Positions 1 through 64,000 of a DNA stretch of 64,000 bases are shown here, in pieces (position 1 is the first letter of the stretch; each line of letters begins with the position of its first letter). Source of the stretch: Haloglomus litoreum (lineage in GTDB: Archaea > Halobacteriota > Halobacteria > Halobacteriales > Haloarculaceae); contig NZ_CP119988.1 in assembly GCF_029338515.1 (NCBI RefSeq), forward strand, positions 4,588,001 to 4,652,000, written 5' to 3'. The notes under the pieces were generated by a model, which did no database searches, had not been told where the DNA came from, and saw only the letters and a list, made by a program, of their open reading frames with translations. The position numbers were made by a program, and so were the translations under genes.

Positions 1-1
1 G

Positions 2-1450
2 CCCCGCGCGGGCGTGACCGTCGAGACGCCGGCGCTGATGCCCGTCGTGAACCCCCATCTGCGGACCGTCTCGCCGGCGCGGATGGAGGAACTCGGCGCG
101 CAGGTGCTCATCACGAACGGCTACATCCTCTACGGGAGCGACGACTACCGCGAGGACGCGCTCGAACGCGGGCTGCACGACCTGTACGACTTCTCGGGCG
201 CCATCGTCACGGACTCGGGGTCGTTCCAGCTCTCGGTGTACGGCGACGACGAGGTCGACATCGACACCCGCGAGATCCTCGAGTTCCAGCGCGACATCGG
301 CTCTGACATCGGGACGCCGGTGGACATCCCCACGCCGCCCGACGCCGCCCGCGAGCGCGCCGAGGACGAACTCGGGACGACCCAGGAGCGCCTCGAACTC
401 GCCGCCGACCTCGACCTGGGCGAGATGCTGCTGAACGCGCCCGTCCAGGGGTCGACGTACGGGGACCTCCGCGAGCGGGCGGGTGCGGACGCCCGCGCGA
501 CGGGGGCCGACGTGTTCCCGGTCGGCGCGGTCGTCCCGCTGCTCAACGACTACCGCTACGCCGAGGCCGTCGAGGTGTCGCTGGCCGCCAAACGGGGGCT
601 CGGCCCGGCCGCGCCGGTCCACCTGTTCGGCGCGGGCCACCCGATGATGTTCGCGCTCGCGGCGGCCGCAGGCTGTGACCTGTTCGACTCGGCCGCGTAC
701 GCGCTGTACGCCCGCGACGACCGCTACCTCACCGTCCGGAGCACGGAGCACCTCGCTGACCTCGAGTACCTCCCCTGCTCGTGTCCGGTCTGCACCGAAC
801 ACGGCGCCGAGGGGCTGCAGGCGCTTCCCGACGCCGAGCGCGAGCGCCTGCTCGCCGAGCACAACCTGCAGGTCTCGTTCGCCGAGATGCGCCGGGTCCG
901 CCAGGCCATCCGCGCGGGCGACCTCCTCGAGCTGGTGGAGGCCCGTGCGCGCTCGCACCCGACCGTGCTGGACGGCTATCGGGCGCTGCTCGACCACGCC
1001 GACGAACTCGAGCGGACGGACGACGCCAGCAAGGAGACCTTCTTCCATCTCTCGACCGAGAGCGCCCGCCGCCCGGAGATCCGGCGCCACCACGACCGGC
1101 TGACGGGCGTCCCCGTCGACGGTGACGAGGTGCTGCTCTCGGAGGGGGGGGCGAACGCCTCCTACGACGAGACCTGGCGCGTCGTCCCGCCGTTCGGCCC
1201 CTTCCCGCGGTCACTCTCGGAGACGTACCCGCTCACCGCGGAGGTGCCCGAGCGGACCGACCGCGCCGCCCGCGCGGCGGCCGCCCGGGGCGTGACCGCG
1301 CTCGTCGAGGCGAACCCCGAGGTCGCGTTCACGCTCGCGCACTGGGAGTGGCCCGACGAGGTGCTGGCCACGCTCCCCGAGCGCCTGACGGTGACGGCGC
1401 TGGGGCCGGACGACGTGGACGAGACGCCGGACGAGACCGCCGAGGAGTGA
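2..1450 (+). CDS. tgtA: archaeosine tRNA-guanine transglycosylase (5' end outside window)
   Basis: Exchanges guanine-15 of tRNA for preQ0, the first step of archaeosine synthesis. The open frame runs in from the left edge (codons before the GTG at 14 read PRAG and match the family), so the true start lies upstream. Visible signatures are the TDSGSFQ active-site segment with the catalytic Asp, the [15 protein letters not shown] segment that carries the second catalytic Asp, and a zinc site CSCPVC followed by a downstream His. About 480 residues are present, close to the catalytic half plus linker of archaeal TgtA. No PUA domain is seen, which fits the split haloarchaeal arrangement where the PUA-containing TgtA2 (ArcS) is a separate gene. 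It converges with the next gene, with 9 nt between the stops. Confidence 0.95.
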
Positions 1451-1459
1451 CCGCGGGCG

Positions 1460-1870
1460 TCAGTTCAATCCGAGGAGCCGCTTCAGCCACACGAGGAACC
1501 CGCCGGAATCGTCCTGCTGGCTCCGGCGGCGGCTGCGGCGGCCGCGGCTGCCGGCGCCGGTCGTGGATTCGGTCTCGTGGGGCGTTCCGGCCGCCCCCTG
1601 GCCAGCGGCGCCGTTCTCCCCGGCCCGGGCGCTCGACGCCGCGCCGGTCGTGCCGGCAGCCTCGGCATCCGCACTGGCGGTGGCGTCGGTCGAGGCGGCC
1701 GACGGCGGGCCGGAGCCGCTCCACGGCGCCTCCTCGGGCGTGGGGTCGACGTGGTCGAGATCGTCGAACCAGTCCGCACCCTCGGCGTCGAAGTCGGTGG
1801 CCGGGCGGTCGTCCGGGTCGCCGGAGCCGCTCTCGCCCGCGCCGAACCAGTCGGGGTGGTCGGTCGTCAT
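1460..1870 (-). CDS. acidic hypothetical protein, last gene of the cheY-cheC operon
   Basis: 136 residues. The N-terminus is acidic (DHPDWFGAGESGSGDPDD), followed by a long Ala/Ser/Thr/Gly low-complexity middle and a short hydrophobic/basic end (LVWLKRLLGLN). The ATG overlaps the cheC stop by 4 nt (ATGA), so it is translationally coupled to cheC and probably acts with it. I do not recognise a domain. The amphipathic C-terminal segment could be a peptide that docks on a membrane or partner protein. The function is unknown; the operon position is the only clue. Confidence 0.7.
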   Translation of the reverse strand: MTTDHPDWFGAGESGSGDPDDRPATDFDAEGADWFDDLDHVDPTPEEAPWSGSGPPSAASTDATASADAEAAGTTGAASSARAGENGAAGQGAAGTPHETESTTGAGSRGRRSRRRSQQDDSGGFLVWLKRLLGLN

Positions 1871-2556
1871 CGCTGGATGGAGCCGACCTCCAGCTGGCCG
1901 AGGATCTTCAGGAAGGTCCGGGTGTCCGGGAGGACGTACACGGACGCGTCGATGTCGTAGGCCGGGACGTGGAGCTGGCTGGCGATGTAGACGCCGAGGT
2001 CGTCGCCCGCCTCCACAGCCGCGCTGACGATCTCGGCCTCGGTGTGCTGGACCGTCTCCGGGGTGGCGATGTCGATGCGCTCGTCGAACATATTGGCCCA
2101 GCTGTCGACGAAGCCGCTGGCCATGATGGAGCCCAGCTCCTGGATGGTGCTCCAGGCCAGTTCCTCGTCGGCCTGGGCGACAGCCTCGTCGGCGTCCTCG
2201 AGCATGGCCGCGGCGGCGCGGTTGGCGCTGGCGGGGTCGAACAGGACGAGGACGTAGCCGCCGGGCGCGCCCGGGAGCCGGACGCGGACGCCGACGCGGT
2301 CCTCGTCGCTGAACTGCATCGCGGCGTCCTCGGGCGTGACGTAGCCGCTCTTGACCTGTTCGGAGACGACCTCGTCGATGCCGAGCCGGTCGACCCGGTC
2401 GGCGACGCCGTCGGCGCCGACCTCGCCGAGCCGGTTCATCACCGCGAGCTTCTCGATGGGGAGCGTCCAGCTCTCGCGGCTGCCCTCGGTGGGGGGCTGT
2501 ACACGGCCGCGGTGGCGCTCACCCGCTCGTTTGGCCTCCGGGTCGCGGTCGCTCAT
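1867..2556 (-). CDS. cheC: CheC-like chemotaxis protein with degenerate phosphatase motif
   Basis: 229 residues of the CheC/CheX/FliY family, which dephosphorylates CheY-P or acts as an adaptor to the archaellum. The best conserved helix is at about 137-158 (IQELGSIMASGFVDSWANMF). The usual E-x-x-N catalytic pair reads E140-x-x-S143, with Ser replacing the Asn. The first CheC motif near residues 35-50 is also poor (MNRLGEVGADGV). The fold is therefore recognisable but phosphatase activity is doubtful, and an adaptor or CheY-binding role is an inference. It overlaps cheY by 4 nt upstream and the acidic hypothetical by 4 nt downstream. No other che gene is in the window. Confidence 0.8.
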   Translation of the reverse strand: MSDRDPEAKRAGERHRGRVQPPTEGSRESWTLPIEKLAVMNRLGEVGADGVADRVDRLGIDEVVSEQVKSGYVTPEDAAMQFSDEDRVGVRVRLPGAPGGYVLVLFDPASANRAAAAMLEDADEAVAQADEELAWSTIQELGSIMASGFVDSWANMFDERIDIATPETVQHTEAEIVSAAVEAGDDLGVYIASQLHVPAYDIDASVYVLPDTRTFLKILGQLEVGSIQR

Positions 2557-3029
2557 GCGGTCGACCCGGCCCCCGTGTTCGAGTCCGTGTCGGTGTCGCC
2601 CGCCTCCGTCCCCGCGTCGTCGTCCTCGTCGGGGTCGGCGTCGTCACCGACCGACTCGCCGTCGGCGAGCACCTCGCTGATGGCCGTCGCGACCTCCTCG
2701 TCGGTGAACGGTTTCGTCACGTAGCCGTCCGCGCCGGCCTCGCGGGCGAGCTTCATCTTCTTGTGCTGGCCGACGGAGGTGCACATGACGATCTTCGCGT
2801 CCGCGTCCAGTTCCGTGATCGCCGCGGTCGCCTTCACCCCGTTGGCGGTGTCCATCACGATGTCCATCAGCACCAGGTCCACGTCCTCGCGGTGCTCCTG
2901 GTAGTGCTTGACCGCCCACGCCCCGTTGGGCGCCTCCGCGACGACGTGGTACTCGTCGTCACCGAGCGCGCTCTTCAGACGGCTCCGCATGTAGTCGGAG
3001 TCGTCCACGATGAGGATGCCCAGCGACAT
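2553..3029 (-). CDS. cheY: CheY-like response regulator with acidic tail
   Basis: Single receiver domain, about 122 residues, plus a roughly 36-residue Asp/Glu/Thr-rich tail. From the ATG at 3029 the key residues are D9-D10, phospho-acceptor D56 in LVLMDIVM, T84 in MCTS and K106 in VTKPF. The start at 3029 (MSLGILIVDDSD) is chosen over an in-frame codon 7 residues upstream because the receiver begins there and a TATA-like box lies about 31 nt upstream. It is first in the operon with cheC and likely carries the signal from a chemotaxis kinase to the archaellum or to the CheC partner. The acidic tail is unusual for a stand-alone CheY and may only be haloadaptation. Confidence 0.88.
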   Translation of the reverse strand: MSLGILIVDDSDYMRSRLKSALGDDEYHVVAEAPNGAWAVKHYQEHREDVDLVLMDIVMDTANGVKATAAITELDADAKIVMCTSVGQHKKMKLAREAGADGYVTKPFTDEEVATAISEVLADGESVGDDADPDEDDDAGTEAGDTDTDSNTGAGSTA

Positions 3030-3055
3030 CTGTACGCAGCGAAGGGTCACGGCCC

Positions 3056-3064
3056 GGATAAACC
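3056..3064 (-). promoter_or_regulatory. TATA-like box for the cheY operon
   Basis: On the minus strand the sequence reads GGTTTATCC, centred about 31 nt upstream of the ATG at 3029. This gives a near-leaderless transcript. The match is by eye and there is no mapped start site. Confidence 0.45.
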
Positions 3065-3121
3065 TTGCACCTGTCGGCTCGCACGACGGCCCGTTAAGGG
3101 CCCTCGGCCCGAAGGAGGGGC

Positions 3122-3460
3122 GTGGACGTCGACGAACTCGACCGGGCGCTGGCCGACGCCTTCGATGCCGGGGACGGGGAGCGGCGCGCCGTGGCCCGGA
3201 TGGCCTGCGACCTCGCGGCGACCGGCCGCTACAGCACGGTGACCGACCACGCCCTCACCCCCGAGGTGGTCGTAGCGAACCTCGAGGACGCCCCGGACGA
3301 GGGACTCGCCTCGAAGTGGAACTGGTGGCTCGGCGCGCTCGAGGTCGCGTTCGGGCGGCAGGACCCCGAGGGCGGGTTCGCGGAGTTCCAGATCCGGCGC
3401 TACGAGAGCGGGAGCGACGGGGAGGCCAGCAGCTCCAGGGACGGACAGGACACCAACTGA
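3122..3460 (+). CDS. conserved-looking haloarchaeal hypothetical protein
   Basis: 112 residues from a GTG start. Acidic and soluble, with a compact central part (ASKWNWWLGALEVAFG) and a polar Ser/Asp C-terminal tail. There are no cysteines, no signal peptide and no recognised domain. Codon use is typical of neighbours (GC-ending), so it looks like a genuine gene. It is divergent from cheY with about 90 nt between starts. Function unknown. Confidence 0.6.
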   Translation: MDVDELDRALADAFDAGDGERRAVARMACDLAATGRYSTVTDHALTPEVVVANLEDAPDEGLASKWNWWLGALEVAFGRQDPEGGFAEFQIRRYESGSDGEASSSRDGQDTN

Positions 3461-3538
3461 ACGGAGGGCCCCTACCTGTGAACGGGCGTCCCGGGCGCGG
3501 GCCGAAGCCTGAAATGGGGGGGTGCCCTACTTCCGGCA

Positions 3539-3781
3539 ATGCCAACCTTCGAAGTCCAGCTACCGGACGACCTGTACGCGCGGTTCCAGCGGATCGCCGA
3601 GAGCGAGTTCATCTCCGAGGGGGAGGCCTACGAGGAACTCATCGGGATGGGGCTCGACGCGTACAACGTCGAGGAGGACGACGCCGAGGCGGGCCTCGCC
3701 GACGAGTACGCCTCCGAGATGTGGGACACGGCCGAAGACCCCGCGGACATGAGCGACGAGGGCGACGAACACACCTTCTGA
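3539..3781 (+). CDS. small CopG/ribbon-helix-helix-like protein
   Basis: 80 residues. The N-terminus MPTFEVQLPDDLYARFQRIA followed by EGEAYEELIGMGLDAYN has the beta-strand then two-helix pattern of ribbon-helix-helix proteins. The rest is a very acidic tail. It could be a small DNA-binding regulator or an antitoxin-like protein, but no toxin is adjacent. It ends 4 nt before the next ORF, suggesting co-transcription. The family assignment is by pattern only. Confidence 0.6.
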   Translation: MPTFEVQLPDDLYARFQRIAESEFISEGEAYEELIGMGLDAYNVEEDDAEAGLADEYASEMWDTAEDPADMSDEGDEHTF

Positions 3782-3785
3782 AGGG

Positions 3786-4166
3786 ATGGCCGACCCCAGC
3801 CACGACGGCCGGGGCGCCACCGCGGTCACCGACGAGGGGGAGCGGCGCGTCCGCCTGGTGCCCGTGACGGGCGACTGGCCCGCCCAGGTGCGCGAGGCCC
3901 TCGCCGCCACCGACTGGACCGATACACCGGTCGTCGACGTGGTCCACTACGCACCCGCGACCTCGACCGGACTGGAGGGCGGCCACCCGCATATCGAGGT
4001 CCATCGCCACGGCGGCACGCCGCCGCGACCGGCGCGGTACGCGACGCCCGAGCGGGCCTGCCGGGTCGAGCGCGTGACCCGACCACTCGCCGAACGGTTC
4101 GAATTATGTCCATATACCATATACAACCATCCTGAAACGCATATAAATGGACATTATGCAGAATAA
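3786..4166 (+). CDS. hypothetical protein with AT-rich, possibly displaced C-terminus
   Basis: 126 residues. The body is GC-rich and haloarchaeal in style (VRLVPVTGDWPAQVREALAA, then VVDVVHYAPATSTGLEGGHPHIEVHRHGG). The last 20 or so residues (CPYTIYNHPETHINGHYAE) are coded by AT-rich sequence unlike the rest. The original end may have been replaced, with the gene reading into an inserted or intergenic AT-rich patch. No domain is recognised. Confidence 0.5.
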   Translation: MADPSHDGRGATAVTDEGERRVRLVPVTGDWPAQVREALAATDWTDTPVVDVVHYAPATSTGLEGGHPHIEVHRHGGTPPRPARYATPERACRVERVTRPLAERFELCPYTIYNHPETHINGHYAE

Positions 4167-4195
4167 ATATATTATCCCCCCAGTACGAGAATTAG
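4101..4195. other. AT-rich patch with inverted repeat and TATA-like sequences
   Basis: A sharp drop in GC between 4101 and 4195. It holds ATGTCCAT (4106-4113) and its reverse complement ATGGACAT (4147-4154), plus TATA-like runs at 4141-4147 and 4162-4175. It could be an operator/promoter region for spo0M or the edge of an old insertion. The left half is also coding for the tail of the preceding ORF. Confidence 0.5.
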
Positions 4196-4259
4196 ATGGC
4201 CGAGAGAACCACAGCGGGGGCAAAACACTTGCTGGAGGCGGCCGCACGGCCCGGTGCCT

Positions 4260-4985
4260 ATGAAGAAGGTCCTCGCGACAGTCGGTATCGGGAACGCCAC
4301 CGTCGACACCGTGCTCGCCTCGGAGACGGTCCAGCCGGGGGAGACGGTCGACGCCGAGATCAGGGTCGAGGGCGGCAACGCAGAGCAGGAGGTCCGCCAC
4401 ATCGACCTGGAGTTCGAGACGTACTACCACACCGAGGACGGCCGCCGGGAGGGGACCGTCGACACCGCCCGGCTGACGGACGGGTTCACCATCGAACCCG
4501 ACGAGTCCCGGACCATCGACACGCAGGTCGAGATCCCGTGGGGGACGCCGCTGACGATGGGCGGCGTCGACGTGTGGCTGGAGACGGAACTCGACGTGAC
4601 CGGCATCGACCCGGAGGACGAGGACTACCTCGACGTGCGGCCGACGGACCGCCAGCAGGCCGTCTTCGACGCCGCCGAATCGCTGGGGCTCTCGCTCCGG
4701 ACCGCGAAGAACGAGGAGGTCGCGGGCTGGGGGAGCAACCGCTTCGTCCAGGAGTTCGAGTTCACGCCCAGCGGCGGGCCCTTCCGCGGCGACCTCGACG
4801 AGATCGAACTCATCTTCGACCCCGGGCCCGACAGCCTGCGGGTCGCCGTCGAGGTGGACCGCCGGGGTGGCCTCCTCGCGGAGATGACCGACACGGACGA
4901 GCGCACGGACTCGTTCGCCGTCGAGACCGCCGACGCCGGCGCCGTCGAGCGGGACCTCCGGCAGATCATCGAACGGCACACCTGA
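4260..4985 (+). CDS. Spo0M-like (sporulation-control/arrestin-fold) protein
   Basis: 241 residues from ATG 4260 (MKKVLATVGIGNATVDTVL), chosen because homologs begin there. An upstream GTG two codons earlier is possible. The protein has the two-beta-sandwich arrestin-like pattern of Spo0M proteins, with an N-terminal strand set (PGETVDAEIRVEGGNAEQEV) and a conserved middle (IPWGTPLTMGGVDVWLETELDV). It is cytoplasmic and acidic. In Bacillus, Spo0M affects sporulation and cell-envelope/cytoskeleton functions. The archaeal role is unknown and presumably not sporulation. Single gene, converging with the beta-CASP gene. Confidence 0.88.
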   Translation: MKKVLATVGIGNATVDTVLASETVQPGETVDAEIRVEGGNAEQEVRHIDLEFETYYHTEDGRREGTVDTARLTDGFTIEPDESRTIDTQVEIPWGTPLTMGGVDVWLETELDVTGIDPEDEDYLDVRPTDRQQAVFDAAESLGLSLRTAKNEEVAGWGSNRFVQEFEFTPSGGPFRGDLDEIELIFDPGPDSLRVAVEVDRRGGLLAEMTDTDERTDSFAVETADAGAVERDLRQIIERHT

Positions 4986-5033
4986 AGCGCCAGCACGCTC
5001 GCGGGGGCACCCGGCGCCGCCCGCCACGCCGTC

Positions 5034-6326
5034 TCAGACCGTCACCGTCGCTCCCAACTCGGGCGCGCTCGCCTCGTAGCCGTCGGCCCGCAGTTCCTCG
5101 GCGAACGCCCCGCAACGGTCGCCGTGGTTGACGAGGACGGGCACGTCGCGATAGCTGTCGAGGAACGACAGGAGGCCGTCGCGGTCGGCGTGGGCGGAGA
5201 AGTCGTACTGCTCGACCCGCGCCGCGACGGGCATCACGCGCCCGTCGATCTCGGCGCTGCCGGTCTCCAGCAGCTCGCGGCCGGGCGTCCCCTCGACCTG
5301 GTAGCCGGTCATCGTGATCTTGTTCGTCGGGTTGCGCCGGATCTCGGGGATGTAGCTCATCGCGGGGCCGCCCGAGAGCATCCCGCTCGTGGTGACGATG
5401 GCGACGTTCTGGTCGGCGATGCGCTCGCGCTGTCCGTCCCGGCCCGTCACGAACCGGGCGTGCGATTTGGCCCGTCGGAGTGCGTCGGCGTCGCGGACGT
5501 ACGCCGGGTACTGCCGGAGCATCCGGGTCACGTCCTGGCCCATCCCGTCGACGTAGCAGGGGATGTCGTGGGCCTCGCAGACGAGGAGCAGCTCCTGGGT
5601 CCGGCCGATGGCGAACGCCGGGACGACGACCGTTCCCCCCTCGTACAGGGTGGTCCGGACGCTCTCGGCGAACCGTTCCTCGACCGTCTGGCGGGGCTCG
5701 TGCCGGACGTCCGAGTACGTGGACTCGCAGACGACGATGTCGGCCTCGGGGCGCGCGGTCGTCCCCGCGACGAGGCGCTGTCCACGGATCGACTCCCCGT
5801 GGCGATCCGTGCGGCTCGCGGGAGCGTCGCTCCCGCGCTGGCTGGTGGTGTGGAAGTCGCCGGTGTAGAGGAGCCGGGTGTCGCCGTCGTCCACGAGGAC
5901 GTGCGCGCTCCCGGGGATATGCCCGGCGTCGAAGAACGTGACCTCGTAGCCGGCGGCCGCGAACGGCTCGCCGTAGCCGTGGGGGTGGTCGACCTCGCCC
6001 ACGCGCTTGAGGTCGGTCTCCGTGAACGGGCACCGATGGCTGTTGCCGTGCAGTTTCAGCGTGTCCCGCGCGAGCGTCAGCGCCAGTTCCCGGGTCGGCG
6101 GTGTCCAGTGGACCCCGGGGCGGTCGCGGCCCGAGAGGAGGGCGGGGACCGCGCCCGCGTGGTCGAGGTGGCCGTGCGAGACGACGACGGCCTCCGGGTC
6201 GACCGACCCGACGGGGTAGGCGGGCGGCGTGCCCGTCTTCATCCCGTAGTCCAGCAGGAGGCGGTCGTCGACGAGGACGGCGCTCCGGCCGACCTCGCCG
6301 GCACCCCCGAGGAACTGGAGTTCCAT
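5034..6326 (-). CDS. beta-CASP metallo-beta-lactamase nuclease with in-frame insertion
   Basis: 430 residues of the MBL/beta-CASP RNase family (CPSF/aCPSF2/RNase J-like; RNA 3'-end processing or decay). Seen: HGHLDH at 51-56 (zinc ligands), DAGHIPGSAH near 133-142, TGDFH at 155-159, the beta-CASP segment VPAFAIGRTQE, SGMLSGGP, and the C-terminal FSAHAD and VNHGD motifs. No KH domain is present, so it resembles the short aCPSF2 type. Residues about 165-184 (GSDAPASRTDRHGESIRGQR) break the otherwise continuous family segment between FHTTSQR and LVAGTTARPEADI. They are coded by a palindromic insertion (see repeat feature). It probably sits on a surface loop, so activity may be kept. Confidence 0.9.
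   Translation of the reverse strand: MELQFLGGAGEVGRSAVLVDDRLLLDYGMKTGTPPAYPVGSVDPEAVVVSHGHLDHAGAVPALLSGRDRPGVHWTPPTRELALTLARDTLKLHGNSHRCPFTETDLKRVGEVDHPHGYGEPFAAAGYEVTFFDAGHIPGSAHVLVDDGDTRLLYTGDFHTTSQRGSDAPASRTDRHGESIRGQRLVAGTTARPEADIVVCESTYSDVRHEPRQTVEERFAESVRTTLYEGGTVVVPAFAIGRTQELLLVCEAHDIPCYVDGMGQDVTRMLRQYPAYVRDADALRRAKSHARFVTGRDGQRERIADQNVAIVTTSGMLSGGPAMSYIPEIRRNPTNKITMTGYQVEGTPGRELLETGSAEIDGRVMPVAARVEQYDFSAHADRDGLLSFLDSYRDVPVLVNHGDRCGAFAEELRADGYEASAPELGATVTV
5775..5840. repeat. 54-bp palindromic insertion with 6-bp target duplication inside the beta-CASP gene
   Basis: GCGCTG occurs at 5775-5780 and 5835-5840, exactly 60 nt apart, flanking a 54-nt block (5781-5834). The block and its edge form two 9-bp hairpins. 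CACGGATCG (5783-5791) pairs with CGATCCGTG (5803-5811), and CGCGGGAGC (5817-5825) pairs with GCTCCCGCG (5829-5837). The 60-nt total gain keeps frame and adds 20 residues. This resembles protein-coding palindromic elements known from other microbes, but I know of no named haloarchaeal element with this sequence. It could instead be a local duplication. Confidence 0.65.
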
Positions 6327-6395
6327 ACGCGCCCGTAACGGCGGCCAGCGTTTCCGTCCGTCGGTCCGGGCGTTCGGTCGACAGAGGGACGGGCG

Positions 6396-6707
6396 TCAGT
6401 CGTAGGGCCAGTTCGGGTCGCGCTCGGCGCTCGCCGGCTCCCGCGTCTTCGCGGCGGCCTCCGGCGTGCAGGCGCCGTACTGCGCGAAGTTCTCGCGGGC
6501 ACGGCGGAGCGAGACGTGGTTGTAGTCCCCCTCGTGGTCCGGGTGGTGGAACCCAACGAGGTCGTCCAGCCAGCCACAGACCGCACAGACCTCGTACGAC
6601 CCGGGCGTGTCGGGTGCGAGCGTCCGGTAGCCACAGCACGGGCAGAACCCCCGTTCGCGCGACACCGGGCTGTCGGTGCGGGTGCGGCGCGGGTCCCCGG
6701 TCGACAT
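6396..6707 (-). CDS. CPCC-type cysteine-rich zinc protein
   Basis: 103 residues from the ATG at 6707 (MSTGDPRRTRTD). The core reads GFCPCCGYRTLAP then YEVCAVCGW, giving four cysteines in two CxxC pairs, followed by DHEGDYNHVSLRRARENFAQYGAC. This matches the small CPCC cysteine-rich family (about 80 residues), which is widespread and of unknown biochemical role, likely zinc-binding. It starts 51 nt beyond the 3' part of the intergenic space and is probably monocistronic. Confidence 0.8.
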   Translation of the reverse strand: MSTGDPRRTRTDSPVSRERGFCPCCGYRTLAPDTPGSYEVCAVCGWLDDLVGFHHPDHEGDYNHVSLRRARENFAQYGACTPEAAAKTREPASAERDPNWPYD

Positions 6708-6825
6708 ACGCCCTCCTTGGGGCCGCACCGACAAAAACCGTCCCCGGACGCCCGGCCCGGCGGTCGGTCGGAACGGCCCGTGCCCCGCCGCACGGCTTTT
6801 GCCGTATCACGAGCAACGACAACAC

Positions 6826-7290
6826 ATGTCACGTACGGATGGCGAGCCGACGGACGGCGGTGACGGGCTCACCGAGCCCGAGCGCGCGGCACTGCACGAC
6901 CTCGAACTCGGGCTGGAGCACGTCCGCCGCGGGTACGGCGCGCTGGTGACGTTCCACCACCAGATCGGGCGAGGGATGGACCGCTTCGACGACGCGCGGG
7001 CACGGCTCCGCGAGGCCGGCCACGACGACCTCGCCGACCGCCTCCGGGACGAGGTGCTCCCGGCAGGTGCCGTCGGCGACCGGTGGTCGTACGAACTGGT
7101 CGCCGACTTCCGGCGGGAGTTCCTCGCCGACGTGACCGCGATGGAGGCCGACGCCCGCGAGGCGCTCGCCGAGGGCGGACATCACCTCACGGAGCGGCGC
7201 CAGCAGGCACGCTGGCGCGACCGGGCCGAGGGCGAGGCGTGGCGGGTCGACGGGGAGAAGGGGGCGGAGCGCCGGGGGACGGAGGACTGA
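6826..7290 (+). CDS. helical hypothetical protein
   Basis: 154 residues from ATG 6826. Mostly charged helices (ERAALHDLELGLEHVRRGYGALVTFHHQIGRGMDRF) with no cysteine, signal or TM segment. The pattern suggests a four-helix or coiled-coil bundle. An earlier in-frame start exists, but sequence before 6826 is proline/arginine-rich non-coding type. No family recognised; function unknown. Confidence 0.65.
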   Translation: MSRTDGEPTDGGDGLTEPERAALHDLELGLEHVRRGYGALVTFHHQIGRGMDRFDDARARLREAGHDDLADRLRDEVLPAGAVGDRWSYELVADFRREFLADVTAMEADAREALAEGGHHLTERRQQARWRDRAEGEAWRVDGEKGAERRGTED

Positions 7291-7299
7291 CCGCGGATG

Positions 7300-7602
7300 T
7301 CAGGCCGCGTCGGCGCCGTCGTCGGCCAGCGCGGCCTCGACCTTGTCCGCGTGTTTCTCGAGGTCGGCCGCGATGGACCGGGCCTGCTCGGGCGTGAGCG
7401 TCACCGTCTCTGCGTGGGCCGGCAGTTCCGTCAGCTGCGTGTTGTCCAGTTCGAGCTGCAGGGAGACGTGGTCGGGGTTCTTCCTCGGCGAGGTGACGTT
7501 CAGCGTCGCGAACGCCTCCTCCTCGAAGTCGTGCCCCTCGGCGACGGCGTCCACCAGGTCCAGCGTGGTGTACGCGTTCACCGTCATCAGTCGGTCGACC
7601 AT
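7300..7602 (-). CDS. conserved haloarchaeal protein (DUF6360-like)
   Basis: 100 residues from ATG 7602 (MVDRLMTVNAYTTLDLVDAVAEG). I recognise the start pattern as that of a small conserved haloarchaeal family (I believe DUF6360). Soluble, alpha/beta, with no motif suggesting an enzyme. The C-terminal half (TVTLTPEQARSIAADLEKHADKVEAAL) is helical. The frame stays open far upstream, but that sequence is antisense to the UspA gene and is not coding. Function unknown. Confidence 0.7.
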   Translation of the reverse strand: MVDRLMTVNAYTTLDLVDAVAEGHDFEEEAFATLNVTSPRKNPDHVSLQLELDNTQLTELPAHAETVTLTPEQARSIAADLEKHADKVEAALADDGADAA

Positions 7603-7678
7603 ACCGGCAGGAGGTGGCGGGCGGGCGTAAGCGTGGCGTCCGGCGACCGGCCCGGGGCGGGACCGGCGGACGGGTGGA

Positions 7679-8140
7679 TCAGGCGCCGACCGCGGGGTCG
7701 CCGTCGGCGGGGGTCGGGGTCCCCCGGACGGTGAGGACGGGGCACTCGCAGGTCCGGACGACGGCCTCGGCGACACTCCCGAGGAGGAAACCGCCCTCGC
7801 CGCCGCGGCCGCGGGTCCCCAGCGCGACGGTGTCGGCGTCCACCTCCTCGGCGTAGTCGACGATGGTGTCCGCCGGGCGCCCCTCGCGGACGACCGTCGA
7901 CACCTCGGTCCCGGAGGCGGCCTGCTCGGCGACCGCCTCGGTGGCCGCCGCGGCGCGCTCCTCGAGCGCCTCGCGCGCCGTCTCGGCCTCCTCGCCCGGC
8001 ACCTCGTCGATGCGCCCGGGGTCGACGACCGACACCGCGTGGACGGTCGCATCGAACCGCGCCGCCAGGTCGAGCGCCGTCGCGACGGCACGTTCGCCAC
8101 TCTCGGAGCCGTCGGTCGCGACGACCAGCAGGTCGAACAT
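7679..8140 (-). CDS. universal stress protein (UspA family)
   Basis: 153 residues, single Usp domain. N-terminal strand MFDLLVVATDGSESGERAV with the Asp that contacts adenine, and a C-terminal ATP-binding loop GTRGRGGEGGFLLGSVAEAVV fitting G-x2-G-x9-G-(S). It is therefore predicted to bind ATP. Cytosolic stress protein; partner unknown. Likely monocistronic, facing away from the lipoprotein gene at 8305. Confidence 0.9.
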   Translation of the reverse strand: MFDLLVVATDGSESGERAVATALDLAARFDATVHAVSVVDPGRIDEVPGEEAETAREALEERAAAATEAVAEQAASGTEVSTVVREGRPADTIVDYAEEVDADTVALGTRGRGGEGGFLLGSVAEAVVRTCECPVLTVRGTPTPADGDPAVGA

Positions 8141-8304
8141 GCGCGACCGGTGGCGCGCCGCCGGCTAAAAGGCGATGGGTCCGGCGCGCCGTGCGAACGC
8201 CCCACCGCCGCCATCCGGCCCGCCCAGCTGCTGGACCCTGGACCGGTCCCAGCGACCGGGGACGAACCCATGACCTTTGAGGCGACCCGCCGAACCTCGA
8301 CGGG

Positions 8305-8880
8305 ATGACAGCCCTCCACCCCACCGCCGATAGCGAGCGTACCGAGGCCGCCCCGACGGCACCGTCGCGTCGCCGAGTCATCGGCGCGGTCGGAACCGCC
8401 GTGGTCGGCGCGCTGGCCGGGTGCTCTGCCGCGGCCGCGCCGAACGAGGCCGGGCGGCCGAACCGGTCGCCGCTCGTCGACACGACGGTCCGGGTCAGGA
8501 CGGGACAGACAGCGACACGGCGGTTCACGCTCGACAGCGAGCGCTGGGTGACCGTCGCGGCCACCCTCTCTGACCGGTCGGTGAAGGTCAAACAGGACGG
8601 CCCGGCGGTCGACGTGGTGACAATGACGCCCGCACAGTACGAGCGGTTCCGGGACGAGGGGGCGTTCGCCCACGTCCCCGGCGTCAGTATGCCCGACGTG
8701 GTCGGCGGCGAGGTGGCGGCGACGCTCGATGCCGGCGAGTACGTCCTCGTCGTCGACAACACGGGGACTGGCCCCGCCGAACCCGCGGAGAGCGGCGTTC
8801 CGGCGGTGGTCGACCTCACGGTCACCGCCAGGCCCGGGCGCGAGCGCGCCACGGCCGGCGTGCGTGCCGGCGGGCGGTGA
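8305..8880 (+). CDS. Tat-exported lipoprotein, unknown function
   Basis: 191 residues. Tat signal PSRRRVIGAVGTAVVGALAGCS with a lipobox Cys (AGC), so it is predicted to be lipid-anchored outside the membrane. The mature part is a small beta-rich domain (TTVRVRTGQTATRRFTLDSE, then GEYVLVVDNTGTGPAEP) that looks like an extracellular binding or pre-peptidase-like beta-sandwich. A weak TATA-like CTTTGA lies about 29 nt upstream. No family assigned. Confidence 0.75.
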   Translation: MTALHPTADSERTEAAPTAPSRRRVIGAVGTAVVGALAGCSAAAAPNEAGRPNRSPLVDTTVRVRTGQTATRRFTLDSERWVTVAATLSDRSVKVKQDGPAVDVVTMTPAQYERFRDEGAFAHVPGVSMPDVVGGEVAATLDAGEYVLVVDNTGTGPAEPAESGVPAVVDLTVTARPGRERATAGVRAGGR

Positions 8881-8944
8881 TCCCAGCGGCCGGTCGCTCG
8901 CCGGAGCCGGCAGCTATTCGAGTCGGTCACGCCTACATCGGGGC

Positions 8945-9805
8945 ATGACCGACAGCGAGACCATCACCGTCCAGGGCGTCGAGGTGCCCCGCCTCGGCCT
9001 CGGTACGTGGCGGCTCACCGGCGACACCTGCCGCGAGACCGTCGAGACGGCACTCGATCTGGGCTATCGCCACATCGACACCGCGCAGGTGTACCGGAAC
9101 GAGCGCCAGGTCGGCGACGCGCTCGCCGCCAGCGACGTGCCCCGCGAGGAGGTCTTCCTCGCGACGAAGCTCGGGCCACAGCGCTCGTACGACGACGTCC
9201 TCCGGACGACCGAGGAGAGCCTCGCGCGCCTCGGCACGGACTACCTCGACCTCCTGCTCATCCACTGGCCCAACGGCCGGCCGCCGGGGTCGCCGCCGAA
9301 CCCGCTCTCGTCGGCGCCCGACCACGCGGAGACCCTCGACGCCATGAACGAGCTCGTCGACGCCGGGAAGGTCCGGAACGTCGGCGTCTCGAACGTCGAC
9401 GTCGACGCGCTGCACGAGGCGCGCGAGCTGAGCGACGCGCCGGTCCTCACGGACCAGGTCCAGTACCATCCCTTCTGGAACCAGCAGGACCTGCTCTCGT
9501 ACTGTCGGGTCCACGACGTCCTGCTGACGGCCTACTCGCCGCTGGGCCACGGCGGCGTGCTGGATGACCCGGTCCTGGAGCGCATCGGCCGTCGCTACAC
9601 GAAGAGCCCCGCACAGGTCGCGCTCCGGTGGCTCGTCCAGCAGGACCAGGTGGCGACCATCCCGAAGGCGACGAGCCGCGAGCACCTCGAGGCGAACATG
9701 GCGATCTTCGACTTCGAACTGACCGACGACGAGATGGCCGAGATCCGCCGCCCCTCGAAGTACGAGACGCTGCGGGGATTCCTGAAGGCGCGGGTGCTGG
9801 GGTAG
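8945..9805 (+). CDS. aldo/keto reductase
   Basis: 286 residues of the NADPH-dependent AKR family. The catalytic tetrad is visible as D45 and Y50 (YRHIDTAQVYRNE), K75 (ATKLG) and H107 (LLLIHWP). The conserved VRNVGVSN and the C-terminal NADP-binding IPKATSREHLEAN are present. Cytosolic reduction of aldehydes or ketones; substrate not predictable, though 2,5-diketo-gluconate reductase-like enzymes are nearest in pattern. Start ATG 8945 (MTDSETITVQG). Its stop abuts the SprT-like gene on the other strand. Confidence 0.93.
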   Translation: MTDSETITVQGVEVPRLGLGTWRLTGDTCRETVETALDLGYRHIDTAQVYRNERQVGDALAASDVPREEVFLATKLGPQRSYDDVLRTTEESLARLGTDYLDLLLIHWPNGRPPGSPPNPLSSAPDHAETLDAMNELVDAGKVRNVGVSNVDVDALHEARELSDAPVLTDQVQYHPFWNQQDLLSYCRVHDVLLTAYSPLGHGGVLDDPVLERIGRRYTKSPAQVALRWLVQQDQVATIPKATSREHLEANMAIFDFELTDDEMAEIRRPSKYETLRGFLKARVLG

Positions 9806-10390
9806 TCAGTCCCCGGCCACCGACCGGGCGTTGCCATCCACCAGCCGCAGGGCGCCACCACACGCCCCGCACCGGTACTCGTCGACACGGCGGACCAGCT
9901 TCGACTCCCGGTACCGCGCCAGCGCCGCGTCGCAGTCCTCGCAGACCACCCACCACTCCGGCTGCGTGAAGAGCTCGCAGTTGCGGTGGGTGTCGAGGCG
10001 CTCGGCCCACCGCTCGAAGCGTGCGCCGTGCGAGGCGTCGCCGTACTCGTTCAGCAGGTGGACGTGGACGAGTTCGTGCCGGACGGTCTCGGCTATCGCC
10101 GCCCAGCCGCGACGCTCGAAGTAGGCCCACGTGAGCACGACCGTCTCCGGCTCGCCGTCGCGGTAGCGGACCTGCCCGGCCCGACGCTTCGCGCGGCGGC
10201 TGACCTGCCAGTCGAGCGCGCTCACGTCGACGGAGAGGTCGAACGTCTCGGCCACGTCGCGGGCGTACAGCCTGCAGGCGGCGAGGAACTCCGTCTCGGA
10301 GGCGTCCGTGTCGACGGCGTAGTACTCGGTGTCGACGGGCTGTGGCCCGTCGTCGCTCCCCGCCACCGGACGTGCTGGCCGTTCGGTCAT
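9806..10390 (-). CDS. SprT-like zinc metalloprotease
   Basis: 194 residues. HELVH at 105-109 plus H121 form a gluzincin-type site, followed by a zinc ribbon CEDC (150-153) and CGAC (174-177). This is the SprT/Spartan core domain. Eukaryotic Spartan degrades DNA-protein crosslinks; the role of the archaeal stand-alone domain is unproven. Start ATG 10390 (MTERPARPVAG); longer in-frame starts overlap the divergent lipoprotein gene region and lack family similarity. Confidence 0.88.
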   Translation of the reverse strand: MTERPARPVAGSDDGPQPVDTEYYAVDTDASETEFLAACRLYARDVAETFDLSVDVSALDWQVSRRAKRRAGQVRYRDGEPETVVLTWAYFERRGWAAIAETVRHELVHVHLLNEYGDASHGARFERWAERLDTHRNCELFTQPEWWVVCEDCDAALARYRESKLVRRVDEYRCGACGGALRLVDGNARSVAGD

Positions 10391-10472
10391 GGGTCCGGGC
10401 GCCGCTGCCCGCACCGGAACTCGACCGAGACCGGCATAACGCTGTTGTCCCCGGAGACGGAAGCCCGCCCGT

Positions 10473-10979
10473 ATGCCGCCCTCCAACAGCCGGCGCCGGC
10501 TCCTCGCGGCGCTCGGCGCGACCGCGACCACGGCCCTGGCGGGCTGTTCGAACCTCACCGGGAGCGACGACCCGCCGGCCGGGAGCCTCCGGTTCGAGAA
10601 CCGCCACTCGGTCCCGCACAGCATCCGCGTCGCGGTGGCCGACGTGGGTGCCCGACCCGGGGACGGCCCGGGAGCGGTGCAGGGGGAACCGGACCAGCCC
10701 GTCCGGGAGTCACAGCGGACCCTGACCGCGACGGACACCGTCGATCCCGGCGAGACAGCGCGCTACGAGCGGGTGTTCACCGCGCCCGTCTGGTACGGCG
10801 TCCGGTTCCGACTGGACGGCGACCGACCCGAGGACGGGCGGGGGGCGGTGGCGTTCGGGCCTGCACCCGAGAACGACGCCGACGAGCAGGGGAGCTTCCT
10901 CGACATCGGGGTGTCGGAGACCGGCGGGTTCACCTGGGTCGTGGCCAGCACCGATGACCCAGGCCCGTTCCGGGGATGA
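10473..10979 (+). CDS. Tat-exported lipoprotein, unknown function
   Basis: 168 residues. SRRRLLAALGATATTALAGCSN is a Tat signal with lipobox, so the protein is an anchored extracytoplasmic lipoprotein. The mature part has alternating beta strands (GSLRFENRHSVPHSIRVAVADVG, then VDPGETARYERVFTAPVWYGVRF) of an Ig-like or cupredoxin-like sandwich, with no copper ligands. Divergent from the SprT-like gene. Function unknown. Confidence 0.75.
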   Translation: MPPSNSRRRLLAALGATATTALAGCSNLTGSDDPPAGSLRFENRHSVPHSIRVAVADVGARPGDGPGAVQGEPDQPVRESQRTLTATDTVDPGETARYERVFTAPVWYGVRFRLDGDRPEDGRGAVAFGPAPENDADEQGSFLDIGVSETGGFTWVVASTDDPGPFRG

Positions 10980-11024
10980 GCCGCTCGTGGGGGCGAGGAC
11001 CGGGCGACGCGACCGCCCACGAGT

Positions 11025-11207
11025 TCAGTCGTCGGCCGGCGGCTTCGCGAAGTAGCTGGTGAAGAAGCCCGACAGGAACGCCGAGACCGCCACCGAGAGC
11101 AGCAGGTCGTTCGTCGACCACTCGTCGCTGTCGGCCCCGTACGCGGTGATGGCGACGCTGATGACCGTCGAGATGATGCCGTTGACGAGGTGGGTCTTGA
11201 GCTCCAT
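11025..11207 (-). CDS. small membrane protein
   Basis: 60 residues from ATG 11207 (MELKTHLVNGIISTVISVAITAYG). Two hydrophobic segments, about 8-24 and 36-52 (LLLSVAVSAFLSGFFTSYF), with a short charged loop. No motif. Divergent from the MBL gene at 11311 over a 100-nt shared promoter region. Function unknown. Confidence 0.6.
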   Translation of the reverse strand: MELKTHLVNGIISTVISVAITAYGADSDEWSTNDLLLSVAVSAFLSGFFTSYFAKPPADD

Positions 11208-11310
11208 GGGCGTGCTTCGGCTGCCACCGGTATAACGTTCGGGCGACCCCCGACGGCCGCGCCCTTGCCGGATGAGTAGACCCTTATCCACCCGTGGTGT
11301 AGGTGAAACC

Positions 11311-11997
11311 ATGCTCGTGCACCTCCGTGGGGACGTCTGGCAGATCGAGTGTACCGGGGTGAACGCCTACCTCGCCGACGACGACGGCGCACTGACGCTC
11401 ATCGACACCGGGATGGGGCGCGATGGCGGCACCATCCGGGCCGCCATCCGGGAGGCGGGCTACGACGTGCGCGACCTCGACCGCATCCTCATCACGCACT
11501 ACGACGTCGACCACGTCGGCTCGCTCGCGTCGCTGGCGGCCGAGACCGACGCGGACGTCTACATGGGGGCCGCCGACGCGCCGTTCCTGATGGGCAAGGA
11601 GCAACCGCCCGGCCTCACGCTGAAGGGGTTCATCCAGCGGGCCGGGAAGCTCCTGATCGACCGGCCGGACCACGACCCCACTCTCGTCGCCGACGGCGAC
11701 GAGATCGGCAGCTTCACCGCCTACCACACCCCTGGCCACACCCCTGGCCACACCGCCTACGTCAGCGACGCCCTCGACGCCGCGTTCGTCGGCGACCTCG
11801 TCTTCGAGTCCGACGGCGAACTCGACCCCTCACCCTGGTTCATCACCTACGACACGGAGAGCGTCCGCGAGTCCATCCACGAACTGGCCGACCGGGCCCC
11901 CGCCGTGGACGTGCTGGGGATGGGCCACGGCACGCCGTTCGTCCGCGACGGCTCCATCCGACTCGCGGAACTCGGGGAGCGTATCGAGCAGCAGTAG
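11311..11997 (+). CDS. metallo-beta-lactamase-fold hydrolase
   Basis: 228 residues from ATG 11311. MBL signature ITHYDVDHVGS (HxxxDH; the first motif His is replaced by Tyr relative to HxHxDH), then HTPGHTPGHTAY, FVGDLVF and GMGHGTPF. It is probably a two-metal hydrolase of the glyoxalase II/lactonase-like group with one altered ligand. Substrate unknown. An in-frame start at 11272 exists, but homology begins at MLVHLRGDVWQIECTGVNAYL. A TATA-like CTTATC lies about 27 nt upstream. Confidence 0.87.
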   Translation: MLVHLRGDVWQIECTGVNAYLADDDGALTLIDTGMGRDGGTIRAAIREAGYDVRDLDRILITHYDVDHVGSLASLAAETDADVYMGAADAPFLMGKEQPPGLTLKGFIQRAGKLLIDRPDHDPTLVADGDEIGSFTAYHTPGHTPGHTAYVSDALDAAFVGDLVFESDGELDPSPWFITYDTESVRESIHELADRAPAVDVLGMGHGTPFVRDGSIRLAELGERIEQQ

Positions 11998-12156
11998 CCA
12001 CGATATCCCATAAATGCCACACCCATAGTAGTTATATCGCATATTACTGACCTGTACCCGATGTTCTAGATCAATGAGGGCATCCACAGCCACGTATAGG
12101 GGGACGAACTGTTCGGCGCGGGACGGAACGGGTTCCCGCCCCTACGTCGAGGTGTG

Positions 12157-12510
12157 ATGACCGACCCTGCACCGGAGGCGTGGACGGAGGTCGAGCGCCC
12201 CCCTCACGTCGTGGGGAAGTACGACCCCCGCCAGCCGACGCTGTTCGAGCACGGGGGACGCGACCTGGCGGTCCACGTGCTGCCGGACGCGACCCGGCCG
12301 ACCGGCACCGGGGTGGAGGGGGCCGACACCTGGCGGGTCGGGCTGGTCCGGGGGTCCGCCACCGAGTTCCAGGCGGTCGAACCGGTCGCCGAGGCCGTCG
12401 AGGGGCGCGACCGCGCACTGACGCTCGCCCGACGGGTGATGCGTGCCTGCACGCGCTCCCCGGAGCTGTCGCTCAGCGGATCAGGCGACACGCGGACCCG
12501 CTGGCGGTGA
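12157..12510 (+). CDS. haloarchaeal hypothetical protein
   Basis: 117 residues from ATG 12157 (a GTG sits immediately before). Soluble, with the conserved-looking core HVVGKYDPRQPTLFEHGGRDLAVHVLPD and a Trp/Arg-rich end. Bases 11998-12153 upstream are relatively AT-rich and hold no gene I can support, probably its promoter and the terminator of the MBL gene. Function unknown. Confidence 0.6.
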   Translation: MTDPAPEAWTEVERPPHVVGKYDPRQPTLFEHGGRDLAVHVLPDATRPTGTGVEGADTWRVGLVRGSATEFQAVEPVAEAVEGRDRALTLARRVMRACTRSPELSLSGSGDTRTRWR

Positions 12511-12558
12511 GCGGACAGCGCCACGGGGACGCGGACTGACGCGGGAGAGCGTCCCGGG

Positions 12559-12840
12559 TCAATCCAGCGTGACGTACGTGAGGAACAGGATGCCCCCCAT
12601 TTCGAGCACCTGCAGGTAGAGCATCGGCCGGACCGCGAACGGCGGGAGCGTGACGGCCGTGAGGTAGTAGTACAGCGCGAGCGCGTTCTCGGCGAACAGG
12701 AACACGGCGAACACGAGCGTTCCGAGGGTGTGCTTCGAGCGGATCTCGCGGTAGTTGCGGCCCCAGATGGTGATGAGTACCGTCAGCAGCACGAGGTTCA
12801 GCCCGGCGGCCACGCGCGCCGCGTCGAGCAGCAGGCTCAT
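12559..12840 (-). CDS. three-TM membrane protein paired with wHTH regulator
   Basis: 93 residues with three hydrophobic segments (about 5-26, 40-62, 68-90; LVFAVFLFAENALALYYYL). This is a recurrent haloarchaeal partner (DUF7521-like) of the winged-helix gene just upstream. A strong ribosome site GGAGG precedes its ATG, and the ATG overlaps the stop of a 17-codon ORF by 4 nt. It may sense a membrane signal relayed to the regulator; this is inference from pairing. Confidence 0.75.
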   Translation of the reverse strand: MSLLLDAARVAAGLNLVLLTVLITIWGRNYREIRSKHTLGTLVFAVFLFAENALALYYYLTAVTLPPFAVRPMLYLQVLEMGGILFLTYVTLD

Positions 12841-12890
12841 CGCTCGCTCCCTCCGGTCGTCCAGTCCGTCCGCGCGTACGTGTCGTTCAT
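12837..12890 (-). CDS. possible 17-residue coupling ORF between wHTH and membrane genes
   Basis: ATG at 12890, 4 nt after the upstream regulator's stop. It reads 17 codons (MNDTYARTDWTTGGSER) and ends in TGA overlapping the membrane protein's ATG (ATGA). It may be a spacer that keeps ribosomes moving between the two genes. Too short for composition to prove coding. Confidence 0.3.
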   Translation of the reverse strand: MNDTYARTDWTTGGSER

Positions 12891-12894
12891 GATA

Positions 12895-13245
12895 TCACTC
12901 CGTCCCCCGCTCGGTCGACGGGGGGTCGGTCGGGTCGGGGTTCGGCAGGTCCTCCGTCTCGGTGTCGACCTCCTCGAGCTGGTCGAGGATGGCCGCGACG
13001 GTGTCCCAGTTCTCGCGGGCTCGCTCGGAGGGCAGCCAGACCGCGCCGTACGGCTGGTTGGTCGACCGGGCCACGTCGTTCTCGCTGAGGACGTCGAGGT
13101 GGTGCGTGATCGTCTTGTAGTCCAGGTCCAGCGTCTCGGCGAGCTGGTTGGCGTTACGGGGGCGCTGTGCGATCGCGCGGAGAAGCCTGGCTCTGTTGGG
13201 GCCACCACGCGTTCCCGCGAGTACCTGCCAGAGCACCGCCTCCAT
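12895..13245 (-). CDS. winged helix-turn-helix regulator (ArsR-like)
   Basis: 116 residues from ATG 13245 (MEAVLWQVLAGTRGGPNRARLLRAI). The wHTH motif is RPRNANQLAETLDLDYKTITHHLDVLSENDVA at about 28-58, followed by a short wing and an acidic tail. This is the haloarchaeal family co-occurring with DUF7521-type membrane proteins. Start 13245 is supported by a TATA-like CACTTAG centred about 31 nt upstream; a GTG 19 codons earlier is in frame but would overlap the promoter. Likely an autoregulator of the two-gene operon. Confidence 0.82.
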   Translation of the reverse strand: MEAVLWQVLAGTRGGPNRARLLRAIAQRPRNANQLAETLDLDYKTITHHLDVLSENDVARSTNQPYGAVWLPSERARENWDTVAAILDQLEEVDTETEDLPNPDPTDPPSTERGTE

Positions 13246-13367
13246 CGACCGCACCAACTCGCGCCACTCTCCTAAGTGTTGGCGAGCGCGACGACGGACC
13301 ACACGAAAGGGGGAGCCGCGGGACGGGGCGCCCGGCGGCAGGACAGGGACAGCGCGAGGCGCGCCGG

Positions 13368-13910
13368 CTACGGGAGCAGGACGCCGTCGATGACGTGGAC
13401 CACGCCGTTCGAGGCCTCGATGTTCGTGCCGACGATCTCGGCCTCGCCCGGGTCCTGGCCCGCGTTGAGCGTGGTGCCGTCGACCGCGACGGTGCCGCCG
13501 GCCAGCATCTCCACCTCGGGCGCCCTGACCACGCTGGCCGCGTAGCGGCGGCCCTCCGTCACGTGGTAGAGCAGGATATCCGCGAGATCCGGGTCCGCCA
13601 GCAGGTCGCCGGCGCCGATGCCGAGTGCGTCGAGTAGCTCCGCGAACGCCGCGTCCGTCGGGGCGAACACGGTGTACTGGCCGTCGCCGTCGAGGACGCT
13701 GTCGAGGCCGGTCTCCTCGAGCGCGAGTTCCAGGATGTCGAAATCGTCGCTCCCTTCGGCGAGCTCGAAGACGGTGGCGGGGGCGCTCGCGCCCTGCCGC
13801 GGCCGACCTTCGGGCCGGCCACGCGCACCGGCGAGCCCGACGCCGCCGACGAGGAGCGCAGTTCCCACACCGAGACTCTTGAGCACCGACCGCCGATCTG
13901 TTCGGGTCAT
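13368..13910 (-). CDS. secreted fasciclin-domain protein
   Basis: 180 residues. Tat signal (MTRTDRRSVLKSLGVGTALLVGGVGLAGA), then one FAS1 domain with its landmarks TVFAPTDAAFAEL and LLYHVTEGRRYAASVV...VEMLAGGTVAVDGT and a final IEASNGVVHVIDGVLLP. FAS1 domains mediate adhesion or surface interactions. Predicted to be exported folded, with no lipobox Cys, so probably released or wall-associated. TATA-like CTAAATA is centred about 27 nt upstream, supporting the start at 13910. Confidence 0.9.
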   Translation of the reverse strand: MTRTDRRSVLKSLGVGTALLVGGVGLAGARGRPEGRPRQGASAPATVFELAEGSDDFDILELALEETGLDSVLDGDGQYTVFAPTDAAFAELLDALGIGAGDLLADPDLADILLYHVTEGRRYAASVVRAPEVEMLAGGTVAVDGTTLNAGQDPGEAEIVGTNIEASNGVVHVIDGVLLP

Positions 13911-14022
13911 CACCGCACTGGACGCTCGTTCAGTATTTAGCCGATTTTCCGGAACCGGCCCCAGACGAGCCCGGCTCTCACCCGAATGTCCGAGATAGCG
14001 GCAAGAGATCCCCGGCAGTCGG

Positions 14023-14343
14023 CTACGCCAGCTCCTCGGCGACGGCCTCGGGCCCCAGCAGCGCGGGGTCCATCGCGACGACCTCCTGGCCGCCGACGAA
14101 CTCCGGGAGCGAGTCGGCGGTGTACGCGACGATGCGAACGTCCGGGTTCAGCTCGCGCGCCAGCGGGATGGCCGTCGCCAGCCCCGCGTCGGTGAGGACG
14201 AACAGGTCGGCGTCCTCGATACCCGCGTCGCGGAGGTCGTCGCGCGTGGCCGTCCCGGCCGCGCGCGTGACCGTCACGCCCTCGGCCGCGAGCGCGTCCC
14301 CGAGCCCGTCCGGGTCCGTCCCGGCGATGACGGCCTCACTCAT
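14023..14343 (-). CDS. small Rossmann-like (TrkA-N-like) protein, pyrG-guaAb operon
   Basis: 106 residues. Alternating strands and helices ([57 protein letters not shown]) give a minimal NAD-binding-like fold reminiscent of TrkA-N/RCK. It lacks the classic GxGxxG. The start overlaps the guaAb stop by 8 nt, so it is coupled to GMP synthase. I believe this is a conserved haloarchaeal family (DUF7126). Perhaps it regulates nucleotide synthesis; that is inference from position. Confidence 0.75.
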
Positions 14344-15253
14344 ACTCGATGGTCGCGGGCGGTTTGTGCGTCACGTCGTAGACGACGCGCGAGACGTTGT
14401 CGAGCTGGCCGGTGATACGACTCTGGATGCGCTGGAGCGTCTCCCAGTCGATCTCCTGCGCGCGGGCGGTCATCCCGTCGCGCGACTCCACGGAGCGCAC
14501 CGCGACCACGTGGCCGTGGACGCGGTTGTCGCCCTTGACGCCCGTCGCACGGCCGAGAACGGCCGCGAACGCCTGCCAGGGGTCGTACTCCTCGAGTTCG
14601 GCCTCGACGACGTGGGTCGCCTCGCGGGCGACGTGGACCTTCTCCTCGGTCACCTCGCCGACGATGCGGACGGCGAGGCCGGGACCGGGGAACGGCATCC
14701 GCTCGGAGATTATCGAATCGAGCCCGAGTTCGCGCGCCACCTCGCGGACCTCGTCCTTGTAGAGGTCGCGCATCGGCTCGACGATGCGGTCGAAGTCCAC
14801 CACGTCCGGCAGGCCGCCGACGTTGTGGTGGGACTTGATGGTCCCCTCGGACTCGATGCGGTCCGGGTAGATGGTCCCCTGCACGAGCACCTCGGCGTCC
14901 TCCTCCGTCGCGACGGTCTCGAACTCGCGGATGAACTGCTCGCCGATGACGTGGCGCTTCTCCTCGGGGGCCGTCACGCCTTCGAGCGCGCCGAGGAAGC
15001 GGTCCTGGGCCTCGACGATGCGGAGTGACTCCATGTAGTCGAACGTCTCCCGGATCTCCTCGGTCTCGCCCTTGCGCATCAGGCCCGTGTCGACGTAGAC
15101 GGGCGTGAGCTGCGAGCCGACGGCCTCGTAGGCCAGTGCGGCGGCGGTCGAGGAGTCCACGCCGCCCGACAGCGCGATGATGGCGTGGTCGTCCCCGACC
15201 TGCTCGTCGATCTCCGCGACGGCATCCTCGATGAACTGCTCGACGTCGACCAT
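14336..15253 (-). CDS. guaAb: GMP synthase, PP-loop ATP pyrophosphatase subunit
   Basis: 305 residues. Amination of XMP to GMP using ammonia from a separate glutaminase subunit. The PP-loop SGGVDSS is at 29-35. The conserved [38 protein letters not shown] and C-terminal [11 protein letters not shown]-like end ([13 protein letters not shown]) are all seen. The two-subunit form is normal in archaea, and the glutaminase gene is not in this window. Start ATG 15253 shares one base with the pyrG stop (TGATG), so translation is coupled and pyrimidine and purine triphosphate synthesis are co-expressed. Confidence 0.96.
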
Positions 15254-16917
15254 CAGGCGCTCACCTCCTCGGGGTCGCGCTCGTCGGCGGCCTGCCGGTC
15301 GAGCGCGGCGTCCAGCAGCCCCACGAACGGCGGCGACGCCCGGCCCGGCCGCGACCGGAACTCGGGGTGGAACTGCGTCCCGACGAAGTACGGATGCTCC
15401 CCGCGCGGCAGCTCGAGGATCTCCATCCGGTTGGCCGCCTTCCCGGAGAAGACGAGACCGCTCGCCTCCAGCTCCTCGATGTACTCGGGGTTGACCTCGT
15501 AGCGGTGCCGGTGGCGCTCCGTGCAGGAGTCGGCGCCGTCGTACAGGTCGGCGGCGAGGGTGCCGGGCTCGATGTCCGTCTCGTGGGCGCCCAGCCGCAT
15601 CGTCCCGCCCATGTCCTCGACCTCGTACTGCTCGGGCAGGATATCGATGACGGGGTGGGGCGTGTCCTCGTCGAACTCGGTGGAGTTGGCGTCCGCGAGG
15701 TCGCAGACGTTGCGCGCGTGGTCGATGACAGCCATCTGGAAGCCCAGACAGAGCCCGAGGAAGGGCACGTCGTGCTCGCGGGCGTAGCGGATGGCGTCGA
15801 TCTTCCCGTCGGTCCCGCGGGCGCCGAACCCGCCCGGAACGATGAGCCCGTCGGCGCGTTCGAGGCGCTCGCGATGCTCTGCGTCCATGTCCTCGGTGTC
15901 GACCCACAGCACCTCGACGTCGACACCGTGCTTCAGCCCGGCGTGCTTGCAGGCCTCGTGGACCGAGAGGTAGGCGTCCTCGAGGTCGTACTTCCCGGCG
16001 AGCGCGATCTCGACGGTCCCCGTCGTCTCGCGCGTGACGAGGTCGCGCCAGCCGTTCTTGCGCTCGGCCGGCTCGAGGGCGTCCTCGGCGATGTCGAGGC
16101 GCTCCATCACGTACTGGTCGAGCCCCTCGTCCTCGACCATCAGCGGGACGTGGTAGATGTCATCCACGTCGGGGTTCGAGAAGACGGCGTCCGTCGGCAC
16201 GTCGCAGAACAGGGCGATCTTCTCCCGGGTCTCGTCGTCGAGCTTGTCCTCACACCGCCCGACCAGGATGTCGGGCTGGAGGCCGATGCTCCGGAGTTCC
16301 TTCACGGAGTGCTGGGTCGGCTTCGTCTTCTGCTCGCCGTTCTTCGAGTACGGGACGAGCGTGACGTGGGTGAACAGGATGTCCTCCTCCTCTTCCTCGT
16401 GGGCGAACTGGCGCAGCGCCTCCAGGTACGGCATCCCCTCGATGTCACCGACGGTGCCGCCGACCTCGACGATGCAGACGTCGTGGCCCTCCGCCGCTTC
16501 ACGGATGCGCCGCTTGATGTCGTCGGTGATGTGCGGGATGATCTGGACGGTCTTCCCGAGGTAGTCGCCCGCGCGCTCCTTCTCGATGACGTTCTTGTAC
16601 AGCTTCCCGGTCGTGACGTTGTGGTCGAACGTCATGTCGATGTCCAGGAAGCGCTCGTAGTTCCCGAGGTCCAGGTCGACCTCGCCCCCGTCCTTCAGCA
16701 CGTACACCTCGCCGTGCTGGTAGGGGTTCATCGTCCCGGCGTCGACGTTGAGGTACGGGTCGATCTTGACGGCGGTGACGTCGAACCCGGCGTTGGCGAG
16801 CAAGCGGCCGGTCGAGGCGGCCGTGATTCCCTTGCCGAGCCCGGACATGACGCCGCCGGTGACGAAGACGAACTTGTTCCCCAGTGTGGGGTCGTACTCC
16901 GCGGGCCCTGTCGGCAT
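15253..16917 (-). CDS. pyrG: CTP synthase
   Basis: 554 residues from ATG 16917 ([22 protein letters not shown]). The N-terminal synthetase domain has [33 protein letters not shown] and [10 protein letters not shown]. The C-terminal class I glutaminase domain has PGGFG, the nucleophile in LCLGFQMAV and the HPEF His/Glu. Converts UTP, ATP and Gln to CTP. The frame is open 52 codons further up, but family alignment and a TATA-like sequence about 27 nt upstream support 16917. First gene of a three-gene operon. Confidence 0.97.
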
Positions 16918-17112
16918 ACCGACGGTCCGCGAGGGTCGCTCAAGAGCGTTACGGAGGGGCCGACGGTGTGCCACTCCGTCCCGGAACACCACCCCGTGCG
17001 GGGGCCGAACTGGGCGTTCGTCGACCCGACCGGTCGAGCCCGCGGCGCCCGGTCGTACGCACGACCCACCCACGGGGGAAACGGGGAAGGGGCCGCGAGC
17101 CCTACTGGAGGT

Positions 17113-17517
17113 ATGAGCGAGTCAGACACGCGCGAGTTGCCCCAGACCGAGGCAGAGTGGCGCGAGGTCCTCACCGAGGAGGAGTACCGCGTTCTCCGCG
17201 AGCAGGGGACCGAGCCGAAGTTCTCCAGCGACCTCATCGACGTGAAGGGCGACGGGAGCTTCGACTGTGCGGGCTGTGGCGCCGAGCTGTTCGACGGCGA
17301 CACGAAGTTCGGCTCCGGCACGGGCTGGCCCTCCTTCTACGACGCCAACGAGGGCGCCGTCGAACTCCGCGAGGACCGCAGCCACGGGATGGTCCGGACC
17401 GAGGTCGTCTGCGCCAACTGCGGCGGCCACCTCGGCCACGTCTTCGACGACGGCCCCGAGCCGACGGGGAAGCGCTTCTGCATCAACGGCGTCGCGCTCG
17501 ACTACGACGGGGAGTAG
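17113..17517 (+). CDS. msrB: peptide-methionine (R)-S-oxide reductase
   Basis: 134 residues. Zinc ligands C52-C55 (CAGC) and C100-C103 (CANC), catalytic C123 in RFCINGVAL, and [12 protein letters not shown] typical of MsrB. Repairs R-methionine sulfoxide in proteins using thioredoxin-type donors. The recycling Cys is not obvious upstream, so it may rely on another resolving thiol. Cytosolic; start ATG 17113 ([16 protein letters not shown]). Single gene. Confidence 0.95.
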
Positions 17518-17577
17518 GGCGCGGGCGGGGCGACCGATAGCAGTGTCGCGTGCTGCCGGTACCGACGGGCAAGCAGC

Positions 17578-18732
17578 CTACAGGTCGAACCGGCCCCGGA
17601 ACAGGGTGAACCGGCCGAGTTCGACCACCACCGACACCGGGCCGCGGAGCTTCACGTCGGTCAGCGGCCGGCTGCCGACGTCCACCTGGAGCTTCCCGGC
17701 CTCGTTGAAGCCGGCGTAGACGGTCTCGCCGACGGTGACGGTCTCGCCGACGGCCGCGCTCCCTGCCCTGTCTGCGGTCACCAGGACGGTCGTCTGTGCG
17801 GGCAGGTCGGCCCCGTTGACCAGTTCCAGCCGCACGAAGTCCTCGCTGGACGTGATGCCGGCATCGAACCGGGTCCCCTCCCGGCGGGCCGTGTTCGCCC
17901 ACGACGGCTCGGGGACGGTCGTCTCCCCGAGCGACGTGACCGTGACGGTGGCGGTCCGGGCGACGACCGCGCCGTCCCGCCGGACGGTCAGGTCGTACGT
18001 CGCCTCCTCGACGTAGCCCGCAGCCCCGACCGTGACCGACGCCGTGAGGTCGGTGACGACCTGCCCGGACAGGAGTTCCAGGAGGCGAGCCTCGTCCGCG
18101 ACACCCGTCGCGTCGTACACGACCCCCGTACCGCCGTCGAGCGTCTCGACCACCGCCCGCGCCTCGCCCCACGCCGCCCCAGCGAGGAGTGCATCGAACG
18201 GCTCCAGTCCGGCGATGCTCGACCGACCCGGCCCGGAATCGTCGATGCGGTACCGCCGCCGGTCGCCCACGTCCATCCGGACGTACGTCACCGACTCGTC
18301 GGCCGGCGACCACGCACGCTCGGCGACCTGATCGCGCACGTCGCGTCGATACACGGAGTCGGAGTCGAACGCGTCGAGCCGGTCGAGCGTCTCGGTCCGG
18401 TTCTCGTACGTCGTCTCCTCCTCAACCATGACCGTCACCGACCCCGCATCCGTCACCGTGGCCTCGTGCGTCCCGAGGAGTCGGGCAGCGTCGATCCCGG
18501 ACCGGGTCGCCCCCGCCGGGTAGTCGAAGCTCTCCAGCGCCGCCGGCGTCGGCGTCGGCGTTCCGGTGGGTGTCCCACCACCCGGCCCGTTCCCGCCGTC
18601 CGGCGTCGGCGTGGGGGTGGTGGTCGGCGTCGGTTCGTCGCTGGTGCCGGAACAGCCGGCGAGGAACACCCCGAGGGCGGCCCCACTCGCCAGAAGCGTC
18701 CGCCGGGACAGCGGGTTCTCGTCTCCAGTCAT
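17578..18732 (-). CDS. Tat lipoprotein with proline-threonine linker
   Basis: 384 residues. Tat signal LSRRTLLASGAALGVFLAGCSG with lipobox, then a PTPTTTPTPTP/Gly-rich linker (about 30-65) that spaces the domain from the membrane, then about 300 residues of beta-rich domain. The domain has paired halves (early TVTDAGSVTVMVEEETTYENRTE and later VTVGAAGYVEEATYDLTVRRDG) resembling the haloarchaeal DUF7537 lipoproteins and LppX-like folds that may carry lipid or signal. No catalytic motif. Function unknown. Confidence 0.75.
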   Translation of the reverse strand: MTGDENPLSRRTLLASGAALGVFLAGCSGTSDEPTPTTTPTPTPDGGNGPGGGTPTGTPTPTPAALESFDYPAGATRSGIDAARLLGTHEATVTDAGSVTVMVEEETTYENRTETLDRLDAFDSDSVYRRDVRDQVAERAWSPADESVTYVRMDVGDRRRYRIDDSGPGRSSIAGLEPFDALLAGAAWGEARAVVETLDGGTGVVYDATGVADEARLLELLSGQVVTDLTASVTVGAAGYVEEATYDLTVRRDGAVVARTATVTVTSLGETTVPEPSWANTARREGTRFDAGITSSEDFVRLELVNGADLPAQTTVLVTADRAGSAAVGETVTVGETVYAGFNEAGKLQVDVGSRPLTDVKLRGPVSVVVELGRFTLFRGRFDL

Positions 18733-18782
18733 GCCTTACGTTCGCCGTAGATAGCGATAAACTATCCGCAGCATAGCAGACA

Positions 18783-18904
18783 ATCACCGAGATGACGATT
18801 CAGAACACTTACCCGATCAACAACACCCAGACAGAGAGATTTCGCATAGGAATTCAAATCCCAACCAGTTATTCGCCAGATACCCCATATATCATCTCGG
18901 TGAT
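18783..18904. repeat. 122-bp AT-rich element bounded by 13-bp perfect inverted repeats
   Basis: ATCACCGAGATGA (18783-18795) and its exact reverse complement TCATCTCGGTGAT (18892-18904) enclose 96 bp of AT-rich non-coding DNA. It lies between the lipoprotein start (18732) and the 3' end of blh (18914). No obvious target duplication was found beside the arms. It could be a MITE-like remnant, a paired operator, or the transcript end of the bop-retinal genes on the minus strand. Confidence 0.6.
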
Positions 18905-18913
18905 GTGCACGCG

Positions 18914-19972
18914 CTACCCGGACGGCGAGACAGTCCACACGCCCTGGACCCGGTCCATCAGCGAGACCACGGCGAAATGTGGGAGCGTCAGGACGGCGAT
19001 GAGGACCAGATACAGTCCCACACCCTCCGCCAGGTTCGCGGGGCGGACCGGGACGAGGTAGTAGAACGCCGCGAGGAAGGCGACCGAGACGGCGGTCAGG
19101 GGTGCCGCATCGCGCGTGAACCCGCGGAGCGCCGGTCCCAGGTCCCCGCCCTGCAGCCCCGACACCGACCCCTCGTCGAGCAGGACCAGGCGCGCGATGT
19201 GCCGGAGCGAGTGCCAGAGGCAGAAGTAGACCCCGACCGCGAGGATGGGCGGGACGGCGAGGAAGAAGACCCAGAGCAGGGCCGTCTCACCGGCATCCAG
19301 CCGCCAGCCACGTTCGGCGAGGCCGCGCTCGGCGCGGGCCAGCCCCACGGCGAGCGTCCCGAGCGACAGGAGTGCGAAGGCCGCGCCGAGCGCGAAGCGC
19401 GTCTCGACTCGGAACAGGGGCGCCAGCTCCGCCGGGCCGACGCCGAACCGGCCGGTCAGGGCCCGCGCGACCCGACGGTACTGCCCCGGATAGGAGAGCA
19501 GCGGGACGAGCATCGGCAGACCACCCCGGACCGCCGCCGTCGCGACGCGCTGGGGCCGCGTGCGGAGGTGCTCGACGTCCGCGAGCGCCAGCAGGGCGTA
19601 GATGTCGCCCTGGCCCCAGTGGGCCCAGGTGATGGCGATGAACAGCAGGAACGCCGGGACGGGCGCGAGGAACCACAGCGCGAGGTAGGCGCCGCCGAGC
19701 AGGCCGTAGAGGGCGCCGACGCCCGCGAGCGCGCGGAGCGTGACCGGCCGGTCACGGACCCGGGGGACCGCGAGGTGGTCGACCGCGCCGTGGGGCAGCC
19801 CCAGGACGAGGACGCTCACGGCCAGCGGCGCGTACTGGAGCGCGAGCGGCACCTCGACGTCGAGGAGGAAGGGGACGACCAGCAGGCCGTGGGCGAGCCA
19901 CCCGGGCGCGAGCGCCCCGTCCGTCAGCGTCTCGCGGACGCGGCCCGGTACGGCCAGGTCCCTCACAGCCAT
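18914..19972 (-). CDS. blh: Brp/Blh-type beta-carotene 15,15'-dioxygenase
   Basis: 352 residues from ATG 19972 (MAVRDLAVPGRV). A polytopic membrane enzyme that cleaves beta-carotene to two retinals. Family histidines are visible in LGLPHGAVDHLAV, ITWAHWGQGD, CLWHSLRHIARL and LPHFAVV, spaced along about 8-9 hydrophobic helices. The start overlaps the lycopene cyclase stop by 10 nt, so beta-carotene formation and cleavage are coupled. It supplies retinal to the bacteriorhodopsin encoded two genes upstream. Confidence 0.9.
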   Translation of the reverse strand: MAVRDLAVPGRVRETLTDGALAPGWLAHGLLVVPFLLDVEVPLALQYAPLAVSVLVLGLPHGAVDHLAVPRVRDRPVTLRALAGVGALYGLLGGAYLALWFLAPVPAFLLFIAITWAHWGQGDIYALLALADVEHLRTRPQRVATAAVRGGLPMLVPLLSYPGQYRRVARALTGRFGVGPAELAPLFRVETRFALGAAFALLSLGTLAVGLARAERGLAERGWRLDAGETALLWVFFLAVPPILAVGVYFCLWHSLRHIARLVLLDEGSVSGLQGGDLGPALRGFTRDAAPLTAVSVAFLAAFYYLVPVRPANLAEGVGLYLVLIAVLTLPHFAVVSLMDRVQGVWTVSPSG

Positions 19973-20796
19973 CGGTCGGCCACCCAGAGCCAGAGCACGA
20001 GCCCCTGCACGACGAACAGGTTCGTCAGCAGGAAGAAGGCGGCCTCCTCGACCGGGAGCCCCAGCAGCGGCACGACGGCGCCCGTCGTCAGGTCGGGCGA
20101 GAGCTCCCAGACCCCCAGCGCCAGCGCGATACGGTCGGCCACCCAGAGGTACAGCGTCGGGACGGCCACCGCGAGCGCGACCACCCGGCGTCGCGCCCAG
20201 AGGTACGGCCAGCCGAACGCCCACTGGACCACGAGGACCGGCGCGGCCCACAGCAGGAGCGTGCCGAGGTAGAGGCCGCCGTCGAGCCCGAGCGCGAGCC
20301 AGCCGCCGAACGCGACCAGTCCGCCACCGGCGGCACCGAGCGCGCGCTCGCCGGGGGTGACGCGCCGGGCACGCCCGGTGGCGAACGCGGCCCCGCCGTC
20401 AGCGCGGGCCTCCGTGGCCCCCCCGGCCGGCCCCGCGGGGAGCAGGTACAGCCACAGCGCCGTCAGCACCGGCTGGATGACGAAGAACAGGTACTCGCCG
20501 AGCGGCACCGCGAACAGCCGGGCGACGGTGGTCCCCTCGCCGTAGCTCCACGCGCCCTGCCGGATGAGGTAGCTGTCCCAGGGCGTGGTGTAGACGAACG
20601 CGAGGACCGCCATGATGAGGACCCCGAGGGGGCGGGCATCGACCGAGCGCCCTCCGACCCGGACCCGGGGGGTCGCCGTCACCGCAGGGGTGCCGGGAAC
20701 CCGGAGTGCCACCCCACGGGCGGTCGCGACCGCCAGGGCCAGCAGCGGCCCGCCGAGGAACACGAGGTGGAACTGCAGGTACGTGAGGGTCGTCAT
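19963..20796 (-). CDS. crtY: lycopene cyclase (heterodimer-derived CrtYcd type)
   Basis: 277 residues, six to eight TM helices in two homologous halves, each a lycopene cyclase c/d domain. The conserved signatures are VYTTPWDSYLIRQGAWSYG in the first half and LPVEEAAFFLLTN (PxEE) in the second, with YLFFVIQPVLTALW between. Closes both ends of lycopene to beta-carotene. Located between bop and blh on the same strand, so the three genes are likely one transcription unit or co-regulated. Confidence 0.93.
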   Translation of the reverse strand: MTTLTYLQFHLVFLGGPLLALAVATARGVALRVPGTPAVTATPRVRVGGRSVDARPLGVLIMAVLAFVYTTPWDSYLIRQGAWSYGEGTTVARLFAVPLGEYLFFVIQPVLTALWLYLLPAGPAGGATEARADGGAAFATGRARRVTPGERALGAAGGGLVAFGGWLALGLDGGLYLGTLLLWAAPVLVVQWAFGWPYLWARRRVVALAVAVPTLYLWVADRIALALGVWELSPDLTTGAVVPLLGLPVEEAAFFLLTNLFVVQGLVLWLWVADRWL

Positions 20797-20907
20797 GGGG
20801 TGTGGTGTCCGAAAGAACGCCGCGGTGACCGCATGAATCCGGCGACAGATGCCGAGCGATGCGTGTCGTCAGCCTCGGAACCGGCCGACGGTCCGTGCCG
20901 GCCGTCG

Positions 20908-21669
20908 TCAGTCGGCAGCGGCCGCCTCGGAGGCTGCGGACGCCTGGTCGAGCACGTCACGGCTCCGGAGCAGGATGAAGCCGAAGCCGACCTTCGCGGC
21001 CAGGTCGAGCACCATGAACAGGACCGTCTCGACGCCGAGGCCGACGAGACCCAGCGTCCCCTCCGTGCCGATGATCCACACGATGGGGTAGGCCGTCCAG
21101 AGGACGATGACGAGGTTGCGGAGCGTACTGAACAGGCTCGCGACGTCACCCGAGCGCTGGGCTGCGACGCTGCTCAGCGTCGAGACCAGGTAGTACAGCA
21201 GGACGACGAAGAAGCCACAGCTGATACCCCACCACGCGATGCGGGTCCCAGCCGGGCTGAGCGGGCTCCCGGCGCCGGTCGCCAGCGCACCGGCGAGACC
21301 GGTCACGATCATCCCGACGTCGAGGCCCACGAGCGTCGCGATGGTGTTCCGGTTGGCCCCGGCGAGCAGGCCGAGGTCGAGCAGGAGCAGCGGCGTCGTG
21401 AACAGCCAGTCGGCGTATCGGGCCCAGTAGATGGTGAGCGTCTCACCACCATCGGCCAGCGTCACCTCGATGACGCCGAACCCTTGGAACATCGAGAAGT
21501 ACGACACGGCGGCGATGCCCGTAATGAACGTCGTGATGATGAAGAACTCTTGTTTTCGTTCGTTTTTCTCACCCGACCCCATCGCGATGAACGCGAGGGT
21601 GCCAAGCGCCATGCCCAGGGTGCCGATTCCCAGTGCGATCGTCTCCAGGTCGCTTGTCGGTCCCGCCAT
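20908..21669 (-). CDS. bop: bacteriorhodopsin (light-driven proton pump)
   Basis: 253 residues, seven TM helices. By alignment to Halobacterium BR: R82 is R84, proton acceptor D85 is D87 and donor D96 is D98 (in [20 protein letters not shown]). The release-group glutamates E194/E204 are E203 and E214, D212 is D222, and retinal Lys216 is K226 ([11 protein letters not shown]). All pump residues are present, so it is a proton pump rather than a sensor or chloride pump. Start ATG 21669 ([14 protein letters not shown]), the archaerhodopsin-like N-terminus. Followed by crtY and blh, the retinal supply. Confidence 0.97.
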
Positions 21670-21699
21670 ATTGCAGATACAGCTACGGCTGGCCACCCC

Positions 21700-21706
21700 A
21701 TAAAAG
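21700..21706 (-). promoter_or_regulatory. TATA-like box of bop
   Basis: On the minus strand CTTTTATG, about 34 nt upstream of the bop ATG, predicts a leader of roughly 8 nt. Immediately upstream, GGTTTTGCCCTA could be an activator site, but I cannot match it firmly to the known Bat element. Bases 21710-21942 hold no gene and form the divergent promoter region shared with ubaA. Confidence 0.45.
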
Positions 21707-21942
21707 TAGGGCAAAACCGGGGGTGGAGATGACTCTGACTGCCCCGTTCATGGGGCCTTGTCTGGAAAGACACGTACCTGGTAATAAGCCTTTCGGGGTC
21801 GCGTGGCCGTGCCTGCGCCTCGGGCGCGCACATCGAGCCCTCGGGCGCGCGGTTCCGTGCGCTGTCCGACACCACTGCGCGGCCCCGTCGCGTCCACCCC
21901 GCGACCCCCGTGCTTATTCGCCCGGTCGCCCTACGGCGGCGT

Positions 21943-22779
21943 ATGTCACTCGACCTCACGCCGGAGCAGCTCGACCGCTACTCCCGGCACGTCATCATGG
22001 ACGAGGTCGGCCCGGAGGGACAGGGCCGGCTGCTCGACGCCCGCGTCCTCTGTCTCGGTGCCGGCGGCCTCGGGTCGCCGGTCATCCAGTACCTCGCGGC
22101 CGCCGGCGTCGGGACACTCGGCATCGCCGACGACGACGTGGTCGAGCGCTCGAACCTCCAGCGCCAGGTCGTCCACGGTGACCCCGACGTGGGCCGCCCG
22201 AAGGTCGAGTCGGCCAGGGAGTTCGTCGAACGGCAGAACCCCGACGTCACGGTCGAACCGCACGAGACGCGGGTCACCGCCGACAACGTCGAGGACCTCA
22301 TCGCCGAGTACGACCTCGTCGTCGACGGCTCGGACAACTTCGCGACCCGCTACCTCGTCAACGACGCCTGCACGCTCGCCGGAGTGCCGTTCGTCCACGG
22401 CGCCATCCTCCGGTTCGAGGGGCAGCTGACTACCGTCGACGCCACCGTCCCGGAGGAGGGCGGCGACAACGGCCCCTGCTACCGCTGCCTGTTCCCCGAG
22501 GCGCCCGAGCCCGGGACCGTCCCGGACTGTGCGACCGCGGGCGTCCTGGGCGTCCTCCCCGGGACGGTCGGCTGCATCATGGCCACCGAGGCCGTCAAGC
22601 TCGTGCTCGACCACGGCGAGACGCTCGACGGCCGGATGCTGTTCTACGACGCCGAGGACATGACCTTCCGCGAGATCGCGATGGAGCCCCGTCCGGGCTG
22701 CCCGGTCTGCCAGCCCGGGGGTATCGAGTCCATCCACGAAGTGGAATACCGAGACACCTGTTCGATCGCCGCGGACTGA
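21943..22779 (+). CDS. ubaA: E1-like SAMP-activating enzyme UbaA (ThiF/MoeB family)
   Basis: 278 residues from ATG 21943 (MSLDLTPEQLDRYSRHVIMDEVG). Nucleotide loop GAGGLGSP (40-46), SNLQRQ (70-75), zinc cysteines C179/C182 (CYRC) and C253/C256 (CPVC), and the candidate catalytic C196 in PDCATAGVLG. Adenylates the C-terminal Gly of ubiquitin-like SAMP proteins for protein tagging and also serves tRNA thiolation and molybdopterin sulfur transfer. TATA-like CTTATT lies about 28 nt upstream, so leaderless. It faces a JAMM peptidase 207 bp downstream. Confidence 0.93.
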   Translation: MSLDLTPEQLDRYSRHVIMDEVGPEGQGRLLDARVLCLGAGGLGSPVIQYLAAAGVGTLGIADDDVVERSNLQRQVVHGDPDVGRPKVESAREFVERQNPDVTVEPHETRVTADNVEDLIAEYDLVVDGSDNFATRYLVNDACTLAGVPFVHGAILRFEGQLTTVDATVPEEGGDNGPCYRCLFPEAPEPGTVPDCATAGVLGVLPGTVGCIMATEAVKLVLDHGETLDGRMLFYDAEDMTFREIAMEPRPGCPVCQPGGIESIHEVEYRDTCSIAAD

Positions 22780-22986
22780 ACCGAACAGAGCGCCGGAACT
22801 ATCGATTTGCTTCCAGGATACCATCATAACGCCCAGATCCGGGATGGTTGCAGTGCGGACAATGCCGTCAGCAGCTTGGAGTGAGCGTGCGTCTGTATCG
22901 ATCATCCGGGTGACGGCGGTGACGGGACGGTCGTCGAACGCCCACACGCTCGGGTCGCCGATAAGCGCTCTCTCCCACCCAGCAGT

Positions 22987-23403
22987 TCAGGAGAGCGCTC
23001 CGACCTCGACCGCCTCCCGCTCGAACCGCTCGCCCGTCCAGCGCCAGGACCGCACGTCGGGCCCGTCACGGCCCAGGGAGACGATAACGTAGCTGTACCC
23101 CTCCCAGGTCGCCTCGTGGGCGTCGACATCGCTGGGGGCCGGGGGGCCCCGGGGATGGGAGTGGTAGAAGCCGACTACCGCGTCACCGCCCGCCTCCAGG
23201 TCACGCATCAGCTCCAGCTGCTCGGCCGGGTCGAGCGCGTAGCGGTTGCGGGGGGCGTCGGCCGCGTTGGTGGCGCGGGCCGACGCACGGGCGTCCGACT
23301 CGTCACCGTGCGTGCCCGCGAGGATTCCACATACCTCGGCGGGCGCGCCCCCGCGTGCGTGCGCGACCATGTCCTCGTAGACCGCGGGCGAGAGCCGGAG
23401 CAT
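22987..23403 (-). CDS. JAMM/MPN+ metalloprotease (desampylase-like)
   Basis: 138 residues. The full JAMM motif is present: E23 in PAEVCGIL, then H81-S-H83-P-x6-S91-x-x-D94 in YHSHPRGPPAPSDVD. Such proteins remove SAMP/ubiquitin-like tags from targets (HvJAMM1) or act on Cys-like donors. Preceded by the btuF-like gene whose stop abuts this ATG, so the two are co-transcribed. Converges with ubaA, making an E1/deconjugase neighbourhood. Specificity for SAMPs is inferred. Confidence 0.87.
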   Translation of the reverse strand: MLRLSPAVYEDMVAHARGGAPAEVCGILAGTHGDESDARASARATNAADAPRNRYALDPAEQLELMRDLEAGGDAVVGFYHSHPRGPPAPSDVDAHEATWEGYSYVIVSLGRDGPDVRSWRWTGERFEREAVEVGALS

Positions 23404-24321
23404 CTACGCGACCGTCCGGGCCAGCGGCCGGACGGCATCGGCGGGCGGCTCCTCGAACCGGTCGGGGTGCACCACCCACGCGAGGTACTCCAGCGTGTCG
23501 ACCAGTCGAGGACCCGGCCGGTTGACGAGGTGGTGGCCGTCCATCGCGTACGCCCGCTCCCCGCGGACGGCGGTCAGGTCGGCGAACCCCTCGCGCCCCG
23601 TGAGGTCGTCGAGGTTGTCGAACGTCTGGTCGAGTTCGAAGCCACAGGGGGCCGCCACCAGCACCTCCGGGTCGTACTCGCGGACGGCGGTCCACTCGCG
23701 GGGGCGCGACTCGGCCCCGTGCTCGGCCATGCCGTACTCGCCGCCGGCCCACTCGACCAGTTCGGGCATCCAGTGGCCCGCGACCATCACGGGGTCGAGC
23801 CAGTCCAGCACGGCCACGCGGGGGCGCTCCGGCCCGGGGATATCGGTCGTCCGTGCGCGCACGCGCTCTGCGCGCTCGCGCAGGTCGACCACGAGGTCGG
23901 CGGCCTGGGGCTCGCGGCCGAGCGCGGCGCCGATGCGCTCGATGTCGTCGAGAACGTCGTCCAGGGAGTGCGGGTCCGTCGTGACGACCTCGCAGTCGAG
24001 TCCGAGCTCGTCGACGGCCTCGCGCACGAGCACGCGGTCGACCGCACAGACGTCGCAGATACCCTGCGAGACCACGACGTCCGGGTCCAGCCGCTCCAGG
24101 GTCTCCAGGTCGAGTTCGTAGACGCCGCCGGCCCGCTCGGCCTGCGCGACCTGCTCGTCGATCTCGGCACTCGACGCGTCGGGATCGACGTGCGTCTCGA
24201 CGACGCTGGGCAAGTCGGCCGCCTCGGGCGGGTGGTCGCACTCGTGGGAGACGCCCACCGGCTCGACGCCGAGGGCGTAGACGATCTCCGTCGCGGACGG
24301 CAGGAGCGAGACGACGCGCAT
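23404..24321 (-). CDS. cobalamin-binding (BtuF/FepB-like) protein without signal peptide
   Basis: 305 residues from ATG 24321 (MRVVSLLPSATEIVYALGVEPVG). A helical-backbone periplasmic-binding fold of class III: N-terminal lobe with GVSHECDHPP and the QGICDVCAV segment, linker helix, then PRVAVLDWLDPVMVAGHW. This matches the family annotated as cobalamin-binding proteins. There is no Tat/Sec signal or lipobox at this start, which is odd for a transporter component. It may act in the cytosol or in Fe/cobalamin sensing. Co-transcribed with the JAMM gene. Confidence 0.85.
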   Translation of the reverse strand: MRVVSLLPSATEIVYALGVEPVGVSHECDHPPEAADLPSVVETHVDPDASSAEIDEQVAQAERAGGVYELDLETLERLDPDVVVSQGICDVCAVDRVLVREAVDELGLDCEVVTTDPHSLDDVLDDIERIGAALGREPQAADLVVDLRERAERVRARTTDIPGPERPRVAVLDWLDPVMVAGHWMPELVEWAGGEYGMAEHGAESRPREWTAVREYDPEVLVAAPCGFELDQTFDNLDDLTGREGFADLTAVRGERAYAMDGHHLVNRPGPRLVDTLEYLAWVVHPDRFEEPPADAVRPLARTVA

Positions 24322-24473
24322 ACCCGGCGTTGGCGCGCGACCGGCTAAAGCGTGTGGCAGGCCACCGGAGGGCGTCGGACCACCGGGCGCACCCCGCAAG
24401 GTGGGGTGTCGAGCGTGTCAATGCGCCGCAGGGGCCCGCAGCACTGATCCTCGACCAGCAACACGGCACCCGC

Positions 24474-24917
24474 ATGGGCCACGACGACCCGGCCACGACC
24501 GTCCAGGAGCTGACCACCGACGCCGAGTGGGACGCCGCCGTCCCGTTGCTCCGGCAGCTCTGGAGTGACGCCGACCCCTCGTTCGTCCGCTCCTGGCGCG
24601 AGGAGGACGGCTACCACCTGTTCGGGCTGTACGTCCAGGGTCCCGACCCGGCGACACTCGTCGGCGTCGTCGGGGTCTCCGTCCAGCGCGTCCTCCACCA
24701 CCGGCGCCACGCCTGGGTCCACGACCTCGTGGTCGACGAGCCCCGGCGCTCGGAGGGGTTCGGCGCCGAGTTGCTGGCGTTCGTCGAGCGCTGGGCGACG
24801 GAGCGCGACTGCGAGTACGTCGCGCTCGCCAACCACCGCGACAACGAGGCCGCGCTCCGGTTCTACGAGGACGCCGGGATGGAGCGGTGGGGCTACGTGA
24901 TCGAACGCGAGTGCTGA
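24474..24917 (+). CDS. GNAT-family N-acetyltransferase
   Basis: 147 residues from ATG 24474. Acetyl-CoA binding region DLVVDEPRRSEGFGAELLAFVERWA (R/Q-x-x-G-x-G/A form), followed by VALANHRDNEAALRFYEDAGMERWGY, the classic GNAT C-terminal strand and helix. Substrate unknown (amino group of a small molecule or protein). Monocistronic. Bases 24322-24473 and 24918-25157 either side hold no supported gene. Confidence 0.87.
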   Translation: MGHDDPATTVQELTTDAEWDAAVPLLRQLWSDADPSFVRSWREEDGYHLFGLYVQGPDPATLVGVVGVSVQRVLHHRRHAWVHDLVVDEPRRSEGFGAELLAFVERWATERDCEYVALANHRDNEAALRFYEDAGMERWGYVIEREC

Positions 24918-25157
24918 CGGATGCTTCAAACCTTGCATAGTCAACCAGATACGTGAGCAGCGTGGAAGTCGTAAGTCGGGACGGGTACTGCGCGGGGACC
25001 ATCGTTAGCTACCCGTTCCACTTCGGCCCGGACGCGCCAGCCGTGCCCAGCACGGAACGCGTCCGCCTTCCCGCCGGTATCCGTCGACGGGCCCGGCCGT
25101 GGTCGTGGCCGACGGGTCGGGCCCGGCGCTTATCGTCCTGCGCCGCCACCAGCAGGT

Positions 25158-25799
25158 ATGAGCCTCATCGCGGAGATCTCGCTGTGCTCCCCCCTCATGG
25201 AGGAGACCGCGGGGGCACTGCCGGGGACGACGTTCCGGATGGAGGACCTGCAGCTGGTCGCGGACGGGCCCGCGAAGTACCTGTTCTGGGCCGAGGGCGG
25301 GTCGCTCGACCGGCTCGACGAGGTCCTGACCCACGACCCGACGGTGGCCTCGTTCACCTGCCTGACGGCGCTGTCGGACCGCCGGCTCTACCGGGTGAGC
25401 TTCACCGGCGCGATGAAGGAGCGGATGACCTACCTCGACGCCGCCGCCAACGACATCGTCTACCTGGAGATGCGCTCGACCCACGAGCGGACCCGCATCC
25501 GGGCCCGCGTGCCGACCCGCGAGGCGCTACGGGAGTACGTCGACACCTGCCACGGGAAGGGCATCGAGCTCCAGATCGAGAGCCTCTACCGGCCCGACGA
25601 GGAGGGGCACAACCCACGGTTCGGCCTGACGGAGCCACAGCGCGAGGCGCTCGTCGCCGCCTACGAGGCGGGCTACTTCGACAGCGATCGGAGGGCGACA
25701 CTGGCCGACATCGCCGAGGACCTCGGCATCTCCCGGCAGGCGCTCGCCGGCCGGCTCCGGCGCGGGCACCGACAGCTCGTGGGCGCGACGCTGGGCTGA
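25158..25799 (+). CDS. HTH_10 (bacterio-opsin activator-type) regulator
   Basis: 213 residues from ATG 25158. The N-terminal half has an alpha/beta sensor-like domain with PAKYLFWAEGGSLDRLDEVL. The C-terminal HTH_10 is PQREALVAAYEAGYFDSDRRATLADIAEDLGISRQALAGRLRRGHRQLV. DNA-binding transcription regulator of the haloarchaeal Bat/DmsR group. TATA-like GCTTATC lies about 28 nt before the ATG. Shares the architecture of the three regulators at 61-64 kb but is more diverged and GC-rich. It lies about 3.5 kb from bop; whether it controls it is unknown. Confidence 0.88.
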   Translation: MSLIAEISLCSPLMEETAGALPGTTFRMEDLQLVADGPAKYLFWAEGGSLDRLDEVLTHDPTVASFTCLTALSDRRLYRVSFTGAMKERMTYLDAAANDIVYLEMRSTHERTRIRARVPTREALREYVDTCHGKGIELQIESLYRPDEEGHNPRFGLTEPQREALVAAYEAGYFDSDRRATLADIAEDLGISRQALAGRLRRGHRQLVGATLG

Positions 25800-25830
25800 G
25801 GGCCCGCCCGAACGGCCTCCACGGCCCTGG

Positions 25831-27345
25831 CTATCCAGGGAACGGCACGTCCAGCACCCGGTCCGACTCCGGTGACTCGACGGCCGTGGCGGTCTCGCCG
25901 TCGGGCCAGTGGACCCGGACGCGCCGTGGAGTGGCGTCCCCGAGCCCGAAGTGCGCGACCGGCTCCCCCTGGCAGAGGTAGCCCGAGCCGGCGTCGACGA
26001 CGCGGCGCTGCTCGCGATGGGGGCCGCCGTCGAGGTCCAGCGTGACGAGCGCGCCGCGAGCGGGCGCGCCGTGCCGGGTCAGGGGTCGGACCCGGAGCCA
26101 GCCGTCTGCGGCGTCCGGGTGGCCGTACACCGACAGCGGTTCCCCCTCGGGGCCGCCGTGCGCGACGAACAGTTCGAGCGCGCCGTCCCCGTCGAGGTCA
26201 GCGGCGACCGCGCCCGTGGTCGGGATGTCCGGTTCGGCCGCCGCACCGGGGTCGACCCGTTCCCACTCGGCAGCGTCGCGGTGGTCCGGGCCGACCCGGC
26301 GGAACAGCCGGTTGGGCGCACCGTGGCAGGTCACGAACAGCTCCTGGGCGCCGTCGTTGTCGAGGTCAGCCGCGAGGACGGTCCGCACGGGACCGGGCTC
26401 GGCGAACGGCTCTGGCGTGACATCGCCGGCCGGCGACCCACGCCGGAGGTCCCACAGCCGGTTCCGTCCGCGGTCGTTGCCCAGCGCCAGGCCGAGCGCG
26501 TTCCCGAGGTCGACCAGCGCGGCCCCACGGGCGTCGCCGTGCGTGTCCGAGACGCCCAGCTCGGGCGCGAAATCGGTGAACCCACCGCCGTCGTTGCGCA
26601 ACAGGAGGTTCGGCCCGCGCTCCATCCCGAGGACGAGGTCCATCCGGCAGCCCGCGCTCCCGGCAGTGTCCACGGCGCGCGCTGGGCCCGCCACCACGGA
26701 CCGGCCACCCCCGAGGAAGTCGATGCCGACCTCGGGGGCCCGGTCCGTGACGCTGCCGGCCGCGACGGTCTGGAGCCGGGCGGGCGAGGCGTCGCCGGTG
26801 ACGAGGAAGGCGTAGGTGCCGTCACCGGTCCGGTCCAGCGCCGCGACCGAGCGCCCGACCCGGAGGTTCCGACCCCGGCGATTGCGGCCGTCGGCCAGCA
26901 GGTCGAGCCAGCCCGCCAGCCCGTCGTCGCCGTGCGGGTCGAGCAGCTGGTCGGGTTCGGGCGAGCCGAGGCCGCCATCCGCGCCCGGTTCGAGGACCTC
27001 GCGGGCGAACGGGCCGGCGTTGTGGACGTACCACTCCTCCTCGCCGTCGGCGTCGGCGTCGGCCGCGGCGACCCCGACCGCGTGGCCTGCGGGGTCCGCG
27101 ACCGGCTCGGCCTCGCCGTACGGGTCCCCGCCGGTCGCGGTGGCGTCGCGGAGCTCGGCGGCCACGTCGGCGAGCCCGGCGGTGCCGTCCCCGGCCGCGT
27201 CACCCGTGGCGCCCCGGAACAGCCGGTTGGCCTCGCCGTAGCCCGCGACGAGGACGAGCGGCGCGCCGTCGAACTCGGAGACGGCGACGCCGGTCGCGCG
27301 CATGGGCTCCCGGTCGGGCAGCAGGTCGGAGCGGTCGGCGAGCAC
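25831..27345 (-). CDS. FG-GAP/VCBS repeat protein with ASPIC/UnbV domain
   Basis: 504 residues. Several beta-propeller repeats with Ca-binding-like DxDxDG loops (LDNDGAQELFVTCHGAPNRLFR, LDGDGALELFVAHGG) and a C-terminal ASPIC/UnbV domain (YLCQGEPVAHFGLGDA, then VHWPDGETATAV). Such proteins are usually extracellular adhesins or scaffolds, yet no signal peptide is seen at this start. Export could use a start I have missed. Function unknown. Converges with the HTH gene (32 nt apart). Confidence 0.85.
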   Translation of the reverse strand: MLADRSDLLPDREPMRATGVAVSEFDGAPLVLVAGYGEANRLFRGATGDAAGDGTAGLADVAAELRDATATGGDPYGEAEPVADPAGHAVGVAAADADADGEEEWYVHNAGPFAREVLEPGADGGLGSPEPDQLLDPHGDDGLAGWLDLLADGRNRRGRNLRVGRSVAALDRTGDGTYAFLVTGDASPARLQTVAAGSVTDRAPEVGIDFLGGGRSVVAGPARAVDTAGSAGCRMDLVLGMERGPNLLLRNDGGGFTDFAPELGVSDTHGDARGAALVDLGNALGLALGNDRGRNRLWDLRRGSPAGDVTPEPFAEPGPVRTVLAADLDNDGAQELFVTCHGAPNRLFRRVGPDHRDAAEWERVDPGAAAEPDIPTTGAVAADLDGDGALELFVAHGGPEGEPLSVYGHPDAADGWLRVRPLTRHGAPARGALVTLDLDGGPHREQRRVVDAGSGYLCQGEPVAHFGLGDATPRRVRVHWPDGETATAVESPESDRVLDVPFPG

Positions 27346-27463
27346 ACTCCCGCGTGGGCCGGGCCGGGCTTAGCCATGGCGGGTGTGGCAGGGATGGCGG
27401 GCACAGGGGCCCCCTGAGACACCCCCACAAGAGTCATACCGCAAGACGGCCCACCCGACACTG

Positions 27464-28213
27464 ATGAACGACAGCAGGAGTGGTGGTGCGCTCGGTGGCA
27501 TGACGGCGCTCGTGACGGGTGCCTCCTCGGGGATCGGGCGGGAGACGGTCCGCACGCTCGCGCGGGACGGCGCCGACGTGGTGCTCGCGGCCCGCCGGGA
27601 CGAGCGCCTCCGCGAGGTCGCCGACGAGGTGACCGACGCCCACGGCGTCACGGCCGAGGTAGTCCCGACCGACGTGACGGCGTCCGACCAGGTCGACGCG
27701 CTGGTCGCGGCGGCCCGCGAGCGACTGGACGGGCTCGACATCGTGGTCGCGAACGCGGGCGTCGCCGCGGGGTCGGCCATCGAGACGATGACCGACGCGG
27801 ACTACCGCCGGATGATGGCGGTGAACACGGACGGCGTCTTCTACCTCACCCGCGCGGCGCTGCCCGCGCTCCGCGAGTCCGGCGGCCACCTCATCTACGT
27901 CGGCTCGTTCGCCGGCAAGTACCCCCGCCCCTACAACCCGGTCTACGCGGCGACGAAGTGGTGGGTCCGTGGCTTCGCGAAGTCGGTCTCGGCGCAGGTC
28001 GGCGACGACGACATCGGCGTGACCATCGTCAACCCGGCCGCGGTCCGGACGGAGTTCGAGGTCGAGGGGACGAGCATGGCCGAGCGCTACGACCCGGGCG
28101 AGGTCGTCGAACCGGCGGAGGTGGCCGACGCCATCACGTTCGCCGCGAAGCAGTCACCCTCGATGGTCCACGAACTGGACCTCTACGAACGGGACAAACT
28201 GACTGGTTTCTAG
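27464..28213 (+). CDS. short-chain dehydrogenase/reductase
   Basis: 249 residues from ATG 27464. The Rossmann cofactor motif is TGASSGIG near residue 17, followed by NAG (VANAGVA), a catalytic Ser in YVGSFAGK and YxxxK in YAATKWWVRG. The Arg pair after the second strand (AARRDERL) favours NADP. Resembles the YdfG/serine-dehydrogenase-like clade of SDRs. Substrate unknown. Cytosolic, monocistronic. Confidence 0.92.
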   Translation: MNDSRSGGALGGMTALVTGASSGIGRETVRTLARDGADVVLAARRDERLREVADEVTDAHGVTAEVVPTDVTASDQVDALVAAARERLDGLDIVVANAGVAAGSAIETMTDADYRRMMAVNTDGVFYLTRAALPALRESGGHLIYVGSFAGKYPRPYNPVYAATKWWVRGFAKSVSAQVGDDDIGVTIVNPAAVRTEFEVEGTSMAERYDPGEVVEPAEVADAITFAAKQSPSMVHELDLYERDKLTGF

Positions 28214-28280
28214 GGCTGCCATTCGGCGATTTCTGCAGATTTCGGCAGGGACGACGGCAATTCCAGCAACGACAGGACCA

Positions 28281-28518
28281 CCTACGAAGCCCTCGCGCGC
28301 TCAGGGCCCCGCGGCTCGCTGCGCTCCTCGGCCTCACTTCGTTCGGCCTGCGGTGCTTGCGTCGCTGGGGGACCGCTGAGAGCGCTCGACGAAGGCGGGC
28401 GACGCAAGGACCACAGCGCATGCCCGGAACGGCGCGCGACCGCAGGGAGCGCGCCGCACGCCCGGACCGCGAGGACCGCAGCGAGCCCCCCGAGTCGAGA
28501 GCGTGAGGGCTTCGTAGG
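28281..28518. repeat. 238-bp element with 14-bp terminal inverted repeat and internal dyads
   Basis: CCTACGAAGCCCTC (28281-28294) is the exact reverse complement of GAGGGCTTCGTAGG (28505-28518). The inside is packed with GAG/CTC and CGCTGCG-type short dyads (for example GGCTCGCTGCGCTCCTCGG and TCACTTCGTTCGGCC), so either strand would fold extensively. No ORF has believable composition. The only structured item in the 423-bp gap between the SDR and mutS; 28519-28636 is AT-richer and empty. Candidate MITE, structured RNA, or terminator complex. Confidence 0.6.
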
Positions 28519-28636
28519 CTATCTTATCCTCGCCGTCGCTGAGAGAGCCTGCAAGGAGCCAACGCATATTTTATACAAAACCGCAATATTATACATCTAT
28601 TGCAGATTTTCAATGCTTACGGGAGGAATATCCCCA

Positions 28637-31624
28637 TTATCCCGACTCGTCCAGCAGTCGTTTCAGCTCGGACAGTCGGTTCAGCGCCTCCAGCGGCGTC
28701 GTGTTGCCGAGGTCGACCGCGTCCAGTTCGGCGACCAGCCGGTCGATGTCGTGCCCGCCGTCGCCGGACACGGAGACGGCGCCGGGGGCGTCCGCGCCGG
28801 CGGTTCCACCCGAAACGCTGCCGTCGGCTGACGACACCCCGTCTCCACCCGAAGCCGCCCCCTCCGACGCCGCTCGCGACCCGGAGCCGCCGTCAGCCCC
28901 GCCGTCACCGCCAGTCTCCCGTGCCAGCAGTTCCCGTGCGCGCGCGACCACCGTATCGGGCACCCCGGCGGCGTCGGCCACCTCGACGCCGTAGGAGGCG
29001 GTCGAGGCACCGGGCTGGAGGTCGTGGCGGAAGACGACCTCGCCGTCGCGCTCGGTGGCCGGGAAGTGGCGGTTGACCGCGTCGGGCAACGTCGCGGCGA
29101 GGTCGGTCAGGTCGTGGTGGTGGGTCGCGAACAGGACCGTCGCGCCCACCTCGTCGTGGAGGTACTCCGTGACGGCGCGGGCGAGGGCGAAGCCGTCGGC
29201 GGTCGAGGTCCCGCGGCCGACCTCGTCCAGCAGGACGAGCGAGCGGGGCGTGGCGGCGCGGAGGATGTCCGCGACCTCGGTCATCTCGACCATGAACGTC
29301 GAGCGCCCGCCCGCGATGTCGTCGCTGGCGCCGACGCGGGTGAACACGCGGTCCACGACGGGCAGGCGCGCCGCCCGCGCGGGCACGAACGACCCGACCT
29401 GCGCCAGCACCGAGATGAGCGCGACCTGGCGCATGTACGTCGACTTGCCGCTCATGTTCGGCCCCGTGATGACCGCGACCGTGCCGGGGTCGAGGTCGGC
29501 CCCGTTCGGGACGAACCGCTCCTCGGCACGCTCGACGACGGGGTGGCGCCCGGCCTCGACCTCGAAGCGGTCGGCCCCGACCTCCGGCCGCGAGTACCCG
29601 TGTTCGGCGGCGACGGTCGCCAGCGCCACGAGCGCATCGAGGTCGGCCAGCGCCGACGCGAGCCCCTGGATGCGCTCGGCCTCGGCGGCCACCTCGTCGC
29701 GCAGCTCGCGGAACAGCTCGTACTCCAGGTCGTCGGCGCGGTCCTCGGCGCGGAGGATCTCGTCCTCGCGCTCCTTCAGCTCGGGCGTGACGAACCGTTC
29801 GCTGTTCTTCAGCGTCTGCCGGCGCTGGTACTCCTCGGGCACGGCGTCCAGATTGGCCTTCGTCACCTCGATGTAGTAGCCGTGGACCTGGTTGTGCCCG
29901 ACCTTCAGCGAGTCGACGCCCGTCCGCTCGCGCTCGGTCGCCTCGAGGTCGTCGATCCACCGCTTGCCCTCGCGCTCGGTCCCGCGTAGCTCGTCGAGAC
30001 GGTCGTCGTACCCCTCGCGGATGACGCCGCCCTCCGTCAGTTCCGGCGGCGGGTCCCCCCGGACGGCGGCGTCGATGGCCTCGCGCACGTCGGCCACGGG
30101 GTCGAGGCGGTCGCGGAGCCGCCGGACGGGCTCGCAGTCGGCGTCCGCGAGCGCCTCGCGCAGGTCCGGCACGACCGCGAGCGTGTCGTGGAGCGAGCGG
30201 AGGTCGCGGGCGTTCGCCCGGCCACGCGAGACGCGGGCGACGAGCCGCTCGATGTCGTAGACGTCGGCCAGCCGGTCGTGCAGGCGCTCGCGCGTGCGGA
30301 CGTCGGTCAGAAACTCCGCGACGGCGTCCTGCCGGGCCTCGATGCGTTCGGTGTCGAGGAGCGGCCGCCGGAGCCAGTCCGTGAGTTCGCGCCGTCCGAG
30401 GGCGGAGGCCGTCTCGTCCAGCACGTCCGCCAGCGCCGTGCCCGCCGCGCCGTGGACGTGCCGTGGCTCGAACAGTTCGAGGGAGCGCACGGCGACCGCG
30501 TCCAGCAGCATGTACTCGCGGGGGTCGTAGCGGGTGAGGTGGTTGAGGTAGTCCAGCCGTGGCTCGGGGGGGACCTCCGAGGGGTCGAGGCCCGTCTCGT
30601 CGACCTCACCGTCGTCGACGGCGCCGGCGCCCTCCTGGTAGCCGCCGCGCGTGTACTCGGCGTAGGCGAGGAGCGCGCCGCACGCGCGGGTCTCGGCTTC
30701 GCTCGCGAGGGAATCACTCTCCGCGGCGAAGTACGTCCCGACGCGCTCGCGGGCGACCTCGGGCTCGAACGCGACCGGGTCGTAGCGCGTCACCATCGCC
30801 TCGGCGGGAAACGCCTCGCGCACGTCGTCCTCCTCGACCGCCGGCCCGACTACCACCTCGCTGGGGACGAACCGGCCGGCCTCGTCCGCGACGGCGTCGA
30901 GGCTCCGGAGGCCGGTCGCGTAGAAGTCACCCGTCGACACGTCCAGCAGCGCGAGCCCGTACGTGCGTCCACCGGTCACGCCCTCGTCGGCCTCGCCGAC
31001 AGCGAGCGCCGCGACGAAGTTGTTGTCCGCGCCGCGCAGCAGTTCCGTCTCGGTGAGCGTGCCCGGCGTCACCACCCGCGTGACCGCGCGTTCGACACAG
31101 CCCGACGCCTCCTCGGGGTCCTCGACCTGGTCGGCCACGGCGACCCGGTAGCCCGCGTCCAGCAGCGTCTCGATGTAGCTCTCGGCGTTGTCGATGGGGA
31201 TGCCGGCCATCGGGTACCGGCCGGTCGAGTCCTCGCGCTTGGTCAGCGTGATCTCGCAGAGCCGCGCGGTCGTCTCCGCGGCGGCACAGAACGTCTCGTA
31301 GAAGTCGCCCACCTGGAACAGCACGAGCGAGTCCTGGTAGCGGGCGCACAGCTCGTAGTACTGGCTCAGCATCGGCGTCAGTTCCTCGGGGTCCATCCCG
31401 TCGGGCGCGCCCAGCGCCGGGTCCCCCGGCGCGTCGTCGGCACCGCCCCGGGACGGCGCCTCGGCCGCATCCCCGCCCGAATCCCCGTCGGGTCCCCGGT
31501 CCGGACTCCCATCGGGGCCCCCGTTCGGACCGCTGTCGCGTCCCCCGTCCGGACCGCTGTCGCGTCCCCCGTCCGGACCGCTGTCGCGTCCCCCGTTCGG
31601 GTCCGTGTCGGCGTCCTCGTCCAT
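28637..31624 (-). CDS. mutS: DNA mismatch repair protein MutS
   Basis: 995 residues from ATG 31624. Mismatch-binding F108-Y109-E110 (VGDFYE), connector, lever/clamp domains with [15 protein letters not shown], then the ATPase with Walker [10 protein letters not shown] (near 720), [14 protein letters not shown] (Walker B) and FATHHHDLT. Recognises base mismatches. The start is chosen because TATA-like CTATTTC sits about 32 nt upstream. The N-terminal 90 residues are an acidic, Gly/Asp/Pro-rich disordered linker partly built from 24-bp repeats, and a second Gly/Ser-rich insert precedes the C-terminal helix. mutL is not adjacent. Confidence 0.95.
31521..31592. repeat. three 24-bp tandem repeats coding the MutS N-terminal linker
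   Basis: Units at 31521-31544, 31545-31568 and 31569-31592 differ by one base; a degenerate fourth follows. In the mutS frame each unit adds 8 residues (GRDSGPDG type), so copy-number change would alter linker length without shifting frame. Confidence 0.85.
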
Positions 31625-31822
31625 GCCCGTCCCGTCCGTGGCCGGCGGGGAAATAGCCGACGGACCGGCGGCCCGGTCGCGGTCGCCGGATGGACCCCAC
31701 GCCGCGTCCCGACCGGTCGTGTGTCCGCCTGGCGTGGGACCGCTGAACACGGCCGTATCGGGGATAAAACCCCGTAGAACTGCCGGCTGAAGCCTTTTCC
31801 AGCAGGACCGTCATTGACGCGT

Positions 31823-34441
31823 ATGACCGAGCACGACGCGGCCGAACGGGCCGCCGATGGTGGGACCGCGGAGGGGGAGGCAGAGGGAGGTGACGCGGCC
31901 GAGGTGGCGGCCGCCGAACCGGGCCCCGCGCAGGCGCGACGCGAGGACTTCGTCCCCGAGGGGATGCCCCGGCCGGGGCCGGACGCGCTGTACGGCGAGA
32001 ACCCGACGCCCCCGGTACTGGAGAACGGCCCCGGGTGGGAGGCCGACCCGCTGCTCGTCTCCGGCACCGACGCGTACGCCGACGGGGAGTACCTCTACCA
32101 GGACTACGTCTTCGACGACCACGGCGCCGACGTGACGCCGATGTACGCCGAGCCACCCGAGGGTGCGAAGGCGGTCGGCGGGGTCTACCAGCAGCCGACG
32201 GGCGACTACTACTACCCCCGCGACGAGGACCGCTACGCGTACAACGCCGCCGACCTCGTGGAGTTCCGCGCCCGGCCGACCGACGAGGGCGTCGCCTACC
32301 GCATCACGCTGAACACGATGCGGGCCGCCGACGCCGCCGCGGTCGCGGTCGGCATCGACACCTCCGGCGCGGGCGCTCCGGAGGACGATGGCCCGGGCGA
32401 CGACCGACGGACCGACTGGGGGCACGGGCTGGGCGACCTCGGCGCCCCGGTCGACCACACGCTCGTCACGTGGGGCACCGGCGCCGAACTCGACGGCGAG
32501 CCGCTGGACGAGGAGCGCCTCGTCGTCGACACGGAGCGCAACCAGATCGAGGTCGAGATTCCGCTCGAACCGGACGGAGAGGCCTGGCGCCACTACTGCG
32601 CCGTCGGGCTCTGGGACCGCGAGCGCGAGGCGTTCAAACGCGTCGGCACGAGCGTCGACGACGATATGCCCGGCGGCGGCGAGGGCGCCGCGGACCTCCC
32701 GCCCGTGTTCAACGTGGGCTTTCGCTTCGACGAGCCGATGGACCGGAACGTCGAGGCGGAGAACCTGCTCCCGCGGCTGGCGGCGATGGGGCTGGACCTC
32801 CCCGGAACCCTCCTCGGTGAACTGCAGGAGCCCCAGCGCCTGCTCGGGCGCGTGCAGGGCATCGGTGACGCGCTGGGCGACACCATCCGTGACCCGCTGG
32901 GTGGCAACCCGTTCGACCCCCTCGGCCTGGCCGACGACATCAGCGACATCTTCGGCGACCTGGACGGCTACCCGCGCGTGTTCGGCCACGGGAACTGGCG
33001 CGACACGGCCCAGGCGTTCGCGCTGCGCGAGCGCGACATCTCCGACTTCCACGCCGACATCGACTTCGCGAAGCTCGCCGACGAGGTGACCGAGCGCGAC
33101 CTCCCGACTGGGGGGTACCACTCGTTCCTCTACCCCTCGCGCCACGAGTTCGACCACGACGGCGTCGACCCCCACCGGAACGTCTTCTACGGCCGCCTCC
33201 AGCCCTACAGCGCCTACATCCCCGAGGACTACGACCACGAGGACCCCGAGCCGCGACCGCTGGCGCTCCTGCTCCACTCGCTGGGCTGCTGTTACAACCA
33301 GTACGCGACGTTCATGCCCAACTACGTCAAGGGCTTCGCCGAGGCGTACGGCGCCATCGTGATGACCCCGCAGGCCCGGGGCCCGGCGCTGTGGTACCAG
33401 CGCCAGGCCGAACTCGACGTGTTCGAGGCGATGCGTGACCTGCGCGGGCGGTACAACGTGGACATGGACCGGGTGACGGTGTCCGGCTACTCGATGGGGG
33501 GCTACGGCGTCCACCTGCTCGCCGGGAAGCACCCGGACGTGTTCGCACGGGGGTTCTCCATCGTCGGCACCCCCTCCGAGGACCCGCTGGAGGGGCCGAC
33601 CAACAGCGTGCTGGAGACGCCCGCGGAGATCATGACGGGCCTGTTCGGCGGCGAGGAGGGGGGCGACCTCCTCACCGTCTTCGGCGACAAGCCCGAGGAC
33701 GCGCTCCGCCTGACCGACAACCTCCGGCACGTTCCGATGCTGCTGTGGAACGGCGCGGCGGACCCGCTCGTCCCCATCCTCGGGCCGGCGAACTACGCCC
33801 GGCGCCTCGACGAGTTCGACTACCGCCACCGCATCGACGTCTTCCCCGGCGGCACGCACATGATTCTCGCGGCCTGCGACGAGTGGAGCGGCGGCCCGGA
33901 GTACGTCGCGAAGGGCCACCGCGAGGCGGCGCCGAACCGGGTCACCTACAAGCACATCCCCGAGTTCGACTACCCCCAGTTCGGCCTGGTCCACGACGGG
34001 GCCTACTGGGTCGACGGTATCACCGCCCACGAGGAGTTCTCCAGCGGCCGCGTCGACGCCATCTCGCTCGCCGACGGGTACGAGGCGCCACACGTGAAGC
34101 ACTTCAACTGGACCGGGAGCCGGCCCCAGCCCCACATCACCCGTGGCATCGAGTGGATCGACCCGGACGCGGACGGCGAGCGCAACCTCGCCGACGACGA
34201 CGAGCGCGACGGCCACGAGCGCTACGCGCCCGAGAACGCGCTGAACATCACCTGCTGGGGGGTCGAGACGGTCACCATCCACATGGACGGCGCGGGCCTG
34301 GACCCCACCGAGGAGCTCCGCATCGACTACCGCGCGAGCAACGAGACGACCGTCGTCCTCGCCAGCGCCGAGGGCGAGCGCGAGGTCACGCTCTCGGAGG
34401 ACCGCGACGGCGACACCATGACCGTCGACCCCATCGCCTGA
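31823..34441 (+). CDS. giant prolyl-oligopeptidase-like alpha/beta hydrolase, copy 1
   Basis: 872 residues from ATG 31823 (a TATA-like CTTTTCC lies 28 nt upstream, leaderless). An N-terminal beta-rich domain of about 250 residues (GPDALYGENPTPPVLENGPGW, EYLYQDYVFDDHGAD), a linker, then an alpha/beta hydrolase with oxyanion segment LLHSLGCCYNQYATFM. The triad is S557 (GYSMGG), D647 (GAADPLVP) and H679 (GGTHM). A C-terminal beta domain of about 100 residues follows. Paralogous along its whole length to the next gene. No signal peptide. Peptidase or esterase; substrate unknown. Confidence 0.85.
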   Translation: MTEHDAAERAADGGTAEGEAEGGDAAEVAAAEPGPAQARREDFVPEGMPRPGPDALYGENPTPPVLENGPGWEADPLLVSGTDAYADGEYLYQDYVFDDHGADVTPMYAEPPEGAKAVGGVYQQPTGDYYYPRDEDRYAYNAADLVEFRARPTDEGVAYRITLNTMRAADAAAVAVGIDTSGAGAPEDDGPGDDRRTDWGHGLGDLGAPVDHTLVTWGTGAELDGEPLDEERLVVDTERNQIEVEIPLEPDGEAWRHYCAVGLWDREREAFKRVGTSVDDDMPGGGEGAADLPPVFNVGFRFDEPMDRNVEAENLLPRLAAMGLDLPGTLLGELQEPQRLLGRVQGIGDALGDTIRDPLGGNPFDPLGLADDISDIFGDLDGYPRVFGHGNWRDTAQAFALRERDISDFHADIDFAKLADEVTERDLPTGGYHSFLYPSRHEFDHDGVDPHRNVFYGRLQPYSAYIPEDYDHEDPEPRPLALLLHSLGCCYNQYATFMPNYVKGFAEAYGAIVMTPQARGPALWYQRQAELDVFEAMRDLRGRYNVDMDRVTVSGYSMGGYGVHLLAGKHPDVFARGFSIVGTPSEDPLEGPTNSVLETPAEIMTGLFGGEEGGDLLTVFGDKPEDALRLTDNLRHVPMLLWNGAADPLVPILGPANYARRLDEFDYRHRIDVFPGGTHMILAACDEWSGGPEYVAKGHREAAPNRVTYKHIPEFDYPQFGLVHDGAYWVDGITAHEEFSSGRVDAISLADGYEAPHVKHFNWTGSRPQPHITRGIEWIDPDADGERNLADDDERDGHERYAPENALNITCWGVETVTIHMDGAGLDPTEELRIDYRASNETTVVLASAEGEREVTLSEDRDGDTMTVDPIA

Positions 34442-34528
34442 GTCGGTGGCCGGGACCGGTACCGTCGGATAAACCCGCCGTCGGAAACAAGGAAACAGGT
34501 TTACAGTTGCGTAGAGTAGAGGGCGGGT

Positions 34529-36964
34529 ATGGCTGAGGACCACGGCGACCCGGGCGAGTTGCCGGCCACGTCACCCCGGCCGGGACCGGACGCGCTGTAC
34601 GGGTCGAACCCGACCCCGCCGCCGCTGGAGAACGGGCCGGGATGGGAGGCCGACCCGCTGCTGGTCTGTGGCGCCGCCGCGTACGACGACGGCGAGTACC
34701 TCTATCAGGATTTCATCTTCGACGACCACGGTGCCGACCAGCGCTCGGTGCTCTCGCGGGCACCGGCGAACACGCGCAGCGCCTACGGCAGCTTCTCACC
34801 CGCGACCGGCGACCTGTTCTACCCCAACGACCACCACCGCTACGCGTACAACGCCGCGGACCTGCTGGAGTTCCGCGCCCGCATCGACGAGTCCGGTGGC
34901 GAGGACGAGATCGTCTACCGCTTCACGCTCAACTCGATGGCCGAGCCCGACCTCGCGGGCATCGCCCTCGGCATCGACACCACCGCGTCGGGTGGGCCAG
35001 TCGACGGCACGAGCGACTGGGGCTACGGGCTGGGCGACCTCGGCGCCCCCGCGGACCACGTCCTCGTGACGTGGGGCACGGGCGCCGAACTCGACGGCGA
35101 GCGCCTCGACGACGACCGCGTCAGCGTCGACGTCGAGCGCAACCAGATCGAGGTACAGGTGCCGCTCGACCCCGGCACGGGGACGTGGCGCCACTACCTC
35201 GGCGTCGGCCTGTGGGACCCGGAGAACGACCGGTTCAAACAGCCCCGCGAGAGCCCGACCGACGACCTGCCCGGCGGCGCGCGCCCCTCCTCGAACCCGC
35301 CGCCGATCTTCAACGTCGGCTTCCGCTTCGACGAGCCGATACAGGAGGAGGAACTCAACCTCATCGGCCTCTCGCAGGCGCTGCGGAGCGTCCTCACGGG
35401 CGGGCTCCCGCGGTTCTTCACGGGGACCATCGGCCGGCTCAGTCCCATCCCCGGGACGGAATCGATGCTCGACGAGATCACGGCGGCGCTGGACGGCGAA
35501 CTGCCCCGGACAATCGGCCGGGGGAACTGGCGCGAGTACGGCCAGGCCCGGGCGCTGGCCGAGCGCGACATCTCCGCGTTCTTCGCCAACATCGACTTCG
35601 CGAAGATGCGCCAGGGGCTCGACGACAGCCGCGTCCCGAAGACGGGCTACCTGACGATGCTCTACCCGTCGCGCTACGACTACGGCCGCCAGGGGACCGA
35701 CCCCTACAACGACGTGTTCTGGGGCCGCCTCCAGCCCTACGGCGTGTACGTCCCGCCCGAACACGACCCCGAGGAGCCCGCGCCGATGACGCTGATGCTC
35801 CACTCGCTGGGCTGTAACTACAACGAGTACAGCGTCTTCATGCCGGGCCTCGTCGAGTCCATCGCGAAGGAGCAGGACGGTATCGTCCTGATGCCCCAGG
35901 CCCGCGGACCGGGGCGCTGGTACCGCAAGGAGGGCGAGGTCGACGTGTTCGAGGCGTGGCGCGACCTCGAGACGCGCTACGAGATCGACCGCGACCGGGT
36001 GACCGTCGCGGGCTACTCGATGGGCGGGTTCGGCACCCAGATCCTCTCGGCGAAGTACCCGGACCTGTTCGGGCGGGGCTTCTCCGTCGTGGCGCCGCCC
36101 TCCGAGGACCCGTTGGAGGGCCCCTCCGGCGGACTCATCCGGTCGCCGACGCTGCTGACGCAGGGGCTCCTGGGCGGGCGCGGCGGCGGGGAGTTCCTCA
36201 CCCTCTTCACCACCCACCAGGAGAACGCGATGGACCTCGCGGACAACCTCCGGCATATCCCGATGCTGCTGTGGAACGGCGGCGTCGACGAGCTGGTACC
36301 GGTGCTGGGGCCCATCAACTACAGCCGGAAGCTGAAGGACCTGGGCTACCGCCACCAGCTCGATGTCTTCCCGGCGGCCGGCCACCTGATGCTCGCGGTC
36401 CGGGACAAGTGGAACCGGGCCCCCGAGTTCCTCGCCCGCGGCTACGTCAAGCGCGGGCCCACGCGGGTCACCTACCGGCGCGACCCCGAGTTCGACGAAC
36501 CCGCGCTGGGGCTGGCCCACGACAAGGCCTACTGGGTCAGCGACATCCGGGTCCGGGACACGGACGAGGGCGGGCTGGTCGATGCGCACTCGCTCGCCGA
36601 GGGGTACGACAAGGCGGTCCCCGAGAGCTTCCGGGAGACCGGCTCGGACCCGCAGACACGGATCTCGAAGGGGACCAAGTGGGTCGACTTCGAGCACGTC
36701 CACGACGAGGCCAACGAACTCCACGTCAAGGTCGAGAACGTCGACGGCGTCACGCTGTGGATCGAGGAGGCCGGCCTGGAGGTCGACGAGGAGCTCCGGC
36801 TCATCGTCCGGAGCGACGGCCTCGCGACGCTGACGCTGGCGGGCTCGTTCGGCCGCGAGACCGTCGAGGTGGTCGAGGGCGACACCACCATCGACCTCGG
36901 CCCGCTCACGGACCCCAGCCCGGAGGACGCGGGCGCCGTCGAACGGCCCGGCGAGGCCGACTGA
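34529..36964 (+). CDS. giant prolyl-oligopeptidase-like alpha/beta hydrolase, copy 2
   Basis: 811 residues, tandem paralog of the preceding gene with the same order. N-terminal beta domain (GPDALYGSNPTPPPLENGPGWEADPLLV), hydrolase with LMLHSLGCNYNEYSVFM, triad S497 (GYSMGG), D587 (GGVDELVP) and H619 (AGHLMLA), and a C-terminal beta domain with VEGDTTIDL. The N-terminal acidic extension of copy 1 is missing. It has its own TATA-like GGTTTACA about 28 nt before the ATG, so the copies can be expressed separately. Triad intact in both, so neither looks dead; divergence suggests different substrates. Confidence 0.85.
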   Translation: MAEDHGDPGELPATSPRPGPDALYGSNPTPPPLENGPGWEADPLLVCGAAAYDDGEYLYQDFIFDDHGADQRSVLSRAPANTRSAYGSFSPATGDLFYPNDHHRYAYNAADLLEFRARIDESGGEDEIVYRFTLNSMAEPDLAGIALGIDTTASGGPVDGTSDWGYGLGDLGAPADHVLVTWGTGAELDGERLDDDRVSVDVERNQIEVQVPLDPGTGTWRHYLGVGLWDPENDRFKQPRESPTDDLPGGARPSSNPPPIFNVGFRFDEPIQEEELNLIGLSQALRSVLTGGLPRFFTGTIGRLSPIPGTESMLDEITAALDGELPRTIGRGNWREYGQARALAERDISAFFANIDFAKMRQGLDDSRVPKTGYLTMLYPSRYDYGRQGTDPYNDVFWGRLQPYGVYVPPEHDPEEPAPMTLMLHSLGCNYNEYSVFMPGLVESIAKEQDGIVLMPQARGPGRWYRKEGEVDVFEAWRDLETRYEIDRDRVTVAGYSMGGFGTQILSAKYPDLFGRGFSVVAPPSEDPLEGPSGGLIRSPTLLTQGLLGGRGGGEFLTLFTTHQENAMDLADNLRHIPMLLWNGGVDELVPVLGPINYSRKLKDLGYRHQLDVFPAAGHLMLAVRDKWNRAPEFLARGYVKRGPTRVTYRRDPEFDEPALGLAHDKAYWVSDIRVRDTDEGGLVDAHSLAEGYDKAVPESFRETGSDPQTRISKGTKWVDFEHVHDEANELHVKVENVDGVTLWIEEAGLEVDEELRLIVRSDGLATLTLAGSFGRETVEVVEGDTTIDLGPLTDPSPEDAGAVERPGEAD

Positions 36965-36976
36965 CGGGGACGGCCG

Positions 36977-37030
36977 GCCGCGGTCGCCGAGTTCGCCGCG
37001 GTCGCCGAGTTCGCCGCGGTCGCCGCGTTC
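36977..37030. repeat. three 18-bp tandem repeats just after the second hydrolase
   Basis: GCCGCGGTCGCCGAGTTC repeats at 36977, 36995 and 37013 (last copy one change). It starts 12 nt after the hydrolase stop and stays in the hydrolase's frame (AAVAEF units, next stop near 37046). The rest of the 378-bp gap to 37343 holds no gene I can support. Confidence 0.85.
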
Positions 37031-37342
37031 CTCGAGCGCCACGGCTGACCCATCTCGAGGTGCGGCAGGGTGTCGACGTACGGGGTGGGGATGTCGTGGA
37101 CGCGCTGACGCGGTCCTCGAGATGAAGTCGCCGGCAGGCCGCCTGTGTGAACGGCCACACGGGAGGGCGTTGACGGTGTTCGTGGCAGCGCCGGAGGTGC
37201 CGTCGGGCGATACCCGGACGACGAGGCGGGTCGACGTGGTCCGCACCCACGGGGCGCGGCCGTCCCCCGAGCCGTCTGCCACCCTTCCCACGACGCGGGA
37301 CCCACCCCTATACTTTCGACCACGGCCGTCCGTACTCCGGCC

Positions 37343-37810
37343 ATGTACGACACCATCCTGGTCCCGACCGACGGGAGCGAGGCCGCGACGGCCGCGCTGG
37401 ACCACGCCGCCGACCTCGCCGACGAACACGATGCGGAGGTCCACCTGCTGTACGTGACCGAGTCGCCGGCCATCGCGCCGACGCCGGCCGCCGGGGGCGT
37501 GCTGGAGGCGCTCGAACGCCACGGCGAGGAGATCGTCGACGAGGCCGCCGAACGGCTCCGGAACCGCCGGGTCCACACCGCGGTCGCACGGGGCTCGCCC
37601 CACCGCGCCATCCTCGACTACGCCGCCTCGAACGACGTCGACCTCGTGGTGATGGGCACCCACGGCCGGACGGGGCTCTCGCACGCGTTGCTCGGGAGCG
37701 TCGCCGAGCGGGTGGTCCGGCTCTCGCCGGTGCCCGTGCTGACCGTGCGGCACGACGAGGCCGTGGACGGCGAGGTGCCCGACAGCGAGGCGGCCGACGA
37801 CGCGGACTGA
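37343..37810 (+). CDS. universal stress protein (UspA family), canonical
   Basis: 155 residues. MYDTILVPTDGSEAATAALDHA at the N-terminus and the ATP loop GTHGRTGLSHALLGSVAERVV fitting G-x2-G-x9-G-S, so ATP-binding is expected. Its stop is followed by a 136-nt convergent gap to the degenerate Usp paralog on the other strand, which starts the stress/transport island. Cytosolic; the exact target is unknown. Confidence 0.93.
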   Translation: MYDTILVPTDGSEAATAALDHAADLADEHDAEVHLLYVTESPAIAPTPAAGGVLEALERHGEEIVDEAAERLRNRRVHTAVARGSPHRAILDYAASNDVDLVVMGTHGRTGLSHALLGSVAERVVRLSPVPVLTVRHDEAVDGEVPDSEAADDAD

Positions 37811-37946
37811 GCGGGCCGGCCACCCGCGCTCGGTCGTACCCGGGACCACCATCGAACCGGTCGTCGCCGCGCGCTGGCCCGCCGTCTCGACGTCGGCTCT
37901 TCAGTACGAGGACGTCGCAGGGGAGTCCTTCGCCGGCCCCTCGTCG

Positions 37947-38375
37947 TCAGCCGGCATCCGTTGACCCCTCCGGGTCCGCCAGCGCGACGACCGGGAGATC
38001 GGGTTTCGTCACCAGCTTGAGCGTGCGGTCCCCGGAGAGGAACTGGACGAACCGGGAGCCGCCTCGCGGCCGGAAGGCGATGGCGTCGACGTCGAGGGCC
38101 TCGGCCGTCTCGACGATGCCGTCGACGACATCGCGCTGGTACGAGGTCGCCCCCTCGGCGTCCGGGAACTGCTCCCGGAAGGCGGCGAACGACTCGTCGG
38201 CCAGCGCCTCGGACTGCTCGACGGGTGACTTGTCGGGGACGCCCTCGCCCTTCTCGACGACGTGCAGCACGGTGACCCGCTCCGGGTCGTACGATGCGAG
38301 CGCGGCCGCGGTCACCCGTGCGTCCTCGGGGTCGGCGACCGGGACGAGGACGTGGCCGATCAGTTGTCGTGTCAT
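37947..38375 (-). CDS. UspA-like protein lacking the ATP-binding loop
   Basis: 142 residues. Fold elements match Usp ([38 protein letters not shown]), but the C-terminal Gly loop is replaced by [22 protein letters not shown], so ATP binding is doubtful. Closely resembles the gene at 39776 (shared VEKG...DK and FRPRGGSR...FLSGD), so they are paralogs of a subfamily found next to APC permeases. Starts 3 nt after the zinc ribbon stop; co-transcribed. Confidence 0.85.
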
Positions 38376-38378
38376 GGG

Positions 38379-38528
38379 TCAGGTGAATCGGTAGGTCGCG
38401 ACGTCGGCGCTGTCACACGGCGGACACCGACCGCCCGCAGCGTCGACCGTCGGGCCGCAGTGCCGGCACTCGTGGCGGACGGTTTCGGCGCCGAGCACGC
38501 GGTCCAGGAGCGCTGTGAGGGTGAGCAT
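38379..38528 (-). CDS. 49-residue zinc ribbon protein
   Basis: Short ORF from ATG 38528. The N-terminal helix MLTLTALLDRVLGAETVRHE is followed by CRHC (21-24) and CPPC (35-38), a rubredoxin-like knuckle pair, and ends ATYRFT. Codon use is GC-ending like its neighbours, and it sits 3 nt before the degenerate UspA and 12 nt after the Lrp-type gene's stop. It looks like a member of a small haloarchaeal zinc ribbon family (DUF7129-like). Possibly an adaptor for metal or nucleic acid; function unknown. Confidence 0.75.
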   Translation of the reverse strand: MLTLTALLDRVLGAETVRHECRHCGPTVDAAGGRCPPCDSADVATYRFT

Positions 38529-38540
38529 GGGCTGGGATCG

Positions 38541-39320
38541 TCACTCCGTAGTTGATCCGGGCGGGGAGGCACGGAAGACCGCGAGTGCGTCCGTCCCGTC
38601 GCCGGCCCTGGAGAGGATGGTCACGATGTCGTCCGGCTGGAAGACCGTGTCCCCGTGGGGCGTGAGTTCCCGGTCACCCCGCTCGATGGCGATGACGAGC
38701 GTCTCCTCGTCCAGGATACCCTGCTCGGCAGCGGCCTCCAGCGTCATGCCGGCGATGGGGGCCTCGGGCTGGACGGCCACCTCGACGACGCTCGCGTTGC
38801 CCGTGAGGCTGATGAAGTCGTTGGCCTCCGGCTCCGGAGCCGAATCGTCCGGGACGAAGGGACCGTACGGCGCGTGGAGCTCCTCCTCGAGGAGGTCCTC
38901 GTCCTCGATGTGGATGCCGATGTCCGTCAGGCGGCGGGCGATGCGGCGGAGGTCGCTCGTGTCCTCGCCCACCGCGAGGACGTGGATGTTGCGCCGCCCC
39001 GTCATCAGGGTCCGGACGTTGATGACCCCGGGGATGGCGCGTGCCTCGTGCGCCATCGCCTCCCGGTCGGTCACGGGGACGTCGCAGAGGTAGAGGTTCG
39101 TGAGCCTCCCGCCCGCCCGCTCGAAGTCGACCTGCGTCGTGTATCCCCGGATGATGCCGGCGTCCTCGAGCTTGTGGATGCGGTTCCGGATGGTCGCGCC
39201 CGAGACGCCCGCCTCCTCCCCGAGCGCGCTGGCGGACGTGTCCCGCGCGTTCCCCATGAGCGCGTGGAGGATGCGCCGGTCGACCTCGTCGAGGCGATGG
39301 TCGGTGTCGCGATGTGGCAT
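38541..39320 (-). CDS. Lrp/AsnC-type regulator with C-terminal RCK_C (TrkA-C) domain
   Basis: 259 residues from ATG 39320. N-terminal HTH (SASALGEEAGVSGATIRNRIHKLEDAGII, about 28-56), an Lrp-like ligand domain with VRTLMTGRRNIHVLAVG, then RCK_C at about 170-250 (ASVVEVAVQPEAPIAGMTLEAAAE, then DTVFQPDDIVTILSRAG). RCK_C binds small ligands and is common beside transporters, so it likely senses a ligand of the APC permease and controls this island. Longer in-frame starts are rejected because the TATA-like box at 39366-39376 would fall inside the coding part. Confidence 0.9.
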   Translation of the reverse strand: MPHRDTDHRLDEVDRRILHALMGNARDTSASALGEEAGVSGATIRNRIHKLEDAGIIRGYTTQVDFERAGGRLTNLYLCDVPVTDREAMAHEARAIPGVINVRTLMTGRRNIHVLAVGEDTSDLRRIARRLTDIGIHIEDEDLLEEELHAPYGPFVPDDSAPEPEANDFISLTGNASVVEVAVQPEAPIAGMTLEAAAEQGILDEETLVIAIERGDRELTPHGDTVFQPDDIVTILSRAGDGTDALAVFRASPPGSTTE

Positions 39321-39775
39321 GAGTCGGGTACCCGTGTTCGAACTCGAAAAGAACGTACCACCCAATATCATATAATGTTTGTCCAGACAGGGATGTATTT
39401 CCGATATCGAAGTCCGCGTGCGGTATCGCGGGCAGTGCCGACCGAGCGGACGCTGCAGGCCGGCCGAGGGCGGGAGCGGAGCCGTGGCCTCGCGGTTCGT
39501 CGGGGCTCCCGGGACGACTCCGATTCGATTATGAAAAATATCTTGCCCCATATTTCGAAATTCCAATTAAATTAGGAGCATTTATGCTATCTTGGAACCG
39601 AGGCGGGGTATGGAACGCTCACCCACCACTGCGGACGCGCGGGACGAACACGGAGTGCGCGGGGCGTCGCGCCCCCTCGTTCGGGGCTGGCACGCCGAGC
39701 GGCGGCTGCGGAGGGGCTGCTCGCCGACGGCCCGGTCGGAATTCCCCCGGCCGGTCAGCGGGGGTGGCTGACGGG
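39321..39775. promoter_or_regulatory. 455-bp divergent promoter region
   Basis: No supportable gene. On the minus strand, TATA-like ATTATATGATA at 39366-39376 suits the Lrp gene. AT-rich stretch 39528-39595 (TATGAAAAATATC, CCAATTAAATTAGG) suits plus-strand transcription of the UspA-like/permease operon. A regulator site for the Lrp protein would be expected here. No clear dyad found by eye. Confidence 0.5.
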
Positions 39776-40261
39776 ATGACACTGCTCGGCCACCCTCTCG
39801 TTCCGGTCGCCGACGCCGCGGACGCGGCCGCGACCGCGGCCGCCCTCGAGCGACGGTTGGACGGCACCCGTCGCATCACCGTCCTGCACGTCGTCGAGAA
39901 GGGCGGCGGAGCGGTGGACAAGGCCCCCATGGCGAGGCGGGTCGCCGACGCGGACGCGTTCCTCTCGACGGTCGAGCGGCGACTCGGTGACGCGGTGCCG
40001 GTCGAGACGCGGGTCGAGTTCGGGAGGAACGTCGCCGACACCATCGTCGCGACGGCGCTCGACGTCGACGCCACGGCCATCGCCTTCCGGCCGCGCGGTG
40101 GCAGCCGGCTCGTCCGGTTCCTGTCCGGGGACACCGCTAGCCGGCTCCTGACCGGGCTGGAGCTACCGGTCGTCTCGCTCCCCGCGGCGGGCGGCGCGGG
40201 TCCGGCCCCGACGCCGGACAAGAGCGCCGACGCGGGCGGGGACAGGGAGGTGCGCGGATGA
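39776..40261 (+). CDS. UspA-like protein, degenerate ATP loop, coupled to APC permease
   Basis: 161 residues from ATG 39776. Paralog of the gene at 37947: shared VPVADAADAAATAAAL, LHVVEKGGGAVDKAP and [16 protein letters not shown], again lacking the Usp ATP loop. Its stop overlaps the permease ATG by 4 nt (ATGA), so it is produced together with the transporter and probably acts at its cytosolic Usp domains. The frame is open to 39584, but that part is low-complexity. Confidence 0.85.
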   Translation: MTLLGHPLVPVADAADAAATAAALERRLDGTRRITVLHVVEKGGGAVDKAPMARRVADADAFLSTVERRLGDAVPVETRVEFGRNVADTIVATALDVDATAIAFRPRGGSRLVRFLSGDTASRLLTGLELPVVSLPAAGGAGPAPTPDKSADAGGDREVRG

Positions 40262-42531
40262 GCGAGAGCGACACGGAACTGGCGAAGGACCTCGGGCTGC
40301 TCTCGGCGCTGACCATCGGTATCGGGACGATGGTCGGCGCGGGGATCTTCGTCCTGCCCGGCGTCGCGGCGAGCACCGCCGGCCCCGTGGTGGTGGTCTC
40401 GTTCCTGGTCGGCGGCGCCATCGCGCTGGTCAACGCGCTGTCGGTCTCGGAGCTGGGGACGGCCATGCCGAAGGCGGGGGGCGGCTACTACTACGTCAAC
40501 CGGGCGCTCGGCCCGCTGTTCGGCTCGGTCGCCGGCCTCGGTGACTGGGTCGGGCTCGCGTTCGCGTCGGCGTTCTACAGCATCGGCTTCGGCCAGTACC
40601 TCGCCACGCTGGCACCCATCCCGAGTGTCCTGTTCCTCACCGAGGTGCAGGTCGGCGCGCTCGTCGCGGGCGCGGTCTTCGTCGGCGTCAACTACATCGG
40701 CGCGAAGGAGACCGGCGGCGTCCAGACCGTCATCGTGACGCTGCTGCTGGCCATCCTGACGCTGTTCGCCGTCCAGGGCTGGCTCTCGTTCGACCTCGGG
40801 ACGCTGCTCGGGTCAGGCGGGGTGGCCCCGCTCGGCTACGGGGCCATCCTGCCGGGGACGGCGCTCGTGTTCGTCTCCTTCCTCGGCTACGCGAAGATCG
40901 CGACCGTGGCCGAGGAACTCGAGAACCCGGGCCGGAACCTCCCGCTCGCCATCGTCGGGAGCGTGCTCATCGTCACGGTGCTGTACGCCGTGCTGGTCAG
41001 CCTCATGCTCGGCGTGGTGCCGTGGCCGGAGCTGAGCCAGTCCGCACCGCTCACGCAGGCCACGGGGGTCGCGTTCCCCGGTGGCTTCGCCGGGGTCGCC
41101 GTCACCGTCGTGACCCTGGGGGCGTTGCTGGCCACCGCGTCCAGCGCGAACGCCTCCATCCTCGCGTCGGCACGCATCAACTTCGCGATGGGCCGGGACC
41201 GAATCGTCACGGACTGGCTCAACGAGATCCACCCGTCGTACACGACCCCGTACCGGTCGATCATCGTCACCGGTGCGATGATAATCGTCTTCATCGCGGC
41301 GCTGGGGACCGACATCGAGGTGCTGGCGAAGGCCGCGAGCGTCCTCCACCTCGTGGTGTACGCGCTGATGAACGTCGCGCTCATCGTCTTCCGGGAGACC
41401 GACCCGGAGTACGACCCGGCGTTCACCGTCCCGCTCTACCCGTTCACGCCGCTCCTGGGCATCGTGCTCTCGCTCGGACTGCTCGGGTTCGTCGGCCAGC
41501 GGGAACTGCTCCTGTCGGCCGTGTTCGTCGTCGGCGCGGTCGTCTGGTACTTCGCGTACGCCCGGCGGCACACGCCCCGGCAGGGGTTGCTCGGGCGATA
41601 CGTCCTCGACCGGCAGGACGAGCTGCCCCCGTCCGTGGTCGGCGCGGCCGCCACGGTCGCGCCGGACGGCTCGGGCGAGCGCGACGCGTCGGACGGCGCG
41701 GGGGAGGGGGACGTGCCGACCACGATGGTCGCGCTCTCGAACCCCCGCACGGAGCAGGCGCTCGTCTCGCTCGGGGCTGCACTGGCGAAACACGACGGCG
41801 GGCGCGTGCTCGCGACGCACGTCATCCAGATCCCCGACCAGACCTCGCTGGAGGCCGCCGCCGCCCAGCGCGACCGCATCTCCCGGACGTCCCGCCAACT
41901 GCTGGTCGACGCCCGGGCCGACGCCGAGGCGGTCGGCGTGCCGGTCGAGACGCGGACCATCCTCTCGCACGAGGGGCTCGACGAGGTGTTCGATGCGGCA
42001 CGCGAGTACGGCGTCGACAGGCTGGTCATGGGCCAGGGCGGGACGCGACTCGCCGGCGGCCGCGTGGAGGGGCGGCTCGACGAACTGACCCACGACCTCC
42101 CGTGCGACGTCCTCGTCCTCGACGAGCGCGGGTTCGACCCGAGCGAGGTCCTCGTCCCGACGGCCGGCGGGCACTCGTCGGACCTGTCGGCCGCCGTCGC
42201 GCGGGCGCTCCAGGAGACGAGCGACGCACGCGTCTCCGTGCTCCACGTCGACGACGACCGGGCGACCGGGCGGGCGTTCATCGAGGAGTGGGCTGCGGAC
42301 CACGAGCTCGACGACGTGGAACTGCTGGTGGAGACGGGTGACGTCGAGGCCGCCATCGGCCGGGCCGCGGCCGGCAGATCGCTCGTCATCGTCGGGGCGA
42401 CCGAACGGGGGCTGGTCTCCCGCATCGTCGGCGGGTCGCTGACGCTGTCCGTGCTCGACGACCTCGACACGTCGGTGCTGCTGGCCGAACGGCCACGGAA
42501 GCGCTCGGTCCGGGAGCGACTGTTCGGCTGA
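40258..42531 (+). CDS. APC-family amino acid permease fused to two Usp-like domains
   Basis: 757 residues. Residues 1-450 form a 12-TM APC permease with GIGTMVGAGIFVLPG, TAMPKAGGGYYYVNRALGP and GYAKIATVAEELENPGRNLPLA (the consensus EELxxPxR). Residues about 480-750 hold two tandem Usp-like domains (TTMVALSNPRTEQALVSLG, then SEVLVPTAGGHSSDLSAAV), each with weak ATP-loop remnants. It probably imports cationic or other amino acids, with cytosolic domains gating transport. First partner is the coupled UspA-like protein; regulator is the divergent Lrp gene. Confidence 0.93.
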   Translation: MSESDTELAKDLGLLSALTIGIGTMVGAGIFVLPGVAASTAGPVVVVSFLVGGAIALVNALSVSELGTAMPKAGGGYYYVNRALGPLFGSVAGLGDWVGLAFASAFYSIGFGQYLATLAPIPSVLFLTEVQVGALVAGAVFVGVNYIGAKETGGVQTVIVTLLLAILTLFAVQGWLSFDLGTLLGSGGVAPLGYGAILPGTALVFVSFLGYAKIATVAEELENPGRNLPLAIVGSVLIVTVLYAVLVSLMLGVVPWPELSQSAPLTQATGVAFPGGFAGVAVTVVTLGALLATASSANASILASARINFAMGRDRIVTDWLNEIHPSYTTPYRSIIVTGAMIIVFIAALGTDIEVLAKAASVLHLVVYALMNVALIVFRETDPEYDPAFTVPLYPFTPLLGIVLSLGLLGFVGQRELLLSAVFVVGAVVWYFAYARRHTPRQGLLGRYVLDRQDELPPSVVGAAATVAPDGSGERDASDGAGEGDVPTTMVALSNPRTEQALVSLGAALAKHDGGRVLATHVIQIPDQTSLEAAAAQRDRISRTSRQLLVDARADAEAVGVPVETRTILSHEGLDEVFDAAREYGVDRLVMGQGGTRLAGGRVEGRLDELTHDLPCDVLVLDERGFDPSEVLVPTAGGHSSDLSAAVARALQETSDARVSVLHVDDDRATGRAFIEEWAADHELDDVELLVETGDVEAAIGRAAAGRSLVIVGATERGLVSRIVGGSLTLSVLDDLDTSVLLAERPRKRSVRERLFG

Positions 42532-42616
42532 CTGGCCGGCGTCCTCGCCCCGCAGGGGCGCGGCCCGGCGGCCGGATTCCGGGGGGTTGACACCCCCGCC
42601 CCGCCAGCGGCGGGAC

Positions 42617-43348
42617 ATGAGCGACACCGAGACGCAGTCGGCCATCGTGGTCGGCGCCTCCTCCGGCATCGGGGAGGCGCTGGCCCGCGAGTTCGCCGCC
42701 AGCGGCTACGAGGTGGGCCTGACCGCCCGCCGGCGCGAGAAGCTCGAACTCATCGGCGACCAGCTCGAGACCCAGGCGTACGTCGCGAAGATGGACGTCA
42801 CGGACACCGAGGACGCCCGCGAGGGGTTCCGCGAACTCGCCGACGCGATGGGCGAGGTCGACGTGGTCGTCCTCTGTGCCGGCGTCGGGTACGAGAACCG
42901 CGACCTCGACTGGGAGCAGGAGCGCGAGACGGTCGACGTGAACGTCCGCGGGTTCACGGCGCTCGCGACGGCCGCGATGGCACGGTTCGAGCAACAGGGC
43001 GGCGGCCACCTCGTCGGCATCTCGTCGGTCGCCGCGCACATGGCCAACGGCGCGCTCCCGGCGTATCCGGCCTCGAAGGCGTTCGTCTCGAACTACTGCG
43101 ACGCGCTGCGCTACCGGGCCCGCAACCTGGAGGCGGACGTGGACGTGACGACCATCGAACCCGGCTTCGTCGACACGGACATGGCGGGCGGCACCTTCTG
43201 GATGTGCTCGCCGGAGACCGCGGCCGCGCAGATCTACCGGGCGGTCCGGCGGAGGAAGCGCCACGCCTACGTCACGCGGCGGTGGTGGCTGGTGGCCGGA
43301 CTGCTGGGCCTGCTGCCCGATGTCGTGAAGCGCCGGCTGTTCGCGTAG
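42617..43348 (+). CDS. short-chain dehydrogenase/reductase
   Basis: 243 residues. VVGASSGIGEALAREFAASG (cofactor), CAGVG, catalytic ISSVAAH and YPASKAF (YxxxK), with an Arg after strand 2 (TARRREKLELIG) favouring NADPH. A C-terminal hydrophobic/basic end (RRWWLVAGLLGLLPDVVKRRLFA) suggests membrane association, as in lipid-acting SDRs. Substrate unknown. Converges with the serine hydrolase gene. Confidence 0.92.
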   Translation: MSDTETQSAIVVGASSGIGEALAREFAASGYEVGLTARRREKLELIGDQLETQAYVAKMDVTDTEDAREGFRELADAMGEVDVVVLCAGVGYENRDLDWEQERETVDVNVRGFTALATAAMARFEQQGGGHLVGISSVAAHMANGALPAYPASKAFVSNYCDALRYRARNLEADVDVTTIEPGFVDTDMAGGTFWMCSPETAAAQIYRAVRRRKRHAYVTRRWWLVAGLLGLLPDVVKRRLFA

Positions 43349-43368
43349 GGCGCGGGCTGGCGGACCCG

Positions 43369-44583
43369 TCAGGACTGCCGGTCGAGGCAGCGGTAGACGG
43401 CCTCGCGCAGCGCCACCTCGCGGGGGTCGTCCTTGATGTGGAGACCCATCCGGTTGGGCGTGTAGGCGAAGCCCAGGCCGCGGTCGGGGTCCGCGAACCC
43501 GAACGACCCACCGGCACCGGGTGTCCCGAACGCGCGCTCGGAGGTGCCGAACCGGAAGTCGGCCGACGGCTTCGAGTAGCCCATCGCCCACGCCGTCTCG
43601 ATCTTGATGACCACGTCCTTCGGGTCGCCCGACGGCGGCACGGGCGGCGCGGTCAACTCCGCGAAGACCGCCTCGTCGAGGCCGAGGGCCTCGCCGCCGG
43701 TCGCGAGGTCACCGTAGAGCCGGGCCATCGACCGCGCGGTGCCGATGCCGTTGGCCGAGGGGATCTCGACGCTGCGGAACGCCCGGCTGTTGAGGTCGCC
43801 CGGGTGGCTCGTCGCGAGCACGTTGAGCGCCTTGCTCGTGGTGGTCCACGGGAGCAGGAACGAGAGGACGAACCGCGGCGGCATCGTGTCGAGGTTCCGG
43901 AGCATCTCCAGCGGCCCGAAGGCGTCCAGGTCGGCCACCCGGTCGTCCGGGACCGACTCGGGGAGCCCGATGTAGAACTCCAGGTCGAGGGGGGCGGCCA
44001 CCTCGTCGGCGAAGAACTGGCCCAGCGTCCGCCCGTCGGTGTGCCGGAGCAGTTCGCTCGCGTACCAGCCCAGCGTGAAGGCGTGGTAGCCGTGGCGGGT
44101 CCCGGGCTCCCAGTCGAGTTCCCGCTCGGCGAGGCGGGCCGAGAGGTATTCGGCGTCGGCGATCTGCTCGGGCGTGAGACGCTCGTCCAGCGTCGCCAGG
44201 CCGGCCTGGTGGCTCAGCAACTGGCGGACGGTGACCTCGCCCTTCCCGTGCTGGGCGAACGCCGGCCAGTGGTCCGCGATGCGGTCGTCGAGGGCGAACA
44301 GGCCCCGGGAGAGCGCGACGGCGACGGCCGCCATGGCCATCCCCTTCGTCCCGGAGGCGACGAGGACCATCGTGTCCTCGGTCCAGGGGTGCGCACGCTC
44401 GACGTCCCGGTACCCGCCCCAGAGGTCGACGACGAGGTCACCGTCGTGGGAGACGGCGACGGCCGCGCCCAGTTCGTCGCGCTCGCGGAAGTTCTCCGCG
44501 AACACCTCGCGAACACGCTCGAAGCCGGGCGCGACGGTCCCGTGGATCAGCAGGTCCTCGTCGGTCGGGCCCGTCACCGTCAT
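43369..44583 (-). CDS. serine hydrolase, beta-lactamase/esterase (EstB) family
   Basis: 404 residues from ATG 44583. Class C beta-lactamase-like catalytic SxxK in VASGTKGMAM, YxN-type Tyr in HGYHAFTLGWY (Y-x-x-F form) and the C-terminal GAGGSFGFADPDRGLGFAYTPNRM. Likely an esterase or peptidase, not an antibiotic lactamase. No signal, so cytosolic. ATG overlaps the stop of the methyltransferase by 4 nt, so the two are coupled and may act on one metabolite. Confidence 0.9.
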   Translation of the reverse strand: MTVTGPTDEDLLIHGTVAPGFERVREVFAENFRERDELGAAVAVSHDGDLVVDLWGGYRDVERAHPWTEDTMVLVASGTKGMAMAAVAVALSRGLFALDDRIADHWPAFAQHGKGEVTVRQLLSHQAGLATLDERLTPEQIADAEYLSARLAERELDWEPGTRHGYHAFTLGWYASELLRHTDGRTLGQFFADEVAAPLDLEFYIGLPESVPDDRVADLDAFGPLEMLRNLDTMPPRFVLSFLLPWTTTSKALNVLATSHPGDLNSRAFRSVEIPSANGIGTARSMARLYGDLATGGEALGLDEAVFAELTAPPVPPSGDPKDVVIKIETAWAMGYSKPSADFRFGTSERAFGTPGAGGSFGFADPDRGLGFAYTPNRMGLHIKDDPREVALREAVYRCLDRQS

Positions 44584-45644
44584 CGCCCCGCCTCCGGCTT
44601 CGTCGCCTGGACCAGCGTGTTCCCGGGGCCACCGCTGCGGATGGCGGTCCGGGTCACGTCCTCGAAGCCCGCCGCCCGGAGCCACGCTTCCACCTCGTCG
44701 TAGGGATGCGTCTCGGCGCCCAGTGTCGTGAGGTAGGTCAGGCCGACGAAGCCGAGGCCCGATTTCCCGACGGGCATCCGGGCCGAGCCCTCGAGCTGGT
44801 CCAGCACCGCGATGCGGCCGCCGGGCGCGAGCGACGCGGCGACGCGCTCGAACAGCTCCCGGTTCTTCGCCCCGTCGTGGGCGTGGATGACGTTGAACAC
44901 GAGCGCCACGTCGTGGTCGTGCCCGAGGTCGTCGGTCCAGTAGTCGCCGCCGACGAGCGTGAGGCGCTCGCCGACCGCCGTCTCGGCCACCTCGTCAGCG
45001 ACGGCCGCCAGCGCCGCCTCCGTGTCGAAGACGGTCGCGGCGAGGGCCGGGTGGCGACGGCACAGGTCGATGGCGTACAGGCCGTGGCCGCCGCCCACGT
45101 CCAGCAGTCGGGTCGCGCCGTCGGGCACCGCCACCGCGTCGGTCACCTCGTCGAGGATGAGCGTGGCCGCCGCGCGGAAGCCCCGCTGGGCCGTCTCCCA
45201 CCGCGAGGGCTCCTCGTCGAACCACTCGTAGATGGTCTGCGGCGGCGCGCCCTCGCGGATGGCCGTCTCCAGGTGGGCCTCCCAGAACGGGAAGACGAGG
45301 TCGTTCCAGAAGGTGAGCCACGGGGCCATGTTCGTCTCCGAGGCCTCGAGGAGCCACGTCTCGGTCATCTCGGTGTTCCGGTAGCGGTCGCCGTCGGCGG
45401 CGACGTACCCCTGCGCGGCGAGGAAATCGAGGAGTGCCCGGAGCCCCTCCTCGTCGGCGTCGAGCCGCGCGGCCAGGTCGCCGAGCGGCAGGGCACCGTC
45501 GGCCAGCGTCTCGAACACACCCACGTCGAGCGCGAGCGTCACCGCCTCGAAGCTCCCGGCGCCGAACAGGTCGAGGATGGGCGCGGGCCCCCTGTTCAGC
45601 CGGTGGATGAGGAGCCGTTCCAGGAAGTTCGGGTTGATGGGCAT
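44580..45644 (-). CDS. SAM-dependent O-methyltransferase (two-domain)
   Basis: 354 residues. An N-terminal winged-helix dimerisation domain (EAVTLALDVGVFETLADG, LGDLAARLDADEEGLRALLDFLAAQGYV), then the Rossmann methyltransferase with RLLDVGGGHGLYAIDLCRR (SAM loop), an acidic FDT after strand 2 and ALVFNVIHAHD with the catalytic-region His. Same architecture as CrtF/HIOMT-type small-molecule O-methyltransferases. Acceptor unknown; neighbours suggest a small secondary metabolite. Confidence 0.9.
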   Translation of the reverse strand: MPINPNFLERLLIHRLNRGPAPILDLFGAGSFEAVTLALDVGVFETLADGALPLGDLAARLDADEEGLRALLDFLAAQGYVAADGDRYRNTEMTETWLLEASETNMAPWLTFWNDLVFPFWEAHLETAIREGAPPQTIYEWFDEEPSRWETAQRGFRAAATLILDEVTDAVAVPDGATRLLDVGGGHGLYAIDLCRRHPALAATVFDTEAALAAVADEVAETAVGERLTLVGGDYWTDDLGHDHDVALVFNVIHAHDGAKNRELFERVAASLAPGGRIAVLDQLEGSARMPVGKSGLGFVGLTYLTTLGAETHPYDEVEAWLRAAGFEDVTRTAIRSGGPGNTLVQATKPEAGR

Positions 45645-45656
45645 CGTGGGCCTCCG

Positions 45657-45881
45657 TCAGTACCCCCGCCCGGCCGCAGCCGCCTCGTCGGGCACCGCCT
45701 CCGGGGCGGGGAGCATCCGCGCGGTCGACAGTTCGTACGCGACGACGAGCGCGAGCGCCCACAGCACCGTCAGGCCGGACCAGAGGTCGTTCGGGATTCT
45801 CGGATCGTCATCACATACCATGGGCGGTGTCGTGTGAGGATACGCCACGTCGTCGAGGGGGTCGGGCGAGGAGCTGGGCAT
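45657..45881 (-). CDS. small single-TM protein
   Basis: 74 residues from ATG 45881 (MPSSSPDPLDDVAYPHTTPP), chosen because TATA-like CTTAA lies about 32 nt upstream. One hydrophobic helix (GLTVLWALALVVAYEL, about 37-52), otherwise Pro/Ala-rich. It ends 12 nt before the methyltransferase start, so it may be the operon's first gene. Function unknown. Confidence 0.5.
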   Translation of the reverse strand: MPSSSPDPLDDVAYPHTTPPMVCDDDPRIPNDLWSGLTVLWALALVVAYELSTARMLPAPEAVPDEAAAAGRGY

Positions 45882-45950
45882 TCCGCATCGGAGTACGTCG
45901 GCGGCCAGCTTAAGGATAGGTCGCAAACGCCGTAGAAGAGCGTAATCCGG

Positions 45951-46916
45951 TTACCGCGCGTTCCGATTCCGGTTCTCGTCGTCGTTACCGTTCTCGGCGC
46001 CCTCCTCGGAGCGCTCGTCGCCGGGGCCCTCGCCCTCGTTGTCGAACTCGCCGTCCTCCGGACCGAACTGCCCGGGCGCATCGCCCTGCGAGGAGCCGAG
46101 GTCGAAGTCACAGGTCTTCTGCGAGGGGGACGTGGTGAAGTCACAGTCGAAGCCGACCAGCAGTTCCTCGCCGCCGCCCGAGACGATGAACTCGTCGCCG
46201 CCGCCGAAGCGGGTGTCGTCGTCGTCGGCGTAGTTGTCACCGACGTAATCGACGCCGAGCGGGCCCAGTGTCAGGGAGCCGCCCTTGTCGCACTGGTGGT
46301 GGCTCGGCTGGCCGACGCAGTCGACCGCGCCGTCGCTGGCCCCGGGGCCGGAGCCACCCTCGTAGCCGGCGCCGACGGTCGAGTTGATACCCTCACCATC
46401 GAAGACGCCGGCGTCGATATCGGCGCTGCCGGGGACCTCGCCGCTGGACGACGAGGGGGCCGGCGCGTCACCGGCACCGGCGCCACCGACACCCTGCGAG
46501 GGCGCGTCGACCGCGCAGTCGTCGGCCGCGGGGCTGGTGCTGAGGTCGCAGTCGAAGCCGACCGTGGCCTCCTGGCCCTGGCCCGCGACGGTGACCTCGT
46601 CGCCGCCGCCGGCCCGGAGGTCGTCGTCGTCGCCGTAGTTGTCGCCGGTGTAGTCGACGGAACCGGCCTCGCTGTGCAGTTCGCCGCCCTTCTCGCAGTC
46701 GTGGTGGGTGGGCTGGCCCTCGCAGTCGAGCGAGGCGCCGCCGCCGTTGCCGGCCTCCTCGCCGGCGGCCGAGAGGTCGATGGTCGAGTTGATGCCGTCA
46801 CCGGTGGCGATGCCGATGTCGTCGCCGTCGTCGGCTGCCGCGGGGGCCGCGACCAGCGCCAGCGCGGCGACGAGCACCGCCGCCACCGTCAGGGTCGTCC
46901 GTGCGTCGAGTCGCAT
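45951..46916 (-). CDS. secreted acidic protein with two Cys-containing repeats
   Basis: 321 residues. Sec-type signal (TTLTVAAVLVAALALVAAPAAA), then two homologous units. Unit 1 (about 40-137) reads DGINSTIDLS, LDCEGQPTHHDCEKGG, DYTGDNYGDDDDLRAGGGDE, FDCDLSTSPAADDC. Unit 2 (about 172-280) reads EGINSTV, VDCVGQPSHHQCDKGG, DYVGDNYADDDDTRFGGGDE, FDCDFTTSPSQKTC. Four Cys and an Asp-rich loop per unit suggest disulfides and cation binding on the surface. Ends in a charged tail. It appears to be a haloarchaeal-only family (DUF7332-like); function unknown. Confidence 0.8.
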   Translation of the reverse strand: MRLDARTTLTVAAVLVAALALVAAPAAADDGDDIGIATGDGINSTIDLSAAGEEAGNGGGASLDCEGQPTHHDCEKGGELHSEAGSVDYTGDNYGDDDDLRAGGGDEVTVAGQGQEATVGFDCDLSTSPAADDCAVDAPSQGVGGAGAGDAPAPSSSSGEVPGSADIDAGVFDGEGINSTVGAGYEGGSGPGASDGAVDCVGQPSHHQCDKGGSLTLGPLGVDYVGDNYADDDDTRFGGGDEFIVSGGGEELLVGFDCDFTTSPSQKTCDFDLGSSQGDAPGQFGPEDGEFDNEGEGPGDERSEEGAENGNDDENRNRNAR

Positions 46917-47025
46917 TCGTGTCTCTACCGTGTAGCTACCCCCGGTTGGGGGTTGTCCCGTCGCTGGACGGCCATTGAAGTGACTGACACGAACGGCGAC
47001 CGGGACCGGTCCGACGAGCCGGTGA

Positions 47026-47310
47026 CTACTCGCGGACGGCCAGGCGGCCGGCTCGCCACTCCCAGACGAGTTCCAGAACGAGCCACGTCACGAACCAGAC
47101 GGCGAACACCGCCAGGACGAGCCACGTCGTGGCGAGGATACCCAGCGCCGCGGTGAGGGCCACGAGGGTCGAGTAGAGCAACACCACGAACACGACCGTC
47201 ACGAGCAGCGACGCTAGCCCGCAGGAGTAGTGCTCGACGGTGCCGACCGTGCAGGTACCCGGCTCGGTCTCAGCGCCGTTCGATGGGGACCGCCCGCCTG
47301 TGCTGTACAT
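47026..47310 (-). CDS. small two-TM membrane protein
   Basis: 94 residues from ATG 47310; a GTG 3 codons earlier is in frame. Two long hydrophobic stretches (about 29-50, LASLLVTVVFVVLLYSTLVAL, and 56-80, TTWLVLAVFAVWFVTWLVLEL) follow a polar N-terminus with two Cys. Short basic tail. Function unknown. Located before the deaminase on the other strand. Confidence 0.6.
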   Translation of the reverse strand: MYSTGGRSPSNGAETEPGTCTVGTVEHYSCGLASLLVTVVFVVLLYSTLVALTAALGILATTWLVLAVFAVWFVTWLVLELVWEWRAGRLAVRE

Positions 47311-47449
47311 GCATTCCACACTCCGGATGGGGCTTCGTGGGCGATAACCATCAATATTTGCCCCTAAATGGCCGGGGGCGTCACGTGACGGCCGCCCGTC
47401 GGCACGAGCCCGTCGTCACCGTTTAGCGCCTGCGAGTCGAGCCGCCGGT

Positions 47450-47914
47450 ATGGCCACGCCGTCCGAGGCGTTCGACGGGTTCGACCACGAGGCACACATG
47501 GCACGCGCCATCGACCTGGCCCGGGAGGCCGCCGACCGCGGGGACCGCCCCTTCGGCAGTGTCCTCGTCCGCGACGACGAGGTCATCATGGCCGAGTCGA
47601 ACCGCGTCGTCACCGAGGACGACATCCGGCGGCATCCGGAACTGCACCTGGCGTACCGGGCGTGTCGGGAACTCGAACCCGACGAGCGGGCCGAGACGGT
47701 GATGTACACGAGCACCGAGCCGTGCCCGATGTGCGCCGGCGGGATGCGGTCGGCCGGGTTCGGCCGTGTCGTCTACAGCGTCGGTGCCGACGAGGTGGTC
47801 GCGTTCACCGGCGGCGACCCCGCGACCCGCGCCGGCGTCATCCTCGACTGCGAGGTCGTCGGCCCCGTGCTGAACGACGCCGGACGGGCGGTCCACGAGT
47901 CGTTCGACTGGTGA
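47450..47914 (+). CDS. nucleoside deaminase (CDA/TadA-like) with HPE zinc motif
   Basis: 154 residues. The deaminase core is FGSVLVRDDEVIMAESNRV, then RRHPELHLAYRACRE, where the usual HAE is HPE (zinc His and catalytic Glu kept), then STEPCPMCAGGMRSAG (PCxxC zinc Cys) and VYSVGADEVV. Zinc-dependent deamination of a free base or nucleoside is expected; substrate not predictable, and the HPE form differs from standard TadA. Monocistronic, cytosolic. Confidence 0.9.
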   Translation: MATPSEAFDGFDHEAHMARAIDLAREAADRGDRPFGSVLVRDDEVIMAESNRVVTEDDIRRHPELHLAYRACRELEPDERAETVMYTSTEPCPMCAGGMRSAGFGRVVYSVGADEVVAFTGGDPATRAGVILDCEVVGPVLNDAGRAVHESFDW

Positions 47915-47976
47915 ACCGCGGGAACCGTGCCGCCGGCAGGGGCAGCGTCTCACCGCACGGCTCCGGCTGCAGTCGG

Positions 47977-48531
47977 CTAGCCGACCACCCGAACCACCAG
48001 CGTCAGCTCCCGCTGCCCGCGCGGCGTCGTCACGGTCACGTCGAACGCGGCCGCCAGCACCGTCGACTCGCCGGCCCGCCCCTGCACCACGACGCCGCGG
48101 TCGGCCCGGCAGGGACCGAACTCGCGACCGCGACCCCCCGGGCACTCGGCAGCGGCCCAGTCGCCCGCGGCCGAGCCGTTGTACCTGACGGCGTATGCCA
48201 CCCCTTCGGCGACCTGCGAGGCGTTGAGCGTGTCGAGCCGCGGGGCGAGTTCCGTCCGCATCGCGTCGACGGCACGGTCGCGTTCGTCCCAGGCGGACTC
48301 GCCCGTGGCGTTCGCGCCGGCCTCGTGGACCGCGCGCTCGAGGAACCGCCGGGCGTTCTCCCCGTGGCCGTCGTAGTCGCTGCTGGCCGCCACGTCCGGA
48401 TGGTAGCCCAGTTGCAGGTACGCGAGGACGACCGGCACCAGCGCGAGGGCGATGAGGGCGGCCGCGGCGAGGACGAGCTGGCCGCGGTCCGGACGGGGAC
48501 CCCGCCGGCCGTCCCCCGCCGGCTCAGGCAT
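47977..48531 (-). CDS. pilin-like membrane-anchored protein (DUF7261-like)
   Basis: 184 residues. Short basic N-terminus then RGQLVLAAAALIALALVPVVLAYLQLGY, a type IV pilin-like hydrophobic helix preceded by RGQ as in many haloarchaeal secreted pilin-like proteins, then a globular outer domain with two Cys (AAAECPGG, FGPCRADRG). Last gene of the operon, overlapping the previous one by 8 nt. Probably a minor pilin of the pseudopilus built with the GspF-type protein; the domain-family label is from memory. Confidence 0.78.
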   Translation of the reverse strand: MPEPAGDGRRGPRPDRGQLVLAAAALIALALVPVVLAYLQLGYHPDVAASSDYDGHGENARRFLERAVHEAGANATGESAWDERDRAVDAMRTELAPRLDTLNASQVAEGVAYAVRYNGSAAGDWAAAECPGGRGREFGPCRADRGVVVQGRAGESTVLAAAFDVTVTTPRGQRELTLVVRVVG

Positions 48532-48988
48532 ACCACACCTCCACCGTCACGGGCCCGTTGAGCGAGGTGACGGTCGCCCGGCCGACGGGAACGCCCGCGG
48601 GCCGCTGGAACCCGACCGCGCCGTGCGGGGTCTCGACGCGATACAGCAGGTTGTCGGGCAGGATGCGGTCGACGCGCCGCTCCAGCGCCGCCCGCTCGCG
48701 CTCGAACGCCTCGGGCGAGCGGGTGACCTCCGCGAGCCTGGTCGCGCCCTGGTGGCGGGGCGGTTCACCGGCCAGCACCGTCGCGGCGTCGTCGGCGTAG
48801 GCCTCCAGCTGGGGGGTCCGGGTGTCCGCAGCCGGGACGCCGGCCGCCAGCGACGCGGCGACGGCGAGGATGAGCGTCACCCCGACGGCCGCCTCGACGA
48901 CCGGGAGCGAGAGCTGTCCACGGTCGGCCGACGTGCCGGCGTGACGGGAACGAGTTCCACCGGAAGCGAAGGGGTCGCGGTCACGCAT
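48524..48988 (-). CDS. pilin-like membrane-anchored protein (DUF7262-like)
   Basis: 154 residues. Polar N-terminus DRGQLSLPVVEAAVGVTLILAVAASLAAGVPA: RGQ, then Glu at about +5 of the helix as in class III pilins, then an outer beta domain ending NGPVTVEVWYA. Overlaps both neighbours by 8 nt. Part of the five-protein pilin-like set. Whether a prepilin peptidase cuts before QLSLPVVE is inferred. Confidence 0.78.
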   Translation of the reverse strand: MRDRDPFASGGTRSRHAGTSADRGQLSLPVVEAAVGVTLILAVAASLAAGVPAADTRTPQLEAYADDAATVLAGEPPRHQGATRLAEVTRSPEAFERERAALERRVDRILPDNLLYRVETPHGAVGFQRPAGVPVGRATVTSLNGPVTVEVWYA

Positions 48989-49679
48989 CGACGGTCACCC
49001 CCAGGGTCGCCTTGGTGGTCCGGGCTGCCCGGTAGGCGACGACCACGTCGCCACGTTCGAGCCGGTCGGCCGCCGTGAACGAGAGCCGGAGCGTCTCGAA
49101 CCGCGAGGTCCGGACGGTGTAGTTGCCGGCCAGCCCATCGGGGTCGTACAGGACGACGCGGTCGTTCGCGCGGACCGTCGTCACGTTCGGGGCGGCGGCG
49201 ATATCGAGCGTGACCCGGTCCGTGCGACGGGGGAGCGTGGTCGCATCGGCGGCGAGCGGCGGCGTCCGCTCGACCCAGCGCTGGTTCCGGACGAGGACGA
49301 CCCGCCGGACGGTGACGCCCCCGGTCGCGTCGCCCCGTCGCAGCACGGTCCGGTCGTCCAGCCGGACCCGGACCTCGTGGTCGCCGACGACGGGGAACCG
49401 GGCCGCGAGGTCCGCGTCGGCGAGCTGCGACTCGTTCAGCACGTTCGCCCGGGTCGTGTGGGCGGCGTCGGCGGCGACCAGCCGCTCGGCGAGCGCGGTC
49501 GCGACCCGGCGCTCCCCGGGCTGCCGGTCGGCACCGGCGAACGCCCCGTCGGCCAGCGTCAGCGCGACGCCGAGCGTCGAGGTCACCACCAGCAGCGCCA
49601 CAACCAGCGCGGGGAGGTTCATCTGGGCGTGCCTCCGCTTCGGCCGTCCCGAATCCGCAGCGCGGCGGCCCGGGGTCAC
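48981..49679 (-). CDS. pilin-like membrane-anchored protein (DUF7263-like)
   Basis: 232 residues as called. A charged 19-residue lead (GRPKRRHAQ) ends before MNLPALVVALLVVTSTLGVALTLADG, a membrane helix, followed by a beta-rich extracellular domain (VVGDHEVRVRLDDRTVLRR, RTDRVTLDIAAAPNVTTVRAND). An alternative start is the internal ATG at 49622. The 49679 start overlaps the upstream gene by 4 nt, favouring the long form. Likely a minor pilin in the same complex. Confidence 0.75.
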   Translation of the reverse strand: MTPGRRAADSGRPKRRHAQMNLPALVVALLVVTSTLGVALTLADGAFAGADRQPGERRVATALAERLVAADAAHTTRANVLNESQLADADLAARFPVVGDHEVRVRLDDRTVLRRGDATGGVTVRRVVLVRNQRWVERTPPLAADATTLPRRTDRVTLDIAAAPNVTTVRANDRVVLYDPDGLAGNYTVRTSRFETLRLSFTAADRLERGDVVVAYRAARTTKATLGVTVDA

Positions 49680-50146
49680 GCGCCGTCACCCCGGACGAGG
49701 CTGACGACGAGCCCGCCGTCGCCCTGCTCGACCCGGACCACCGCCGGGTCGCGGCTCGACCACGACCCCTCGACACGGGTGACACGGGCCGGGAGTGCGA
49801 GCCGGCTCCGCGCGGCGAGCGCGTCGTCGGGGTGGTCGAGGACGAGCGCCCGGCCGTCGGCTCGGACCCGGTACCCCCGGCCGGCGATGGTCCGCGGGAG
49901 GTCGACCCGGCTCCGGGCCGTCGCGTGCCGCGCCCGCGGCGGGATCGCCTGCTGGACCCGCTCGGCGGCGCCCGCGAGCGTCCGGTCGGCGACCCGCTGG
50001 CCGGCGACCCGCTCGTAGCCCGGCACGACCGACGTCGAAAGTGCCGTCGTGACGAGCACCAGGAACAGGACCACGAGCCCCGCCTCCAGGGCCTTCCCGA
50101 CGACCGGCGCGACCGCGCGGTCCGGGCGGCCGGGAGTGCGGCTCAC
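49676..50146 (-). CDS. pilin-like membrane-anchored protein (DUF7266-like)
   Basis: 156 residues. MSRTPGRPDRAVAPVVGKALEAGLVVLFLVLVTTALSTSVVPGYE: RAVAPVVG is the classic haloarchaeal pilin N-terminus (cleavage before a hydrophobic helix), with an outer beta domain after residue 45. The 4-nt overlaps with genes on both sides show strict coupling. Probably a core or minor pilin; no cysteines. Confidence 0.78.
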   Translation of the reverse strand: MSRTPGRPDRAVAPVVGKALEAGLVVLFLVLVTTALSTSVVPGYERVAGQRVADRTLAGAAERVQQAIPPRARHATARSRVDLPRTIAGRGYRVRADGRALVLDHPDDALAARSRLALPARVTRVEGSWSSRDPAVVRVEQGDGGLVVSLVRGDGA

Positions 50147-51213
50147 GGCCCATCACCCCCCTCGAAGGTGGTCGAACCCGGGGACGCCCGTCGCATCGTC
50201 AGCTGCGAGTGGTCGAAGAAGCTGTCGAGCCAGTCACCACCGGCGCCGTCCTGCCCACCCTTGTCGTCGGCGTCGTCGGTGCCCCGGTCAGCATCCTCCG
50301 ACTCGTCGTCCGAATCACCGTCGTGGCCGCCGAACGGTCCATCCGGGAGGATGTCGGGGAGGTCCAGGCCGTCGTCGGCATCGGACCCGTCGTCCGACGA
50401 ATCGTCCCCGGGGGTCGGCGTCGGCGACGGTGTTGGGCTCGCCGACGGCGACGGCGTGGTCGCCGGGTCGGTCCCCACCGAGAGGTTCAGGTCGTGGACC
50501 ACGAGGTACGCGCGGCGCTGGCCCGGGTAGGTCGCGACGACACTCGGGACGCCGTCCCCGTCGATGTCGCGCCGGCTGACCGTGGCCCCCTGCTCGCGGA
50601 AGTACGGCGCCAGCGCGCCCGGGGTCGTCGTCTCGATGGCGACCCGGAACCGCGAGACGCCCAGGTCGGTCCGCTCGTGGCTGACGTTCGTCCGGAGCGG
50701 GACCGTCGTCCCGCCACCGGCGGTGACGGTCCGGCCGGCGTCGCTCCCGAGTCGCGGGGCTCCGACCACGAGGACGCCGCCGTCGGCCGCATCACGCGAG
50801 GCGGTGATCGGCGGCGGCGCGCGGAGGTCCGCACGGCCCGGTTCGCCGCGGACGACGGCGCCAGCGACGTAGGCGACGCGGCCGCCGCCGCCCGTCCAGA
50901 CGAGCGCGTCCGCCTCGAGTCGCTTGACGGTCCGGGTCCCGTCGATGACCCGGAGGTCGCGCTCGACCGTCGTGACGCGGCCGTCGGTGAACGCCAGGGA
51001 CTCGCGCGAGCGGCCGGTCCGCTCGACGGGTTCCAGGCCGGTCGACAGCCCGTCGGCGACGCGGGCGGCGTCGGCACTGGCGGCGTTCTCCTCGACGACG
51101 GTACCGATGCCGGCCGTGAGGACGCCGAGCGAGACGACCGTCAGCCCCAGCAGGACGGCGACCCCGACGACCTGCGTGACGGCGCGCTCCGCCTCGGCAT
51201 CGAGGGTCCGCAC
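50143..51213 (-). CDS. pilin-like protein with long acidic tail (DUF7289-like)
   Basis: 356 residues. N-terminus ERAVTQVVGVAVLLGLTVVSLGVLTAGIG is a pilin-type helix after R-A-V. A large beta domain (about 60-255) and a Ser/Thr/Pro plus Asp-rich tail (PSPSASPTPSPTPTPGDDSSDDG) follow, the tail looking like a stalk or O-glycosylated/salt-exposed region. Start abuts the gspF-like stop. The largest of the five, so perhaps the tip or adhesin-like component. Confidence 0.8.
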   Translation of the reverse strand: MRTLDAEAERAVTQVVGVAVLLGLTVVSLGVLTAGIGTVVEENAASADAARVADGLSTGLEPVERTGRSRESLAFTDGRVTTVERDLRVIDGTRTVKRLEADALVWTGGGGRVAYVAGAVVRGEPGRADLRAPPPITASRDAADGGVLVVGAPRLGSDAGRTVTAGGGTTVPLRTNVSHERTDLGVSRFRVAIETTTPGALAPYFREQGATVSRRDIDGDGVPSVVATYPGQRRAYLVVHDLNLSVGTDPATTPSPSASPTPSPTPTPGDDSSDDGSDADDGLDLPDILPDGPFGGHDGDSDDESEDADRGTDDADDKGGQDGAGGDWLDSFFDHSQLTMRRASPGSTTFEGGDGP

Positions 51214-53193
51214 TCAGACCACCCCCGCCGCCGCGAAGGCGACGTGACAGACGAGCGCGAGCGCCGCCGAGTGGAGCAGCGCCTCGTACCGGCCGCGGGC
51301 GGCGGTGCCGGCGAACCAGCCACAGGCCAGCATCGTCGCCTGTGCGACCCAGTAGAACCGGCGACCCGACCGGGCCCGGTCGACCGCGTCCGGGTCCAGC
51401 GCCGTGGCCGCGGCGCTCCCGCCGGCGTCCTGGACCGCCGAGAGCTGGGCGAACCCGTCGAGGACGTGGCCGTGGACCGCGAGGATGATGCCGACGACGA
51501 GCAACGCGGTCGTCCAGCCGACCGCCACGTACACCATCATGCTGCTCCGAAGTGACTTCCGTTCGTGCCGGAGCCGACCGACCTCCGTCTGTAGCGTCTC
51601 GAACGCCGCTTCCGGGTCGCCACCGAGTTCCAGCGCGCCCGTCACGAGGCCGATGGTCTGGGCCGCGAGCGGCGTCCCCACGCTGTCGACGAAGGCGTCG
51701 AGCGCGGCGGTCCGGCTGTCGGCCGCCGTCCCGCCCGCCGCCGCGTCATCGGATCCGTCGCCGGGCGCGACGGGCGCCTCGGCCAGGTCGAGTCGATAGG
51801 CGAGGTCGTCGACGTCGTCGCTCAGCGCGCCCAGGTCGGTCTCGCGGGCGACCGCCGCCACCGCGTCGGCGAACGGCCGGCCCAGCGTGACCCGTCCGGC
51901 GACCGCGTGGACGAAGTCCTGGATCTCGCGGTCCTTCGCGTCGTCGAGCCGTGCCCGCCTGACCGCGACCAGTCCCACGGGGAGCCCGTACGCGACGTAC
52001 GCGAGGAGACACGCCCGCGGGAGCGGGTAGCCCAGCGAGAGCGCCGCCCCCAGGACGCCGACGGCGGGCACGAGGAACACGACCGCCGCGCTCGCCGGCG
52101 TACGCAGCGCCGTCAGGAGCGTCCCCAGCCCACCCGGACGCTCGTGGCTCGGCGGCGACGCGCTGGGGGGCTGGAGCGACGCGACGAGCGCCGTCGCCCC
52201 CGCGCCGACGAGGAGGACGAACCCGGCGCTCCCGTAGGCCAGCAGCGCCCGGGGCGTGGTCGTGCCGAGCGGGGTCTGCATCGGCACGGAGAGGCCGGGC
52301 GCCAGCACCGCCAGCACGGTGACGACGACCACGAGCAGCGCCGGCAGGACCAGCAGGACGACGAACAGCTCGGCGACGAGTTCGAGGAAGTCCTCGGCGC
52401 GCTGGCGGGCGCGGGCCTGCTGGTGGCTCAGCATCCGCGACTCCATCTCGAGGTACTGCGAGAGGGCGTCGGCGCCCTGGTCGGCGTGTTCGCGGAACTT
52501 GAGCAGGAACGGCGCCAGCGTCTCGCGCGAGGGCGTGTCCCGGGCGACCCGGCGGAGCCCCTCGTCGAGACTCCCCGTGAGGGCCGCGCGGTTGAGCACG
52601 CGCCGGAACGCCGCACTCGTCTCCCCGTAGGCGTCGGCCTCGGCGACCTGCCGGAGCAGCGTCCGGCCGTCGTCGCTGCCCGTCGCGAGCGCGCGGAGGT
52701 ACCGGACCGCCCCGGGCAGGGTGCGCTCGATGGCGGCCTGCCGCGCGCTCGCGACCCACCGGAGGTACGTGCCGGCGAACCGGACGGTCCCGCGCTTCGC
52801 GAGCACCCCGGCGAGCAGACCAAGCGCGAGCGCGACGGCCGGCCGCGGCAGGTCCGGGACGGAGAGCCGCTCGATCAGCGGGAGCCCCTCGTGTGCGACC
52901 GACGCGAGCGTGGCGAGCAGGTCTGCGGGCACCGCGAGCCCGCCCACCGCCACCAGCCCGGCGACCCACAGCCCGACGAGCCACGACAGCGCGTACGCCC
53001 GGGCGAGGTACCGGTCGAACCCGACCCGGAGGTCGGCCGCACGGTAGCGCTTCCGGTCGCGGTCGTGACGCGACCGGTCCGCACGACCGGCGAACACCGC
53101 GTACACCGCGCGGTCGAGCGTCTGGACGACCGCGAACGGACCCGGCCCGTCCGCCCGGCGGCCCCGGGGCTCGTCGTCAGTCCGGGTCGCCAT
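51214..53193 (-). CDS. type II/IV secretion GspF (PilC/TadC)-like double-domain membrane protein
   Basis: 659 residues. Two GspF/TadC repeats. The first is about 130-260 (ARQAAIERTLPGAVRYLRALATGSDDGRTLLRQVAEADAYGE) with membrane helices near 270-310; the second is about 425-600 (DREIQDFVHAVAGRVTLGRPFADAVAAVARETDLG) with helices near the end. It is the inner-membrane platform for pilus-like machines and normally works with a PilB/TadA-type ATPase. None is adjacent: the upstream DNA holds only a 25-codon ORF. Drives assembly of the five downstream pilin-like proteins. Confidence 0.88.
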   Translation of the reverse strand: MATRTDDEPRGRRADGPGPFAVVQTLDRAVYAVFAGRADRSRHDRDRKRYRAADLRVGFDRYLARAYALSWLVGLWVAGLVAVGGLAVPADLLATLASVAHEGLPLIERLSVPDLPRPAVALALGLLAGVLAKRGTVRFAGTYLRWVASARQAAIERTLPGAVRYLRALATGSDDGRTLLRQVAEADAYGETSAAFRRVLNRAALTGSLDEGLRRVARDTPSRETLAPFLLKFREHADQGADALSQYLEMESRMLSHQQARARQRAEDFLELVAELFVVLLVLPALLVVVVTVLAVLAPGLSVPMQTPLGTTTPRALLAYGSAGFVLLVGAGATALVASLQPPSASPPSHERPGGLGTLLTALRTPASAAVVFLVPAVGVLGAALSLGYPLPRACLLAYVAYGLPVGLVAVRRARLDDAKDREIQDFVHAVAGRVTLGRPFADAVAAVARETDLGALSDDVDDLAYRLDLAEAPVAPGDGSDDAAAGGTAADSRTAALDAFVDSVGTPLAAQTIGLVTGALELGGDPEAAFETLQTEVGRLRHERKSLRSSMMVYVAVGWTTALLVVGIILAVHGHVLDGFAQLSAVQDAGGSAAATALDPDAVDRARSGRRFYWVAQATMLACGWFAGTAARGRYEALLHSAALALVCHVAFAAAGVV

Positions 53194-53254
53194 CGGTCAC
53201 CCCCGCATCCCTCTCCCCGGCAGCGTCCGTGGGTGTCGCTCCCTGCGACGACAT
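53177..53254 (-). CDS. 25-residue leader ORF overlapping gspF-like start
   Basis: ATG 53254 to TGA 53177, overlapping the gspF-like ATG (53193) by 17 nt in another frame. TATA-like CTTAAAATTT is centred about 31 nt upstream of this ATG, so the mRNA likely begins here and translation of the downstream gene is coupled. The peptide (starts MSSQGATPTDAAGERDAG) is polar and low-complexity, like the N-terminal stub typical of haloarchaeal PilB-type ATPases. It could be the scar of a deleted ATPase gene. Confidence 0.4.
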   Translation of the reverse strand: MSSQGATPTDAAGERDAGVTDGDPD

Positions 53255-53279
53255 GGGGGAGTTTTCCCGAGGTATCTGT

Positions 53280-53289
53280 CTTAAAATTT
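53280..53289 (-). promoter_or_regulatory. TATA-like box of the pilin/gspF operon
   Basis: AAATTTTAAG on the minus strand, centred about 31 nt before ATG 53254 of the leader ORF; predicts a leaderless transcript starting with that ORF. Confidence 0.5.
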
Positions 53290-53396
53290 CGTGATGCAGT
53301 CAGTAATTCGTATCCGGAGCAGCGAGAAAGGTTCCACGCTGGCTCCCCCTCGCAGCTCCACGTGAGAAGCGCGCCAGCGACGGCCTACGGAGGGAT

Positions 53397-53648
53397 TCAG
53401 GAGCCGACGGCCTCGGAACGGTCATCCTCCCGGGTGGCGGCGCGGCGGTGGGCCAGCCGGGTCCGGACGCCGGCAGCGACGCGGGGGATGACCCGCGCAC
53501 CGACGGCCCCCACCGCGACGGCCGCGACGGTCCCGGGGTACGAGAGCGCCAGCAGGGTCACGACCAGTGTGACCGCACTGGCCGCCAGCACGACAGCGAT
53601 CCGACGGGAACTGACCCCCGTGGCGTCGGGGGAGTGGGTTCGGTTCAT
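53397..53648 (-). CDS. small two-TM membrane protein
   Basis: 83 residues from ATG 53648 (MNRTHSPDATGVSSRRIAVVL), with hydrophobic stretches about 16-32 (IAVVLAASAVTLVVTLLAL) and 37-50 (GTVAAVAVGAVGARVI) and a basic/acidic tail. Seven codons further up is another ATG. Located between the pilin operon promoter and the TRAP promoter. Function unknown. 53649-53889 holds no gene. Confidence 0.6.
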   Translation of the reverse strand: MNRTHSPDATGVSSRRIAVVLAASAVTLVVTLLALSYPGTVAAVAVGAVGARVIPRVAAGVRTRLAHRRAATREDDRSEAVGS

Positions 53649-53889
53649 ATCTACAGGGATGGCCGCCATCCCCTTGAGTGTAATCTGAATGAAACTTCTG
53701 TAACCGCGATTACTGAACTAGATTTCAGCAACCGCATCAGGAACCACCAGGGGAACCGACGGAACGCGGTGGACCAGGATATCGGGGGATATACGAGAAC
53801 AACCCACACAGAGGTCGTTCAGATATAATACCCCCTACACATACTCTGTCAAACTATCCACCCATCTCGTTAACAGGCTTAAGATAGAA

Positions 53890-53899
53890 GGCTATATAC
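53890..53899 (+). promoter_or_regulatory. TATA box of the TRAP operon
   Basis: GCTATATACG, centred 28 nt upstream of the ATG at 53923; a leaderless start is expected. Confidence 0.55.
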
Positions 53900-53922
53900 G
53901 GCACCAGTGTTATCCCGCCATC

Positions 53923-55023
53923 ATGAGAGAGAAACTATCATACGACGTGGACAGACGCTCGTTCCTGCGACGCACCGCCGGTGCGGCCGGCGCGGCCGGC
54001 CTCACATCCATCGCCGGGTGTTTCGGTGACACCGGTGGCGACGGCGGCGATGGCGGCGGCGGCGACGGCGGTGACGGCGGCGACGGCGGCAGCGCGCCGG
54101 GCGCCGACGGCGAGATGGTCATGAAGACGGCCTCCGAGACGACGGCGGCCTACTCGATGAGCCAGGTCATCGCCTCGGCGGTGAGCCAGAACTCCGACGA
54201 GGTGACGGTCAACGCCCGGCCGAGCCAGGGGACGAACCGGAACGTCGCGGAGGTCACCCAGGGCAAGACCGAGATCGCGTACGTCCAGAACTGGACGGCC
54301 GCGAAGATCCGCAACGGCGAGGAGCCGTTCGGCGACCTCGACTACCAGCCCATGCAGGTGTTCCACCTGTACGACCTGGCGTGGTTCATGGCGTCGGCCA
54401 ACGACGGCTGGACGAGCGTGAGCGACATCGGCGCCGGCAGCGCCATCTCGCCGACGCCGCGCGGGTCGGGGACGGCGGAGATGCTCGAGTACGCGCTCGG
54501 GTTCGCCGTCGACGACTACGAGCGCGTCAGTATCGGCTACAGCGACCAGGCCAGCGCGATGAGCGAGGGGCGCCTCGACGCGGGCGCGGCGACCTACGTC
54601 AACCTCGCCATCGAGCCGGGCTGGCTCCAGCAGATGAAGAGCACGGTCGACCTGCGGGTGCTTGACTTCCCCGACGAGGTCGTCAGCGAGCTGGAGGACG
54701 ATCCGGCCATCGTCGTCTCCGACATCGACATGAGCGACTTCGAGGACTACGGCTACACGCCGGACACCCTCAGCACGCCGACGCTGGCGTACAACTTCAT
54801 CGTCCGCGAGGACCACGACTACGACACCCTCTACAACTTCCTGTCGACGCTGTGGGAGCAGCGCGAGGGGCTGCAGGAGGAGACGGGGCTGCTCGCGCCG
54901 CTGGCGGAGGGTGACGCCTGGGTGAAGAACTCGTACGCCGACTTCCCCTTCCACCCCGCGGCCGCCGACTTCTACGAGGAGCAGGGCCTCTGGTCCGACG
55001 AGTTCGTCCGCGGAGAGGAGTAA
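53923..55023 (+). CDS. TAXI-family TRAP transporter substrate-binding lipoprotein
   Basis: 366 residues. Tat lipoprotein signal (RRSFLRRTAGAAGAAGLTSIAGCF), then a Gly/Asp low-complexity linker (about 36-58) and a TAXI domain: AYSMSQVIASAVSQNSDEVTVNARPSQGTNRN, with an RGSGTAEM-like ligand loop. It captures the extracellular solute and hands it to the fused permease 21 nt downstream. First gene of the four-gene unit. The ligand is likely an organic acid or amino-acid-like compound. Confidence 0.92.
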   Translation: MREKLSYDVDRRSFLRRTAGAAGAAGLTSIAGCFGDTGGDGGDGGGGDGGDGGDGGSAPGADGEMVMKTASETTAAYSMSQVIASAVSQNSDEVTVNARPSQGTNRNVAEVTQGKTEIAYVQNWTAAKIRNGEEPFGDLDYQPMQVFHLYDLAWFMASANDGWTSVSDIGAGSAISPTPRGSGTAEMLEYALGFAVDDYERVSIGYSDQASAMSEGRLDAGAATYVNLAIEPGWLQQMKSTVDLRVLDFPDEVVSELEDDPAIVVSDIDMSDFEDYGYTPDTLSTPTLAYNFIVREDHDYDTLYNFLSTLWEQREGLQEETGLLAPLAEGDAWVKNSYADFPFHPAAADFYEEQGLWSDEFVRGEE

Positions 55024-55044
55024 CGCGGCCCCCCGCATCCTCCC

Positions 55045-57390
55045 ATGCCCGAGACCACCGACACCCAGTCGACATCGCCGGCCGCGCTCCTCGCGGCGTT
55101 CAGGGACCGCTCGCCCCGGGAGCGGCTGCTGCTGCCGGTCGTATCGCTCCTCGCCGTCGCGCTGACCGCCTACACCATCTACTTCGCGTGGGACCGGCCG
55201 TTCACGCAGATCATCCACGGCATCGTGTTCATGCACATCGGCCTCGCGCTGTACTACCTGGATCTCGCCTACCGGCGGGTCGCCGACGGTGGGTCCATCG
55301 TGGAGGGACCGGTCGTCGGGCGCCTGGGTGAACGCGTCCAGCGCCTGTACGGCACCGTCGACACGGTCGTCTGTCTGGTGCTGGCCGTCGTCTCGGCGTA
55401 CTCGGGCTACTTCTTCGTCACGCAGTACGACCGCCTGACCGGCGACGCCATCCTGCTGGGCTACGCGAACTTCGACCTGTACATGGGGCTGGTCGTCGTC
55501 GGCCTCGCCATCGACGCGACCCGGCGGGCCTACGGCTGGTCCATCGCGCTCGTCGCGCTGAGCGCCATCGGCTACGCGCTGTACGGCTCCGTCTTCCCGG
55601 GCTTCCTGCAGCACACCGGCCTCGCCACCAGCGACGTGGCGCTGTACGGCGCGACCCAGATCGAGCGCTCGGGGGCGTACGGCTTCATCACGCAGGCCGG
55701 CGCGAAGTACGTCGCCATCTTCATCATGTTCGCCGGGCTCGCGCGGGCCTACGGCATCCTCGACATCGTGCTGGATCTGAGCGAGCGGATGGGCAAGCGC
55801 CTCCGCAGCGGCATCGTCCACGTCGCCGTCATCTCCTCGATGGCGATGGGCTCGATCACGGGGAGCGCGGCCGCCAACGCCGCGACGACTGGCAGCTTCA
55901 CCATCCCGATGATGCAGCGCCAGGGCGTCCGCGAGGACTTCACCGCCGCCATCGAGAGCGTCGCCTCCAGCGGCGGCCAGATCATGCCGCCGGTCATGGG
56001 CGTGGCCGCCTTCCTGATGGCCGACTTCATCGGGGTGCCGTACGTCCGCATCATCCAGGCCGGGTTCCTGCCGGCGCTGCTGTTCTACTTCAGCGTCGGC
56101 GTCGCCGTCCAGTTCGTCGTCCTCAAGCACGGCTGGACGAGCGACCGCGGCGAGGACACGGCCGGGATGGCCGGCGTCCTGTTCGGCCGGGACGCGCTCG
56201 TGAAGGTCGCGTACATCGCGCTGGCCATCGGGAGCTTCCTGGCCGCACGGCAGGGCATCGGCCTCTCGCTGCTCGTCTCCGGCGGGGTGGCGCTCGTCGC
56301 GCTGCTGGTCGTCCGGTACGTCCAGGGCGCGGTCGCCACCTCCGCCCGGGAGGGCACGCTCGAACTCGGGCGGGCCATCGAGTGGTTCTTCCACGGGACC
56401 TACTTCCTCATCCCGATGGCCGTCCTCGTCTACGCGCTCGCGGTCATGCAGCTGTCGGCGCTCCCGACCGGGCTGTACACGGTGCTGACGCTCATCGCCG
56501 TCATGTACGTCCGGGACCTGGGGCTGCTGGTGCTGTCGTGGACGTCGGTCGGGGAATCGGTCGACCGGGAGTGGATCGCCGAGCGCGACGGTGCGAGCCA
56601 GGTGGGCGCGACCGTCGTCGGGACGACGGTGAAGACGCTGCGCGGCTTCCAGAAGGGGGCGCTCGACATGGCGCCCCTGGTCGGCGTGCTGGCCGCGATG
56701 GGCGTCATCATCAAGATGCTGACCCAGACGGGGCTCTCCGGGAAGATCAGCCTCCGGATGGTCGCGCTGGCGGGCGGCGTACTGCTCGTCGCCCTGCTGC
56801 TGGCGATGATCACCAGCATCCTGTTCGGGCTGGGCATGCCGACGCCCGCCGCGTACGTCCTGGTGGCGGCGCTGCTGACGAGCCCGCTGATGGAGCTGGG
56901 CGTCCCGCAGATCACGGCCCACCTGTTCGTGTTCTACTTCGCGATGCTGTCGGCCATCACGCCGCCCGTCGCGGTCGGCGTGGCCGTGGCCTCGCGCATC
57001 GCCGACGCCGGCTTCCTCATCTCCGCGAAGCAGGCGCTCCGTATCGGCGCCGCCGGCTTCCTCATCCCGTTCGCGCTGGTCACCAACAACAGCCTGGTGA
57101 CGTGGACGCTGACCGGGACGCCGGTCGCGGCGGCCTGCGTCCTCGTCGGCGTCGTCGCGCTGACGGCCGTCACCATCGGCTACGACGGCCGCCACGTGCT
57201 GGGAATCCCGCACCGCGCGGTCTACCTCCTGCTCTCGCTGGGCGCGCTGTTCGGCCCGGCACTCGGCGGGACCATCGGCGGGAGCACCGCCATGGCGCTC
57301 CAGGTCGGGACCGCGGCCCTCGCGCTCGCCGGCCTGGGGCTGGCCCAGCTGGACCGCCTCCCGACGGCCGTCACGCCGGTCCGGGACTGA
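55045..57390 (+). CDS. TRAP transporter fused permease (small plus large subunit)
   Basis: 781 residues, about 18 hydrophobic helices. An N-terminal small-subunit-like part (about 1-200) is joined to the DctM-like large subunit with SMAMGSITGSAAANAATTGSFTIPMMQR and VASSGGQIMPPVMGVAAFLMADFIGVPY. Imports the TAXI-bound solute driven by an ion gradient. It follows the binding protein by 21 nt and precedes the ThDP enzyme by 96 nt, so transport and first catabolic steps are linked. Confidence 0.93.
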   Translation: MPETTDTQSTSPAALLAAFRDRSPRERLLLPVVSLLAVALTAYTIYFAWDRPFTQIIHGIVFMHIGLALYYLDLAYRRVADGGSIVEGPVVGRLGERVQRLYGTVDTVVCLVLAVVSAYSGYFFVTQYDRLTGDAILLGYANFDLYMGLVVVGLAIDATRRAYGWSIALVALSAIGYALYGSVFPGFLQHTGLATSDVALYGATQIERSGAYGFITQAGAKYVAIFIMFAGLARAYGILDIVLDLSERMGKRLRSGIVHVAVISSMAMGSITGSAAANAATTGSFTIPMMQRQGVREDFTAAIESVASSGGQIMPPVMGVAAFLMADFIGVPYVRIIQAGFLPALLFYFSVGVAVQFVVLKHGWTSDRGEDTAGMAGVLFGRDALVKVAYIALAIGSFLAARQGIGLSLLVSGGVALVALLVVRYVQGAVATSAREGTLELGRAIEWFFHGTYFLIPMAVLVYALAVMQLSALPTGLYTVLTLIAVMYVRDLGLLVLSWTSVGESVDREWIAERDGASQVGATVVGTTVKTLRGFQKGALDMAPLVGVLAAMGVIIKMLTQTGLSGKISLRMVALAGGVLLVALLLAMITSILFGLGMPTPAAYVLVAALLTSPLMELGVPQITAHLFVFYFAMLSAITPPVAVGVAVASRIADAGFLISAKQALRIGAAGFLIPFALVTNNSLVTWTLTGTPVAAACVLVGVVALTAVTIGYDGRHVLGIPHRAVYLLLSLGALFGPALGGTIGGSTAMALQVGTAALALAGLGLAQLDRLPTAVTPVRD

Positions 57391-57486
57391 CGCTCCCCTC
57401 TCACACTTCATGACCCGTTCACCGTCACCGCACCGTCTGGACGCGTACCCGCTTGCTCGCAAGGTACCTGCAACGGAGGGCTCGCC

Positions 57487-59184
57487 GTGGTAGCCGACTA
57501 CACCGGCGCCGACCTGTTCGTCGACGCCTGCGAGCGGTACGGCGTCGAGCACCTGTTCGGCAACCCCGGGACGACCGAACTTCCGGTGATGGACGCGCTC
57601 TCCCGGAGCGACCTGGCGTACGTCCTCGGCCTGCACGAGGACATCGCGGTCGGGATGGCCGCGGGCTACGCGAGCACGCGACGCTACCACAGCCATCACG
57701 ACCCGTCGGTACTGCCGGTCGGCGTCGTCAACCTCCACATCACGCCGGGACTCGCGCACGGCCTCGGCAACACGTACGGCGCCGAGTTCGCGGGCGCGCC
57801 GCTGGTCATCACGGCCGGCAACCACGAGCGGGACTTCCGCCACGAGGAGCCGCTGCTGCACGGCGACCTCCTCGAACTGGTCGACCAGTTCACGAAGTGG
57901 TCCGACGAGGTGCTGTCGGTCGACGCGCTCCCGACGATGCTCCGGCGGGCGTTCCGTGTCGCGCTGACGCCGCCGACCGGCCCCGTCTTCCTCGGGCTCC
58001 CGGTCGACGTGATGCGCGAGGCGACCAGCCCGGACGCCATCGAGCCGCTCGGGCCCGTCCCGAACGGCGGGGGCGGCGACCCCGCCCAGCTCGCCCGGGC
58101 GGCCGACCTCCTGGTCGACGCCGACGAGCCGGTCCTCGTGGTGGGCGACGAGATCGCCCGCTCGGGAACGGACGCCGTCGAGCAGGCGGTCGCCTTCGCG
58201 GAGGCCGCCGGCGCACGGGTCCACGCCGAGATCCTGGGCTGTGAGGTGAACGTCCCGACCGACCACCCGCAGTGGGTGTCACACCTCCCGCCGAGCGAGC
58301 GCCTCGTCCGGGAGGCGATGGACACCGACACGGTCGTCCTCGCCGGCTGCTCGACCCACACGACGGTTTCGCGCCACGAGGGCGACCTCATCGACCCGGA
58401 GACGACCTGCATCCACATCTCGAACGACGCCTGGGAGCTCGGCAAGAACCAGCCCGCCGACGCGGCCGTCCTCGGCGACCCCGGCCTCGTGCTGGGGGCG
58501 CTGGCCGACCGGCTCGACGACCGGCTCGACGAGGCGACCCGGGAGGAGCGACTCGCGGCCGTCCGGGCGTTCGACGACGCGTTCGGCGCCCGCCTGTGGG
58601 CCACGAGCGAGGACGAGACGCCGCCCGGAGACACCCGGGCGTCGAAGGCCGACCTGGTCGACGCCATCGGCGCGGTCGCGCCGGACGCGTTCATCGTCGA
58701 CGAGGGCATCACCTCGAAGTACCCGCTGCTCATCCGGTCGTCGCTGGCCCCCGAGGGCCTGCTCTCGAACAAGGGCGGCGGCCTCGGCTACGGGCTCCCG
58801 GCCTCGGTCGGGGCGGCGCTGGCCGAGTCGTTGCGCGAGGAACCCCGCGACGTGCTCGGGTTCATCGGCGACGGGTCGTACCTCTACTACCCGCAGGCGG
58901 TGTACTCGGCCGCGCGATACGACCTCGACCTGACGGTCGTGGTCGCGGACAACCGGAACTACCGCATCCTGAAGGACAACACGCAGGCGATGTTCGGCGG
59001 CACGGACGCCGACCACGACTACGTCGGGATGGACTTCGAGCCCCCGGTCGACCTCGTGGCGAGTGCCGAGGCCCACGGCGCCGCGGCCGAGCGGGCCGAG
59101 ACGCCCGACGAGATCGCCCCCGCGCTGGAACGGGCCCTCGACACCGACGGCCCGAGCGTGATCGACGTGCTCGTCCACGACTGA
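57487..59184 (+). CDS. ThDP-dependent decarboxylase, benzoylformate decarboxylase-like
   Basis: 565 residues from GTG 57487 with the ribosome site GGAGGG 6 nt upstream. Pyr domain with FGNPGTTELPVMDALSR and ThDP-activating Glu in HEDIAVGMAAGYA. NLHITPGLAHGLGNTYG aligns with the His70 region of benzoylformate decarboxylase. The PP domain has GDGSYLYYPQAVYSA and NRNYRIL (GDG...N Mg site). A 10-15-residue His-rich insert (RRYHSHHDPSVLPVG) is unusual. Decarboxylates a 2-oxo acid to an aldehyde; acetolactate synthase-like alternatives cannot be ruled out. Confidence 0.85.
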   Translation: MVADYTGADLFVDACERYGVEHLFGNPGTTELPVMDALSRSDLAYVLGLHEDIAVGMAAGYASTRRYHSHHDPSVLPVGVVNLHITPGLAHGLGNTYGAEFAGAPLVITAGNHERDFRHEEPLLHGDLLELVDQFTKWSDEVLSVDALPTMLRRAFRVALTPPTGPVFLGLPVDVMREATSPDAIEPLGPVPNGGGGDPAQLARAADLLVDADEPVLVVGDEIARSGTDAVEQAVAFAEAAGARVHAEILGCEVNVPTDHPQWVSHLPPSERLVREAMDTDTVVLAGCSTHTTVSRHEGDLIDPETTCIHISNDAWELGKNQPADAAVLGDPGLVLGALADRLDDRLDEATREERLAAVRAFDDAFGARLWATSEDETPPGDTRASKADLVDAIGAVAPDAFIVDEGITSKYPLLIRSSLAPEGLLSNKGGGLGYGLPASVGAALAESLREEPRDVLGFIGDGSYLYYPQAVYSAARYDLDLTVVVADNRNYRILKDNTQAMFGGTDADHDYVGMDFEPPVDLVASAEAHGAAAERAETPDEIAPALERALDTDGPSVIDVLVHD

Positions 59185-59226
59185 CGCCGAAGCACCGCCA
59201 TCGAAACCGACACACAACCCACACCA

Positions 59227-60807
<1,581 letters not shown>

Positions 60808-61084
60808 GCGGCGGCTCACAGAGCGGTCGTTCGCTTCGATCGCTACTCGGTACTCCGATGGGTGTTCGGAGTCGGCATCGGATGCAGACGGTGGGGGCGA
60901 CGGGCGAGCGCACTGCGTCGCTTCTGACAGGTAACGTCGATCTTCGAGGAGTGATGCTGGATACAGCGCGCGAATACAGCAGGTCCGACATCGAGGTGTG
61001 AGTCAGCGTAGAGAGGTGATTTGTATAAATACCATCGACATCACTGTTTCAGGTATTAGTAACCGCCTGTCGTACGACACGCCA
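60808..61084. other. intergenic region before the HTH cluster
   Basis: 277 bp with no supportable gene. GC falls steeply after about 60990. Contains the 16-bp element at 61031-61046 and TATA-like sequences (TGTATAAAT at 61022-61030, TATTAGTAA near 61054-61062). Confidence 0.5.
61031..61046 (+). promoter_or_regulatory. 16-bp element shared with the HalOD1 promoter
   Basis: ACCATCGACATCACTG, identical on the opposite strand to 63138-63153. Lies upstream of the TATA-like TATTAGTAA, which is centred about 29 nt before the ATG of the leader ORF at 61085. The inner CATC-GA-CATC is a direct repeat. Candidate activator or repressor site for an HTH_10 protein. Confidence 0.6.
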
Positions 61085-61156
61085 ATGGACTGTTTGTGGG
61101 TACGGACAATGGACTGTGTTGCTGGACCAGCCCGACGAGGTCAGTTGGTGGCATGA
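61085..61156 (+). CDS. 23-residue leader ORF coupled to the HTH gene
   Basis: ATG 61085, in frame to TGA at 61154-61156, so the stop overlaps the HTH ATG (61153) as ATGA. The peptide starts MDCLWVRTMDCVAG and ends RRGQLVA; MDC occurs twice. The TATA-like site centred about 29 nt upstream suggests leaderless translation of this ORF, followed by reinitiation at the HTH gene. Confidence 0.4.
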   Translation: MDCLWVRTMDCVAGPARRGQLVA

Positions 61157-61827
61157 GCGTTGTTGCTCAATTCACCATTCCCGCAACCCAGTTCGTCCTC
61201 GGTGAGCTACTCGAAGTCGGGAGCGGGCCCGAAATACGACTCGAATCAGTAATCCCGACTGGGGACTCGGTCGTGCCCTACTTCTGGGTGGGCAACGAAC
61301 ACGCCGATGCCGTCCAGGCGGCACTCGAAGAATCCGAGTTCGTCGACGAGGTTACGATCGTAGATGGCTCACAGTCAGAGACCCTGTTTCGCGTCGTGTG
61401 GGCCAACGATGTCGATGGATTATTCGGCCTTATCCGTGACACTGACGCCGCCCTGTTAGAGGCCGAGGGACTGGGTGACGACTGGGTCTTCCGGATGCGG
61501 TTCTCCGAGCGTGAGTCACTCTCCGAGTTCTATCAGGCCTGCATCGAGAAGGGGTTCACACCAGACTTAGAAGAAGTGAACAGCCCGTTCAGCTCTGCCG
61601 ATATCAGCAGTTTCGGCGTCACCGAGCCCCAAAAAGAGGTACTTCTCGCCGCCCTGGAGAATGGTTACTTCGACGTTCCCCGGGAGATCAACCTTACCGA
61701 CCTGGCCGACGATCTGGACATCTCGGATACGGCAGCGTCACAGCGCATCAGGCGCGGAATGAAGACGCTGCTGTCTGGCACGCTCGCGGCCCGTGAGAAG
61801 CGAGAGACGGACAGTGACGACGAGTAG
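61153..61827 (+). CDS. HTH_10 bacterio-opsin activator-type regulator A
   Basis: 224 residues from ATG 61153 (MSVVAQFTIPATQFVLGELLE). N-terminal sensor-like domain with IRLESVIPTGDSVVPYFWVGNEH, a second beta part (DWVFRMRFSERESLSEFYQACIEKGF) and a C-terminal HTH_10 at about 160-210 (QKEVLLAALENGYFDVPREINLTDLADDLDISDTAASQRIRRG). DNA-binding regulator. Very similar to the gene at 63164-63856 (shared PYFW, YFDVPR.INLTDLA). Codon use is less GC-biased than the rest of the window, consistent with transfer. Confidence 0.9.
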   Translation: MSVVAQFTIPATQFVLGELLEVGSGPEIRLESVIPTGDSVVPYFWVGNEHADAVQAALEESEFVDEVTIVDGSQSETLFRVVWANDVDGLFGLIRDTDAALLEAEGLGDDWVFRMRFSERESLSEFYQACIEKGFTPDLEEVNSPFSSADISSFGVTEPQKEVLLAALENGYFDVPREINLTDLADDLDISDTAASQRIRRGMKTLLSGTLAAREKRETDSDDE

Positions 61828-61975
61828 CTAATCGGTCCGCCAGTCACAGCCGTTGTGGAGTCTCGGTGTCCAGTGACAACCCCGTCGAGTGACAGGAATG
61901 GACGACGCTACTGGCACGCTCGATACGGAGTTTATTATAATAGACTTCTCTATCACTGCATAGGCCGCATGCACG

Positions 61976-62092
61976 ATGCGTGAAAATAGTCTGGTGAGGT
62001 CGAACAGTGGTTGTGGTCGCATGAGTAACCACAGTGCTCGCAGGGCGAGCGCTGTCGAACCCAACTCCATGAGAGGCCAGGCGAGGAGATGA
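61976..62092 (+). CDS. 38-residue leader ORF coupled to the second HTH gene
   Basis: ATG 61976 to TGA 62090-62092. The stop overlaps the HTH gene's ATG (62089) as ATGA. The peptide is Arg/Ser-rich (MRENSLVRSNSGCGRMSN..., ending GQARR). TATA-like TTATTATAATAG at 61931-61942 puts the transcript start just upstream of this ORF. Same layout as the ORF at 61085. May only be a spacer, but the repeated arrangement is notable. Confidence 0.4.
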   Translation: MRENSLVRSNSGCGRMSNHSARRASAVEPNSMRGQARR

Positions 62093-62814
62093 GTCTCTTC
62101 GTCGACGTGGGCCTCTCTGTAACTGCAATCCCACCTGGTGGCATCGTCCCAATCCAGACTGACGTGACACTCGAACTCGAACGGGTCGTGCCGACGGCAA
62201 GCACAACACACTTTCTCTGGCTCGTCGGCGAGAACCACCACCAGTTCCTCGAGGACCTGCGAGGCGAGTCTGCTGTCGAGTCGATCACCGTACTCGACGA
62301 GTTCGACGACCGGGTGTTCGTTCGCCTCCACTGGAACGTACTGGAGAATCCGTTTCTCGACCTGCTCGACGAGAGTGACGTGGTCCTTGTGGAAGCACGG
62401 GGAACGGCGGATGGGTGGGAGGCCACACTCCGGTTTCCCGACGAAGCGACACTCAGAACCTTCTACGAGGCCAGTGAACAGGGTGAACACGGAGTCGAAC
62501 TCCGTGCGATCAACGGTGCACGAGTCGACGAGCGTGGGGGCACGGACGTGCTCTCCCCCGTACAACGGGAGACGCTCGAGGCAGCCTTCGAGGCCGGGTA
62601 CTACGACGTGCCACGGGCGATTACGATCGCCGAACTCGCAGCGCAACTCGACCGCTCAGAGCAGGCGGTCTCAGAGGCGCTCCGGCGAGCGACGGCGAAT
62701 TATTTGCGGGCGACGCTGCAACAGGGAGAGCCGAGTGAGACCGACCCCGACGACGAGGGCGAGGCGAGCGGCACCACAGCTCGCACGGATGCCGAAACTG
62801 ACGGTGACTGCTGA
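62089..62814 (+). CDS. HTH_10-type regulator B (divergent sensor domain)
   Basis: 241 residues. N-terminal sensor-like domain (TLELERVVPTASTTHFLWLVG, VFVRLHWNVLENPFLDLLDE) and an HTH_10 at about 160-215 (QRETLEAAFEAGYYDVPRAITIAELAAQLDRSEQAVSEALRRATANYL), then a charged tail. More diverged than A and C. A purine-rich GAGGAG lies just before the ATG. Its 3' end lies 3 nt from the convergent HalOD1 gene. Target unknown. Confidence 0.87.
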   Translation: MSLFVDVGLSVTAIPPGGIVPIQTDVTLELERVVPTASTTHFLWLVGENHHQFLEDLRGESAVESITVLDEFDDRVFVRLHWNVLENPFLDLLDESDVVLVEARGTADGWEATLRFPDEATLRTFYEASEQGEHGVELRAINGARVDERGGTDVLSPVQRETLEAAFEAGYYDVPRAITIAELAAQLDRSEQAVSEALRRATANYLRATLQQGEPSETDPDDEGEASGTTARTDAETDGDC

Positions 62815-62817
62815 AAC

Positions 62818-63090
62818 TCACGTCTCGGTCGAGCCAGCGGATTCGACGGTCGGCTCTCGGACCTCGATATCGGTGGCCGACCGGACACTGACCTCGTACC
62901 CTGCATACGAGAAGAGGACCGTCGGGGCGGTTCGCTCCGCCGAATCAGCGCTGGCGTGTGCGTATAGTGCCTCTAGTGCGTCAGGTTCGATCGCTTCGTG
63001 AAGCGGCGGCAGAGCCTGTGAATCAGCTCCGCTGGCTCGTGCGACGGCCTCGACGACGCGAGCACTGATCGAACTCTCGGTCTGAGTCAT
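62818..63090 (-). CDS. HalOD1-domain protein
   Basis: 90 residues. Single HalOD1 output domain: ISARVVEAVARASGADSQALPPLHEAIEPDALEALYA, then a beta hairpin VLFSYAGYEVSV. HalOD1 is a haloarchaeal output module often attached to or found near response regulators. The promoter has the 16-bp element followed directly by TATTTATATA on the minus strand, centred about 37 nt before the ATG. Probably a signalling partner of the HTH proteins in this cluster. Confidence 0.85.
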   Translation of the reverse strand: MTQTESSISARVVEAVARASGADSQALPPLHEAIEPDALEALYAHASADSAERTAPTVLFSYAGYEVSVRSATDIEVREPTVESAGSTET

Positions 63091-63137
63091 GACTGTGAAC
63101 TCTTATCAAGGGGGCCGGCCCCAACGTATATAAATAG

Positions 63138-63163
63138 CAGTGATGTCGATGGTTTATCCATCG
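63138..63163 (-). promoter_or_regulatory. 16-bp shared element plus 17-bp palindrome upstream of HalOD1
   Basis: Minus-strand ACCATCGACATCACTG (63138-63153) sits 1 nt before a TATTTATATA box for HalOD1. It overlaps a palindrome CGATGG-TTTAT-CCATCG at 63147-63163, which ends at the stop of regulator C. Looks like an operator (and possibly transcript-end hairpin) for regulator C and HalOD1. Confidence 0.6.
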
Positions 63164-63856
63164 TTATGAATCTTCAACAGTTGGTTCCGTGTCGTCAGTC
63201 GTCTCCGCCTGGCCCTGGGCGAGCGTCGTTCTGAGGAGTGCTGCGGTGCCTCGTGAGATCCGTTGTTTCGTCGCCGTGTCCGAGAGCCCCAGTTCAGCAG
63301 CGAGGTCCGTGAGGTTGATGTTCCGAGGCACGTCGTAATACCCCGCGTCGAGCGCGGTCACGAGTGCTTCTCGCTGTGCCTCGGTGATGTCGAACCCGAG
63401 GCCGAGCGTCTCGGGAATACCGGGGTTGTGGATGGACTGGACGTCGATCCGGATGTCGCGGTCGATACACTCCCGATAGAACGTCGAGAGGTCGTCGTGG
63501 TCGGGAAAGCGAAGCGAGAACGTCCAGGTGTTGGCTTCGCCGACCCCTTCGAGGATCGTCCCATCGGCCGTTGCCAGTGCATCGAGAACCCCATCGATGT
63601 CCTCGGCCCACTGGGCACGAACGAGCGTCTCACCGTCGATCGAATCGAGAATCTCGAAGGAATCAACGTCGTCGTCTGCTTCGAGCGCGGCTTCGATGGC
63701 GTCGATACTGTCGTCCGATGCCCAGAAGTACGGGATGAACGTCGACCCGACGGGGATGACCCGTTCGAGGCGAACGCGAATGCCCGGATTCTCGCTGAGT
63801 GCCGAGTCGAGGACGAACGCATTCGCCGGGAGTTCAACGGTTGCGAGGACACTCAT
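63164..63856 (-). CDS. HTH_10 bacterio-opsin activator-type regulator C
   Basis: 230 residues from ATG 63856 (MSVLATVELPANAFVLDSALSENPG), chosen by alignment to regulator A (MSVVAQFTIPATQFVL). Sensor-like domain with RVRLERVIPVGSTFIPYFWASDDS, and a C-terminal HTH_10 (QREALVTALDAGYYDVPRNINLTDLAAELGLSDTATKQRISRG). A frame from ATG 63928 reads through a G10 tract into this gene; with 9 G it would instead end in ATGA at the start, as in A and B. Upstream of HalOD1 on the same strand, with 73 nt between. Confidence 0.9.
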   Translation of the reverse strand: MSVLATVELPANAFVLDSALSENPGIRVRLERVIPVGSTFIPYFWASDDSIDAIEAALEADDDVDSFEILDSIDGETLVRAQWAEDIDGVLDALATADGTILEGVGEANTWTFSLRFPDHDDLSTFYRECIDRDIRIDVQSIHNPGIPETLGLGFDITEAQREALVTALDAGYYDVPRNINLTDLAAELGLSDTATKQRISRGTAALLRTTLAQGQAETTDDTEPTVEDS

Positions 63857-63862
63857 GCCTCT

Positions 63863-63872
63863 CCCCCCCCCC
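63863..63872. repeat. homopolymer C10 (G10 on the coding strand) upstream of regulator C
   Basis: Ten consecutive C on the plus strand, 7 nt before the ATG of regulator C. Slippage would change whether the upstream reading frame (from 63928) fuses to the regulator or ends in an overlapping stop. It could also be a sequencing length error. Confidence 0.75.
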
Positions 63873-64000
63873 GCTCGGACACGGTTGAAACTGGGTACGT
63901 GCGTCACCGTTGTGTGGCTGATTGACATCTCGTGTGGCCCCTCGGGAACACGTGGGAACTCATTGTGTCCCGCGCGGCGGCCACGCGAAGAGAAACGAGG

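Follow-up and report, generated by a model that had tools for sequence, protein, structure and literature searches.

The closest described counterparts of the regulators considered here are the Bat/bop upstream activator of Halobacterium, NarO and DmsR, which belong to the same protein family and exert control via short promoter sites. According to the available text of one paper, NarO and DmsR possess BAT and HTH_10 domains without a PAS or GAF domain (PMC11218638). The accessible portion of another cites NarO as a nar activator and a nitrate-dependent dms repressor, and describes palindromes such as CGAACATGTTCG that are common to the denitrification promoters of Hfx. mediterranei (PMC10062603). 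A precedent for the effect of site position is provided by the sugar regulators TrmB and TrmBL1, for which, in the portions of the literature at hand, one site represses when located downstream of the promoter elements and activates when located upstream of them; these proteins belong to an unrelated family and control a wide regulon. HalOD1 proteins are represented by DdfA (HVO_2176), which is described in the available text as needed for the disk shape of Haloferax volcanii and as seldom forming a cluster with RdfA and Sph3 in other species. DUF7344 was not found in the accessible open-licence PMC literature. Similarly, a search of that literature, with TGGTGTACCA among the queries, found no report of a promoter site in HalOD1/BAT/DUF7344 cassettes.

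Our analysis concerns a 16-bp element in a cluster of such genes in Haloglomus litoreum. Whereas Bat, NarO and DmsR regulate metabolic operons, the site described here lies in the cluster that encodes the regulators themselves, and also before HalOD1 and DUF7344 genes. The denitrification palindromes, which we take to be linked to NarO, also differ from the present element in that its sequence is non-palindromic. A locally shared operator of archaeal regulators is an already known kind of arrangement, and the proposal of such an operator at this locus is partly supported.

The regulator cluster and its low-GC island

The window, i.e. the whole stretch of DNA that was analyzed, comprises 64,000 nt (C1:4588001-4652000) of H. 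litoreum assembly GCF_029338515.1 (NZ_CP119988.1), a genome of 4,695,480 bp on one contig (C1). The cluster consists, in order, of regulator A (plus strand, 61153..61827, 224 aa from this ATG), regulator B (plus strand, 62089..62814, 241 aa), a single-domain HalOD1 protein (minus strand, 62818..63090, 90 aa), regulator C (minus strand, 63164..63856, 230 aa) and a DUF7344 gene (plus strand) past the window end. Regulators A, B and C all exceed both curated Pfam cut-offs, for BAT (PF15915) and for the C-terminal HTH_10 (PF04967). The HalOD1 gene lies behind C on the same strand, and its product scores 77.8 bits against a cut-off of 26.3 (PF18545). The DUF7344 domain, likewise assigned by Pfam, is encoded divergently from C, and its predicted model bears a weak likeness to ArsR-type winged helices (Foldseek probability 0.96, E 0.09). 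Judging from this model, DUF7344 may be a fourth DNA-binding protein of the cluster, which makes the binder of the element uncertain. Foldseek on the model of C returned a single match with E<=0.001, to a Thermoplasma protein, and nothing informative on DNA binding. Genome-wide, there are 46 HTH_10, 27 DUF7344 and 10 HalOD1 stretches. The cluster HalOD1 is the only one of these ten to pass the NCBIfam DdfA model NF053557 (75.7 bits, cut-off 70). Since the remaining nine score 44.6-69.2 bits, the model barely separates HalOD1 paralogs; the DdfA label was rejected and we claim no role in cell shape.

Regulators A and C share 43% identity and are sisters in the tree (support 96/94), outside the clades formed by the two cassette regulators BL and BR described below, and B forms a long separate branch. 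The GC content of the cluster is 56-63%, compared with about 70% in flanking stretches, which suggests acquisition from elsewhere. The low-GC island extends from about 60900 to position 9000 of locus L009 (in which position 7001 is 1 bp past the window end), with an acyl-CoA ligase gene on one side and a thiolase/acyl-CoA dehydrogenase pair on the other. A possible toxin-antitoxin-like pair (L009:8086-8801) is present in the island as well; its PIN and ribbon-helix-helix matches are weak and fall short of the cut-off. The start codon of regulator C is immediately preceded by ten consecutive G on the sense strand (63863-63872). With nine G, an upstream frame would end in ATGA at this start codon, and slippage or an assembly error is possible. 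Upstream of C there is also a perfect inverted repeat with 9-bp arms, AACGGTTGGACCGACCAACCGTT (L009:7001-7023, 1-23 bp past the window end), which could act as a terminator-like hairpin or else as an operator in its own right.

The 16-bp element and its promoters

The sequence-only reading of this DNA had reported the same 16-mer in two promoters 2.1 kb apart, and both exact matches (ACCATCGACATCACTG) were confirmed. Copy 1 (plus strand, 61031..61046, C1:4649031) follows the TATA box of regulator A and precedes its presumed start site, and copy 2 (minus strand, 63138..63153, C1:4651138) is upstream of HalOD1. The observation was partly confirmed and was enlarged by a third exact copy (plus strand, C1:4652190-4652205), 190-205 bp beyond the window end and before the DUF7344 gene; copies 2 and 3 have 19 nt in common (63137-63155 on the copy 2 side). 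Each copy is on the same strand as the gene it precedes.

A genome-wide search with up to two mismatches identified eight places, of which three are exact, one has one mismatch and four have two. The check for random copies in coding DNA found none that were exact: all three exact copies are in this one cluster, spanning 3.2 kb, with none elsewhere in the 4.7 Mb genome. The five imperfect places are all within long open reading frames. With up to three mismatches, there are four matches in the window where 0.27 are expected. Exact repeats of at least 16 nt at most 3.5 kb apart are frequent within the coding DNA of the window, and it is therefore the non-coding position of the element that matters. 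Only two such repeat families in the window have both copies outside the coding mask, namely the element and a tandem repeat at 36977. In the intergenic DNA of the cluster the repeat score is 19, and the largest score among 40 dinucleotide shuffles was 13.

The earlier reading also placed each copy just upstream of a TATA-like box. This holds for HalOD1, where copy 2 is followed after one base by the A/T box TATTTATATA (minus strand, 63127..63136), the presumed TATA box. It fails for regulator A, where the good TATA box TATAAATA (plus strand, 61024..61031) directly precedes the element, its last base being the first base of copy 1. Apart from TATAAATA, the region preceding regulator A has no all-A/T octamer, and a weaker A/T stretch, TATTAGTA, comes after the copy. 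At DUF7344, a run of nine A that is not a classical TATA box ends on the first base of copy 3. In the intergenic DNA preceding each of A, HalOD1 and DUF7344, no all-A/T octamer lies anywhere but directly at the element. All three copies adjoin such an octamer; the probability of this under random placement is about 0.002, and two of the three regions account for most of that figure. The side of the element varies, since it follows the A/T box at A and DUF7344 and precedes it at HalOD1.

A weaker remnant had been proposed after the TATA box of regulator B (presumably TTTATTATAATA, plus strand, 61931..61942). It did not survive scrutiny, as it is a 10/16 match, one of three such in that intergenic region, and thus background; it was not counted as a copy. 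The distance from the start of TATAAT to ATCACTG at regulator B is 16 nt, as in copy 1, which is suggestive only. A, B and DUF7344 each have a leader ORF that ends in ATGA; this was considered as a special feature and rejected, because similar ORFs occur before HalOD1 and before a BAT gene of the 2.96-Mb cassette. Those comparison ORFs begin upstream of their own TATA boxes, so that the leader ORFs look like chance. Between the HalOD1 TATA box and start codon there is also a 12-bp perfect palindrome, GGGGCCGGCCCC (63111-63122).

A palindromic site in related cassettes

The same gene families are found together at two further places in this genome, C1:2.96 Mb and C1:4.21 Mb. The former is a divergent pair in which HalOD1-BAT (BL) faces BAT-DUF7344 (BR), and the intergenic region between BL and BR (C1:2960399-2960520) contains the palindrome CATGGTACACCATG. 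Two of the three genomic places of TGGTRYAYCATG are in this region. Based on a strict pattern, TGGTRYACCATG-N{3,10}-CTTTTGTA, 391 genomes of the class were searched. There were 31 matches in 30 haloarchaeal genomes (H. litoreum and 29 others), whereas the reversed control gave no match. The spacer between TGGTRYACCATG and CTTTTGTA is 7 nt in 31/31 matches, with the palindrome TGGTRYACCA before the TATA box. Thirty of the 31 loci were read (L073-L102). Just downstream of the palindrome, all 30 have a BAT gene, behind which DUF7344 follows in 29, the 30th being cut by a contig end. A second palindrome-like site toward the divergent BAT gene, at 87-97 bp, is present in 28 of the 30 and absent in L080 and L091; three loci have a further BAT gene upstream of BL, each with a third site there. 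In each of the 29 parsed rows, 55-59 nt separate the start of the palindrome from the BR start codon, and the palindrome and the TATA box rank among the best-conserved segments in an alignment of 28 intergenic regions.

The recognition helices, whose residues were read from the HTH pattern and represent predicted contacts, are nearly invariant. The BR helix ISDQAVTERLRR lies in a segment with a mean identity of 99.5%, compared with 83% for the rest (29 rows), and the BL helix ITQQSLSSRLRR is found in 29 of 30 loci, the remaining one not having been extracted. At locus L054, one of the two other cassettes of the H. litoreum genome, the local repeat is non-significant by itself (11 of 40 shuffles were as good), and its palindrome is convincing only because it is conserved across genomes. 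Taken together, a site shared between promoters of the BAT cassette is a conserved design, and we infer that the site serves as an operator. The TGGTRYACCA cassette is better conserved than the 16-mer and is the more solid by-product of this work. The third cassette of the genome, at C1:4.206-4.208 Mb (L061), is a co-directional BAT-DUF7344-HalOD1 arrangement without TGGTRYACCA. It carries TGTACATGAAA twice before DUF7344, which is non-significant (5 of 40 shuffles were as good).

The cluster resembles the TGGTRYACCA cassette in its gene families, in its HalOD1 and DUF7344 partners and in a repeated site near the A/T boxes of its own promoters. HalOD1 is behind one BAT gene (C), and DUF7344 is also in the cluster. 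The cassette site, however, is palindromic, has a fixed 7-nt spacing and is distributed across haloarchaeal families, whereas the cluster element is a different, non-palindromic sequence with a variable A/T-box side in one genome. The TGGT-NN-ACCA pattern is absent from the cluster promoters; its sole match in L009, at 878, is within a neighboring gene. The regulators differ as well: A and C lie outside the cassette clades and B is separate, and the recognition helices of A (ISDTAASQRIRR) and C (LSDTATKQRISR) are unlike those of BL and BR. Divergence of both regulator and putative operator is as expected if the 16-mer replaced the cassette operator.

The nearest related cluster, in genome G294, has a regulator 51% identical to C together with a divergent DUF7344 gene, a BAT gene and HalOD1. 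Neither this cluster nor the three tandem BAT genes of G156 contain a copy of the element or a comparable shared repeat, and the element is thus conserved within its own cluster only. Broader conservation was considered and rejected: matches with at most one mismatch occur in 98 of 391 genomes, but exact ones are restricted to G000 (three), G140 (one) and G273 (one). At the same tolerance across the 391 genomes, the closest pair of elements outside the cluster is 19 kb apart. Relatives of the C HTH region were sought at 26 loci (A and C themselves, 12 parsed and 12 not parsed), and the element was found within 250 nt upstream in none of the 12 parsed loci from other genomes. A related-locus search of genome contigs with regulator C gave no match. 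A viral origin was also rejected, as the 19-mer is absent from viral contigs; these contain one 20-nt match to an A/T-extended pattern.

A candidate operator and its alternatives

Based on these observations, we think it probable on balance that the 16-mer is a cluster-private operator bound by A and/or C at all three promoters. We predict that the 16-19 bp site would be recognized by a DNA-binding protein encoded in the cluster itself, with the sisters A and/or C (both BAT-HTH_10) as the likeliest candidates, and that HalOD1, DUF7344 and A, possibly followed by B, would thereby form one auto-regulated local circuit. In the available parts of two papers on other archaeal regulators, an upstream site activates and a downstream site represses (PMC4706686, PMC10817205). 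The site just after the A/T box of A and DUF7344 could then hinder recruitment of RNA polymerase, and the site just before the TATA box of HalOD1 could help it. If this position rule holds, the circuit would repress A and DUF7344 and activate HalOD1, so that a single regulator could drive HalOD1 in the opposite direction to A and DUF7344. The shared promoter site in homologous cassettes suggests that a private operator for local BAT regulators is a property of such cassettes. The earlier proposal of a shared operator and a small local regulon is accordingly still the best reading, with all exact copies local and an analogous shared palindrome in homologous cassettes. Its promoter geometry at A and its remnant at B were not upheld, and its third member, DUF7344, lies outside the window. 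Several features count against this explanation, namely the variable side of the A/T box, the lack of the element in the G294 cluster and the A9 run in place of a classical TATA box at DUF7344.

The lack of symmetry also counts against binding by A or C, since the homologous sites are palindromic and a symmetric dimer would prefer a palindrome. This observation, together with the wealth of HTH_10 and DUF7344 stretches in the genome and the ArsR-like features of the DUF7344 model, would suit a shared operator bound by the DUF7344 protein or by a regulator whose gene lies elsewhere. We regard this as unlikely though worth serious attention, because the exact copies are all local and, in the homologous cassettes, the conserved site is found at the BAT promoters and goes together with BAT recognition helices that hardly vary. 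The sister relationship of A and C raises the prospect that the copies are functionless relics of duplication of an A/C gene or promoter fragment. At 43% identity between A and C, however, neutral flanks would have decayed, and the identity between copies ends sharply at 16-19 bp; with copy 3 pointing away from C and copy 2 behind the C gene, the layout is also unlike a duplication, and we consider such relics improbable. More improbable still is that the copies are recombination sites at which segments invert and promoters exchange, as in phase variation. Neighboring copies are indeed inverted and perfectly identical in a low-GC island, with 19-bp inverted repeats flanking regulator C and 16-bp inverted repeats flanking A-B-HalOD1. 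Nevertheless, for tyrosine recombinases, the recombinase class that was searched, the closest match lies at a distance of about 437 kb, and every copy is in sense orientation at an A/T promoter box, neither of which inversion sites need. Mere coincidence of codon-like words in GC-rich DNA could appeal to the exact repeats so frequent in the coding DNA of this genome, but it is scarcely credible for three copies that are all intergenic, all at A/T boxes and found nowhere else, with 0 of 40 shuffles reaching the observed score.

If the 16-mer is an operator private to this cluster, it would be a concrete candidate DNA target for BAT-HTH_10 regulators. Haloarchaea have dozens of these regulators and many HalOD1 proteins, and few of either have known targets in the accessible open-licence PMC literature. 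The TGGTRYACCA cassette, present in 30 of 391 genomes, is a tractable and more general way into a HalOD1-linked circuit, and the joint divergence of regulator and putative operator offers a natural experiment. We further suggest, quite tentatively, that these cassettes are insulated switches with lineage-private operators read only by their own BAT regulators. In this cluster the operator would have been replaced outright, and its location on one or the other side of the A/T box would give HalOD1 a sign of control opposite to that of A and DUF7344. If this is true, one genome would run several orthogonal copies of the switch, at C1:2.96 Mb, in the island and possibly at C1:4.21 Mb.

Follow-up and report, generated by a model that had tools for sequence, protein, structure and literature searches.

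Short reading frames coupled to the start codons of clustered BAT/HTH_10 regulators in haloarchaea: conservation of position and frame, but not of the encoded peptide

The comparisons reported here indicate that two regulators of Haloglomus litoreum, and their relatives in other haloarchaea, are preceded by short leader reading frames which end at or very near the start codon of the regulator and whose arrangement has been kept while their peptides have not. It is probable, in our judgement, that these frames are translated leaders of no required sequence, which couple to the regulators by termination-reinitiation, and that they may have a role in the dosage of regulators that would be autoregulated. 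The comparison also suggests that a reading frame which does not serve to encode a protein is kept for translation alone, before regulators that seemingly control themselves.

Organization of the regulator cluster in Haloglomus litoreum

The window, viz. the whole stretch of 64,000 nucleotides that was analysed (G000:C1:4588001-4652000, where G000 denotes Haloglomus litoreum), is part of a 4.7 Mb chromosome, and in its last 3 kb three proteins containing BAT (PF15915) and HTH_10 (PF04967) domains are encoded together with a small HalOD1 protein, all identified by means of Pfam. In each of the three regulators (3/3 proteins) both domains score above the curated Pfam cut-offs, as in regulators of the bacterio-opsin activator type, from which those described here differ in that their operator is found only at their own cluster. 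The same three regulators are clustered in Halorarius halobius (G031), in two genomes of other genera (G395 and G071) and, in Haloarcula pelagica (G406), on plasmid NZ_CP126164.1, and in a phylogenetic tree regulators 1, 2 and 3 form one supported clade each. The features of the cluster, in window coordinates except for the last, are as follows.

61024..61031, + strand: TATA box TATAAATA of regulator 1, from the sequence; kept in H. pelagica with the entire block up to the leader ATG
61033..61046, + strand: operator-like site CATCGACATCACTG of regulator 1; one of only four matches in the genome
61085..61156, + strand: leader ORF 1, 23 codons; its TGA (61154-61156) overlaps the regulator 1 ATG (61153) as ATGA
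61153..61827, + strand: regulator 1, BAT + HTH_10 (Pfam); supported clade with orthologs in four other genera
61932..61941, + strand: TATA-like box of regulator 2, from the sequence; kept in H. pelagica
61945..61958, + strand: operator-like site CTTCTCTATCACTG of regulator 2; match to the genome pattern, kept in H. pelagica
61976..62092, + strand: leader ORF 2, 38 codons; its TGA (62090-62092) overlaps the regulator 2 ATG (62089) as ATGA
62089..62814, + strand: regulator 2, BAT + HTH_10 (Pfam); supported clade
62818..63090, - strand: HalOD1 protein of 90 aa (Pfam); shares its operator with regulators 1 and 2 and is without a leader
63138..63151, - strand: operator-like site CATCGACATCACTG of the HalOD1 gene; pattern match, present as the variant CATCTATATCACTG in H. 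pelagica
63164..63856, - strand: regulator 3, BAT + HTH_10 (Pfam); supported clade
63857..63928, - strand: possible leader of regulator 3 (uncertain), fused in frame to the regulator through a G10 tract (63863-63872)
Genome position 4652435 (start), just outside the window: DUF7344 gene, with an operator match and a leader

The initial annotation of this DNA had described the leaders of 23 and 38 codons with their ATGA overlaps, as well as TATA-like boxes placed upstream of them, and both descriptions are borne out by the sequence. The transcript starts predicted from these boxes lie about 30 nt (leader 1) and about 15 nt (leader 2) 5' of the leader ATGs. The frame of leader 1 stays open upstream as far as a GTG at 60998, and leader 2 contains an inner ATG (62021) from which it has a length of 23 codons.

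Leaders of regulators 1 and 2 in other genera

The DNA of the H. pelagica cluster is 84-90% identical to that of the window over 3.8 kb, though it belongs to another genus, and the three further genomes from the genus of the window gave no match to the cluster; due to these two observations, the cluster has probably moved horizontally. Integration linked to a tRNA was also considered and is rejected, as no tRNA is present in the 20 kb examined.

The leader of regulator 1 ends as ATGA in G395 (23 codons) and in G031 (35 codons), and its stop codon lies 3 nt before the regulator start in G071 (21 codons) and 4 nt before it in H. pelagica (18 codons). All of the regulator 2 leaders end as ATGA, their lengths being 39 codons in G395, 30 in G071, 19 in G031 and 23 in H. 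pelagica, where the first ATG has become ACG and the inner ATG is retained. The overlap recurs in G395 and G031 and, at regulator 2, in G071 and H. pelagica. In H. pelagica, a close relative, part of what the initial annotation had named as a refutation is nonetheless seen, since regulator 1 no longer has the exact overlap and leader 2 no longer has its first ATG; the coupling distance is maintained for both regulators. For regulator 1, the distance from operator to leader ATG is 52, 52, 53, 52 and 52 nt in the five genera, and the leaders, of 18-35 codons, could not be aligned by eye beyond the near pair formed by H. litoreum and H. pelagica. The position of the regulator 2 leader is variable, and some genomes have a chain of two frames there. 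In all 10 of the regulator 1 and 2 genes, for which transcript starts are predicted only, a TATA box is found 122-173 nt before the regulator and 5' of the leader ATG.

A sister clade with the same arrangement

The tree also places a sister clade of these regulators in another family (f7). A search for its members yielded 44 single-copy orthologs from 18 genera, of which 43 were examined. An exactly ATGA-coupled leader is present in 38 of the 43; in two more the leader ends 1 nt before the start, as TGA-G-ATG, and in one (G358) it is uncoupled. The remaining genes, those of G266 and G383, are without a leader, and the start of the regulator is found at operator+64/65, i.e. in the place of the leader. 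Since the leader is absent from two sister-clade genomes and uncoupled in one, it is dispensable. The promoters of this clade consist of a TATA box with CTTCGATATC(T/C/G)AA, followed by a block resembling GATTCTTGTAAG and then by the leader ATG, which is located at operator+61 to +63 in most cases and at 55, 58 or 75 in three genera. The leaders vary from 31 to 55 codons while the distance from operator to ATG is nearly fixed. As the sequence of the leader has been replaced from genus to genus and the arrangement has stayed, selection on the arrangement is indicated. Over the genes of regulators 1 and 2 and of the sister clade, the spacing between stop and start is -4 to +4 nt in 50 of 53 (-4 in the window); the paired frames are on the same strand, with spacings inside the range of about -8 to +10 nt by which coupled pairs are defined.

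Comparison with the expectation from chance

Between the predicted transcript start and the regulator, we looked for frames that open with ATG, comprise 10 or more codons and terminate precisely as ATGA, with dinucleotide shuffling as the null. For a gene that starts with ATGA, the probability of such a frame is about 6-20% by this null, and 4 of 26 ordinary H. litoreum genes with an ATGA start possess one, in a control from which short upstream genes, regulators 1 and 2 and another BAT gene were excluded (an earlier generic control, 16/43, was discarded as it was contaminated by short upstream genes). An origin without selection has in its favor that GC-rich DNA is poor in stop codons and that the regulators begin with ATGAGC; the base rate is about 12-17% per gene, two leaders in one window are unremarkable, and the two out of two seen here are, by themselves, weak evidence. 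It is the comparative data that make the leaders significant. Among regulators 1 and 2 of the five genera, 8 of 10 genes have an exact ATGA leader where 1.2 are expected (P=5e-7), the stop codons of the other two preceding the start by 3 and 4 nt. In the three held-out genera, from which the window and its near copy are excluded, 5 of 6 genes have one and the expectation is 0.7 (P=3e-5). The exact ATGA criterion was fixed by the original finding, and a looser coupling window was set post hoc, after the stops at 3 and 4 nt had been seen. In the sister clade, with the ATG chosen by position and blind to the outcome, the representatives of 17 of the 18 genera show an exact ATGA leader in comparison to 2.6 expected (P=3e-14, for draws which are not independent, as the genera share ancestry). 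Further, the +1 and +2 frames of the same leaders contain 28 and 25 stop codons, respectively. As judged from these sequence comparisons, the leaders of regulators 1 and 2 exceed chance, and an origin of the frames by chance, to which we give almost no credence, is already refuted unless the shuffling null is far off.

The operator-like site and a fourth gene with a leader

The pattern YHTCKMHATCACTG has four matches in the whole H. litoreum genome, all of them in this cluster, where they precede regulator 1, regulator 2, the HalOD1 gene and the DUF7344 gene. In eight sister-clade genomes the TATA-plus-operator pattern was similarly searched for; it matched once in six of them, each time at the gene's own promoter, and no match was found in two. 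The site is thus restricted to the regulators' own cluster, as is characteristic of an autoregulated operator, and from the sequence it would be natural to infer that the cluster is autoregulated through it.

The leaders had originally been noted for the HTH_10 paralogs. This is upheld for regulators 1 and 2, but the arrangement extends further, to the DUF7344 gene, which is not of the HTH_10 type and which has a 62-codon ATGA leader starting at operator+58 in both H. litoreum and H. pelagica. Due to its occurrence before this gene, the leader tracks the type of promoter and not HTH_10 genes alone. Between these two genomes, two compensating indels alter the middle of the DUF7344 leader peptide and restore its end and the overlap.

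What is conserved in the leaders

In 13 close pairs of leaders, substitutions at codon positions 1, 2 and 3 number 56/491, 90/490 and 76/478, with a lower rate (45/779) in the 60 nt that precede the leader ATG. As there is no excess at the third position, no selection on the amino acids of the peptide is seen, and a conserved leader peptide is rejected by these counts. The indels inside leaders are of 3, 6, 9 and 3 nt, all multiples of three. The leaders are rich in arginine (22% vs 16% in other frames) with many CGA codons, which, in conjunction with the fewer changes at position 1, would fit avoidance of stop codons in the leader frame. As far as these comparisons extend, it is the position, the frame and the stop-start spacing that are selected, and not the peptide.

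The possibility that the leader codes for a small protein with a function of its own, or for a sensing peptide of the arrest or attenuation type, has in its favor the arginine content just described and the beginning MDCL that is common to leader 1 of H. litoreum and H. pelagica. However, besides the codon-position counts, the peptides are unalignable between genera and that of the DUF7344 leader is frame-switched, and we found neither a conserved peptide nor a regulatory run of codons, the excess of arginine being the only such feature; we therefore consider this possibility improbable. The leaders were also searched for conserved RNA structure and for Rfam families and none was found, and a riboswitch or structured leader is rejected on this basis. 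At the regulator starts, Shine-Dalgarno matches of 4-5 bases are commoner than in random leader windows, and because such a match is absent or short in about half of the genes, it is not required.

Proposed mechanism and alternative interpretations

In the promoters of these regulators the operator-like site adjoins the TATA box, and the start codon after it, at a spacing that is nearly constant (about 52 nt in regulator 1 and 61-63 nt in the sister clade), opens a leader ORF with a length of roughly 20-60 codons. In the mechanism that we propose, ribosomes would load at this start, translate the leader, terminate at the TGA overlapping the regulator ATG and reinitiate on the regulator; the leader would in this way set the amount of regulator made per transcript, for regulators that may control their own cluster through the operator. 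In Haloferax volcanii, coupling of overlapping gene pairs by termination-reinitiation is experimentally established for spacings of -4 to about +10 nt, with a clear fall at 13-14 nt and near loss at 22-23 nt (PMC6728339, PMC10666635). As the coupled spacings described here (-4 to +4) are inside this range, the most likely course is initiation at the leader, then termination, then reinitiation by these ribosomes on the regulator. The conserved frame and start position point, indirectly, to translation of the leader. Further, as the architecture has been kept over long evolutionary times and the peptide has not, the comparisons suggest that translation of the leader as such is used in making the regulator.

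A different view is that transcription begins at the regulator ATG and gives leaderless mRNAs, or that the regulators start upstream in frame, so that the leader is never translated. In H. volcanii, 72% of the protein-coding transcripts are leaderless (PMC4983044), and some regulator frames are open upstream. However, no AT-rich box is seen at about 27 nt from the starts of regulators 1 and 2, whose conserved TATA boxes lie at the much greater upstream distance given above, the regulator frame is interrupted in many orthologs by stop codons across the leader (25 such stops in 36 leaders), and the conserved leader frame would be left unexplained. This view is accordingly an unlikely one.

Setting of dosage is the role that we infer and prefer. 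The main rival to it, whose anatomy is identical, is a passive delivery of ribosomes, in which the promoter fixes the place of loading and the leader merely carries ribosomes to the regulator with no metering or control. This rival has been reviewed as a concept for prokaryotes (PMC12548453), and it agrees with the shift of the regulator start to the loading site where the leader is lost (G266, G383) and with the leaderless HalOD1 gene, whose own start is 61 nt past the operator. Against it, a spacer of 90-165 nt has been kept in nearly all sister-clade genomes, though it is deletable, and pure delivery needs none. We regard passive delivery as a serious possibility that falls short of an even chance. 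The broadest form of the dosage interpretation is that of a dedicated layer of translational control in archaea, in which a translated leader of no required sequence, placed at a constant distance from an autoregulatory operator and selected only for its frame, start position and stop-start overlap, would meter transcription factors by termination-reinitiation and would have been kept across two haloarchaeal lineages as well as at the DUF7344 gene; we see this as evenly poised between true and false. The losses in H. pelagica, the sister-clade genomes with an uncoupled leader or none, and the deviation of regulator 3 and the HalOD1 gene from the rule count against the proposed mechanism. The 43 natural variants of one leader, inclusive of the losses and the uncoupled case, constitute a resource on initiation and reinitiation in the 5' regions of archaeal transcripts.

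Relationship to known systems

The overlapping gene pairs of haloarchaea (Huber 2019, PMC6728339; Huber 2023, PMC10666635) resemble the present ones in their ATGA overlap (-4 nt), common strand and spacing within the coupling window. In those pairs both partners are ordinary genes, often for subunits of one complex, whereas the upstream partner here is a short frame without a conserved peptide. Short ORFs in long 5'-UTRs of H. volcanii, of 15-31 aa, have been listed by Babski 2016 (PMC4983044, Table 2), where 2 of the 16 entries are 17-aa uORFs of the HTH-10 genes HVO_A0121 and HVO_A0413; the transcript starts are mapped in that case and predicted in ours. The peptides of the listed uORFs are reported to have low isoelectric points, unlike the arginine-rich leaders described here, and in the available text of that paper no ATGA coupling, operator spacing or conserved architecture is described. 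Haloarchaeal mRNAs are mostly leaderless, and in the same paper control through structured 5' leaders is judged not to be typical. Short ORFs that deliver ribosomes (PMC12548453) are similar in that a function is proposed for the act of translation and not for the peptide, but they are described mainly for bacteria and have no link to an operator of autoregulated regulators in archaea. In the open-access literature we found no account of an archaeal leader that is conserved, coupled, independent of its peptide and tied to an operator. Hence, the initial view that this type of control is undescribed needs to be qualified: ATGA coupling and haloarchaeal uORFs, including those of HTH-10 genes, were already known, and it is the conserved architecture of leader and operator that appears to be new.

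Regulator 3 and other BAT/HTH_10 genes

Leader-coupled translation had been proposed for the regulator family as a whole. For regulators 1 and 2 the comparisons, which cover five genera and, in the sister clade, 18 genera, argue strongly for it, but for regulator 3 the case is weak. The frame upstream of this regulator, from the ATG at 63928, is in frame with it because of the ten G residues, and it had been pointed out that nine would restore the overlap; this arithmetic is correct and matches the frame of H. pelagica, in which the ATG at 63928 is ATA, the G10 tract is G5, and the homologous frame, with its start farther upstream, has 31 codons and an ATGA end. An ATGA leader is present in three of six regulator 3 orthologs, viz. 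those of H. pelagica, G031 and G027, the last two with leaders of 11 codons, and none is found at regulator 3 in G395 and G071. No operator was found for regulator 3 in H. litoreum, and its leader in this species is regarded as uncertain.

Among other BAT genes with an NTGA start, a leader is present in 17 of 46 in comparison to 7.8 expected; this excess is modest, and on these counts the suggestion that every HTH_10 gene has a leader is not supported. In a class of genes with the palindrome CATGATGTGTCATG / ATGGTATACCAAG, the leader ATG is supplied by the operator-like site itself, and may be 5' of the transcript start.

Origin of the regulator cluster

The cluster region, which comprises positions 60970-64000 together with 4652000-4652781 of the genome holding the window (G000; about 3.8 kb in all), shows 84-90% DNA identity with the Haloarcula pelagica plasmid NZ_CP126164.1, its G+C content is 62% versus about 71% elsewhere in the window, and no matches to it were found in the genus relatives searched. 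This indicates that the cluster has probably been moved horizontally.

Sequence elements near the regulators

Two elements within this region are compared with their H. pelagica counterparts.

61068-61079, TGTCGTACGACA, a perfect palindrome downstream of the predicted transcript start and upstream of leader 1
63863-63872, minus strand, G10 homopolymer immediately before regulator 3

The palindrome has the same sequence in H. pelagica and is a possible candidate for a second binding site. The length of the G10 tract determines whether the upstream frame is fused to regulator 3 or ends as ATGA; its counterpart in H. pelagica is G5, and the tract is possibly either a slippage site or a sequencing error.

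The H. pelagica cluster and plasmid record

In H. pelagica (G406), an inserted 1254-nt transposase gene, TnpB-like as judged by eye, separates the HalOD1 gene from regulator 3 (locus L155, 8000-9350), and the extended cluster contains additional BAT, HalOD1 and DUF7344 genes. A DUF7344 gene of H. pelagica is annotated as follows.

L161 12477-12860, minus strand, RS23135, annotated start

This start seems too late and the gene looks frameshifted, as the absent start of its domain is found just upstream in a different frame with an ATGA ending. Further, about 9 kb near each end of this circular plasmid record (L161, L156) are 99.9% identical to each other, which suggests redundant assembly ends.

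Leader variants and another BAT clade

Within the sister clade, the leader is uncoupled in G358 (L167) and lacking in G266 (L193) and G383 (L199), where the regulator start occupies its position; these natural variants are helpful as experimental comparisons. A separate BAT clade has a distinct upstream palindromic site, ATGGTATACCAAG or GCATGATGTGTCATGC (L051, L029, L028, L059, L053, L064, L013, L032 and L030), followed in many upstream regions by CTTTTGTACG, and at some of its loci ATGA frames of 19-20 codons start inside the palindrome.
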